DNA of 40,682 bases, from positions 1 through 40,682 of the forward strand of contig CAMZAW010000003.1 of NCBI GenBank assembly GCA_947304335.1, in the 5' to 3' direction. This document shows positions 1 to 40,682 of this stretch, in pieces (position 1 is the stretch's first letter; each line of letters begins with the position of its first letter). This DNA comes from an uncultured Candidatus Saccharibacteria bacterium. GTDB lineage: Bacteria; Patescibacteriota; Saccharimonadia; Saccharimonadales; Saccharimonadaceae. The notes under the pieces were generated by a model. That model ran no database searches, was not told the origin of the DNA, and saw only the letters and a list, made by a program, of their open reading frames with translations. Made by a program: the position numbers and the translations under genes.

Positions 1-65
1 ATTAGTTACACATATTACCTTCGCCATAATGTTTATATTATAACACGCAAAAACCATGTGCGTCA

Positions 66-90
66 AAAAGGGCAGCCGAGGCTGCCCTTC
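66..90 (-). terminator. Rho-independent terminator downstream of the 93..437 gene
   Basis: Minus strand GGGCAGCC-TC-GGCTGCCC followed by TTTTT. Confidence 0.85.
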
Positions 91-92
91 GC

Positions 93-437
93 TTACATGT
101 ACTCCACATCAACGGTCTTTGTCAGGATAGCAACTCCAACACTACGCCCAGGAAAAACCTTCCCCTTAATATTGGCGCACAAGGTTTTTCTTGCTTCTCT
201 GTAGAGAGAGTTCGCCTCAATTTTGCTCTTCATCGTAAAACGAAGAACATATATGCCCTCTTTGCGAAGCCACTTCGTCTCCGCGTCATAAGCGTCCTCG
301 CCGCCGGCATTTCCCAGATATTCGTGGTAAAATCCTTGAATCTGCCTAATCTGTTCCAGCGTAAATTCTGGGCCTTCCGCTCTTTGTATGGTCACTTCCA
401 TACCAGTTAAAAAGCTTGCAATACTGTGTCCTAACAT
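93..437 (-). CDS. Hypothetical protein, about 114 aa (start trimmed to MLGHSIASF)
   Basis: ORF 93..452. GGGAGG lies 7 nt before the internal ATG, giving MLGHS as the better start. No family recognised. Confidence 0.6.
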   Translation of the reverse strand: MLGHSIASFLTGMEVTIQRAEGPEFTLEQIRQIQGFYHEYLGNAGGEDAYDAETKWLRKEGIYVLRFTMKSKIEANSLYREARKTLCANIKGKVFPGRSVGVAILTKTVDVEYM

Positions 438-516
438 ATCTATACCTCCCAAAGTGCAAAACTATACCCCAAATGCTTCAGGGCACGTTACAGTAAAGTT
501 ATCATAATCCCGCACA

Positions 517-545
517 AAAAACCAGCCCCTCGTGGGGGCTGGCCT
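517..545 (-). terminator. Terminator after rplU
   Basis: Minus strand CCAGCCCC-CACG-AGGGGCTGG followed by TTTTTT. Confidence 0.85.
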
Positions 546-552
546 TGATGCA

Positions 553-861
553 TTAAGCAATTTTCGTGATTTCGATTTCCGAATATTTCTGGCGGTGACC
601 AGTTTCGGTGTGAACACGTTTTTTGGAGTGGTAACGGATGACGCGAACTTTGTCGCCAGCAACCTTTGGTTCCACAACTTTAGCTGAAACCTTCACGCCC
701 TTAACGGTTGGAGTGCCGACAGTAGTCGTATCGCCATCGATAAGAAGCAAAGCGTCAGTTTCGAGCTCTTTAGTGCCTTCCGGGAGGAGGTCCACCCGTA
801 GGGTCTCTTTCTCTTCGACGAGATATTGTTTCCCGCCAACGAGGATAACTGCTTTCTTCAT
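553..861 (-). CDS. rplU: 50S ribosomal protein bL21
   Basis: 102 aa; MKKAVILVGGKQYLVEEKETLRVDLLP and KVRVIRYHSKKRVHTETGHRQKYSEIEITKI are L21 signatures. Confidence 0.93.
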   Translation of the reverse strand: MKKAVILVGGKQYLVEEKETLRVDLLPEGTKELETDALLLIDGDTTTVGTPTVKGVKVSAKVVEPKVAGDKVRVIRYHSKKRVHTETGHRQKYSEIEITKIA

Positions 862-922
862 ATTAATCCTTAGTTAATTAACTTCGCCTATTTTACCACA
901 CTTTTCCCTTTTTGTGAAGAGT

Positions 923-955
923 AAAACACCCAGGCCATCGGGCGCTGGGTGTTTT
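923..955. terminator. Terminator between rplU and the DUF11 surface protein gene
   Basis: AAAACACCCAG ... CTGGGTGTTTTT hairpin. Confidence 0.75.
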
Positions 956-973
956 TAGACTTTTAAGCTCTGA

Positions 974-3046
974 TTAGGCGTTCAAAGCGCCACCGTCAGT
1001 CTTGTCGTTCTTGTCGTCGACCATGCTGTCAGCTGCGTTATTATCGACTACCATTTCGCCAGTTGCGTTAGCAGTCAAGCGCTTGAGTTCGCGTTTAGCG
1101 AGAATCAAGTAGATGCTGCCGCCAACGATGCCAACTACAATCACAGAAAGCATAGTGATTTCCATTGGGCCAGTCTCTGGCAATTTCTCTACTGGAGCAC
1201 AGCCATCAACCTTTTTGGCAATTACTTTAACGATACTTTCTTTAAAGGTTCCCTCTTTAGATTCGCCAATGTAACTAATCTCAGCCTTGTTAGAAAGCTC
1301 TGAGCCATCACAGTCGAAGTCATCGCCGACTTTCACATCGTAAACGATGTAAATGCTTTGGCCAGCCGTCAAGTTAGTCAAAGTATAGGCCAAAGTATCT
1401 TTGAGCTCGGTCCATTTTTCTTGGCCTTCGACATTCATTTTTACGCTGCCTTTTACCAAGGTCAAACCTTTTGGCAACTTATCGATAAAATCAACACTTT
1501 CGATATCAGAAGTGCCAGTGTTCTTAAGCGTTACTTTGTAGCGCAAGGTGGCACCTGGGGCAACTAAGGCTTTGCTATCATACTTTTTGCCTTCGTCAAC
1601 CGAGACTTCCTTCTTTAAGTTAACATTGTATTCTTTTGGTTTACATTCGTCGTCTTCGTCGGACTTCTTAATCGTTACCTTAGCGTCATCAGTCTTGGTA
1701 GTTCCCTCAATAGAAACGCTATCGTAAACTAAGTGTGCAATGTTGGTGAACACGCTACCAGTACAGTCAACATCAATATCCTCATCAATCTTTACATCGT
1801 AAATAATTTGGATAGTTGTGCCAGCTGGGATCGAATTGAGCTTGAACATTTGCTTGTCGGAAGTAGCTGACAAAGTATCCCATGTGCCAGAATTACCAAC
1901 AGTCATTTTATAACTGCCAGCAACTGCAGATAGACCTTCTGGCAAGCTATCATAAAAGATTGAGTTAGAAAGCTCTACTGCGCCAGTGTTTTTGATGGTT
2001 ACTCTGTAGCGTAAAGTATCGCCAGGATTGGCGGTTGCGGTTTCACCGTAGGTTTCACCACCATCCACCGAGACTTCCTTTGAAATCGTGCCAACCATCT
2101 CGGAAGATTGCAAAACGTAAGTAACGAAACCACGATATGGTTCACAACCGAAGACGATGCCAGAACCAAGACCAAAGGAATCACAATTGCCATTATTATC
2201 GCACCATTCCTCATCGCCAAAGCCAAGTAATTGGCCTTCCTCTTTATTGAAAATCCCTTTCTTTACCCCGTCTTCGCCAGTAGCATACACACCTTTAGTT
2301 ACTACAAATTGCTCCTGTTGTTTAAACGCGGCCGTATCGGATGGATGAATCTTCCCTTCGGCATCTTTATAGCCAACGTTGTAGTGTTTAGCAGAGCCCA
2401 CAACATATCTCAAGGCAATTTCTTTGTTTGTCTTGTTGTTGAAATAGGCTTTTGCCCAAATACTCTGTGGTTCAGTATTGTCTGGGTCCATGAAGGCGTT
2501 GTAAGATATTTTTGCTTCAACATCCCCTCTCGTCCCAGAAATTAACTCAGGATAAGATGAGAAAAGTTTCACGTTTCTTGCTAAACCTTCACCAGTAGCA
2601 TTGAGATCGGAAGAGGCGTTATTGTGATAGTAGATAAACACCATATATTGTTTATTTGGTTCAATATCTACAGACTGTTTAAATTCAATGACGCATTTAT
2701 CGTATTTAATTGTCACGGCTTTTTCATCAACGTCCAATAAATCAGTATTCTTCGTACCTTCCGCTTGCAAAGCAGCAAGATCAGCGGCAGAACAAACCCC
2801 GCTAGTCAAATCTGCGATTCTTATAAACTTGCGTTCGTCGCCATCTTCAGTATCAGAACTAAACGGAGCATCTTTTCCTGTAATCGAGTTAAATACTACA
2901 TGATCAGCCGGCGAAGCCATCGTGTAAGTCTGACGGTCTGGCCCCCAGGTTGGCTCATCCGCCAACACTGCAGACGTCAGGAACGTCGTCGACAACAACA
3001 AGCTACCAAACGCCGTCGTCATTATTTTTGCTTTTGTGTTCTTCAT
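974..3046 (-). CDS. Secreted surface protein with two DUF11-type repeats and LPETG-type C-terminal anchor
   Basis: Signal peptide; two repeats of the form VSVDGG..Y......PGDTLRY+V..KNTG...; C-terminal LPETGP plus TM plus basic tail. Start set at the ATG following GAAAGGA. Confidence 0.82.
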   Translation of the reverse strand: MKNTKAKIMTTAFGSLLLSTTFLTSAVLADEPTWGPDRQTYTMASPADHVVFNSITGKDAPFSSDTEDGDERKFIRIADLTSGVCSAADLAALQAEGTKNTDLLDVDEKAVTIKYDKCVIEFKQSVDIEPNKQYMVFIYYHNNASSDLNATGEGLARNVKLFSSYPELISGTRGDVEAKISYNAFMDPDNTEPQSIWAKAYFNNKTNKEIALRYVVGSAKHYNVGYKDAEGKIHPSDTAAFKQQEQFVVTKGVYATGEDGVKKGIFNKEEGQLLGFGDEEWCDNNGNCDSFGLGSGIVFGCEPYRGFVTYVLQSSEMVGTISKEVSVDGGETYGETATANPGDTLRYRVTIKNTGAVELSNSIFYDSLPEGLSAVAGSYKMTVGNSGTWDTLSATSDKQMFKLNSIPAGTTIQIIYDVKIDEDIDVDCTGSVFTNIAHLVYDSVSIEGTTKTDDAKVTIKKSDEDDECKPKEYNVNLKKEVSVDEGKKYDSKALVAPGATLRYKVTLKNTGTSDIESVDFIDKLPKGLTLVKGSVKMNVEGQEKWTELKDTLAYTLTNLTAGQSIYIVYDVKVGDDFDCDGSELSNKAEISYIGESKEGTFKESIVKVIAKKVDGCAPVEKLPETGPMEITMLSVIVVGIVGGSIYLILAKRELKRLTANATGEMVVDNNAADSMVDDKNDKTDGGALNA

Positions 3047-3077
3047 TTTTTCCTTTCTCACCCTTAATTATTAATTA

Positions 3078-6000
3078 TTATTCATTTCCAGAAAACTTAT
3101 CGGCTAACCAGTTGAGGAAGCCTCCTCTTCCCTCCTCGGTGTCATACTTTGTCGCATTCTCAGCAGCCTTTTGCATCTCAGCATTCGTAATTTCTTGTGC
3201 GTCATAATCATCATAGAACGGACCAGTATTTATCGGGGTCGGAGTCGGGCTCAATGTATAGTTGTTGACATCGCTTAGTTCCTCAGTCACATCAACTGGC
3301 GGAAGTGGAGTAACACTTGCATTAGGAGCCGGTGTACCACTATTAGCATTTTCAAGCGATTGTGCTAATTCATTAGTCACCCTTTCACCAGCTAAACCAT
3401 CGCCATCTGGCACGGTGTCTGCAGGATTTGCTTCAAATGTCGCACTGTCAAATCCGGCACTTTGACCAACCTCATCAAGGACCTTATTTTCCATTTCGTG
3501 CGCGAACTCAGCATCCTTAGGCGCCAAAGTTGGCGTTGGTTCTGGAGAGGGCGACGGAGATGGGCTTGGGCTCGGGCTTGGAGATGGAGTTGGAGTGTCG
3601 GTTGGAGTTGGGGTTGGAGTATCCGTTGGGGTTGGAGTAATCGTCGGGGTATTAGTTGGCGTTGGCTCTGGAGATGGTGACGGAGATGGAGTTGGAGTAT
3701 CAGTTGGGGTTGGGGTCGGGGTGTCCGTTGGGGTTGGAGTAATCGTCGGGGTATTAGTTGGCGTTGGCTCTGGAGATGGTGACGGAGATGGAGTTGGAGT
3801 GTCGGTTGGAGTTGGGGTTGGAGTATCAGTTGGAGTTGGGGTTGGAGTATCAGTTGGGGTTGGGGTCGGGGTGTCCGTTGGGGTTGGGGTCGGTGTATCA
3901 ATCACTACCGTACCCCATTGGTAACCACATTCAAGCATAAAGAATGGAATACCATCTTTAGTGAGGTTAGCACCAAGCCAGCCATGCGTACCCAAGTAAT
4001 ACTTTTCACCATCAATCGTGCGAGTTAGACTAAATACTGTGCGTAAACCATTACGCTCTCCAAGTTCAATGTCTCTACCATGGTTTATAGCGCCAACAGA
4101 CAAACGTCCATCAACCTTATAAATTTCGACACCACATCCTGGTATTGCTATTTCATCCTGTACACGACCAAGAACTGTATTGGTAAAGTTGCCCCAGAAC
4201 CTTGTTCCGCGCATATATTCCACAAAGTTATTCGACTCTGTCTGTGTATCGATTTTGCCAACGATGCCAGCCGCCTTGAAGGCTTCTTCCATTGCAGCCG
4301 CATCATTATTGAAGACCTGTGTAAGGAGTAAGTTATTGTCCTCAGCCACACCAAAGGCAACAGCTGTTTGGCCGAGCATTGTAGAGTTTTGAGATATATC
4401 ATAGATGTAATCCTGAAGAAGCTTCTTAACTTCATCTGGATCCACCTCGCCGTTGTGGTTCAAATCCCATTCGTAAGCTTCACCAAGGAATGAAGTCCTG
4501 GCTTTTTCTGGGCCAAAGGCTTTATCAGTAGTTGGATCATAAGTCTCGCTAGTGTAAACAACCCTATCGATGGTTTCACCATTCTCTAGTACAATTGGTT
4601 CCTGCGAGTGGTCTATCATCAAGTTTTCATATTGTGTTGCTTCAAATTGTTCAGAAGCTACTTCGGCTACACCAGCTTCGGCGCCAGCAGCAGCAGCGCC
4701 CTCTACTTCGCCGAGGGTTACGCCACTACCGCCAATCTTCTCTACTGAATCAGTAAACCTAAACGCCGCAATCTCGTGGCCCTGGTTATCAACAGCAGTA
4801 AGCTCATAGCCAATCTGCTCGACTCTATCTTGGAACGTCTCGCTAGTATCGAGTAAACGTCCCATCTGAGTTGCGGTTGACCTAAATGTACCATCAGCTT
4901 GCACATCACCACTTCTGACAACACCATACATATTAATCTTGCCATCTGGTGTTTTGTAGGTCATTTCCTCTGGAACTTCAAATGTACCATCGGCATTAAC
5001 CGGATAGCGAATCGCCTTGGCAGGGCCATCACCATCTGGATCCTGCCAGACAAATTCTGCACCCTTCGCTCTACCTTGCAAAACGTTACCAACTTCTTTA
5101 GGACGGTTAATAGTCACTTCGGTAGCGCTAGTCTTGGACAAGTTCCCATCATTAATATCAACATCAGTTGCGTTGTCATACGAATTGATTCTGTCAGCAA
5201 GGGTGACTTCTTTATCTACATAATATGTAATCTTTTGAACATCGACATTCACACCGTGTTCAGCCATTGTGCCTTTGAAGGCCTCGAATTGTTCTTGAGT
5301 CATGTTTTCAAAATCGATGCCTTTTGCGCTGCCTTCGCCGAAGATGATTTTATCGCCTTCGCCAATAGCACCATCGCCATCACTATCAACTGCAATCGTA
5401 TACCCACCATCTGGGTCTTTTTCAACCAGCATGTTTGTGCGTGCGGCCTGGCCATTAGAACCACCCTTCGGCACATCCTCGCCACCTTGGCCTTCACTAC
5501 CACCTTGTTGGTTAGCATTAGCCTTGTCATCAGTTTGGTTAATAGCAGCTTGATTACCCGTAGCGGCGGCAGCTTCTGCACCCTTAGCACCCGCAAAGTA
5601 ATTTACGATGTTCTTCTTAACGCCTTGGCGCCACTCTTCCAATTTTTGCATAGTGCCAGATTTTTGAAGCCTGTACATACCATATGTCATAACAGCAGCC
5701 ACACCAGCAGCCATCAAGGCGCTCTTGAACGCCTTGTTATGGGCTCGTTCTTTAATGGCTGCCTTTCTCTGGTCTACCCTGTCAAACATAAGATTACGCA
5801 TTTCTTGATACGTATCATCATATCTTTTGTTGAATTCTTCTTCGCCCAGTCTAATCTTTAGCAATGACGCAAGATTACCCTGATTTCTTGCGAGGGCATC
5901 TTTGGCCTGCGCAATATCTTTCCAGCTATCATATTTAAATAGGTTTACATTTTCAATGTTTTGCACCTCGCGTCTAGCGTTCAAATCGGCAATCGCCTGA

Positions 6001-8240
6001 ATTGCGCGATGAATTCTCTCTTCTTTAGCCTTAGCTAAATCATCAGCAGATAAATTAGCATCAGAGGCGTCACCGTGCATAATCAAATCAAAGAGTCTAC
6101 GCAAATCATTCGCTGCGGTTTTAGCATTCACCTTATAGTTGAGATCTTTGAGGCTTTTTATCGCTTCGTCCTTCTTACCTACGGATTCCATCACATCGCC
6201 ATGACTTGTGTCAATCATTTCTTTTCGTCTGGTCGTTACATAAGCAAAGATACCAGCAAAAGCCGTTACGCCAGCGCCGTGCCAGAACATAGATTTCCCG
6301 TTAGGGAGCACCTTGTTTCTTGCCATACGGATTGCTTCCGGAACAATACCAGCCAAGGTGCCAATTGCTACGCTCCACTTCTTTCCTTTACCAACCAGTT
6401 TTTCAGCAATTGAAAGTCTCTCAGTTGCATCAAGGCCAGTATTCATCTTGGACATATTGACTTTGAGCTTCATGAGCGTAAATGCTTCGAGCGCACCTCT
6501 TTGTTCATCGGTCGTTTCTTGCCTACCCACGAACTTGCCACCAAGATCTTCAATGAGCGTATCAGCTAATTCCTCGTAGTCACCAACCGCAAACGTGTTA
6601 GTCTCTTTATTATCATCATGATCTAATTCAAGCCCTTTAATTCTTTTAAGCAAAGCCTTCTTGGCTTCAGCCATTGCGTTCTTATCATTAGTTCTAGCAA
6701 CTTCAAACAAGAAGTCATTATAAGCTTCCCTAATTTCGCCCGCCATCTTCTTGGACTCTTTATCTTCTGCATTGGCTTTTTCACCAGCACCTTCATTAAT
6801 GGCTTCATCACCAGCCATACCATCATGATATGCCTTCGCGCGTGACAAGATATATTGCTCGCTACCTTGGCCAGCTTCATATTTTTGGCTAACTTTTCTC
6901 AAAGCATTTCTGCGAGCCCTGTCCGAATTAAGGGCCTTAAAGTAACCGGTAAGCTTGTTGCCCTTGGTGACCTTATCCTCCATACTCGAACGCATTTTTT
7001 CGAGAGCTTCTTCAGCAGCATCTAGGTTTCCAGTGTTATCGATTGCTTCTCTTGCAGCTTTCTTAAAGGCGTTAAATTGCACGCTTTTTCTTAATGCGTT
7101 CTTTGTGCCAATAGCAAAGATACTGCCGATCATCGCCTTACCAACGAGGTTAAAGCCACCGGTGATAAAGACGCCACCAACAGTAGCTGCTATAGCAGCA
7201 ACCTTAAGTGCTACCTTTAGCTTACTACTTTTACCCTTAAAGGCTTCATTAACATTCTTTTCATATGTCCTAAGCGTGTCTGACGCCATCGTATTCGCCA
7301 TGTTTTCAAGGCTCGCCTCATTGATTTCGGCTCTCGTTACAGAGTAATCATCATCAAGGTTAAGATCGAAGAGCTCGCCGATGTCTTTTTGCTTAGCTTC
7401 CTTCTTGCCTGGCTCCTCAGCAGCGCCCTCGTTCGTCCCAAAATATTCATTGAATTTGCGGTTAATAGCCTCGCGTGGGTCTTCGTCTTTTTCGTCAACC
7501 TTACCTTCAACTTTGCTTTCAGTTTTACTCTCAGTCTTGCCCTCGCTCTTGCTCTCGGTCTTACCCTCGGCATTCGACTCTGTTTCGTCTGAACCTGGTT
7601 TGTTTGCAGAGCTAAACCTACCCCTATTCATGACGTCAAAATATTCGTCGTACTTGCGCTCAATTTCGCTTCGCACGTCTTCCTTTTTCTCAACTGGTTT
7701 TTCTTCAGGCACGGATCTAAACCTAGCGACATTCATGATGTCCATGTATTCGTCATACTTCTTTTGAATCTCTTCCCGTACGTCTTTTTTCGTGTCGGAT
7801 TTCTCTTTTTTATCAGATTTATCTTCCGTTTTAGATTCGGCAGCAGCAGTCGACTCTGGTTTTTGAACCGGCGCAGATTCTGCAGCTGGGGTAGCTTCAG
7901 AAGTTTTATCCTCAGCTTCTGGGAAACGTTCCTTAAATTTTTTATTAATAGCCGCGCGCACGTCTACTTTTTTATCATCAAAATCTTTGGCACCTTCGGC
8001 CTCTTTGTAGTCGTTTTTCTCTTCTGAAACAACTTCGTCGTCTCCAAAAACATTTTCATCAAGTTGTTTCTTAAGATTTGCTTCAATCTCAGCAAACTCA
8101 GCATCCTCTGCTGCTTTCCTGCGGGCTTCAGCCTCAGCTTCAGCTTGGGCTATCTTCCTGTTTAGCTCAGCTCTCACGTCCGCTGGCGCTGGCGCCTGTT
8201 CGGCGGCTGGCTGAGGGCTTGTATTTAGTTTCTCAGACAT
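3078..8240 (-). CDS. 1720-aa membrane/surface protein with N-terminal repeats, central hydrophobic segments, EF-hand-like loops and PT/PS-rich low-complexity region
   Basis: Long intact ORF; hydrophobic segments such as [23 protein letters not shown] and [16 protein letters not shown]; loop [12 protein letters not shown]; (PTPTDTPT)n near the C-terminus. Confidence 0.8.
3540..3905 (-). repeat. Coding tandem repeat (PT/PS-rich), including a 77-bp block repeated exactly with 102-bp period
   Basis: tccgttggggttggagtaatcgtcggggtattagttggcgttggctctggagatggtgacggagatggagttggagt occurs at 3622..3698 and 3724..3800. Confidence 0.9.
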
Positions 8241-8243
8241 TAA

Positions 8244-8681
8244 CTATTCCTCCGTAGGATTAAGCTCTTCGCCAGTGTGTTCTTTATGAAACGCTTCCAG
8301 GGTTTTACCAACAACTTCATTGATATCGACGCCGCAATTCTTGATGTATTCCATCACTGCTTCCGGAGTATTCGTACCAGCGTCAATCTTTTTGTCCAAC
8401 TCTTCGGCTTGTTCATCGGTTAAGGCATCCACTAAAGCAATGTTCAATTTCGAATCAAGATCCGTTACGAGGTCTCTCTTTGCTTCAGCTTTCAAATCAT
8501 CGTCGAGGCTATCCATGCCAAGCTCAGAAATCAAACCATCGACATAGGCATCGATGAGTTGATCGTAGGTCATGTTGTTCAAGGCCTCGGCAATTTGCTC
8601 GTCGGTCATGTTATTAACGTCGACCCCACCCGTTGGGGCAACAAAAGTGTTATCGTTGGTTTTAGTGTTGGAATTATCCAT
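8244..8681 (-). CDS. Acidic hypothetical protein, 145 aa
   Basis: ORF immediately upstream of and co-directional with the 1720-aa gene (3-nt gap); GAAAGG before ATG. Confidence 0.7.
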   Translation of the reverse strand: MDNSNTKTNDNTFVAPTGGVDVNNMTDEQIAEALNNMTYDQLIDAYVDGLISELGMDSLDDDLKAEAKRDLVTDLDSKLNIALVDALTDEQAEELDKKIDAGTNTPEAVMEYIKNCGVDINEVVGKTLEAFHKEHTGEELNPTEE

Positions 8682-8792
8682 GTGGAGACCTTTCGTTTTT
8701 TAAAATGTATAACCTAATTTGAATCTATTTTAACACAACCGTTTTAAAAAACCAAACAATTTTAGCGAATTTTACAGATTATTTGCAATCAA

Positions 8793-8818
8793 AAAACCGA
8801 ACAAAGTGTTCGGTTTTC
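8793..8818 (-). terminator. Terminator downstream of the 43-aa small ORF
   Basis: AAAACCGAACA-AAG-TGTTCGGTTTT. Confidence 0.8.
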
Positions 8819-8939
8819 TGATGTAATTTATGGTTTAATGGTTTGATTAATTTAATCTATCTTATATATAATCTCTCCTTATTTTGTATTCGTTTTGGTT
8901 TTATCTACTACGTTACATCGGATTTTCCTGCCTTTCTAT

Positions 8940-9071
8940 TTATAAATTATGTTTCGCTTGGAATTGCGCAATCTTATTCATGATCATATCGCCACGTGCT
9001 ATGTATTTCTTCGGCGTATATAGATCCATCTCCTGATACTCATACGGGTTGATGTCTGGTGATTTATTCAT
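8940..9071 (-). CDS. Small ORF, 43 aa: MNKSPDINPYEYQEMDLYTPKKYIARGDMIMNKIAQFQAKHNL
   Basis: Below the supplied ORF length cutoff. ATG preceded by AAGGAAGC; consensus promoter upstream and terminator downstream. Confidence 0.6.
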   Translation of the reverse strand: MNKSPDINPYEYQEMDLYTPKKYIARGDMIMNKIAQFQAKHNL

Positions 9072-9150
9072 ATTGCTTCCTTTTTTGTTTTTGTTAGTTT
9101 TTATTTTTGTTGTTTGTTAGATTGTTTATTTTATTGTCTAACTGATTTTT

Positions 9151-9179
9151 ATATTAGCACACTTTGCCAAAAAAGTCAA
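9151..9179 (-). promoter_or_regulatory. Sigma70-type promoter for the 43-aa ORF
   Basis: Minus strand TTGACT (9179..9174), 17-bp spacer, TAATAT (9156..9151). Confidence 0.75.
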
Positions 9180-9234
9180 TACTGTTTATGCTAAAAAATG
9201 ACGATTTTGTCAAATTAACAGAGAGCTGAACAAC

Positions 9235-9360
9235 AAAAAATACCAGCCATCGTCTTTCTCGGGTCGCGTCGCTCGCTCCCGTCGCCACGGGGCTCGCGCG
9301 CTAAATCCTCGCGCTGCCGCGCTCCGGACTACCCTCGAAAGAGATGTCTGGCATCTTTTT
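9235..9360. repeat. GC-rich inverted-repeat element downstream of ileS, possible bidirectional terminator
   Basis: Arms CCAGCCATCGTCTTTCTCGGG (9243..9263) and CCCTCGAAAGAGATGTCTGG (9332..9351) flank a GC-rich core; A-run and T-run outside. Confidence 0.6.
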
Positions 9361-9362
9361 TG

Positions 9363-12290
9363 TTAAGCTTTCTGCAACGAAATCGTCACATTTTCACCAT
9401 TCACCTTGACGATCTCATCGTAGGCATAGTTCCCTTCGGTCACTACGCTATCGGCTAATACTTCAGCCATAAAGAGGTCGCTGAAGCCTTCTGGCACTTC
9501 GCATGACACGGATAATAATATATGGTCATTTACGGTAAGACCAGCCTTCTTACGAGCAGCTTGCACGGAGCGAATCAGCTCGCGCACAAAGCCCTCGGCT
9601 TCAAGCTCTGGCGTCAGGGTTTTGTTCAAATAATTTTTATCACCCTGAGTAACTTTTTTAACGTTGACTTCGTCAGCGATAATGCCTTCATAAAATTCTG
9701 GCAATTTCTCGCCGGCATAGGTCATCTCAGAGAGCGGCTGGCGCACCTTAATTTGCTCTTCCGTCTCTGTTTTGTTCATCCTCATGGCCAGACCTTCGGT
9801 AATAATCTCACGGCAACGTTTCATATCGTTTAGAACATCCAAATCGTCAATTTCTGTAGTCTTTGGATAATCCAAAAGGTGTACAGACTCTCCAGAACCA
9901 GTCATCTTCTGATATAGTTCCTCAGCCAGGAATGGCGTAAATGGCGCCATCATCATCGCGATACGCACAAGAACTGTATAAAGCGTCCAGAAGGCTTCTT
10001 TCTTGTCCTCCTCGTTCTCATTTTTGTTGAAACGACGACGAGAACGACGTACAAACCAGTTAGAAAGATCGTCTACAAACGGTAAAACGCCTTCAAGAGC
10101 CTTTGGAATATTATATTCATGCATTCCCTCAATAATTTCTGCCTTCACTTCATAAAGACGAGCGATAATCCAGCGGTCTAGTGGGTTCTTTAGATCAGAA
10201 ATAAGCTTACCGGCTGGTCTCCAACCGTTTTCCGAATCCCAACCTTCTGCTTCAGCATAAGTCGTAAAGAAGTCATAAACGTTCCAAATCATCGAAAGTT
10301 TACGATTCACATCGGAGACATCCTTATCGAGCAAAGCGAAGTCTTCGCCGGACAAAACTGGCGAGCTAAGTAGCAAGAAGCGCAGTGAATCTGCCGAATA
10401 TTTATCCATCAATTCGTTTGGATCGGTGTAATTGCCGAGCGACTTGCTCATCTTGCGGCCATCGTTACCGGCCAAAGTACCAGTCGTAATCACGTTTTTA
10501 TACGCGTTATGGCCAAATAGAGCCGTATTTACGCAGTGAACATAGTAAAACCATGCACGCACCTGGCCCACATACTCCACGATAAAGTCAGCTGGGTAGT
10601 TTTGTTCAAACTTTTCTTTGTTCTCGAACGGATAGTGTAGTTGCGCGAATGGCATCGAGCCAGATTCAAACCAACAGTCTAACACCTTTTCGATGCGTTT
10701 GAAATGCTCGCCATCGATATCGAACTCGATTTCATCCACCCATGGGCGGTGATAGTCTTCAAGGCGCTTACCAGAAAGTTCATAAAGCTCGTCATACGAA
10801 CCAACCACTTTCACGGTGCCTTTATCGCCCTTCCAAACTGGCATTGCCGTAGCCCAGAAGCGATCGCGAGAAAGGTTCCAGTCTGGTGCCGCCTCAATAT
10901 TCTTAGCAAAGCGGCCGTGTTTCAAGTATTCTGGGAACCAGTTGATATTCTCATTCTCCGCGAGCATCAAAGCCTTTGAGCCATCCACATCAAAGAACCA
11001 GCTAGGAAATGCACGGTAAATAATACGTTCCTTGCTGCGCGGGTTGAATGGATATTCGTGCTGGATATATTCAATCTTGTAGACAATTCCCTTTTCTTCT
11101 AGGCACTTAGCGATAAACTTGTTACCTGCCCACACCTGAATACCACTTTCATCGGTATCGCGCACACCAAGTTCGTGCAATTTCTCGGCCATTTCTGGCA
11201 AGTAGTAGCCATTTTCATCTAGGCAGTCCACAAAATCCACGTCAAACTTTTGAGAGAGTGCATAATCGTCTTCACCATAAGCCGGAGCGATATGCACAAT
11301 GCCAGTACCATCTTCAGCAGACACGAAGTCGCCTGGAAGCACCGTGTAAGTATCTTTGCGGCGCACCGTACCAGCCTTGCCATCGGCGCCAAGATCAAAG
11401 AGACCATCAGCCACTTCAATAATTGGTTCGTACTTTTTGCCAACTAGAGCTTCGCCTTTCACTGCTTTCACAGGCTTAAGGCCTTCAAATAGCACCTTAG
11501 CGCGCTCCAAAGCCAAAATCAGCGTGTTACCATCTACTTCAAAGTAACCATACTCAAGTTTTGGATTAATAGCGAGCGCCATATTGGCTGGCAAAGTCCA
11601 TGGCGTAGTCGTCCAAGCGAGGAAATAAGCATCCTCACCCACAACCTTAAACTTCACGTAAGCCGATGGGTCCGTTACCACCTGGTAAGCATCGTTATCC
11701 ATCGTTACTTCGGCTTTCGAAACTGGTGTTGCGAACTTCGTATCGTACATCAACACCTTGCGGCCTTCGTAAATCTTGCCCTTTTCATAAAGCGTCTTAA
11801 ACGCCCACCACACGGACTCCATAAAGTCCTTGTTCATCGTGCGATAGCAGTTATCAAAATCTACCCAGCGGCCGATACGATCAATCGTACCACGCCAAGT
11901 CTCAGAATTTGCCACCATCGACTCACGAGCCTTAATAATATATTCTTCAAGAGACCATTTGGTACCAATTTCGCGGCGATCCGTAATACCAAGCTGTTTT
12001 TCCACGAAATTTTCTGCCGGGAGACCATGGCAGTCCCAACCCCAACGGCGTTCCACACGGTAGCCGTTCATCGTCCAAAAGCGTGGCACTGCATCCTTCA
12101 CGATTGAAGAAAGCAACGTACCATGATGTGGGTTACCTGTAATAAACGGAGGCCCATCATAAAACACATACGATTGATGCGCCGGGCGGTTTTCGACCGA
12201 CTTTTCAAAGGTTTTGTCTTGTTTCCACCACTCCACGAGTGCCTTTTCGTACTCGATGGCGCGGCGACGATTCCCTGCTTGGTATTTCAT
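9363..12290 (-). CDS. ileS: Isoleucyl-tRNA synthetase
   Basis: 975 aa; class I motifs FYDGPPFITGNPHHGTLLSS, WGWDCHGLPAE, KMSKSLGNYTDP. Confidence 0.95.
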   Translation of the reverse strand: MKYQAGNRRRAIEYEKALVEWWKQDKTFEKSVENRPAHQSYVFYDGPPFITGNPHHGTLLSSIVKDAVPRFWTMNGYRVERRWGWDCHGLPAENFVEKQLGITDRREIGTKWSLEEYIIKARESMVANSETWRGTIDRIGRWVDFDNCYRTMNKDFMESVWWAFKTLYEKGKIYEGRKVLMYDTKFATPVSKAEVTMDNDAYQVVTDPSAYVKFKVVGEDAYFLAWTTTPWTLPANMALAINPKLEYGYFEVDGNTLILALERAKVLFEGLKPVKAVKGEALVGKKYEPIIEVADGLFDLGADGKAGTVRRKDTYTVLPGDFVSAEDGTGIVHIAPAYGEDDYALSQKFDVDFVDCLDENGYYLPEMAEKLHELGVRDTDESGIQVWAGNKFIAKCLEEKGIVYKIEYIQHEYPFNPRSKERIIYRAFPSWFFDVDGSKALMLAENENINWFPEYLKHGRFAKNIEAAPDWNLSRDRFWATAMPVWKGDKGTVKVVGSYDELYELSGKRLEDYHRPWVDEIEFDIDGEHFKRIEKVLDCWFESGSMPFAQLHYPFENKEKFEQNYPADFIVEYVGQVRAWFYYVHCVNTALFGHNAYKNVITTGTLAGNDGRKMSKSLGNYTDPNELMDKYSADSLRFLLLSSPVLSGEDFALLDKDVSDVNRKLSMIWNVYDFFTTYAEAEGWDSENGWRPAGKLISDLKNPLDRWIIARLYEVKAEIIEGMHEYNIPKALEGVLPFVDDLSNWFVRRSRRRFNKNENEEDKKEAFWTLYTVLVRIAMMMAPFTPFLAEELYQKMTGSGESVHLLDYPKTTEIDDLDVLNDMKRCREIITEGLAMRMNKTETEEQIKVRQPLSEMTYAGEKLPEFYEGIIADEVNVKKVTQGDKNYLNKTLTPELEAEGFVRELIRSVQAARKKAGLTVNDHILLSVSCEVPEGFSDLFMAEVLADSVVTEGNYAYDEIVKVNGENVTISLQKA

Positions 12291-12307
12291 TTTGTCTCCT
12301 TTAAATT

Positions 12308-12465
12308 AAAAAATCCAATGCTTTTCGCATTGGAACTCATGTGAGCGGTACCATCCAATTTCTAGCCGAGGCTAGCCCTTAATTCGTCTTTTACGCAGAT
12401 TCACGAGCGATTCTACTTGGTTTCCCGTTCTTTCGCCAGCTCGCAGTTGATAGCTGCTCTAACGC
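12308..12465 (-). promoter_or_regulatory. T-box riboswitch (tRNA-Ile responsive leader) of ileS with terminator
   Basis: Minus strand: GCAG-CTATCAA-CTGC hairpin with ATC in loop (12449..12451); AGTAGAA; CTAGCC-TC-GGCTAG stem; TTGGATGGTACCGCTC T-box; terminator TCCAATGC-GAAAA-GCATTGGA-TTTTTT; alternative ATTGGA/TCCAAT antiterminator pairing. Confidence 0.88.
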
Positions 12466-12512
12466 TTTTCTACATCATATCATATTTGCATCGTAAAGAA
12501 AACTGCACACGC

Positions 12513-12767
12513 TTAAATCGCGTAATACAGCACTTCATCAATCAGCGGCAAAGTCTTTCCCCGCCAACTACTTACCACCGAGCCATTATTGTCGAGCGCC
12601 AAAATCGTCGGGTACTCTACCACGTCATAAGTTTCGCAAAAAATCTCATCCTTATCTGGGTCAACCACCTCAATTTCGCGGCCAGTTTGGCGACGAAAAT
12701 TCTCTAGCCACTCAAAAACCATGCGTGAATAATCCTGGTTGTCCCGATAAACACATACCACCCTCAT
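12513..12767 (-). CDS. Thioredoxin/glutaredoxin-fold-like small protein without CXXC
   Basis: 84 aa; VVCVYRDNQDYSR...YDVVEYPTILALDNNGSVVSSWRG resembles a thioredoxin fold with cis-Pro (YPT) but has one Cys at the active-site position. Confidence 0.5.
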   Translation of the reverse strand: MRVVCVYRDNQDYSRMVFEWLENFRRQTGREIEVVDPDKDEIFCETYDVVEYPTILALDNNGSVVSSWRGKTLPLIDEVLYYAI

Positions 12768-12771
12768 TTTT

Positions 12772-13224
12772 TTATCCTTTTTTAGCTTGTTGTTCTTTTA
12801 GAATCTTTTCAAAGTCATCGAGCGTCTTAAATTCGCGGAATACGCTAGCAAAACGCACATAAGCAACTTCATTCACCTTAGCGAGCACGTCGAGGACGGC
12901 CTCACCAATTTGTTTTGAAGTAATTTGATCAGTACCGTAACTATATAGTATATCCGATGCCTTATTCACCACTTCTTCAACTTCAAGTTCAGAATTAAAG
13001 AATTTACCTACACTACGGCGCACTGCAAGAAGCAACTTATCACGATCAAAAATCTCTTTGTTGCCACTGCGTTTTAACACCGTAAGTGGTGGCATTTCAA
13101 TACGCTCATACGTTGTAAAACGATGCCCATCCGGCGCCTCACGGCGCCTACGAATCATCTTGCCATCAACCGTCTCGCGGCTTTCCAAAACTTTGCTATC
13201 TCCAATTCGAAATTTCGGTTCCAT
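12772..13224 (-). CDS. nrdR: NrdR-type ribonucleotide reductase regulator lacking the zinc-ribbon cysteines
   Basis: SKVLESRETVDGKMIRRRREAPDGHRFTTYERIE followed by ATP-cone VLKRSGNKEIFDRDKLLLAVRRS and YVRFASVFREF. Confidence 0.88.
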   Translation of the reverse strand: MEPKFRIGDSKVLESRETVDGKMIRRRREAPDGHRFTTYERIEMPPLTVLKRSGNKEIFDRDKLLLAVRRSVGKFFNSELEVEEVVNKASDILYSYGTDQITSKQIGEAVLDVLAKVNEVAYVRFASVFREFKTLDDFEKILKEQQAKKG

Positions 13225-13241
13225 CCGCGCCTCCTAAATCT

Positions 13242-14414
13242 TTAATCTTTTTTCTTGCGGTTGCGAAGTCTTTCTCTTAGTGAAGGCGGCACATCCATTT
13301 CGTCGTCTTCTTCTGGCTCTGGTTCTGGTTCTTCTTTGATAGAATCCCACACGTTGCCTTTGTTTTCCTCGGCAAACTCTTTAGGATCAGCTGCTGGAGC
13401 TTCGTTTTCCATGCTTTCGGCTGGAGTCTCATCAGCTGGTTGCTCAGCTACGGTATCAACTGTAGAGTAATCGGAGTCAAAGCCGGTAGCCACCACAGTA
13501 ACATAGATTTCGTCTTGGAGCTCTGGGCGGACCGATGCACCAAAGATAATATTGGCATCTGGAGAAACTGCACCAGTAATGACCTCGGCGGCTTCTTGGA
13601 TTTCGCTCATCGACATATCATAGCCACCAGATACTGAGAAGAGGACGCCACGTGCACCTTCAATCTTGACCTCAATAAGTGGGGATTCAACAGCTTGTTG
13701 TGCAGCAAGCACAGCGCGGTTTTCACCAGAAGCGTGGCCAATGCCCATAAGAGCGGAGCCAGCGTTCTTCATGATAGCCTTAACATCGGCAAAGTCGAGG
13801 TTGATAAGGGAGTGCTCAGTAATGAGCTCGGAAATACCTTGCACGCCTTGGCGAAGCACATCGTCAGCGATTTTGAAGGTATCAATAAGAGGAGTACGAG
13901 GATCAATAGTTTGGAGTAAGCGATCGTTTGGAATGGTGATAAGAGCATCTACTTGGCGAGCCAATTTATCGATGGCAGCCTCAGCATTTGCGCGGCGCTT
14001 AGCCCCTTCAAAGGTGAATGGCTTAGTAGCCACACCCACGGTAAGAATGTCTTTCTTGCGAGCTTCTTCGGCGACAATTGGGCCAGCACCAGAACCAGTA
14101 CCACCACCAGCACCGAGCGTAATAAATACCATATCGGCACCATCAAGAGCCTTATCAATGGCTTCACGGCCTTCTTCGGCAGCTTCGCGGCCTTTTTCTG
14201 GATCACCACCAGCACCTAAACCTTTACCAATGTGAACTTTTACGTCGGCAGCAGAGTGATGCAAAGCTTGTGCATCGGTATTGATTGCAACAAACTCAAC
14301 TCCTGATAGGCCAACTTCTTTCATGCGGTCCACGGCTGAACCACCGGCACCACCAACGCCCACAACCTTAATGCTTGCTGAACTTTCCACCTCTGTCGGT
14401 TTAATTTCTGGCAT
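13242..14414 (-). CDS. ftsZ: Cell division protein FtsZ
   Basis: GGAGGSAVDRM, GAGGGTGSGAGP, NAGSALMGIG, C-terminal DVPPSLRERLRNRKKKD. Confidence 0.97.
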   Translation of the reverse strand: MPEIKPTEVESSASIKVVGVGGAGGSAVDRMKEVGLSGVEFVAINTDAQALHHSAADVKVHIGKGLGAGGDPEKGREAAEEGREAIDKALDGADMVFITLGAGGGTGSGAGPIVAEEARKKDILTVGVATKPFTFEGAKRRANAEAAIDKLARQVDALITIPNDRLLQTIDPRTPLIDTFKIADDVLRQGVQGISELITEHSLINLDFADVKAIMKNAGSALMGIGHASGENRAVLAAQQAVESPLIEVKIEGARGVLFSVSGGYDMSMSEIQEAAEVITGAVSPDANIIFGASVRPELQDEIYVTVVATGFDSDYSTVDTVAEQPADETPAESMENEAPAADPKEFAEENKGNVWDSIKEEPEPEPEEDDEMDVPPSLRERLRNRKKKD

Positions 14415-14482
14415 ATTAAATCCTCGCTTAAAAAACTATACTTATAGTATAGCATATTTCCCTAGGATACAACCAAAAATCC

Positions 14483-15721
14483 CTAAAACTTTTTGAAGAG
14501 TCTTTTTAATAAGCCCTCTTTGTTAGCAGGCTTGGCTTTCTTGGCTGGCTTATTAGCAGCCTTCTTAGCTGGTTTTGCATTATACTGAGCATCTTCTGCG
14601 GCCATCATAGCAAGACCCACAGCCGTCGCAAATTCTGGCTTTTCAATGGCTTCCGCCACACCGTCAAGCCCAGTTGGCTTGCCGATACGAGCTGAAGCTT
14701 CGAGTACTTTCTTAGCAAACAAATCAATGTCACGCATCTTGGCGCCACCACCAGTTAGCACCACACCTTCTGGTAAACGCTGATCGTATTTAGCAGATTT
14801 GAGTTTCTTGCGCACTTCGCTAAAAATCTCATCAAGACGAGCTTTTACAACTTCCTCAACTTCTTTACGATTGAAGGTTTTTTCGTCTTTCCCTACCTTG
14901 ATAACTGGGCTCTTTTCGTTATCAAAATCGCCCGTCACAAAGCGTTGTTTAATCTCTTCAGCAGTTTCTGGGTCAATCGCGAGCACAATCGCAAGATCGT
15001 TCGTGACGTTGTTAGAGCCAGCTGGCACCACGCCAACATATTGCAAATCGCCTTCTTCATAGACCGCAACAGACGTAGTAGCAGCGCCCATATCAATCAC
15101 AGCCACGCCATTTTCCTTTTGGCGTTCGGTCAAAACAGCCTTTGCGGCAGCCACTGCGCTTGGCACCAATCTCTCGGTGTTTACATTGGCAGCCTCAGCG
15201 GCTTTTTTCAAGTTTTCACAGTTTGGAGTCAAAGCCGAAATCACGCAGGCGCGCATCTCAAGCCTTGCACCAGACATGCCGATTGGGTCTTTAATACCCG
15301 CCTGGCCGTCGAGAGCATATTCTAGAGGAATCACGTCGAGAACATCGCGATTTGCTGGAATCCTGCCAGTCACCGCCACATCTTCAACACGGTTTAAATC
15401 TTCGTCAGTAATTTCATGCTCTACAGTGCCAACTGCAATCATACCTTCGGTATGAGTAGAAAGCAGCTGTGAACCATTGATAGAAACATAGGCCGAATTC
15501 ACATCGCGACCACTCATCCGCTCGACTTCCTCGAGCATCTTATCAATCGCCTCGGCCGGGCCCGCTAGATTTGCTGGCACACCTTTGCGCATGCCATTAG
15601 ATTTGCCTTCGTTATAACCAATGATGGCAATCTTGCCAGAATCAGAAACCGTCGCAACAACCGCGCGAACGTTCTCCGTTCCAACATCAAGACCCGTCAC
15701 ATAATGACTTATTTCATCCAT
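14483..15721 (-). CDS. ftsA: Cell division protein FtsA
   Basis: TGLDVGTENVRAVV, VIDMGAATTSVAVYEEGDL, VLTGGGAKMRDID, C-terminal amphipathic LLKRLFKKF after a PAKKA-rich linker. Confidence 0.95.
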   Translation of the reverse strand: MDEISHYVTGLDVGTENVRAVVATVSDSGKIAIIGYNEGKSNGMRKGVPANLAGPAEAIDKMLEEVERMSGRDVNSAYVSINGSQLLSTHTEGMIAVGTVEHEITDEDLNRVEDVAVTGRIPANRDVLDVIPLEYALDGQAGIKDPIGMSGARLEMRACVISALTPNCENLKKAAEAANVNTERLVPSAVAAAKAVLTERQKENGVAVIDMGAATTSVAVYEEGDLQYVGVVPAGSNNVTNDLAIVLAIDPETAEEIKQRFVTGDFDNEKSPVIKVGKDEKTFNRKEVEEVVKARLDEIFSEVRKKLKSAKYDQRLPEGVVLTGGGAKMRDIDLFAKKVLEASARIGKPTGLDGVAEAIEKPEFATAVGLAMMAAEDAQYNAKPAKKAANKPAKKAKPANKEGLLKRLFKKF

Positions 15722-15739
15722 AAGCGTATTATAGCATAT

Positions 15740-16486
15740 TTATTTTGCAAGTGTCAAAACTTCGTAGCCGTCTTCGGTGACGAGCACAGTGTGCTCACAA
15801 TGGCAGCCAATCGAACCGTCCTTCATACGTACGGTCCAGTTGCTATCTCTATCAACATAATTTGCCGGCTTGCCAAGGCAGCTCATCGGCTCGATACAAA
15901 TCGTATCGCCCACTTTCAAAGTATAACCAGTTCCCTTTTTGCCATAGTTCGGTACCTCTGGTTCCTCGTGCATTTCTTTGCCGATACCATGACCGACATA
16001 GTTTTCGATCACGCCTAGTTTGCCAGCACGGAGCACTTTTTCAACTGCCGCAGCAATATCGCCAATCTTCGCGCCTGGCTTTACCTGTTCAATTCCCTCC
16101 CACATCGCAGATTCTGTCACGCTAATCATCTTCTTTACAGCTGGCGAACCTTTCTCGCCCACAATCATCGTAAATGCAGAATCCGTAAAGTAACCTTTGT
16201 AGTAAATATCAAGATCAAAGGAGACTTTGTCACCTTCCTCAAATGGCTCATCCGTTGGCGCACCGTGCACCAATTCGTCGTTTACGGAAATGCAAATCGC
16301 ACCCGGAAACTCTTCCTCGAGCATATCGTAAGCCACGCCCGCACCCCGCGCTACAATTTCTTTGCGCACCCAGGCATCAACTTCTTTGCCGGTCATCCCC
16401 GGCTTTACATACTCTTTTAAATCAGCAAGTAATCTGCCAAGAATCGCCCCACCCTCGCGCATGGCCTGAATTTTATCATTCGCCAT
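15740..16486 (-). CDS. map: Type I methionine aminopeptidase
   Basis: ICISVNDELVHGAPTD, VSFDLDIYYKGYFTDSAFT, GHGIGKEMHEEPEVPN. Confidence 0.95.
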   Translation of the reverse strand: MANDKIQAMREGGAILGRLLADLKEYVKPGMTGKEVDAWVRKEIVARGAGVAYDMLEEEFPGAICISVNDELVHGAPTDEPFEEGDKVSFDLDIYYKGYFTDSAFTMIVGEKGSPAVKKMISVTESAMWEGIEQVKPGAKIGDIAAAVEKVLRAGKLGVIENYVGHGIGKEMHEEPEVPNYGKKGTGYTLKVGDTICIEPMSCLGKPANYVDRDSNWTVRMKDGSIGCHCEHTVLVTEDGYEVLTLAK

Positions 16487-17069
16487 AACTACGCTCGATT
16501 TCTCCGCCGTTCACATCACTAGATTGAATTTTTGCCGATGGCACCATCTTGCGCACCACCTCAATCAAACGATCCGTCACCGCATCCACTGCGCCAACAC
16601 CGTCAACTTCTACCGTTTCGATGCCCTTTTCGGCCAACATTTCACGCATGGTTGCCATGTTTTCTTCAAAAATTTCGAAGCGGCGATTAATGGCTTCTTC
16701 GTCCTTGTCATCATCGCGACCACGCAAAGCCAAGCGCTCCAAAAGCTCGTCCTTTGGCACTTCCAAGATAATGGCGCCGTCAATTTTGTCGGCCATATGT
16801 TCCATCATCCACTTTGCCTGGGTTACATCACGTGGATAACCATCCAAAATCACATCAAAACCTTCGGATTCAGCTTTCTCGATTTGCGCCGTCATCAAAC
16901 GAATCACATCGTTATCATCGACTAATTCACCTTTGTCCAGAGTCTCCTTAAACTCGCCAGTATCACGAAGCACCTGCCCCACCGACAGCGTCCTCCAACC
17001 AAAAAGTTCCGCCAGAGCTTTGCCCTGCGTACCTTTACCAGAACCAGCTAATCCGAATAGTATGATCAT
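16476..17069 (-). CDS. adk: Adenylate kinase (short LID)
   Basis: GLAGSGKGTQGKALAE P-loop, DGYPRDVTQA, RGRDDDKDEEAINRR. Confidence 0.92.
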   Translation of the reverse strand: MIILFGLAGSGKGTQGKALAELFGWRTLSVGQVLRDTGEFKETLDKGELVDDNDVIRLMTAQIEKAESEGFDVILDGYPRDVTQAKWMMEHMADKIDGAIILEVPKDELLERLALRGRDDDKDEEAINRRFEIFEENMATMREMLAEKGIETVEVDGVGAVDAVTDRLIEVVRKMVPSAKIQSSDVNGGEIERSYGE

Positions 17070-17097
17070 TTTTATCTCCTTTACTCTATAATTATAT

Positions 17098-17126
17098 CAA
17101 AAATGCCTCCCTGTGGGAGGCATTTT
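17098..17126 (-). terminator. Terminator after rpsU
   Basis: AAAATGCCTCCC-ACA-GGGAGGCATTTTT on the minus strand. Confidence 0.85.
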
Positions 17127-17127
17127 C

Positions 17128-17346
17128 TTATTTTAATCCTAACTTGATTCTCTCGGTCTTCTCAGCCTTGCGAGCTTCACGGATGATAGCCTTAAGTCTG
17201 CGTTCGCGTTTAGAAATTGGTTTGCTAAAGCGCATTTGTGACTTCTTGAGAGGCATTACTCCACTCTGGAGAACCTTGCGGTTGAAGCGACGAATGATGT
17301 TTTCGTTGGCTTCGTTCTGATCTTTTCTAGTAACTTTAATTGCCAT
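17128..17346 (-). CDS. rpsU: 30S ribosomal protein bS21
   Basis: 72 aa basic protein; NIIRRFNRKVLQSGV and SKRERRLKAIIREARK. Confidence 0.85.
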   Translation of the reverse strand: MAIKVTRKDQNEANENIIRRFNRKVLQSGVMPLKKSQMRFSKPISKRERRLKAIIREARKAEKTERIKLGLK

Positions 17347-17484
17347 ATTGCGAACAATTATACCACCCCTGTCTGAAAATTACAACCCTTTTTATTACGA
17401 GGTTCCCATCCAAACAAAAAAGAGACTCGAAATTGAGCAAAGCGAAATCCGAGTCTCCCTTTTTGAGTTTTATTTCCAACAAAA

Positions 17485-17561
17485 TGGCGGACACGACGAG
17501 ACTCGAACTCGCGACCTCCGCCGTGACAGGGCGGCGCTCTAACCAACTGAGCTACGTGTCC
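17485..17561 (-). tRNA. tRNA-Asp (GTC), CCA encoded
   Basis: GGACACGTAGCTCAGTTGGTTAGAGCGCCGCCCTGTCACGGCGGAGGTCGCGAGTTCGAGTCTCGTCGTGTCCGCCA folds as a cloverleaf. Confidence 0.97.
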
Positions 17562-17602
17562 ACCTAGCGACTATTATATCATAGGTGTTCTTTTTATCAA
17601 GG

Positions 17603-19399
17603 CTAATTTACGTTTGGAATTTTGAACGCACTCACGTCGCCATCCTGCGGCACATACGCTTGCGGTTGTGGCTGAGCCACTGGAGCCGCTACCTCTGGAG
17701 CAACTGGAACTTCCGGCACAACCATTGGTTCTGGTGTAGGTTCCATCACTGGAGTAACTGGCTGTTCAACAACTGGCACAGCTGGAACCTCTGGCATGGT
17801 CGGAACCTCAGGCACCGCCTCCATTACTGGAGATTCTTGCATTACTGGCGCTACGATTTCCTCCGCCGTCGGAGCCACATCCATATTAACTGGTGGGGTT
17901 GGTGGAGGAGTCAAAATTTCATCTGCTGCTGGCGCGTAATTAATTACTGGCACACCATTAATTTCTGGTTCAACTGGAGCGACTGGCGCGCTCGTGGTTG
18001 CTGGATTCGCAGCATTACCACCTTGCTCAGCCAAAGCCTCTTCAAGCATCTGGCCATAGCGTTCCATATCTTCGGCACCCTCAAATTTTTCTTCTTCAAC
18101 AGGATGAGCATTGGCGAATTCTACTGCCGATTCGTTTGGCGCAACGGTCGCACCTTCAATACCAAAGTTTTCCTCTGGCGCATTAACTACCGGATCGGCT
18201 TCAAGAGATACCGGAGCGGCATCTTCTGGATAAGAAGAAGCGACAAATTCATTTTCATCAACTAGGGCAGCTGGTTCATTTGGGTCATTATTTACAGCTT
18301 CAATCTCTTGCCCTAAAATGGTTGGCTCAGACAATTCTGCTGTCGATACTGGATCGACTTGTGTCTCAGGCATGGCCATCGGCTCAGGTTCAATCATTGG
18401 TTCTGACTCAAACGACAATTCCGGCACCGGTTCAACTGCTGGCTCCGGCATTGGTTGTGGCTCAAATGCTACTGGCTCAACTACTGGCTCAGCCACCGGT
18501 TCTGGCTCGGTTCCCTCTTCGACTTCGCCATCATGCAAAATATTCAGATCTTCTGAATTGCCATCAGAATGTGAACCTTTTGCTGGCTCAAACAACTCAT
18601 TTTCAGTATCAGACTTGATATGCATCGCTACTAATTGTTGGTTAGCACCAGCATCCATCAAATCAGACGAAATCTTCATCGTGTCAGAAGTGGTACGAGC
18701 ATTCGAGAAGCTTCCCGTTGCCGCCACGATACCAGTAAGAAGCGCCGTCGCCTCTTCCTTTTCAACTTTATCAACCATTGCAAACAATAATTTCGTCACC
18801 ATTTCCGAGATAGAGCTCGCACCCTGGTCACTCCATTCGATTTCACCAAATTTACCTGGCGCGCTTGTAGTCATATTCACGATTACGGCATCGTGCATGA
18901 TTCTGCCGTGCTCACGCAAGGCCGAGTCAAGATCAACGCCATTCGCGACATCAAGTGCCAACACTAGGTCAACGTTGTAGTCACCATACGAAAAATTAAG
19001 ATCATTATTCGATACTTTTACTCTGTATGGAGTAATGAAAATCTTCACGAAATCACCATCAACCTTGTAGCGCAAGTGATCGGCTTTTTCCTTGTTAAGA
19101 GCAATCACAAAGTCTTGCAAAACATCAGCCGTGCGCTCAAAGGTTTCACCTGGGCGCAAAAATTCCAAAGCATCAGGCGTTTTGCCAGAATAAATTGCGG
19201 TCGCAACTTTGCCAATTTTATCAAGGTAAATCGAAAGCGCGATTGCTGCTGCCATCTCATCAACAGACGGATTTTTCGACAAAGCAATCAGGATACTACG
19301 GGAATTGTTAATCTTGTCAATTATTTCACTCAAAACACCGTCCGGTTGTTTTGAAATCGGTTCCTGAGCTTGTAAATTTGTGTCGTTTTGTTCTGGCAT
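17603..19399 (-). CDS. DHH-family-like (NrnA-like) protein with lost catalytic motifs and a long Pro/Glu-rich C-terminal tail
   Basis: 598 aa; ASSISEMVTKL and GIVAATGSFSNARTTSDTMKISSDLMDAGA match DHH-family blocks; C-terminal ~330 aa rich in P, E, V. Confidence 0.75.
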   Translation of the reverse strand: MPEQNDTNLQAQEPISKQPDGVLSEIIDKINNSRSILIALSKNPSVDEMAAAIALSIYLDKIGKVATAIYSGKTPDALEFLRPGETFERTADVLQDFVIALNKEKADHLRYKVDGDFVKIFITPYRVKVSNNDLNFSYGDYNVDLVLALDVANGVDLDSALREHGRIMHDAVIVNMTTSAPGKFGEIEWSDQGASSISEMVTKLLFAMVDKVEKEEATALLTGIVAATGSFSNARTTSDTMKISSDLMDAGANQQLVAMHIKSDTENELFEPAKGSHSDGNSEDLNILHDGEVEEGTEPEPVAEPVVEPVAFEPQPMPEPAVEPVPELSFESEPMIEPEPMAMPETQVDPVSTAELSEPTILGQEIEAVNNDPNEPAALVDENEFVASSYPEDAAPVSLEADPVVNAPEENFGIEGATVAPNESAVEFANAHPVEEEKFEGAEDMERYGQMLEEALAEQGGNAANPATTSAPVAPVEPEINGVPVINYAPAADEILTPPPTPPVNMDVAPTAEEIVAPVMQESPVMEAVPEVPTMPEVPAVPVVEQPVTPVMEPTPEPMVVPEVPVAPEVAAPVAQPQPQAYVPQDGDVSAFKIPNVN

Positions 19400-19427
19400 T
19401 TTTGTTTTTACCTTGTTACCCTATAAT

Positions 19428-19456
19428 ATATAGCATAAGCTCGATAGAAAGTCAAC
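19428..19456 (-). promoter_or_regulatory. Promoter for the DHH-like gene
   Basis: TTGACT (19456..19451), 17 bp, TATATA (19433..19428). Confidence 0.65.
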
Positions 19457-19466
19457 CCTAAAATCT

Positions 19467-19495
19467 TTACTTTTGCAGATAAATGCGTTATAATA
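19467..19495 (+). promoter_or_regulatory. Promoter for rpsT
   Basis: TTTACT (19467..19472), 17 bp, TATAAT (19490..19495). Confidence 0.7.
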
Positions 19496-19533
19496 TCCCG
19501 AAAGTTATTAATTTTTAATTCAATAGGAATAAA

Positions 19534-19893
19534 ATGCCGATTATTAAATCCGCCAAAAAGGCTGCTCGCCAAGCTGAAAAACGCACTGAGCACAACGTTG
19601 AGATCAAGAAAGCGATCAAAAGCGCTGTTAAGGCTTTCAAAGAAAAGCCAACTGCAGAAAATCTTTCTAAAGCTCAATCTGAATATGACAAAGCTGTCAA
19701 AAAAGATTTGTTAAAGAAAAACACTGCTGCTCGCCGCAAAGCTGCCCTTGCTAAAATCGCAAAAGAAGCCGGCGTCAAACCAGCTGCCAAAAAAGCTGCA
19801 AAGCCAGCCGCTAAACCAGCCGCCAAAGCTACTACAGCGAAGAAACCTGCAGCAAAAACGACTTCAGCAAAGAAAACGGCTGCAAAGAAGTAG
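19534..19893 (+). CDS. rpsT: 30S ribosomal protein bS20 with Ala/Lys/Pro-rich C-terminal extension
   Basis: MPIIKSAKKAARQAEKRTEHN...KSAVKAF...AAVRRK-like AARRKAALAKIAKEA, then PAAKKAAKPAAKPAAKATTAKKPAAKTTSAKKTAAKK. Confidence 0.88.
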   Translation: MPIIKSAKKAARQAEKRTEHNVEIKKAIKSAVKAFKEKPTAENLSKAQSEYDKAVKKDLLKKNTAARRKAALAKIAKEAGVKPAAKKAAKPAAKPAAKATTAKKPAAKTTSAKKTAAKK

Positions 19894-20437
19894 ATTTCAT
19901 AGCAATATCAAGTTTAGAGAGTTCGACAAGGACTCTCTTTTCTTTTGTTCCCTGCCTGAAAGAAAAATCCTTCAATGCCTGTGATACCAAAAGTCCCAAA
20001 AACATATATGGATCTTGCTCATTCTCGATTTGCTCTAGCATCTGCACGGCCTTTTTGCCGTTAGTTTTAGCTGTTTTAAAAATGTCAAACACTAACCCGG
20101 CGTTGATGTTTGCCGGCATCACAAATTCCTTGATTTCGATTTTGTCTTTAAGTGCCTTATAAGTTGTGGTGCGCTTATCGAGCTTAGTTTCAAACAAAAC
20201 CACCTCGTGCGGAGTGTTCAAATACTCAGGTAATTTCTCAAAAACTTCCTTATTCTCGCCAAGATCACGAATCAAAATTGCGCGCTTATCCGCAAAAAGC
20301 GAGCCGCCCATAAAAATGCTTGGCAAATCGGCTGACATCAGTTCTGGTCCGTCAATTACCTCATAATTCTCGCCGAGAACCTTTTTGATTTGCTCGTTAA
20401 TTTTGACTCTATCGTCTCCGTAATAAATCCTGATCAT
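19832..20437 (-). CDS. holA: DNA polymerase III delta subunit-like protein
   Basis: MIRIYYGDDRVKINEQIKKVL...LFADKRAILIRDLGENK...LPEYLNTPHEVVLFETKLDKRTTTYKAL. Start placed at the ATGA overlap with mutM. Confidence 0.75.
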   Translation of the reverse strand: MIRIYYGDDRVKINEQIKKVLGENYEVIDGPELMSADLPSIFMGGSLFADKRAILIRDLGENKEVFEKLPEYLNTPHEVVLFETKLDKRTTTYKALKDKIEIKEFVMPANINAGLVFDIFKTAKTNGKKAVQMLEQIENEQDPYMFLGLLVSQALKDFSFRQGTKEKRVLVELSKLDIAMKSTSLQPFSLLKSFLLQVSSL

Positions 20438-21270
20438 TTTTGGCACCTCTTGCAAATATGCGTTCCCCGCCCCGCTACTCTAATTTTAACAATTTTTTCG
20501 CCACAGCGCGGGCATGGTTTGCCTTCATTTCTAAAAACTTGCGCAAATTTCTCCAAATAATCGCCCTTAGTACCGTCCGCTTTTACGTAAGTTGCCATCG
20601 TTGAGCCGCCAGAGTTAATCGAAGTATCCATCACCTTGCGCGCACCTAGTAGAATCCGCTCAGTTTCCTCTAGGTTCAAACTACCCGCCCGGCGCTCCGG
20701 ATGAATGCCGGCATCAAATAGCGCCTCATCGGCATAAATATTACCTAGCCCACAGATGATGGTTTGGTCAAGAAGCACGGCTTTTACTACTGAATTTTTG
20801 TGACGTTGGAATTTATCATAGAGCTCCTCTTTCGTCATCACCCAAGGCTCTTTAGCAAGTTTCTTAATAAATCCGTCCTCTTCCACATCTTCAGTTTTCA
20901 AAATCTTGATAAACCCAAACTTACGCTGATCGTTAAAGAACAACTTGCCATCCTCAAACTCCAATATCACCCGCGTCTGTTTATTTGGCAGCTCCGCCAC
21001 AAAGTTATCACTCGGATGCCCGGCTGCGAATTGTTCGGTTCCCCGCCAAATCAACTGGCCCGTCATCCGGAGGTGAATCATCATCGAATTACCATTATCA
21101 AGGTCAATAATTAACGCTTTGCCGTACCGTCTCAGAGCCTTCACTACCCCTGTTTTTGGCACACCAATAAACGATTTTTCACACAAAACCTCAACCCGAA
21201 CAATTTTTTTGTTCAAGATAAATTTCGCAAGCCCACGCCGAATCGTCTCAACCTCAGGTAACTCCGGCAT
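20434..21270 (-). CDS. mutM: Formamidopyrimidine-DNA glycosylase (zinc finger retained)
   Basis: MPELPEVETIRRGL, GLGNIYADEALF, CPRCGEKIVKIRVAGRGTHICKRCQK. Confidence 0.97.
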   Translation of the reverse strand: MPELPEVETIRRGLAKFILNKKIVRVEVLCEKSFIGVPKTGVVKALRRYGKALIIDLDNGNSMMIHLRMTGQLIWRGTEQFAAGHPSDNFVAELPNKQTRVILEFEDGKLFFNDQRKFGFIKILKTEDVEEDGFIKKLAKEPWVMTKEELYDKFQRHKNSVVKAVLLDQTIICGLGNIYADEALFDAGIHPERRAGSLNLEETERILLGARKVMDTSINSGGSTMATYVKADGTKGDYLEKFAQVFRNEGKPCPRCGEKIVKIRVAGRGTHICKRCQK

Positions 21271-22220
21271 TACTCCTCCAACAGTTTACAGATTAAAGCA
21301 ATAATCAAATCTTTTTCCGATGGGTCCGACTCCGCAATAAGAAGCGTCAAAGCCGTGAGCGCGCGGTCTGAAATCTTAGTTTCGCCGTTCTCCGTTAAAT
21401 GACAATCGTTCATCGTCAAAAACACGATAAAAAGCAGTGCACCAATCCGTTTGTTACCGTCCTTAAATGGCTTATTTTTAACGATAGAATAAAGCAAATT
21501 TGCTGCCTTTTCTGCCACTGTTTCTCCCGCCATTTTGTCGCCAAAATCTAGCTTTTCGTTCTTCAAAGCACCAAACTTTTCGTCCGCACCTAAGTTTTCA
21601 CGTAGTTGCTTAATAATCTTCGTGCATTCTTCAGTATTCAAAAACTTTATCGCACGTTTACCCGAACCAAAGGTAATGTGACCTTCGTCATATTCTTTAA
21701 GTGCCTTAAAGCTTGGGCTATACTTTGAGATTACTTCTAAAATTCCTTTGGCCTCCGCCTCAGAAAGCTCGCTCACAGCCGTTAAGCGCCGCACAATACT
21801 CAGCGTCCCCTCAATCGCGCGTAGCTTCTCGGCATCAAGCTCTTTCAAGCGTCGCTCATTAATCGCCGCACCATCCACCACATAAGACTTCAAAACCTTG
21901 GTAGCCCAAATACGAAAATCCGTAGCTTTGCGCGAGTTCACGCGGTAACCCACCGAAATAATCGCATCCAAATTATACTTTTTAACCTCACGTTTTACCT
22001 GGCGATTCCCTTCCATGCGAACTTGTGCATTTTTTGCACATGTTGCTTTTTCATCTAGCTCGCCCTCTCTGTAAATATTATTCAAGTGTCTGTTAATCAC
22101 CGATCGATCCACGCCAAAAAGCTGCGAAATCTGCTCTTCCGTGGCCCACAAAGTTTCGCCATCGATATTAAAAACTACTTCACCCTCGTGAATTTTGTAA
22201 ATCTCAAGACCGTTGTTCAT
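21270..22220 (-). CDS. RhuM-like N-terminus fused to Fic/Doc domain
   Basis: LWATEEQISQLFGVDRSVINRHLNNIYREGEL (RhuM) and KPFKDGNKRIGALLFIVFL (Fic-like core). Confidence 0.88.
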   Translation of the reverse strand: MNNGLEIYKIHEGEVVFNIDGETLWATEEQISQLFGVDRSVINRHLNNIYREGELDEKATCAKNAQVRMEGNRQVKREVKKYNLDAIISVGYRVNSRKATDFRIWATKVLKSYVVDGAAINERRLKELDAEKLRAIEGTLSIVRRLTAVSELSEAEAKGILEVISKYSPSFKALKEYDEGHITFGSGKRAIKFLNTEECTKIIKQLRENLGADEKFGALKNEKLDFGDKMAGETVAEKAANLLYSIVKNKPFKDGNKRIGALLFIVFLTMNDCHLTENGETKISDRALTALTLLIAESDPSEKDLIIALICKLLEE

Positions 22221-24565
22221 TAAAGCTCGCCCCAGTTCTGCCCAACCGTTACATCTACCGCCAGTTTCACATTGAGTTCTGGCGCCACCGCCTCCATTGT
22301 GTCCTTCAAGACCTTTGAAACTTCATCCTTTATCGCCTCATCACATTCTACAATTAACGAATCATGTACTTGCATAATCAAACTCGCGCCCTTTGGCAAT
22401 TTGGCATCCACTGCCGCCATTGCGCGCTTCATCAAATCAGCTTCGGTTCCCTGAATTGGCATGTTCTGAGCTGCGCGTTCAGCTGCCGCGCGTACCAAGA
22501 AATTAGCAGACTTTACATCTGGAGTTGGACGACGACGACCAAAGAAGGTTTCAACATAGCCCATCTCGCGCGCTTGCTTCAAGATCTCATCAAGTTTCTT
22601 GCGGATTGGCGCACGAAGCTCAAAATACTTGTCGATAAAGGCCTTGGCCTCTGACACACTCATATCTGCCGCGTCTGCCAAACCCTTTGCGCTCATACCA
22701 TAAAGAACGCCAAAGTTAATCACCTTAGCTGCACGACGCTGCTTCTTAGTTACCTCGTCAAATGGCACCTTAAAGGCCTCGGACGCCGTCTTGGTATGAA
22801 TATCAATTCCCGAATTAAAGTCATCAATCAGCTTTTGGTCGCCAGATAAAGCCGCCGCAAGCCTAAGCTCAAACTGCGAATAATCTGCTGAAACGAGCAC
22901 CTTACCAGCCGGCGCTACAAAACCAGTCCTAATACGTTTCCCTTCTTCAGTACGCACCGGAATATTTTGCAGATTCGGATTAAGAGACGAGAGCCGTCCG
23001 GTCGCCGTCACATTTTGGGTAAACGTGGTGTGAATTCTATCCTCTGAATCGGCCAGTTCCGGCATCGGCAAAATGTAGGTAGAAAGTAGCTTAGCCGCCT
23101 CACGATACTCCATTAACTTCGGAATCAAAGGGTGCAGATCCTTCAGTTTATCGAGCTCTTTTGCCCCAGTCGAATACCCACGCGAAGTCTTCTTAATTCC
23201 CTTGGTAGGTAGGCCCAACTTATCAAACAATACTTCCGAAAGTTGCACTGGCGAATTCACGTTGAAGTCTACACCAGCCATCAACTGCACTTCGCGTTCT
23301 TTACGAGCCACTTCATTCGTATATTCGTTCTTTAAATCATCAAAGTATTTGCGGTCGATCAGCATGCCCTTCTTTTCCATTTTGAAAAGAATCGGGATGA
23401 GCGGCAAGTCAAATTGAACAAATATTTTATACAGCTCTGGCCTCTGTTCGAAGGCCGATTTTTGGCGCCAATACTCTTTTTCGATACTTTCTTGTTCAAA
23501 ATCTCGAGCCAAAGGATCCAGCAAAAAGTGACCTTGGTTTAGGTCCCAAAACTCGGCACCCATCAAAATTTTGGTCGCGATTTTGCTATCACTATGCATC
23601 AAAGCTTTAATGTCCCAGTCTACAATTAAATCTTTCGGCAAAGGCTTTACTTCCACTTCTTCTACCGGCTCTGGCGCGGTTGGCAAATCCATAGTACTGT
23701 ATTTTCTAACCAGTGAATTAAACTCAAAACGTTTTAACCCGGCAATCATCTTGGCCTGATCCATCTTAAACTCTGGCACATCGGCTAATTTAACTGGCGC
23801 ATCAAACATAATCTTAGCGAGTTTCAAAGACATATAAGCCGATTCCCTGCCCTCAATAAGTTTCTTGGCAATCGAACCACCAATCTCATCAATATGCTCA
23901 TAAATTCCATCTAGAGTTCCGTAATCATTGAGCAGCTTAACCGCAGTCTTCTCGCCAATACCCGGCACGCCCGGGATATTATCAGAAGCATCACCTTTGA
24001 GCGCCTTCATATCAAGAAATTGTGACTTCAAAATACCATATTTAGCCTCAACTTCAGCCACATCAATCTCTTCGATATTCGAAAAGCCTTTCAAAATGCG
24101 CCACATTCTAGTGTTTTCATCCACAATCTGCAGCATATCAAGATCAGAAGATATAATATATGTCTCGTATTCGCACTTGCCGTCACTGCCCATTACGTTG
24201 TCAGCCTGCAAGCTAAGCGTGCCAATAATATCATCGGCCTCGTAGTTATCTAGCTCAATAAAAGTCCAGCCTAAGCTGTCAATTAACTCTTTCAAAAGTG
24301 GGATTTGCGCATAAAAATCATCACCTGGTTTTACGCGGCCAGCCTTATATTCTGGATAAATCTCACGACGTTTAGCACCCGAAGTATGGGAATCCCAGGC
24401 CACTACCACCTGATTTGGCGACAATTTACTCACGATTTCCATTGCGATTGCCGCAAAACCATAGATACCACCGGTTGGTGTACCATCAGACAAACTCAGC
24501 GCTCCCATCGCGTAATATCCGCGATAAAACACCGATTTGCCATCAATTATTACCAACCTTTTCAT
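22220..24565 (-). CDS. polA: DNA polymerase I
   Basis: 5'-3' exonuclease domain (GDASDNIPGVPGIGEKTA) and family A polymerase motifs (SADYSQFELRLAAALS, RRAAKVINFGVLYGMS, QVHDSLIVEC). Confidence 0.96.
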   Translation of the reverse strand: MKRLVIIDGKSVFYRGYYAMGALSLSDGTPTGGIYGFAAIAMEIVSKLSPNQVVVAWDSHTSGAKRREIYPEYKAGRVKPGDDFYAQIPLLKELIDSLGWTFIELDNYEADDIIGTLSLQADNVMGSDGKCEYETYIISSDLDMLQIVDENTRMWRILKGFSNIEEIDVAEVEAKYGILKSQFLDMKALKGDASDNIPGVPGIGEKTAVKLLNDYGTLDGIYEHIDEIGGSIAKKLIEGRESAYMSLKLAKIMFDAPVKLADVPEFKMDQAKMIAGLKRFEFNSLVRKYSTMDLPTAPEPVEEVEVKPLPKDLIVDWDIKALMHSDSKIATKILMGAEFWDLNQGHFLLDPLARDFEQESIEKEYWRQKSAFEQRPELYKIFVQFDLPLIPILFKMEKKGMLIDRKYFDDLKNEYTNEVARKEREVQLMAGVDFNVNSPVQLSEVLFDKLGLPTKGIKKTSRGYSTGAKELDKLKDLHPLIPKLMEYREAAKLLSTYILPMPELADSEDRIHTTFTQNVTATGRLSSLNPNLQNIPVRTEEGKRIRTGFVAPAGKVLVSADYSQFELRLAAALSGDQKLIDDFNSGIDIHTKTASEAFKVPFDEVTKKQRRAAKVINFGVLYGMSAKGLADAADMSVSEAKAFIDKYFELRAPIRKKLDEILKQAREMGYVETFFGRRRPTPDVKSANFLVRAAAERAAQNMPIQGTEADLMKRAMAAVDAKLPKGASLIMQVHDSLIVECDEAIKDEVSKVLKDTMEAVAPELNVKLAVDVTVGQNWGEL

Positions 24566-24588
24566 AACTTAATTATAGCATGAGGCAT

Positions 24589-24614
24589 CAAAAAAGAGCC
24601 CCGTAGGGCTCTTA
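24589..24614 (-). terminator. Terminator after 24618..25037
   Basis: AAGAGCCC-TACG-GGGCTCTTTTTTG on the minus strand. Confidence 0.8.
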
Positions 24615-24617
24615 ATC

Positions 24618-25037
24618 TTACTTATCAAAGTATCCGAGAACTTTTTCACCAAACTCAAGCTCAGCCTTGATCTCGTCTTTGCTCATGCCAGCATAGCGTT
24701 CACGAAAAGCCTTCAGTTTTTTGAAAAACTCTGCTTTATTCTCGTGCTCGGTCAGAGCGGATTCGATATCAGCCTCCGAAATGTCACTAAAGCCAATACC
24801 TGCTTCTGGTTTTACTTCTTTAAAAGTGATTCCGGCGATGTCATCCATCTCTTTTTTAACGGCTTCGCCGCCAACAATCAAAATAGCATCAACAATTTCT
24901 TTAATAGCAAAGTTCACCTTAGTTGGGATAAAAGCCTTTTTCTCAGATTTTGGAGCCGGCTTTTCGCCATTTAAGGCGTTGCTCAAAGCTTCTTTCTTGC
25001 CGCTAAGTTTTTCTTCTTTCACTGCATCGTCGCTCAT
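24618..25037 (-). CDS. Hypothetical protein, 139 aa
   Basis: Start/stop overlap with the 25037..25348 gene; terminator follows. Confidence 0.6.
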   Translation of the reverse strand: MSDDAVKEEKLSGKKEALSNALNGEKPAPKSEKKAFIPTKVNFAIKEIVDAILIVGGEAVKKEMDDIAGITFKEVKPEAGIGFSDISEADIESALTEHENKAEFFKKLKAFRERYAGMSKDEIKAELEFGEKVLGYFDK

Positions 25038-25348
25038 TATTTGGCCTCCAAATAAATCTTTTTAAATTCACTCATTGCGTAATCTACAGTTGCGTTAATA
25101 TCAAAATTGGCCGCAGCGAGCATCTTATCTAGACTTTCGCGAGTAAACTTATTGTCTCTGGTGTAGTACTCGAGCATATCCAAATCCTTGAGTGGCAACG
25201 TGCCCAAAATCGCAGTGTGGATTTCTGCTCTTACTCTTTCTAACAATTTGGCGTGCGCTTCAGCGCTATCTTCCAGGCCTTTTTCAGAAAGCAATTCGGA
25301 CACAAAAACATCCAAATCCTTCTTTTTCTCACCCTCTGGTTGTTCCAT
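25037..25348 (-). CDS. Hypothetical protein, 103 aa
   Basis: ORF with GGAAGGG SD-like sequence before ATG; paired with the downstream ORF. Confidence 0.6.
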   Translation of the reverse strand: MEQPEGEKKKDLDVFVSELLSEKGLEDSAEAHAKLLERVRAEIHTAILGTLPLKDLDMLEYYTRDNKFTRESLDKMLAAANFDINATVDYAMSEFKKIYLEAK

Positions 25349-25420
25349 TTGCCCTTCCTTTTTTTAATGCATTAAAACTTAACCTAATAGTATAACACTT
25401 ATGCTTTTAGGTCAAGATAA

Positions 25421-25987
25421 CTAAAACTCAATTTCAGCCAAAATTTCATCGACACGATCCTGGAGATCTTTAATCGTGCCATTATTAAGCGCATAATAAT
25501 CTGCTGCCACAATCGGGCCGCCTTTTTCTAGATTCTCAATTTCGCTACGATCACGTTCGCGAATAGCTGCCGTGTCGAAGGCGCGTCCTGGACGCTTTGC
25601 TACGCGGTCATAACGTAATTTCTTATCAACTACTACAGCTAGGAAGGTCAAACACTTTGGAAATTCCTTCTTGAGGATTTTATACTCTGTCCACGTGTAA
25701 ACGCCATCAAGCACAATACGCTTTTGGCCAGCGGCGATGAGGTCTTTGGCTTCAGCAATTGCTTGCTTTACAACCCAGTCTTTGCCCTCAGTCTCGCGAA
25801 TCATCTCACGGAACTTTTTCTCGCTTTCGCCATCTTCCGTGCGAATAATTCCCCGCTTTTCCATTTCCTTATAAATCATACCGCCAAAATACACTCTTGG
25901 ATAACCCTTGCTGGTCAAATGATCAACCACTACGGACTTACCGCTACCACTCATCCCCACCACTGCAATAATCTTTACGTTTTCCAT
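25421..25987 (-). CDS. P-loop kinase, dephospho-CoA kinase-like
   Basis: AVVGMSGSGKSVVVDHLTSKGYPRVYFGGMIYKEM; DGVYTWTEYKILKKEFP. Confidence 0.7.
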   Translation of the reverse strand: MENVKIIAVVGMSGSGKSVVVDHLTSKGYPRVYFGGMIYKEMEKRGIIRTEDGESEKKFREMIRETEGKDWVVKQAIAEAKDLIAAGQKRIVLDGVYTWTEYKILKKEFPKCLTFLAVVVDKKLRYDRVAKRPGRAFDTAAIRERDRSEIENLEKGGPIVAADYYALNNGTIKDLQDRVDEILAEIEF

Positions 25988-26005
25988 ATTTACCAGTATA
26001 TCATT

Positions 26006-26935
26006 TTATAAATTAATAATCACTTTTAAATACTGTTTTGCTTTTTTTATTTCAATTTCATTCACATTTTCAAAAAGCTTGTATTCGCCCTCAGCCTGAA
26101 TCTCCACCCTGGCCGGCTCAGTAAATTTCAAAACATCCCTTTTCGTAGTTTTGCCTGGCACCCGGTGCAAAATACTCTTTGCCATCAAATTCGCTAATCT
26201 AAAGAAGTTGGTTAGTCGTCCAGTGCCACTCCAAAAGTTCTCAGATCCAAGAAACCACGTTCCGCCCTTCATCACCTTGGCCATTAAGCGACCATTTACT
26301 GCGGTGTAATCAGATGTCTTCTTTGGTTGCAAATTACCATTCAGACTAAACTCAGGCAAAAACACCTTTTTATGGCGATTCTTAAAATACCAGCCTGCCA
26401 GCTGCGGGTACGAACGCCAAGAGCTTTTGTGCCCTTTTTGCAAATGCTTCCGTACCTTTTTATTATCGAAAAGTTCCGTAGCCTCAGCCATCATGCCAAT
26501 CGTGACATAGCAAGTCGCAAACCTAAAATGTTCGCCGTCCACCATAATCTCTAGCGGCCACAATTTAGCCGCTTTACTGCTAAACACGTCCTTCAGCTTT
26601 TTCGTCTTCAGCGTACGCGCCAAATCGTTAAAATTGCCATACGGCAGCACCGCGAGCGTTGCATCTTTTGACGCTGTCAAAATACTATTTGCCGCAATCG
26701 CAGCCGTCGCATCACCGCCCACAGCCAAAAGCAAATCGCCATCGCGGATCACCTTAGCAAGTTGTGCTACGTTATCTTCTATATTAGTGCGCTTAACTTC
26801 ATACTTCCCCACCATCACGCCATTTAGGCCCATTTTATGCATAGCAGCCGGGTCGGACAAAACATCCAAAACTTCAGCCTTAACATCCTTAAAGCGTGAT
26901 GAACGCAGATTGTAAACGATTAGTACTCTGCGCAT
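26006..26935 (-). CDS. Diacylglycerol/lipid kinase family protein
   Basis: GDLLLAVGGDATAAIAANSIL (GGDGT-like) and AVLPYGNFNDLARTL (GT.NDfAR-like). Confidence 0.72.
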   Translation of the reverse strand: MRRVLIVYNLRSSRFKDVKAEVLDVLSDPAAMHKMGLNGVMVGKYEVKRTNIEDNVAQLAKVIRDGDLLLAVGGDATAAIAANSILTASKDATLAVLPYGNFNDLARTLKTKKLKDVFSSKAAKLWPLEIMVDGEHFRFATCYVTIGMMAEATELFDNKKVRKHLQKGHKSSWRSYPQLAGWYFKNRHKKVFLPEFSLNGNLQPKKTSDYTAVNGRLMAKVMKGGTWFLGSENFWSGTGRLTNFFRLANLMAKSILHRVPGKTTKRDVLKFTEPARVEIQAEGEYKLFENVNEIEIKKAKQYLKVIINL

Positions 26936-26946
26936 TTTATGAATCC

Positions 26947-27333
26947 TTAGTTATTTACTGAAGCTTCCGGTACCAAGAATTTAATGAGAGCGGCCAGCAA
27001 AACGAAAGCAGCCACACCAAGTACGATTTCAAACAAACGCCTTTTGGCCTTACGGGTTTTTTCCTCATTTCCAGAGGCAGTCAAATACTGAATGCCCACA
27101 ATCACGATGCCAACAACGCCAAGCACACCGACACCAGCAGTCATAATATCAACTACGAGCACCAGCAAGTTCTTAATGCCACTACCTTCTTCCGTACAAG
27201 CTTCATCACCGTTCAAAATACTAGTTTGAACTTTTTTATCCTCACTACATGATGCCGCATAGGCTGGCCTGGCTACCAAAGCACCACCAACTACGGTTAC
27301 CGCTAATACTAAAGCCAATAAGATTTTTTTCAT
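26947..27333 (-). CDS. Small secreted two-TM protein, TrbC/VirB2 pilin-like
   Basis: Signal peptide, two hydrophobic helices (VVDIMTAGVGVLGVVGIVIVGIQYLTAS and FEIVLGVAAFVLLAALIKFLV). Confidence 0.55.
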   Translation of the reverse strand: MKKILLALVLAVTVVGGALVARPAYAASCSEDKKVQTSILNGDEACTEEGSGIKNLLVLVVDIMTAGVGVLGVVGIVIVGIQYLTASGNEEKTRKAKRRLFEIVLGVAAFVLLAALIKFLVPEASVNN

Positions 27334-27340
27334 ATTCCTC

Positions 27341-28315
27341 CTACTTTAAGTATTCGTGAAGTTTTTTAGTTTCCTTATTTTTGCGAAGCTTAGAAAGAGC
27401 CTTGGCTTCAATTTGGCGAATACGCTCACGCGTAACAGCAAATTCGTTACCAACTTCCTCAAGCGTGTGTGGACGACCACCGCCAATACCAAAACGCAGA
27501 CGGATAATCTTTTGTTCCCTATCAGTCAAAGTCGAGATAATCTCGGCAAGTTGTTCCTTCAAAATTTGGTTCGCAGCAGAATCTTCTGGCGAATCACGCT
27601 CTTCGTCTTCCACGAAATCACCAAGCACAGAATCTTCATCGTCACCTTCACGGCCAACGGAAGCATCAAGCGAAGCGATATCTTGTTTAATACGCATCAC
27701 GTAATCAATCTTCTCTGGCTCCATGTCGAGTTCTTTAGCAATTTCTTCGTTGGTCGGCTCGCGATTAAGTTCGGTAGTAAGTTTGCGAGTAGTACGAAGC
27801 ACCTTGTTAATAGTCTCAACCATGTGTACTGGAATACGAATCGTACGAGCTTGATCGGCAATAGCACGGGTGATAGCCTGGCGTACCCACCAAGTTGCAT
27901 AAGTCGAAAACTTAAAGCCTTTGTCTGGATCAAATTTTTCTACAGCACGAAGTAAACCGGTATTTCCCTCTTGAATAAGATCGAGAAAATCAAGACCACG
28001 ACCGCCGTAGCGTTTAGCAATTGAAACCACGAGACGCATGTTGGATTCCACCATTTTGTCTTTGGCTTTTTTATCACCCTTAACGATGCGTTGGGCAAGG
28101 TCGGCCTCTTCCTCTGGGGTAAGCAAAGGAATTTTACCGATTTCGCGAAGATAAAGGCGCACAGAGTCGTCTGCAAAAGCATCTACGTTCTCTGCCGTAA
28201 TGGCCAAATCTTCATCTGATAATTCTTCCTCATTCTCTAGATCGTCTGACTCAGGACCATCAAAATCCATCGCAAGATCGCGCATTTCGAGAATGTCATC
28301 TTTGTTTTCGTCCAT
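27341..28315 (-). CDS. rpoD: RNA polymerase primary sigma factor
   Basis: [96 protein letters not shown]. Confidence 0.96.
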
Positions 28316-28330
28316 TGCAAATAAGTATAC

Positions 28331-29971
28331 CTAATTTTTCGAATTTTGCAAGTCGCGAATCTGGCGAATCACCTCTTCAAACTCGGCATCATTTTCGTCT
28401 AAAGCCTCAAGCTTCGCATTTAATTCTTCAATCTTTTGCTTGTTTTCTTCCGCCTGATAACGTTTTAGCAAACTTTTGGCTTCTTTCTCCAAATCTTCTG
28501 GCGACAAACTTACTTCATGTTCGCTATTAAAAATTAGTTCCAGCTCAGCCAGTTTGTCCTTATTCGTTGGGACTTCCAAAGGAATTTCCGTCGTAATATC
28601 GCCAAATGCTTTTAAAGCTAACAAGCTGTTTTCTAGGCGCTTCAAGTTGTCATTTTTTGCTTCGGTCTTTGGCTTCTTCAGATATTTATGCTTACTTGCC
28701 TGCGCTAATTTTTGTTCCAAACGCTCACCCTTCTCACGCAAAACCTCAACCTCGACACCAAGGCGCTTCGCTACCTTTTCTTCGTAGCTCGCACGTTCAA
28801 CTTCGTCCTTTACATAACTAAGAAGTTTCAAAGCCACATCCGAATATTTGCGCTTGTCTGGCGCCGAATTCAAATTCAAACTCTCTTCATACTTTTGAAG
28901 CAACCAATCCACAGCTGGCACGCGTTTTTGCACGGCCTGACGCCAGAGTTCTGGGTCTTTTTGAATCAATTCATCTGGATCTTTGGCGCCGTGATAATCC
29001 GAAATCACCGAAAGATCAATACCAAGATCGCCAGCCATCATAATCGCGCGCTCCGTGGCTTTTACACCCGCTTCATCGCCGTCATAAGCCAAACGAATAT
29101 CCGAGGTTAAGTTAGACAAAATCTTTAAATGCTGTTCGGTCATGGCGGTGCCAGAAGTTGCCACGGCTTCTTTTACGCCAGCTTGGTGTGACGAAATCAC
29201 GTCCATGTTCCCTTCTACGATCACCACAAAACCATTGCGACGAATTGACTCTTTGGCCTGATGCAAACCAAACACAAAACGCGATTTATTAAACAAAATC
29301 GTTTCCTGCGTGTTCAAATATTTTGGCTCGCCCTTGCCAATAATGCGCGCCGTAAAACCGATAATGTTGCCAGTGGTATCAATAAACGGCACCATCATAC
29401 GCGCCCTAAACATATCACCACCAAAGCGGTTCAAGAGCCCCGCCGCCTCGAGTTCCTTCTCAGAAAAACCGCGTTTAATCAGTACGTCTTTTAGCACATT
29501 ACCACCGCTTGGCGAATAGCCAATCTTAAACTCGGCCACCGTCTGACGATTCAAATTACGTTTATAAAAAACATACTCACAAACAGTTTTGTTCTTAGTC
29601 AGACACAGCTGATAATACTTGCAAGCTAAAACCAGTGCTTCGCGCGCACGGTTTTTGCGCTTAGTTACTTCGGCATCACCACCATGGTATTTTGAAAGAT
29701 CCACCCCAGCCTGCGCAGCCAGTTTTTCCATCGCCTCGCGAAACGAAATTCCCTCCACTTCCATCACAAAAGTAAAAATATCGCCACCCTTATTGGCGGA
29801 AAAATCATGCCAAATACCCTTTTCAGGAGAAACCATAAACGAAGGAGTTTTGTCCACGCCCCAAGGTGACCTACCTTTAAGGTTGCGGCCTGCTCTTTTT
29901 AACTCTATATACTGCCCCACCACATCTTCCACCGCCAGTCGAGATTTAATTTCCTCCTTCGCGTCGTTCAT
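28331..29971 (-). CDS. dnaG: DNA primase with degenerate N-terminal zinc-binding domain
   Basis: Start reset to MNDAKEEIKSRLAVEDVVGQY; TPSFMVSPEKGIWHDFSANKGGDIFTFVMEVEGISF; TOPRIM VIVEGNMDVI and RLAYDGDEAG. Confidence 0.94.
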   Translation of the reverse strand: MNDAKEEIKSRLAVEDVVGQYIELKRAGRNLKGRSPWGVDKTPSFMVSPEKGIWHDFSANKGGDIFTFVMEVEGISFREAMEKLAAQAGVDLSKYHGGDAEVTKRKNRAREALVLACKYYQLCLTKNKTVCEYVFYKRNLNRQTVAEFKIGYSPSGGNVLKDVLIKRGFSEKELEAAGLLNRFGGDMFRARMMVPFIDTTGNIIGFTARIIGKGEPKYLNTQETILFNKSRFVFGLHQAKESIRRNGFVVIVEGNMDVISSHQAGVKEAVATSGTAMTEQHLKILSNLTSDIRLAYDGDEAGVKATERAIMMAGDLGIDLSVISDYHGAKDPDELIQKDPELWRQAVQKRVPAVDWLLQKYEESLNLNSAPDKRKYSDVALKLLSYVKDEVERASYEEKVAKRLGVEVEVLREKGERLEQKLAQASKHKYLKKPKTEAKNDNLKRLENSLLALKAFGDITTEIPLEVPTNKDKLAELELIFNSEHEVSLSPEDLEKEAKSLLKRYQAEENKQKIEELNAKLEALDENDAEFEEVIRQIRDLQNSKN

Positions 29972-29987
29972 GCTATAATTATACCAT
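29972..29987. promoter_or_regulatory. Divergent overlapping -10 elements between dnaG and 29988 gene
   Basis: gctataattataccat: TATAAT on plus (29974..29979) and on minus (29983..29978). Confidence 0.7.
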
Positions 29988-30602
29988 ATGGACGGGCAAC
30001 AATATCTTAACCAAATCACGCCAACAGCGAAAAAAGACAACGGCATTTTAGGTATTTTCAAATCAAAAATCGGTATCCTTTTAATCGCTGGTGTTATCTT
30101 GACGCTCGCCATCATCATTATTGGCTCCGCCATGAAGCCTCAAACCACTGCTCCTGCTGATGCTAAAACTCAAACCTTCACCCTTAAAAACCAGTTCGAT
30201 GTCATTTCCAATTCCTTCAGCACTCACCAAAAGAATCTGCACTCCCCAACCCTTCGTAGCATCTCTGCCGAGGTTTCTAGAATTTTGTCAGATTCAAACA
30301 AAAAGTTTACTGATCAAATCACGACCGAGCTCACTTACACCGCAGCAAGCATCACCGACGATATCGTCGCTGTTAATAAATCCTACTACGCAACTCTCGA
30401 TAGCGCACTATTTGCCGAAGTCGGCGGCCCTTCCTATGACCGCGCCTTTGCCCGCAAAATGGCCATGGCCCTGAAACGTTTCATGGATGCAGAGCTTTCG
30501 ATTTACAACCTCTCCCAGAGTGACGACCTCAAAAACATTCTTTCCTCTTCCTACAATAGTTTATCTCCCCTCTACGTTCAACTTAATAATTATTCTGAGT
30601 AA
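29988..30602 (+). CDS. Hypothetical membrane-anchored protein, 204 aa
   Basis: N-terminal TM IGILLIAGVILTLAIIIIGSAM followed by helical ectodomain. Confidence 0.65.
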   Translation: MDGQQYLNQITPTAKKDNGILGIFKSKIGILLIAGVILTLAIIIIGSAMKPQTTAPADAKTQTFTLKNQFDVISNSFSTHQKNLHSPTLRSISAEVSRILSDSNKKFTDQITTELTYTAASITDDIVAVNKSYYATLDSALFAEVGGPSYDRAFARKMAMALKRFMDAELSIYNLSQSDDLKNILSSSYNSLSPLYVQLNNYSE

Positions 30603-30614
30603 AGAAAGGAACTT

Positions 30615-31085
30615 ATGTCAGAAGAAAAAACCAAGAAAAATCCAAAAGAGCTCATCAAGAAAGCTCGCGGTAAAAGCTCTGGCTTCCGCAAAGAGTTTAC
30701 CGACTTCATCAATCGTGGCAACGTCATGGATCTCGCTGTAGGTATCATCATTGGCTCCGCCTTTACCGCAATCGTCAACTCAATCGTAAATGACATCATC
30801 ATGCCACTTATCAGCCTCATCGGCGGTGGCTTCGATTTCACCACGCTCAGTGTCACTATTCCAAACTTCTTTGGCGGTGACGGTGGCGCTACTATCGCCT
30901 ACGGCAAGTTCATTCAAAACATTATTAACTTCCTTATTATCGCCCTCGTAATCTTCATTATCATCAAGGCGATCAACAAATTCCATCGCAAAAAGGATGA
31001 TACTCCAGCCGAGGAAGCTCCAAAGGAAGACGAAAACACCGTGCTTCTCCGCGAGATTCGCGACGCTTTGAAGAAGAAAAAATAA
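30615..31085 (+). CDS. mscL: Large-conductance mechanosensitive channel
   Basis: FTDFINRGNVMDLAVGIIIGSAFTAIVNSIVNDIIMPLISL; AGGAA SD. Confidence 0.93.
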   Translation: MSEEKTKKNPKELIKKARGKSSGFRKEFTDFINRGNVMDLAVGIIIGSAFTAIVNSIVNDIIMPLISLIGGGFDFTTLSVTIPNFFGGDGGATIAYGKFIQNIINFLIIALVIFIIIKAINKFHRKKDDTPAEEAPKEDENTVLLREIRDALKKKK

Positions 31086-31095
31086 TTCCAACAAA

Positions 31096-31121
31096 AAATA
31101 GCCCTTCGGGGCTATTTTTTA
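31096..31121. terminator. Terminator after mscL
   Basis: AAAATAGCCC-TTC-GGGGCTATTTTTT. Confidence 0.85.
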
Positions 31122-31436
31122 TGCCATATCTTTTGATAAATTGTAGCTTAGCCTAATCAAATCAGCCACTTCGTCATCATTTAGTTGGCCAGCATCTACG
31201 ATTTCGATACCACCGCGACCAAAATAGCGCGACTCCATTACACTCTCATACTTTTCACGCAGTAATTTAGCGAGCTTCACATCCGAGCGCATTTCAAAAG
31301 TATTCTTGTTGACCACAAGAAACACTGTGCCATTTACAGAATATAATTCCCTCTTTTCAGTACGCTCGCCGTTTTGTTTTTCTTCAACGGTCTTTTCAAA
31401 ATCGGCAATACCAGAAATTTTCTCTACTTCAATCAT
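31119..31436 (-). CDS. Hypothetical protein, 105 aa
   Basis: ATGA-type overlap with the upstream orn gene. Confidence 0.6.
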   Translation of the reverse strand: MIEVEKISGIADFEKTVEEKQNGERTEKRELYSVNGTVFLVVNKNTFEMRSDVKLAKLLREKYESVMESRYFGRGGIEIVDAGQLNDDEVADLIRLSYNLSKDMA

Positions 31437-31960
31437 TTTTTAATAAACCCTTTGTAGAATTTCAGTTCTTCAATCGAACCTTCAATATCATCGAGCGCGC
31501 GGTGCGCATCACGTTTTACGAATTTCTTATTTAAAGCGTTTTCAAAGAAAATCTTCCAGGCAGACACATCAAGCATGCGATAGTGCAAGCGGCTATTAAG
31601 CTTTGGCCATTCCCTCTCGATAAACTTTTGATCCTGGTGAATTGAATTGCCAGAAAGATAAATCTCATCACCAAAGTATTTGTCTAGAAATTCTAGTAGC
31701 TCTGCTTCAACAACTTTAGCTGGCTTGCCATCCTTATTTTGAGCAAACAAAGCATCGCGTGAGGCAGCGTTCTTCTCCCAGAACTCGCCCACCATGCGCT
31801 TCTTCATAAGCCTTGGCGATACTTTTACCACAGCTTCAAAACGTGCCACTTCGTTAAGGTCAAAGTCAGTAGCAATCGCAGCCACTTCCAGAATTTTATC
31901 CGTCACTGGCGAGAGACCAGTCATTTCTAAATCAATCCAAAGTAGTTTGGCTTTTTTCAT
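31433..31960 (-). CDS. orn: Oligoribonuclease
   Basis: LLWIDLEMTGLSPVTDKILEVAAIATD; YLSGNSIHQDQKFI; DAHRALDDIEGSIEEL. Confidence 0.93.
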   Translation of the reverse strand: MKKAKLLWIDLEMTGLSPVTDKILEVAAIATDFDLNEVARFEAVVKVSPRLMKKRMVGEFWEKNAASRDALFAQNKDGKPAKVVEAELLEFLDKYFGDEIYLSGNSIHQDQKFIEREWPKLNSRLHYRMLDVSAWKIFFENALNKKFVKRDAHRALDDIEGSIEELKFYKGFIKK

Positions 31961-33606
31961 TACATCTCCTCCGGGATTTGAATTCCCAAAATATTAAGAC
32001 CATGTTCCATTACGTTGAGGTATGCCCGAATGATTTGGGCGCGCTCGGCTTCGCGAGCATCACCAGCTACTGGACAATTTTCGTAAAAACGTGAGAATTC
32101 TTGTGCTAGCTCGTACAGAAAGTTGCACACTTTATGTGGTGCCATCTCTGTTACGGCCTCGTCTAGAACATCTTTATATTGAACAATTTTTTTACTCAGG
32201 GCACGCTCAAATGTATTTAGCTCACCATTTAGCTCGGCTTTTTTATCGCCAATTTTGCTGAGGATTTTCTTGGCCCTCACGCAGGAATACAGTAGATATG
32301 GACCAGAATTTCCGGTCATTTTGACAGATTCTTTTGGATCGAAAATAATATCGCCGCCCATTTTGTACTTCAAGAAAGCATACTTAGTAGCGCCAAGCAC
32401 CACTTTTTCGTCTTCCGAATCATATTCGTTCTTCAGCTCGTCGGTAATCAAGTTCAAGATATCTACTGCTTTCAGGAAGTTCCCTTTTCTTGATGACATC
32501 TTTACGTTACCAGGCAACTTTACGTTCCCGTGAGTAAGATGCGTGGTACGTGCCGGAAGCTCTGGATTCATTTCGCCAATCGAAGCGAGCACAATCTTCA
32601 TATAGTCGATAATGTCATTTGCGGTAATAATCACAGATTTATCAAAGTGGTAGTCATCCCACTTAGTGAAGATTAAACCAACGTCCTTAGCCTCGTAGGT
32701 TGGCAAGCCTTCCTGGTTGATAAACACACGAGTATGCAAATTAAGTTTGGTGTCGCCACGATAAACCACAGCGCCATCCGAAATCTCATAAACCCCAGCC
32801 GCAAGACCTTTTTTAACCTCGGCAAGACCGCGGCCAGCCACAGTGGATTCTGGATAATACTTATCGAATTTCACACCGATACGGTTATAAAAATCTTCAA
32901 AATATTGGTATGATAGTTCCCTACCACGCCAGTAAATATCAGCGAGCTCTGAACCGTGTAAATCATTTTCGGCAATCGTATAAATTTCTTTATTAATCTT
33001 AACGATTTCAGCCTTAGCCTCTTCATCTTCGTCATAAGCGGCAGTGCCTTCAATATATTTTTTCGCAATATCCTCGATAGTAAAATCCTTCATCCCGGAT
33101 TTCTGCAAAGCCCAAAGAGTTTTACCCACGTGCAAACCGACATCGCCACCGAAGTTAGCGCGAATCACCTTGGCCCCAGCATATTCAAACAAGCGGCTGA
33201 TTGCGTCGCCCACAATCGAAGTATAAAGATGGCCCACATGAAGCACCTTAAATGGGTTTGGATCGGAGAATTCGCAAATTACAGTTTTGCCAGAATATTC
33301 ACTACACGATATATTTTCGGCAAAATTATCAACAAAGCCCTCGATTTTAGCAGCAAAATATCCGTCCGATAAGATAAAGTTTAGAAAGCCTGGCCCCGCC
33401 ACCTCAACCTTAAACTCCGGCATTTCTGCCGCAATTTTCGTAGCAATTTCGCGCGGATTAGCATGCAAAATGCCACTTAGTTTCATCGCAACATTCGATG
33501 AAAAGTCCGCTTCTACGGTTTCTGGCGCCACAGTAACTTCAGGCTCAATATCGGCATCAAAAAGCTCTTTTATAACGTTTTTTATCTTTAAAACTAGTTC
33601 ATTCAT
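31960..33606 (-). CDS. argS: Arginyl-tRNA synthetase
   Basis: Start reset to MNELVLKIKN; EFSDPNPFKVLHVGHLYTSIVGDAISRLFEYAG; KMSSRKGNFLKAVDIL; C-terminal DALR domain. Confidence 0.93.
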   Translation of the reverse strand: MNELVLKIKNVIKELFDADIEPEVTVAPETVEADFSSNVAMKLSGILHANPREIATKIAAEMPEFKVEVAGPGFLNFILSDGYFAAKIEGFVDNFAENISCSEYSGKTVICEFSDPNPFKVLHVGHLYTSIVGDAISRLFEYAGAKVIRANFGGDVGLHVGKTLWALQKSGMKDFTIEDIAKKYIEGTAAYDEDEEAKAEIVKINKEIYTIAENDLHGSELADIYWRGRELSYQYFEDFYNRIGVKFDKYYPESTVAGRGLAEVKKGLAAGVYEISDGAVVYRGDTKLNLHTRVFINQEGLPTYEAKDVGLIFTKWDDYHFDKSVIITANDIIDYMKIVLASIGEMNPELPARTTHLTHGNVKLPGNVKMSSRKGNFLKAVDILNLITDELKNEYDSEDEKVVLGATKYAFLKYKMGGDIIFDPKESVKMTGNSGPYLLYSCVRAKKILSKIGDKKAELNGELNTFERALSKKIVQYKDVLDEAVTEMAPHKVCNFLYELAQEFSRFYENCPVAGDAREAERAQIIRAYLNVMEHGLNILGIQIPEEM

Positions 33607-33636
33607 TACTGTTATTTTACCACAAAACCGGTATTT

Positions 33637-33712
33637 TATGTTATAATAGAGTCTACCCACCAAAATCTAGCATTGTTATACCGCTAGATTTTGCGTTTTT
33701 ATGGGTAAAGTA
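33637..33712 (+). promoter_or_regulatory. Promoter plus structured leader upstream of nested small ORFs
   Basis: TATAAT, then TACCCA..[AAAATCTAGC ATTGTTATACC GCTAGATTTT]..TGGGTA nested helices. Confidence 0.55.
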
Positions 33713-33735
33713 CATATCAAGGAGGTGGCAGTCAA

Positions 33736-33939
33736 ATGCCAAGTAGTGCACGAAGGGTAGTGGATGTACCACAAAAATGTCGCGATGCGCCTGAGGATTC
33801 ATCAATTGAGAGCCTCGCAGCAAAAGTTACGAAAACACACGGAGAAGGAGAACAAGTATGGGTAAAATTAACAACAAAAGACGCGGCAACCAGATCAGCA
33901 GCAAGTGTCGGCTTCAGAGCAAGCACAGCATCAGAATGA
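33736..33939 (+). CDS. Small ORF 1 (67 aa), overlapping ORFs 2 and 3
   Basis: AAGGAGGT SD 9 nt before ATG; competing reading frames, so coding status is uncertain. Confidence 0.35.
   Translation: MPSSARRVVDVPQKCRDAPEDSSIESLAAKVTKTHGEGEQVWVKLTTKDAATRSAASVGFRASTASE
33764..33865 (+). CDS. Small ORF 2 (33 aa basic): MYHKNVAMRLRIHQLRASQQKLRKHTEKENKYG
   Basis: GAAGGG 6 nt before ATG; stop overlaps ATG of ORF 3 (ATGGGTAA). Confidence 0.35.
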   Translation: MYHKNVAMRLRIHQLRASQQKLRKHTEKENKYG

Positions 33940-33962
33940 AGGCACGTCGCCGCATCGCGTAA
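33858..33962 (+). CDS. Small ORF 3 (34 aa basic): MGKINNKRRGNQISSKCRLQSKHSIRMKARRRIA
   Basis: GGAGAAGGAG SD; terminator follows 16 nt after stop. Confidence 0.5.
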   Translation: MGKINNKRRGNQISSKCRLQSKHSIRMKARRRIA

Positions 33963-33977
33963 CTAAGCACGACCTCC

Positions 33978-34007
33978 AGGGCAGAGTCTAGTACTCTGCC
34001 CTATTTT
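33978..34007 (+). terminator. Terminator after the small ORF cluster
   Basis: AGGGCAGAGT-CTAGT-ACTCTGCCCT-ATTTT. Confidence 0.85.
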
Positions 34008-34009
34008 AA

Positions 34010-34038
34010 TTGACAAAGCACAAGGAATATGGTAAAAT
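34010..34038 (+). promoter_or_regulatory. Consensus promoter of the radical SAM gene
   Basis: TTGACA (34010..34015), 17 bp, TAAAAT (34033..34038). Confidence 0.85.
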
Positions 34039-34110
34039 AGTATAGATAGGCTGTAAATCTACAACTATAGCACTCCCCTGTAAAAGGGACACTTAAAAAG
34101 GAGGTATCGC

Positions 34111-35232
34111 ATGAAGCTTATCCGTATTAAGGAGGCGGATATTCACGTCACAACTGCGTGCAGTTCATGCTGTGAATACTGCTACGTTGATCAGCACGGC
34201 GAAGCCAGCCCAAGGAATCTCTTTAAGGGATACCATAAGGAAGGTGACATCGGAAGTCTAATGGATATCATCTCTTCCCTGCGCTTTAACGCCGGGATAG
34301 AAGACTTGGTGCTCGTAGGCGGCGATCCGTGTGTTCATAGCAACCTGGTCGAGTTATTGATTTTTGCAAAATCTCTCGGCCTCAACACGGTGGTCTTGTC
34401 CAACACCCACACCTACAGGAACAACGGCAACGTATATCGCATGTGCGACGTCGCGCCGTTTATCGACGAAGTCGACTTCACACTGCATGGGTGGGATGCC
34501 GAAAGCCACGACGCTTTCAACCACACGCCGGGTTCTTATGATCGGGCCATGAGGCAAATCAAGCTATTCATGGCATCCCGAGATGATAACCAAAGCGTAG
34601 GAATCGTTTTGAATATGGTTCCTAACACAATCGAACATCTCCGGGAAATCATGGAAGGAGCCATTAAACGGCTCGGCCTGAAGCCGGGACAGGACTTCTT
34701 CACAATTCAAAGAATCGCGCCTGTCGGAAAAGCCGCCATGGAGTGGGATCGCTGGAAGATTACGCCAGAGATGATGACTATCGCTTTCAACGTATTTGAC
34801 GAAATCAAGAGCAAATACGACATCGAAACGAAGGTTGCCATCGATGCGCTCCCTTGGTGCATTGTCCCGAAAAAGCATCACCACTACCTCGAGCCTCTCG
34901 AGGGTGGCTGCAACTGGGGCAAGCCCGGCGGAGTGTTGAGCGTCCTTCCAGACGGAAGACTACAGCGTTGCGCCCTGTGCGCAAATGATCTCGGCGTAAA
35001 CATCCTGGACATCCATAGTCCGGAAGAATTCACCGAGTTCATGCTGACAAACTCCGCCCTCGTCGCAACACGAAACAAAGAGCATCTAACGGAAAAATGC
35101 CTGAAGTGCTCATTGCTCAAAAAATGCGGCGGCGGATGCATTATCGCCAATACGGACGGAATCTCCTTCGGAGATCCGTATAAAACAAGCACGCCTCGGC
35201 AAGGCGTGGATTACCTCATCAAAGAAAGGTAG
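34111..35232 (+). CDS. Radical SAM protein with C-terminal SPASM-type Cys cluster
   Basis: CSSCCEYC (CxxxCxxC) near N-terminus; GGCNWGKPGGVLSVLPDGRLQRCALCAND...CLKCSLLKKCGGGC; AAGGAGGT SD. Confidence 0.92.
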   Translation: MKLIRIKEADIHVTTACSSCCEYCYVDQHGEASPRNLFKGYHKEGDIGSLMDIISSLRFNAGIEDLVLVGGDPCVHSNLVELLIFAKSLGLNTVVLSNTHTYRNNGNVYRMCDVAPFIDEVDFTLHGWDAESHDAFNHTPGSYDRAMRQIKLFMASRDDNQSVGIVLNMVPNTIEHLREIMEGAIKRLGLKPGQDFFTIQRIAPVGKAAMEWDRWKITPEMMTIAFNVFDEIKSKYDIETKVAIDALPWCIVPKKHHHYLEPLEGGCNWGKPGGVLSVLPDGRLQRCALCANDLGVNILDIHSPEEFTEFMLTNSALVATRNKEHLTEKCLKCSLLKKCGGGCIIANTDGISFGDPYKTSTPRQGVDYLIKER

Positions 35233-35252
35233 CTCCTCGGAGCTACCTTTTT
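35227..35252 (+). terminator. Terminator overlapping the rSAM stop codon
   Basis: GGTAGCTCC-TC-GGAGCTACC-TTTTT; the TAG stop lies inside the stem. Confidence 0.85.
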
Positions 35253-35259
35253 CACGCTC

Positions 35260-35664
35260 TTAAAACTTTTCTTCGTCTATTACGTCACCATCTTCAGAGT
35301 AAATCGTAGCATCTGCATCAGCAAGATAAAAAATCTTGAAATCTGGCGCATCCAGAGTATAACCAGCCGCTTCAGCCCATTCAAACTCAGAAAGAATAGC
35401 CTTTTTGGCTTCAATATTACCGCTATCATCAATCAAACTACAGTTAATCCGAATCCAGTTTTCCCCATTAAAAGCCACAATACAAACCTTATTATTGGCA
35501 GCAATCTGCTTTGCTACCTTCTTTTTGGCGTTAGTCATGACATAAATCTTGCCATCAAATAATACTGGATCACCAAATGGCCTACAGCTTGGCCTGTCGC
35601 CATCAATAGTAGAAACAAAATTAACCTGCGTTTTATTCTTTAAAAATTCAAAAGTTTTTTCCAT
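35260..35664 (-). CDS. Pyridoxamine 5'-phosphate oxidase-like flavin-binding protein
   Basis: VNFVSTIDGDRPSCRPFGDPVLFDGKIYVMTNAKKKVAKQI. Confidence 0.8.
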   Translation of the reverse strand: MEKTFEFLKNKTQVNFVSTIDGDRPSCRPFGDPVLFDGKIYVMTNAKKKVAKQIAANNKVCIVAFNGENWIRINCSLIDDSGNIEAKKAILSEFEWAEAAGYTLDAPDFKIFYLADADATIYSEDGDVIDEEKF

Positions 35665-35753
35665 AATAATCTCCTAGTGCACGATGCTTTATGAAGCCCG
35701 TACTTCATTACTATATCATAGTTAATATCACTATTTAATGATAGAATAAGGCC

Positions 35754-36164
35754 ATGGGATACTATAAAACGGCAACGAAATCATTTCCAAAAAAATCAAA
35801 TATGTCCAATAGAAATAAAATTGAGAAAGCACTCCGAATCACATCTGTATTAACAATAATAATTTCCACAATAATCTCAGTTGGAGAAATAGGCGTAGCA
35901 TGTTGTGAGCTCTTTGGCGATGGTCCGTATAGATCTTTCGGCCCCACGCTTATAGTTGCGCTTTTGATTATACCCCAATTCGTAGGCATCACAATCAATC
36001 TCATTCTGAAAAGACGGCTCGAGAAAAGAAACTCACTTGATGACAAAAACAAAAAGTTAAGTTTAGCGACAATTTACCTGTTATTGTTCAATCTGTTATT
36101 GGCCGTAATACTTGCTTTAGTGGTGAACATTTTAAATGGCAATCTTGCTCAGTGGATTCATTGA
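35754..36164 (+). CDS. Hypothetical membrane protein, 136 aa
   Basis: Several hydrophobic helices; TAGAAT 6 nt upstream of ATG. Confidence 0.55.
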   Translation: MGYYKTATKSFPKKSNMSNRNKIEKALRITSVLTIIISTIISVGEIGVACCELFGDGPYRSFGPTLIVALLIIPQFVGITINLILKRRLEKRNSLDDKNKKLSLATIYLLLFNLLLAVILALVVNILNGNLAQWIH

Positions 36165-36241
36165 TAATATAAAATAACAATGGTGCGAGTAGAGGGAGGA
36201 CGCTCGCTCTCGCTCGCTATCCGCCTTCGGCTGGCGGACGT

Positions 36242-36316
36242 TGGTGCGAGTATGGAGGGTCGAACTCCAATCTCATCCTTGGGAAGGATACATAATAGCC
36301 GTTATACGATACTCGC
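36242..36316 (-). tRNA. tRNA-Gly (CCC), CCA encoded
   Basis: GCGAGTATCGTATAACGGCTATTATGTATCCTTCCCAAGGATGAGATTGGAGTTCGACCCTCCATACTCGCACCA; weak D-stem. Confidence 0.88.
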
Positions 36317-36337
36317 AACTACCCCCATTATAACACA

Positions 36338-37336
36338 CTATTCTATCGAGATATATTCGGAGATGCCGCTGTTAGTAGAGAGGTCTTCGAAGCGTCTATC
36401 GAACTCCGTAAATGGAACCTTGATAGATACGAAATTCACCTCAGCCTCATTTTTTTCAATCAATTTCACAAAGTAATAACCGTCGCCATTAACGGATGTA
36501 AACCTGCCGCTCTGGGCACCTGCTTCGAGCTTCATAGCCTCGTTGGCGCGGCCGCCATCCAAGTTTTTACTCGAAATCAAACCACCAGTCTCCTCATATT
36601 GAATCTGCTCACCAAGACCAGCTGCCACCTTTTGGTAGTTACCACCGTTCTCAAGCAACATCTTCTCTACCTTGCTGGCAATTTCATTAGCAGAGTTATC
36701 AATACTAGCTTCAACTTTGGCCTTAATCAAATGCAGCTTAATCAAGTGGCAGTATTCGCTCTTAGACAAACCAAAGTTGTCCTTAATAATCTTGAGGAAG
36801 CCTTCCTCGGCGCGATCCACACCACCAATCTGGCGATGGCGTTCAAACTCAGCGTTTACCTCGTCGTCCGTAACTTCGATCCCCAGTTCACGTGCCAACT
36901 TAATGGCATAGGTATAGTTCTCTGCCTCTGTTAATGCAGTGCGTTTGTATTGGTAAATCAAAGCCTTTTCGGATTCTTCGTCGCTGAACTTCCCTGCTTG
37001 ATACTCGATAGATGTCATACTGCTACGATAAAGCATCAAGTAATCCGAAAAGCGTACTTTTTCGCCGTCTACATCAGCCACAGACACCGGGAAAATCTGC
37101 GTCACGCGGTACAGAAGCTCATCAGTCATGCCAAAACGATAAAGCGCGAGCCACCCACCAATCATCAAGAGCGCCACCACCACGCCAGACACCAAAATCG
37201 TGTTCACCACTACGCGGTGTTTAGTCCACTGCAAAGGATATTTGAACTTGCGGCCAGTTGCGAGCACCTCTTCGCGGCGCTCTTCCATCTTCTCAGATTC
37301 GGTCTTTTTATCATCTTGCTTTTTGAACAGTTTCAT
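36338..37336 (-). CDS. Membrane-anchored SurA/PpiC-like foldase
   Basis: Start reset to MKLFKKQDDKK; TM VVVNTILVSGVVVALLMIGGWLALY; VADVDGEKVRFSDYL SurA-N-like; C-terminal parvulin-like region. Confidence 0.7.
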   Translation of the reverse strand: MKLFKKQDDKKTESEKMEERREEVLATGRKFKYPLQWTKHRVVVNTILVSGVVVALLMIGGWLALYRFGMTDELLYRVTQIFPVSVADVDGEKVRFSDYLMLYRSSMTSIEYQAGKFSDEESEKALIYQYKRTALTEAENYTYAIKLARELGIEVTDDEVNAEFERHRQIGGVDRAEEGFLKIIKDNFGLSKSEYCHLIKLHLIKAKVEASIDNSANEIASKVEKMLLENGGNYQKVAAGLGEQIQYEETGGLISSKNLDGGRANEAMKLEAGAQSGRFTSVNGDGYYFVKLIEKNEAEVNFVSIKVPFTEFDRRFEDLSTNSGISEYISIE

Positions 37337-37436
37337 ACCCCTATTATACCATATGGTATAATATACGTACGGCAGGGCTCGGCCCAGCCGCATTGTAAAA
37401 CAAACAAATAGCACGCTTTGTTTGTTTTACCCACAT

Positions 37437-37512
37437 GGCCCGGTGGCTCAATGGATAGAGCAATTCCGTCCTAAGGAAGAGGTTGTGCGTTCGACTCGCA
37501 CCCGGGTCACCA
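37437..37512 (+). tRNA. tRNA-Arg (CCT), CCA encoded
   Basis: GGCCCGGTGGCTCAATGGATAGAGCAATTCCGTCCTAAGGAAGAGGTTGTGCGTTCGACTCGCACCCGGGTCACCA. Confidence 0.93.
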
Positions 37513-37525
37513 AGAATACGAGAAA

Positions 37526-37551
37526 AACGAAAGAGCTTGCTCTTTCTTTTT
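37526..37551 (+). terminator. Terminator after tRNA-Arg
   Basis: GAAAGAGC-TT-GCTCTTTC-TTTTTT. Confidence 0.85.
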
Positions 37552-37711
37552 TGAGTATTCGCCGGTGACCCTAGCCAGCGAACGAAGTAAGCTGGCGTTG
37601 TCACCAAAGCGCAGCGAGCCAAACTCGCACCATTAACTATTTTTCGTCGTATAATATATACATATTCAGTTTTGTTTAATACTCAAAACTAAACTACTAT
37701 TAGGAGGCAAG

Positions 37712-38977
37712 ATGAGTGATAAAACCCAAAACAAAGAAACCGAAAAACCCGTAGAAATCGAAAAAGTTGAAGGAACCAAAGCAGAAAAGCCTAAAAAGCA
37801 CCGCAACCTAGGCTACAAAATTGTTATTGTATTACTACTTCTCGCCATCGCTGCCGGCGCCGGCACCTGGGCATTCACCACCGGCAAACTCGACTTTATT
37901 TTTAACCCAACCCCAGCCGAAGAAGCAAAAGTTGAGCTAAAGCATACCGACACTATCACCGCTAAAACAGACGGCGTATATATTATTGACGTTTCTGAAG
38001 TCGTCGACGAGGTCATGCCATCCATCGTGGCCATCACCAGCAAAACCGTCATTAATTCCGGTCTGTTTGACTTCTTTTTCTTTGGCACCAACACTCCTAA
38101 AAGCTACACCACCGAAGGCGCCGGTTCTGGCGTTATCGTAGCCGAAGACGACGAAAATCTTTATATTCTTACCAACAACCACGTCGTCAAAAACGCTAGC
38201 GAACTCTCCGTAAAATTCATCGATGACACTAGCCACGATGCTTCCATCAAAGGCGTCTCAAAACGCAAAGACATCGCCATCGTATCAGTTAGTAAAAGCG
38301 GCATCGACAACGAAACCTTGAAAAAAATCAAAATCGCCACACTCGGCGACAGCAACAAGCTCAAAGTCGGTAACGGCGTTATCGCCATCGGCAACGCCCT
38401 CGGCTACGGCCAATCCGTCACCATCGGCGTAGTTAGCGCCTTGAACCGCGAAGTAGTCACCGAAGATTATACCCAAGAAATGATCCAAACTGACGCTGCC
38501 ATCAACGGCGGCAACAGTGGCGGCGCTTTGCTCAACAGTAAAGGCGAAGTCGTTGGTATCAACTCCGTTAAATATTCGCAAAACGGCACCATCACTAGCG
38601 CCAGCATCGAAGGCATGAGCTTTGCCATCCCAATCTCCGACGTCGCCGAGCTCATCACTTCCCTCATCAAAGGCGAAGACGACAAAGAGCTCTCCCTCGG
38701 CATCGAGGGTTATATGACCAATTCCAGCAGCCTCGCCGGCTATAAACTACCAGAAGGCCTCTATGTCTCCGCCATCACCGCTGGCGGCAACGCCGAAAAG
38801 TCCGAGCTCGAAATCGGCAACATCATCACCGAAATCGACGGTAACAAAGTCACTTCCCTCGACTCTGTCCGCAAAGTTCTCAACAAGAAGCAGCACGGCG
38901 ACACCGTCACCCTCAAAGTAAAATACGCCAGCAGAAACGAGTATAAAGAAAAAGAAATCACGATTACTCTGGCGTAA
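37712..38977 (+). CDS. degP: DegP/HtrA-type S1C serine protease with PDZ domain
   Basis: TM anchor; TNNHVVKNA, KDIAIVSV, TDAAINGGNSGGALLNSKGEVVGIN, C-terminal PDZ. Confidence 0.95.
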   Translation: MSDKTQNKETEKPVEIEKVEGTKAEKPKKHRNLGYKIVIVLLLLAIAAGAGTWAFTTGKLDFIFNPTPAEEAKVELKHTDTITAKTDGVYIIDVSEVVDEVMPSIVAITSKTVINSGLFDFFFFGTNTPKSYTTEGAGSGVIVAEDDENLYILTNNHVVKNASELSVKFIDDTSHDASIKGVSKRKDIAIVSVSKSGIDNETLKKIKIATLGDSNKLKVGNGVIAIGNALGYGQSVTIGVVSALNREVVTEDYTQEMIQTDAAINGGNSGGALLNSKGEVVGINSVKYSQNGTITSASIEGMSFAIPISDVAELITSLIKGEDDKELSLGIEGYMTNSSSLAGYKLPEGLYVSAITAGGNAEKSELEIGNIITEIDGNKVTSLDSVRKVLNKKQHGDTVTLKVKYASRNEYKEKEITITLA

Positions 38978-38999
38978 CAAGAATACACGCATTGGTTTG

Positions 39000-39181
39000 C
39001 GGCAAGGTTAGGTTGTTTTGAACTATTTCCAGATTTTCGAGCGTTAAAAAGACAACAATACCGAATGAGAAAAGCAAGAACCCTCCATGCGGAGGGTTCA
39101 ATTTTGCTTTTCGAATTTCGGTCTATTGTTGTCTTTTTAACTAAGCTCGAAAGTCCAGTTCAAAACAACCTAAGCTTACCG
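39000..39181. repeat. 182-bp imperfect palindrome (long hairpin) between convergent degP and ndk
   Basis: Arms AAGGTTAGGTTGTTTTGAACT / AGTTCAAAACAACCTAAGCTT, TTAAAAAGACAACAATA / TATTGTTGTCTTTTTAA, apex AACCCTCC-ATGC-GGAGGGTT. Confidence 0.92.
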
Positions 39182-39185
39182 TAAA

Positions 39186-39707
39186 TTAACGAGTATATTT
39201 TTCGTTAAGATCTGAGTAATCGTAAAGCTCGTTTGCATTGAACCAAAGGTCAATCTCAGCCTTGGCTTCTTCGAGAGAGCCAGAAGCGTGTACCAAGTTA
39301 GGAACACCAGTACCCTTGGCATCAGAGTAACCAAAGCTCATGTGTGAGAAGTCGCCACGAATGGTGCCCATCTCAGCGGATTTTGGTTCGGTTGGACCAA
39401 CGATCTTGCGAACGAGTGGTTGTGCCTCAACACCTTCAAGCACCATAGCTACCACAGGGCCAGTCATCATGTATTCAACGTTGTAGCGGAAAACTTGTTC
39501 GCCACGGCGAGTAATCATTTTACCAATGTCTTCGTAGTGCATGCGATAAAGTTTTTCATCTGGCATGACCATCTTCATACCAACGATCTTAAGACCAACG
39601 CGTTCGAAGCGTTGAATAATTTCGCCGATAATACCACGTTGCACTGTATCTGGTTTCAAAACCACAAGCGTACGCTGAATATAGTCTTTTGCTTTTGATT
39701 CTGCCAT
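39186..39707 (-). CDS. ndk: Nucleoside diphosphate kinase
   Basis: QRTLVVLKPDTVQRGIIGEIIQRFERVGLKIVGMK; NLVHASGS active-site His. Confidence 0.96.
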   Translation of the reverse strand: MAESKAKDYIQRTLVVLKPDTVQRGIIGEIIQRFERVGLKIVGMKMVMPDEKLYRMHYEDIGKMITRRGEQVFRYNVEYMMTGPVVAMVLEGVEAQPLVRKIVGPTEPKSAEMGTIRGDFSHMSFGYSDAKGTGVPNLVHASGSLEEAKAEIDLWFNANELYDYSDLNEKYTR

Positions 39708-39763
39708 ATTTTCTCCTTTTAGCTTTTGGCAATTATACCATACTCGGGTGTTATAATAAAACC

Positions 39764-40682
39764 ATGTATATCTCTGATCTCATCGAAGAATTTCTTGAGC
39801 ATCTCGAAATCGAATCTGGCCGCTCGCCAAAAACCATCGAAAATTACCGCCTTTACCTCGAGCGCTTCCTTGAGATTGTTTCCGAAATCCTCAATACCGA
39901 CGACATTAAACCAAATATGATTGACGCCGAGGTTCTCCGTAAATACCGTCTCAAACTCAACCGCTACGAATCACCAAAAGATGGCGACGGCCTAAAAACC
40001 ATCACCCAGGCTTATCATTTAATTGCTCTGCGTGGCTTTTTCAAATATCTTTCCCGCCGCGGTATCAAATCGCTCGATCCATCTCTTATCGAGCTACCGC
40101 ACGTCGTGCGCAAGCAAGTTACTTTCCTCCATTTTGATGAAGTCGAAGACATGCTAAATCAAATCGATCTGTCAACCGAATCCGGCCTCCGCGACCGTGC
40201 CATCATTGAACTTCTCTATTCTGGCGGTCTGCGCGTTTCCGAGCTCATCAATTTGAACCGCGACTCGATTAATCTCGAACGCCGCGAATTTGTAGTCCGT
40301 GGTAAAGGCCAAAAAGACCGCCCAATTTTCATCTCCGAAGCTGCCGCCGACCGCATCGCCGAATACCTTGGCGCCCGCACCGATTCCCTACCAGCCCTCT
40401 TCTTAAACAATAGTAAAAACCAGCAATCCGTAGACACTTCCGGCAACTTCCGTCGCCTCACCCCACGCAGCGTCGAGCGCATCGTCGAAAAATATGCCCG
40501 CATGGCCGGCATCACCAAACATGTCAGCCCACACACCCTGCGCCACTCCTTCGCTACAGACCTTCTCATGAACGGTGCCGACCTCCGCGCCGTCCAATCC
40601 ATGCTCGGCCACGCCGACATCTCCACTACGCAAATCTACACCCACGTCACGGATGCCCACTTGCGTGAAATCCACGAAAAAT
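39764..40682 (+). CDS. Tyrosine recombinase XerC/XerD-like (runs off window edge)
   Basis: Not in the supplied ORF list because no stop lies inside the window. MYISDLIEEFLEHLEIESGRSPKTIENYRLYLERFL ... LLYSGGLRVSELINL ... HTLRHSFATDLLMNGADLRAVQSMLGHADISTTQIYTHV. Confidence 0.93.
   Translation, partial: MYISDLIEEFLEHLEIESGRSPKTIENYRLYLERFLEIVSEILNTDDIKPNMIDAEVLRKYRLKLNRYESPKDGDGLKTITQAYHLIALRGFFKYLSRRGIKSLDPSLIELPHVVRKQVTFLHFDEVEDMLNQIDLSTESGLRDRAIIELLYSGGLRVSELINLNRDSINLERREFVVRGKGQKDRPIFISEAAADRIAEYLGARTDSLPALFLNNSKNQQSVDTSGNFRRLTPRSVERIVEKYARMAGITKHVSPHTLRHSFATDLLMNGADLRAVQSMLGHADISTTQIYTHVTDAHLREIHEK

Follow-up and report, generated by a model that had tools for sequence, protein, structure and literature searches.

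Identity of the ileS leader

In the window, a 40,682-nucleotide stretch of DNA from an uncultured, ultra-small Candidatus Saccharibacteria bacterium, the isoleucyl-tRNA synthetase gene ileS is preceded by a structured leader. The locus raises the question of whether this leader is a T-box that senses tRNA-Ile, and whether a T-box with a very short Stem I acts here on transcription. The sequence-only reading had proposed a short-Stem-I T-box with an AUC specifier and a terminator before ileS. The sequence itself, the relatives and a match to the Rfam T-box model RF00230 all support this proposal. We put the probability that the ileS leader is a tRNA-Ile-sensing T-box exerting control by transcription attenuation at roughly 0.9.

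The T-box leader occupies 12469–12308 on the minus strand, with ileS downstream. The element is one continuous leader, flanked by an 84-aa ORF ending at 12513 and by the ileS ATG at 12290. Searched in E-value mode against a 361-nt stretch, RF00230 gives 50.1 bits (E 3.1e-10), below its gathering score of 93, which is a threshold of the database rather than a biological property of T-boxes, and the alignment covers the full-length model (positions 1–219, window 12471–12328). Against the whole 608-kb assembly the E-value is 1.2e-10 and the match is the sole T-box match in the genome. The covariance hit that the earlier reading had called for was thus obtained at both scales. A scan of the window at Rfam gathering thresholds returned tRNAs only and no T-box. 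A freshwater-2 Rfam match (E 1.5) was dismissed, as it is weak and spans only the stretch from the terminator to the start codon.

Further along the same strand, a 1720-aa ORF (3078–8240) without an NCBIfam match adjoins a 695-aa protein with a DUF11 repeat (974–3061). The two are probably large surface proteins.

Anatomy of the leader

The minimum-energy fold of the single sequence mispairs Stem II and the 5' end, with a z-score of −1.8. Because of this mispairing and the weak z-score, the structure was taken from covariation. All features lie on the minus strand:

12474–12482, minus strand: extended −10 box TG-A-TATGAT, TGATATGAT; transcript start predicted near 12467
12438–12466, minus strand: ultrashort Stem I, with lower helix AGC/GCU, K-turn-like loop GUUA with GA/GA, and upper helix GCAG/CUGC
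12449–12451, minus strand: specifier AUC (Ile) in the apical loop C-UAUCA-A, followed by A; invariant in 26 of 26 leaders
12406–12437, minus strand: Stem II, with base GGCGA/UCGCU, S-turn strands AAGAA and AGUAGAA, and cap GG-GAAA-CC
12386–12405, minus strand: Stem IIA/B pseudoknot, with helix CGU/GCG and loop UCU pairing with AGA
12360–12380, minus strand: Stem III CUAGC(C)/(G)GCUAG with purines AAGGG ... AA (RRRxG-Stem III-AA)
12329–12359, minus strand: antiterminator, with helix A1 AUUGGA/UCCAAU and helix A2 GCUC/GAGU ending in a terminal G-U
12353–12347, minus strand: 7-nt T-box bulge UGGUACC between A1 and A2
12308–12334, minus strand: intrinsic terminator UCCAAUGC-GAAAA-GCAUUGGA followed by U6; its 5' arm is the A1 3' strand
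12296–12302, minus strand: Shine-Dalgarno sequence AAAGGAG, outside the terminator and unpaired in the minimum-energy fold
9363–12290, minus strand: ileS, isoleucyl-tRNA synthetase, 975 aa (TIGR00392, 772 bits against a cut-off of 621)

The motifs listed in the sequence-only reading are all present on the minus strand, and every helix covaries in relatives. GCAG-CUAUCAA-CUGC lies at 12457–12443, AGUAGAA at 12417–12411 and CUAGCC/GGCUAG at 12375–12362. The T-box core UUGGAUGGUACCGCUC, the AUUGGA/UCCAAU helix, and the terminator with its U6 tract (12334–12308) can likewise be read directly. The interval given, 12308–12465, was right within a few bases; the element begins near 12466–12469 rather than at 12465. 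That anatomy was incomplete, lacking the lower Stem I helix with its K-turn, Stem II proper, the IIA/B pseudoknot and the extended −10 box. The K-turn, the S-turn, RRRxG-Stem III-AA and the terminal G-U sensor are functional T-box parts (PMC7583486).

A hexamer resembling a −10 box lies upstream of Stem I in 38 of 41 related leaders, in many of them as TGnTATAAT. A sigma-70 consensus scan of the leader promoter found no −35/−10 pair, and a −35 box is not recognisable.

Conservation and covariation

Within the same family, RF00230 has matches in 48 of 151 genomes, and none of the 151 reaches the gathering score of 93, so annotation at the Rfam cut-off misses the T-box. The high cut-off thereby hides a whole regulatory family. 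Since RF00230 found only a third of the family genomes, a covariance model, R1, was built. Fifty loci were oriented and read. They reveal two main leader types in the family, an ileS type with the loop UAUCA and a thrS type with UGGAACC and ACC in the loop.

Twenty-six ileS-type leaders were aligned with MAFFT (alignment A1), and pairs were counted on the structure drawn from L001. Standard pairs make up 92.7% in this alignment, against 33–43% when the 3' partners are slid, and no shuffle scored as high. Changes on both sides occur in 27 of the 36 pairs. Covariation supports the lower and upper helices of Stem I, the base of Stem II, the IIA/B pseudoknot, Stem III, A1 and A2.

The three pairs of the lower Stem I helix vary among relatives as AU/GC/GU/UA, GC/AU/UG/CG and CG/UA, and the upper helix is 100% paired; the K-turn between them was assigned by motif, not by structure. 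All five pairs of the Stem II base covary, and UAGA (alignment positions 55–58) is invariant in the 26-leader alignment. In the pseudoknot, IIA is paired in about 92% and IIB in 74%, with double changes on three of the four IIB pairs. Stem III is 98.5% paired and all its five pairs are double-changed; the flanking A91, G92, G94, A109 and A110 are invariant. Helices A1 and A2 are 100% paired in the 26 relatives, 25 of which end A2 with a G-U pair, and the UGGUA of the bulge is invariant or nearly so. The AUC specifier is conserved in all 26 aligned leaders, as had been expected, and occurs in all ileS-type loci after two manual corrections.

Predicted coupling to transcription termination

A terminator scan finds the window hairpin, compared with a mean of 0.2 in shuffles. 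The terminator shares UCCAAU with A1, the classical competition between A1 and terminator. The terminator form of the window leader has a predicted energy of −20.8 kcal/mol and the antiterminator form −13.3 kcal/mol. The terminator form is thus more stable by 7.5 kcal/mol, which makes OFF the default state. A default OFF state is expected of a T-box. Same-genus loci, which were read by eye because terminator-finder labels for them (e.g., L014 and L017) are unreliable, keep the competition between A1 and terminator, and the eighth terminator pair varies among them as C-G, G-C and U-A.

Across the relatives, 103 of 108 T-box copies are followed by a stable stem and, immediately after it, a U-tract. 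U-tract terminators appear in 77 of 540 shuffles (14%) and in 16 of 86 upstream control windows. A class III aptamer is therefore coupled to predicted transcription termination throughout the family.

The U-tract hairpin could instead be incidental or a secondary device of a T-box acting on translation, as in actinobacterial ileS leaders. Such an arrangement has precedent, as the described class III T-boxes mostly act on translation (PMC10482949) and the ileS T-boxes of Actinobacteria carry Shine-Dalgarno-sequestering hairpins, not terminators (PMC1262725). In the window, however, 5 nt separate the U-tract from the Shine-Dalgarno sequence downstream, and the best fold leaves that sequence unpaired. 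The frequency of U-tract terminators and the covariation of the eighth terminator pair within the genus also argue against it. Relatives keep a terminator of different sequence, and a conserved anti-Shine-Dalgarno element was not noticed. We consider translational control improbable, and retain transcription attenuation as the reading of the ileS leader.

The A1/terminator competition of the window is not the only platform. In the largest group, of about 60 relatives (a count from a rough classifier, the platform classes having been set by script and by eye), the 3' arm of the terminator is complementary to Stem III (its loop and 3' strand), not to A1. In L016, for example, GAAUCACUUCUUUUGG pairs with AAAGAAGUGAUU. 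The terminator 3' arm pairs with its own Stem III at a mean of −12.5 kcal/mol and with the Stem III of other loci at −7.5 kcal/mol; none of 2000 random re-pairings was as good as the own-locus pairing. Within the class the values are −13.6 for own and −7.9 for other loci; outside the class the effect is weaker, −9.6 versus −7.9. Other examples of terminators of this type are found in L004, L007, L144, L149, L156 and L160, where, as in L016, the antiterminator is enclosed intact.

Judged by these pairings, A1 can stay formed inside the terminator of the Stem III platform. In the known mode, the 3' strands of A1 and A2 become the 5' strand of the terminator (PMC10907184), so the Stem III platform would be a different switch. 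A Stem III-derived terminator arm is thus possibly a new switch mode. It fits with the requirement of Stem III for tRNA binding (PMC7583486).

In a third group, with the bulge UGGUAAC, most terminators draw on the A2 strand CCCGCCC. This bulge, in place of UGGUACC, was read in L010, L019, L021, L025, L027, L031, L037 and L041. The ACC trinucleotide of the bulge stabilises the discriminator (PMC7583486). Several thrS T-boxes have a separate downstream terminator, AUGCGAU...AUCGCAU with a U-tract, in no obvious competition with A1.

Agreement of specifier, T-box bulge and tRNA

The downstream genes of 60 further loci were identified, and the specifier table covers 78 loci. The specifier was scored mechanically, as a codon that precedes a purine and lies within a hairpin loop in the 5' part. 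It agrees with the downstream synthetase in 52 of 57 loci for Ile, 8 of 9 for Val, 7 of 7 for Thr, 3 of 3 for Asp, and in the single loci for Tyr (1/1) and Lys (1/1). Off-diagonal combinations are far fewer.

The last base of UGGN changes along with the codon. The combinations are AUC with U for Ile, GUC with U for Val, ACC with A for Thr, GAC with C for Asp and UAC with U for Tyr. UGGU is found in 54 of 57 Ile loci, UGGA in 7 of 7 Thr loci and UGGC in 3 of 3 Asp loci. The tRNA genes of the own genome and of relatives end in A73-CCA for Ile, Val, Tyr and Lys, in U73-CCA for Thr and in G73-CCA for Asp. The UGGN bases are exact complements of the discriminators A73 (Ile), U73 (Thr) and G73 (Asp). 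Exceptions are L140 (valS, with an AUC loop and UGGC), L121, whose loop is unclear, and three leaders of ileS that carry UGGC or UGGA. The agreement of codon, discriminator and synthetase constitutes the strongest evidence that these putative sensors read tRNA.

In the window, AUC pairs with the anticodon GAU of tRNA-Ile from same-genus genomes, and UGGU complements A73 of the same tRNA-Ile(GAU). This tRNA is present in genus mates; the assembly that contains the window, 74% complete, yielded none, most likely owing to incompleteness.

The thrS T-boxes read within the family (L013, L026, L032, L033, L038, L042 and L044) carry UGGA and ACC, or ACU in L013; thrS was confirmed downstream for L013 and L038.

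Isoleucine supply and loss of the leader

Among 21 genomes searched, the own genome and 20 relatives, ilvD gave no match and ilvC none above cut-off. Both genes were found in 14 of 14 control genomes. Isoleucine must therefore come from outside, in line with the earlier guess of isoleucine auxotrophy.

In 20 same-genus genomes (97–99% complete), R1 found no T-box, even with fuller scoring. Fuller scoring and reading of the ileS upstream regions ruled out a filter artefact. In nine of ten such regions read (L195–L204), a −10 box lies about 6–35 nt from the ATG, mostly 6–12 nt, and no Shine-Dalgarno leader is present. The tenth, L198, has a Shine-Dalgarno sequence and lies close behind another gene. 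Most T-box-less genus mates thus probably have a leaderless ileS mRNA. L202 has the same upstream gene as the window and no T-box.

On the IleS tree, presence and absence of the T-box are interleaved. The tree requires five or more changes, many of its forks being weak, and the idea of one clean loss within the genus was rejected. The leader has thus been lost, or exchanged along with ileS, repeatedly. It is dispensable, as many same-genus genomes are without it.

This repeated loss, a sign that the leader is not essential, would also suit a degenerate constitutive leader, with the aptamer kept by descent and the terminator acting as a fixed attenuator that does not respond to tRNA. Yet a different downstream gene brings a matching specifier and UGGN base, and double changes preserve the pairing of every helix; a leader that does not sense tRNA would keep neither. 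We regard a constitutive leader as quite unlikely, even more so than translational control, and favour a sensing leader. Chance resemblance or another RNA class, suggested by an RF00230 score below the gathering score, has a negligible probability and is refuted by the E-value of 1e-10 in the whole genome, the phylum-wide homologues, the covariation and the specifier tests.

Proposed mechanism

That the leader binds tRNA and senses its charge, and in which direction it switches, we infer from how T-boxes are known to work; the anatomy, conservation, covariation, specifier and discriminator matching, the stabler terminator form and the absence of isoleucine pathway genes are computed here. RNA polymerase would start near 12467 and first make the class III-type aptamer. 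The ultrashort Stem I with its K-turn would present AUC, backed by Stem II with its S-turn and by the IIA/B pseudoknot, and the anticodon of tRNA-Ile(GAU) would bind AUC. The ACCA end of an uncharged tRNA would pair with UGGU and stabilise Stem III and the antiterminator. The UCCAAU strand would then not be free, and polymerase would read into ileS. With charged tRNA, the antiterminator would stay unstabilised, UCCAAUGC would pair with GCAUUGGA, and transcription would stop at the U-tract. An isoleucine-auxotrophic cell could in this way raise IleRS when isoleucine runs short. The arrangement suggests how amino-acid-auxotrophic episymbionts sense amino acids obtained externally.

A counterpoint is the argument that tRNA binding by an aptamer without the IDTM may be too slow for the decision to be made co-transcriptionally (PMC7583486). 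A large natural family combining a short Stem I with terminators makes this kinetic argument directly testable.

Comparison with known T-box classes

The leader resembles class III T-boxes, such as those of ileS in Nocardia farcinica, Mycobacterium tuberculosis and M. smegmatis. It shares with them a short Stem I with a K-turn, no IDTM, a small apical loop that holds the specifier and a following A, the Stem II S-turn, the IIA/B pseudoknot and the ileS target (PMC10482949, PMC7583486). The specifier loop has 7 nt, or 5 nt when the C-A closing mismatch is counted, and class III has been described with 5–6 nt (PMC10482949). The class III examples carry a Shine-Dalgarno sequestrator, whereas the leader here, in a saccharibacterial host, carries an intrinsic terminator. 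The translation-initiation control usual for class III was not found, as the leader has a U-tract terminator with the Shine-Dalgarno sequence outside it. Unlike the class III ileS examples, its relatives also serve valS, thrS, aspS, tyrS and lysS.

With class I T-boxes (B. subtilis tyrS, Firmicutes) the leader shares the UGGN-bulge antiterminator, the use of the A1 3' strand as the 5' arm of a U-tract terminator, the Stem II domain and the Stem III purines. In contrast to class I, its Stem I has only 29 nt and no distal IDTM or elbow-binding arm, and the specifier lies in a hairpin, not in an internal loop. Transcription attenuation and the UGGN antiterminator are also shared with class II (glyQS). 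However, glyQS has a long Stem I with IDTM and no Stem II, the reverse of the arrangement here.

The leader is thus a class III (IDTM-less) T-box aptamer joined to a predicted transcription attenuator. Class III and IV T-boxes mostly regulate translation (PMC10482949), and transcriptional T-boxes generally require a long, IDTM-bearing Stem I (PMC7583486). Reviews reason that tRNA has to be captured by the time polymerase clears the terminator, and they associate a short Stem I with translation (PMC7583486, PMC10482949, PMC7778990). A class III aptamer with transcription attenuation is a pairing that these reviews treat as atypical. The contrast drawn in the sequence-only reading between translational control in Actinobacteria and a long Stem I in Firmicutes agrees with the literature (PMC10482949, PMC7583486, PMC1262725).

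Distribution in the class and phylum

Within the class, R1 has matches in 201 of 298 genomes, which represent 98 of 128 genera. Among 294 genomes drawn from the phylum, 95 have matches; 72 of these are outside the class, 48 of them with E < 1e-8. A DNA pattern combining Stem I and Stem II retrieved 22 records, almost all of them from Candidatus Saccharibacteria. The same-genus and same-pattern loci bear out the guess of a Saccharibacterium-like host.

Similar short-stem transcriptional switches are widespread in the phylum and apparently undescribed. T-boxes in this phylum are not mentioned in the literature searched, most subscription papers (e.g., Sherwood 2015) being beyond its reach, and the present family extends T-boxes to it. 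TBDB runs its class II model on class I matches with truncated Stem I, and single transcriptional short-stem cases may therefore already sit there. On balance, we lean towards the view that a lineage of IDTM-less (class III) T-boxes extends throughout the phylum Patescibacteria, with transcriptional control of ileS, valS, thrS, aspS, tyrS and lysS. Many of these would use a new switch, in which the terminator 5' arm is the Stem III loop and 3' strand, the terminator encloses the intact antiterminator helix, and tRNA protects Stem III, not A1.

T-boxes of the same build precede valS, lysS, tyrS or aspS elsewhere in the phylum (L102–L106, L111, L113, L123, L124, L128, L129, L132 and L153); within this group, L103 is an ileS locus and L153 is the second T-box of a same-class genome. 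Some valS T-boxes elsewhere in the phylum have a larger specifier loop of 10–13 nt. In L003, the T-box of a valS-like gene differs from its neighbours: its Stem I is somewhat longer, and GUC occupies the 3' strand of an internal loop. This T-box was possibly acquired separately.

Unrelated small genes separate the T-box from ileS, or are the first genes after it, in L005, L018, L020, L025, L029, L034, L039, L043, L046 and L147. By the look of their sequences, only some of which were checked, they include GNAT, CYTH-like, NUDIX, HAD and DNA-3-methyladenine glycosylase genes. Given this position, these non-synthetase genes may be under isoleucine control.

Follow-up and report, generated by a model that had tools for sequence, protein, structure and literature searches.

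The stretch of DNA analysed here (the window, 40,682 nucleotides) belongs to an uncultured Candidatus Saccharibacteria bacterium whose genome, G000, amounts to 608 kb in 46 contigs. Close to the end of the window lie two convergent genes, degP (37712-38977, plus strand) and ndk (39186-39707, minus strand, stop codon at 39186-39188), with a long imperfect palindrome between them. The palindrome is far beyond chance expectation: in RNAfold, positions 38980-39200 fold at -113.6 kcal/mol, against a mean of -43.5 (sd 4.28) for shuffled sequences (z = -16.4; 0 of 200 shuffles equal it). A repeat search gave two arm pairs, 38979-39024 with 39157-39202 (46 nt, 80%) and 39043-39060 with 39124-39141 (18 nt, 100%). 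The first-pass annotation had described a 182-bp imperfect palindrome at this place, which is confirmed, both arm pairs being recovered, and the true extent is longer, approximately 38960-39223, reaching into the 3' coding ends of degP and ndk. The outermost symmetry is weakened; 38960-38993 aligns locally to the reverse complement of ndk 39188-39223 with a score of 32 and a shuffle p of 0.0006, which is modest and, as a single case, is to be weighed jointly with the evidence from the remaining loci. Folding was surveyed over about 405 kb, made up of the window and stretches of genomes G149, G000, G072 and G077, and no other palindrome of the window passed the length and pairing cut-off.

The features of the palindrome are as follows, where A1 is an alignment of six terminator-type copies of the element and A2 an alignment of ten simpler copies.

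38960..38993, minus strand: inverted copy of the 3' coding end of ndk, now decayed, aligning to ndk 39188-39223 (ACGATTACTCAGATCTTAACGAAAAATATACTCGTT) and covering the last degP codons and stop
38994..39024, no strand: left outer stem, copy-specific, pairing with 39157-39185
39025..39031, plus strand: asymmetric unpaired bulge ATTTCCA, which is CATTTACCA or TAATGAGATTTAGACCA in other members and stays unpaired in every aligned copy when folded
39032..39060, plus strand: left strand of the head, GATTTTCGAGC-GTTAAAAAGACAACAATA, from the A1 and A2 alignments, with helices 97-100% paired
39061..39123, no strand: head centre, a predicted bidirectional intrinsic terminator with the core stem GAACCCTCC-atgc-GGAGGGTTC at 39078-39099
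39124..39156, plus strand: right strand of the head, TATTGTTGTCTTTTTAAC-TAA-GCTCGAAAGTC-C, pairing with 39032-39060
39157..39185, no strand: right outer stem, copy-specific, abutting the ndk stop codon, from the repeat search and stem comparison
39186..39223, minus strand: ndk 3' coding end, the native side of the outer symmetry, whose ...NEKYTR* ending is kept in element-free relatives and whose inverted copy is 38960-38993

We take the gene side as the native side because the coding ends are kept in relatives that lack the element.

The core at 39078-39099 is terminator-like on both strands, with a GC-rich stem followed by a T run (2 found, 0.3 expected). The same centre is present in the rarA, tsf (G149, G141) and glyS copies described below. 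From its sequence, the element probably ends both convergent transcripts, degP and ndk, and would for that reason be tolerated, and probably useful, at this locus.

Genome search and flank comparison revealed three copies in G000: the one in the window, one on contig C18 adjoining rarA and one on contig C7 after tsf. When the genus was searched with the raw sequence, copies turned up in G149 and G141, while G077 and G167 gave weaker ones; an exact 28-base consensus matched Saccharibacteria records only, among 84,980 species scanned. With a covariance model built from A2 (short calibration, E <= 0.001), matches were obtained in 66 of the 174 genomes of the genus, most of them in G021 (20) and in G069, G079 and G033 (8 each); some of these are the two strands of one copy, and the search filters lose weak copies. 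Within a 393-genome sample of the order, model matches are confined to one of 156 genera. Every genome used is a draft, assembled from a metagenome or in a similar way. The search for copies and empty sites in the same and related genomes, suggested by the first-pass annotation, thus turned up both, and the palindrome is not the single, unconserved copy that the annotation would have regarded as a curiosity of one locus.

An immobile, locus-specific terminator whose arms grew by template switching, with the similar heads explained by common ancestry of a few terminators, is very improbable. It would agree with the plain terminator that occupies the same spacer in G141, and arm growth by fold-back is well supported, but a 22-nt unpaired motif is invariant at many unrelated loci, one genome has 20 model matches, and G069 and G073 hold several nearly identical copies. 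The earlier idea of a bidirectional terminator that has grown arms therefore stands as regards the head centre, and falls short as a locus-specific account of the whole, since the head is common to many loci and genomes.

A1 and A2 share one plan, namely a copy-specific outer stem, a stretch unpaired on the left strand only, a head stem, a variable stem and a loop. The unpaired stretch is invariantly TAATGAGATTTAGACCA in A2 and reads ATTTCCA in the window copy. In both alignments the head stem starts with GATTT/AAGTC, including an invariant T.G mismatch, and the head carries a conserved GTNAAAAA.ACA stretch together with a short stem (3-5 bp, its left side within 39032-39060) that changes on both sides from copy to copy and always keeps its pairing. 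The loop of A2-type copies is replaced in A1 by the bidirectional terminator. Small indels between the arms had been read as signs of ageing; they are not random, as the 7-nt bulge ATTTCCA and the T.G mismatch recur at equal positions in other members.

Covariation of paired positions amounts to 0.415 in A2 (0.137 when shuffled, at most 0.089 with slid partners) and 0.291 in A1 (0.109 and at most 0.063), with no shuffle of 500 as high in either case; kinship of the copies can inflate the shuffle comparison, to which the slide control is immune. Compensatory changes, which the first-pass annotation had proposed to look for, prevail: changed cells are two-sided rather than one-sided by 46 to 6 in A2 and 37 to 3 in A1. 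The outer stems of 48 copies have a median of 31 positions, and their 1687 paired positions comprise 1568 Watson-Crick pairs, 44 GU, 22 AC and 53 others; the GU and AC counts refer to the element strand, and several of them come from repeated copies within one genome.

Strong covariation, a real terminator at the head centre, the many copies at gene ends (judged from crude frames) and the mild excess of GU over AC would all suit a functional structured RNA or regulatory terminator, in which selection on the transcript (a long double-stranded hairpin, processed or protected) keeps the arms complementary and copies spread through their usefulness at gene ends. We regard this as unlikely. Almost every change affects both sides and GU intermediates are few, so that DNA copying fits better than RNA selection. 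Furthermore, the outer arms are copied from neighbouring coding sequence, sister palindromes lie in frame in essential reading frames, where a terminator or double-stranded RNA would do harm, and the element is present or absent between close relatives. An Rfam scan gave no family at gathering score, only weak matches to long-hairpin microRNA models far below it. Given the mild GU excess (44 against 22), a degree of RNA constraint is still conceivable.

We read forty copies from end to end and compared their stems with each other. In G021 the head is nearly constant and most stems differ. G069 and G073 hold near-identical copies with longer common stems that differ further out, and the two G077 copies (L011, L019) have the innermost approximately 10 bp of the stem in common and then differ; both patterns look like partial carry-over of old stems. 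By crude stop-to-stop frames, too rough for any claim on placement preference, the setting of the 40 copies is convergent in 13, co-directional in 16, divergent in nine, inside a frame in one and unresolved in one. At one locus (L245, identical to L161) the full copy is preceded directly upstream by a tandem repeat of its left arm and left half. Another long palindrome family was noticed at L142 (5461-5717) and L148 (10820-11047), near an apparent promoter with TATAAT just outside the right arm; its outer stems differ between G149 and G000.

Several stems contain inverted copies of the neighbouring coding ends. In G000, the far arm of the rarA copy reproduces a 38-base stretch of the rarA coding end apart from a single difference (p = 0.0002), and G149 has a different palindrome at rarA, also with an inverted copy of the coding end (p = 0.0002). 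The tsf coding end is likewise copied in G149 (p = 0.0034), G141 (p = 0.0002) and G000 (p = 0.0004). At glyS no clear inverted coding-end copy was found (p = 0.6 in G141, 0.027 in G149). At the window locus, the translated end of degP is EITITLA* in G000, EIIVTLQ* in G149 and EIVITLQ* in G141, and ten bases, ACGATTACTC, are identical between the degP end region and the ndk end of G000. The altered EITITLA* end and these ten bases suggest that the degP tail of G000 was overwritten by sequence copied from ndk.

Fold-back chimeras arising in library preparation or assembly are a further candidate explanation, and the G000 rarA copy does start at a contig end in a draft assembly. An artefact is hardly credible, given that the window copy lies 1.5 kb inside its contig, that orthologous copies with different arms occur in independently assembled genomes, that the arms have consistent bulges, and that the coding-end palindrome at rarA in G149 lies mid-contig. 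That independent G149 palindrome led us to drop the contig-end explanation for the rarA copy of G000.

Comparison of close relatives revealed both occupied and unoccupied sites. Between degP and ndk, the spacer of G141 measures 37 nt and holds a plain terminator, AAAAAAGAGTCCCGCGGGGCTCTTTTTTG, beside an ndk that is 98% identical, and in G149 the element is represented by its ndk-side half alone, which adjoins degP. Three ndk loci (L004-L006) considered as further unoccupied sites were dropped, their neighbours being genes other than degP. The tsf site carries palindromes with different stems in G000, G149 and G141 and a plain terminator in G139, G152 and G132. At rarA, the two different palindromes of G000 and G149 correspond in G141, G152 and G132 to an ABC-transporter gene that ends directly at the rarA stop. 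The aspS/tRNA-Arg site is likewise occupied in some relatives and unoccupied in others, and a further convergent site has quite different palindromes in G173 and G160 between flanks that are 98-99% identical. Different palindromes and stems between near-identical flanks mean that turnover is fast.

Dispersed, non-coding, palindromic copies at sites that are occupied in one genome and unoccupied in another are also what a conventional MITE, mobilised by a recombinase of the DDE or tyrosine type, would leave, its terminal inverted repeats having diverged into the outer stems, and the near-identical copies with longer common arms in G069 and G073 agree with this. Such a MITE is nevertheless distinctly unlikely. 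Transposon ends must be common to the copies, and here the outer stems of most copies are unrelated between sites and match neighbouring genes; moreover, G141 and G000 differ at degP-ndk by a replaced spacer with no clear direct repeat or target-site duplication. Of the MITE-like non-autonomous element proposed in the first-pass annotation, the dispersed copies, the occupied and unoccupied sites and the genus-restricted spread hold good; fixed terminal repeats of about 21 bp are not supported, as the outer stems are copy-specific.

Two matches of the first genus search have the bulge motif and the GAAAGTCC end in common with the other copies but lie inside open frames. A search with the encoded peptide found palindromes in frame or nearly so in 30 of 174 genomes. 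From their sequence, we take the hosts of the in-frame palindromes to be dnaX, obgE, valS, argS, tsaD and a P-type cation ATPase. This coding type is likely akin to the window type, because the motif, with 17 bases exact, occupies the same position in the structure and the right strand matches. The linker that joins the conserved domains of dnaX (L051-L080, from many members of the genus) contains different in-frame palindromes by species, belonging to at least three unrelated sequence families. In tsaD, the loop between LRE and FFPEP is short in most relatives and holds three different insertions in as many genomes (L172, L190, L191), a comparison that suggests, short of proof, which arm is native. 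Both obgE (L024) and argS (L029) seem to have a second, low-complexity in-frame insertion of another kind. The genus maximum, five in-frame or near coding-type palindromes, is found in G072. The coding-core palindrome had no exact match in viral contigs.

We think it probable, though well short of assured, that the palindrome between degP and ndk belongs to a family of mobile repeats of Saccharibacteria that are non-autonomous, form hairpins and are restricted to one genus, with arms made by fold-back and, here, a terminator. The family has a dispersed head, matched stems peculiar to each copy, inverted copies of coding ends and fast turnover. Its stems, we infer, are made by head-primed fold-back synthesis and kept up by template switching. 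In brief, where a head adjoins a gene, the nascent strand would snap back on the hairpin during replication, copy the adjacent DNA as an inverted repeat and then return to its template. Repeated template switching would overwrite one arm with the other, so that the arms change fast yet together. The bulge and the T.G mismatch are probably recognised by something, perhaps the machinery that moves the head, because both persist though arm correction should erase them.

A Y1 transposase (PF01797, the sole transposase family searched) was found in six of the 174 genomes of the genus and not in G000. A Y1/RAYT partner is accordingly not supported as mover of the head in most genomes, being absent from G000 and from 168 of the 174. 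Natural uptake of DNA is a conceivable route for head movement. As a variant, which we hold only tentatively and think unlikely, the insertion reaction itself could copy the target flank and so leave an inverted rather than a direct duplication, the invariant bulge being the site recognised. The nested structure of, for example, the two G077 copies would then come from old stems carried over in part. We know of no earlier description of a transposition that leaves an inverted target duplication.

Among known systems, REP/BIME elements with their RAYT are short palindromes at gene ends in many copies; they differ in that the Y1 transposase domain is absent from G000 and most of the genus. The attC site of integrons is a bulged single-strand hairpin used by its cognate integrase in a cassette array, and the bulged asymmetry seen here recalls it. 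MITEs, including ERIC, RUP and Correia, carry terminal repeats common to their copies, and target duplications, both linked to a transposon (PMC10969869). Like these, the present elements are non-autonomous, dispersed, palindromic and mostly intergenic and can act on transcripts, but their ends are unrelated between copies, longer common stems being limited to G069 and G073. Template switching at quasipalindromes, an established mutation mechanism in E. coli and yeast, involves the same proposed matching and extension of arms; it is described for short imperfect repeats (PMC7202029, PMC3820800, PMC8604942), whereas here it would apparently act over 30-65 bp at many loci around a mobile head. 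A search of the open-access literature, itself incomplete, gave no report of palindromic elements in Saccharibacteria or Patescibacteria.

Rickettsia is the best-known case of selfish palindromes lying within protein-coding genes, and their movement is unsolved; to our knowledge, inverted copies of neighbouring coding ends are no part of the description of these Rickettsia palindromic elements (RPE). RPE are dispersed palindromic families of approximately 100-150 bp, many of them in frame in housekeeping genes (Ogata et al. 2000, 2002, in PMC10969869), and the passage on them in PMC6649704 describes a loss of arm identity over time. The present family resembles them as a dispersed palindromic repeat of about 100-150 bp with many copies per genus and no known moving enzyme; in-frame insertion with a conserved peptide applies to the coding type only, whose behaviour is a close fit to RPE, the window copy being intergenic. 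It differs in belonging to another phylum, in the terminator centre of the window copy and in arms that are copy-specific and kept matched. RPE-type NCBIfam models gave no match to four coding-type peptides, a comparison at the peptide level with a library whose RPE content is unconfirmed. In mitochondria of Nematomorpha, genes contain long and nearly perfect inverted repeats that come and go between species and whose arm identity is actively maintained, and template switching has been proposed for these as well (PMC6649704). The description of those palindromes, which are animal and mitochondrial, mentions neither a common conserved head nor a single family dispersed in copies.

In behaviour, the family thus appears closest to RPE, and in arm upkeep closest to the nematomorph palindromes. 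We do not file it as either type, because the window copy is non-coding, no homology was found in the peptide comparison, and the stems are maintained and copy-specific. Several palindrome families, placed both at the ends of genes and in frame within essential ones, occur here in a second bacterial lineage, which is unrelated to Rickettsia and has a tiny genome. Its palindromes turn over between near-identical genomes, and the inverted coding-end copies and two-sided arm changes point to fold-back DNA synthesis. Since many occupied and unoccupied sites can be aligned, the origin and upkeep of such elements become directly testable.
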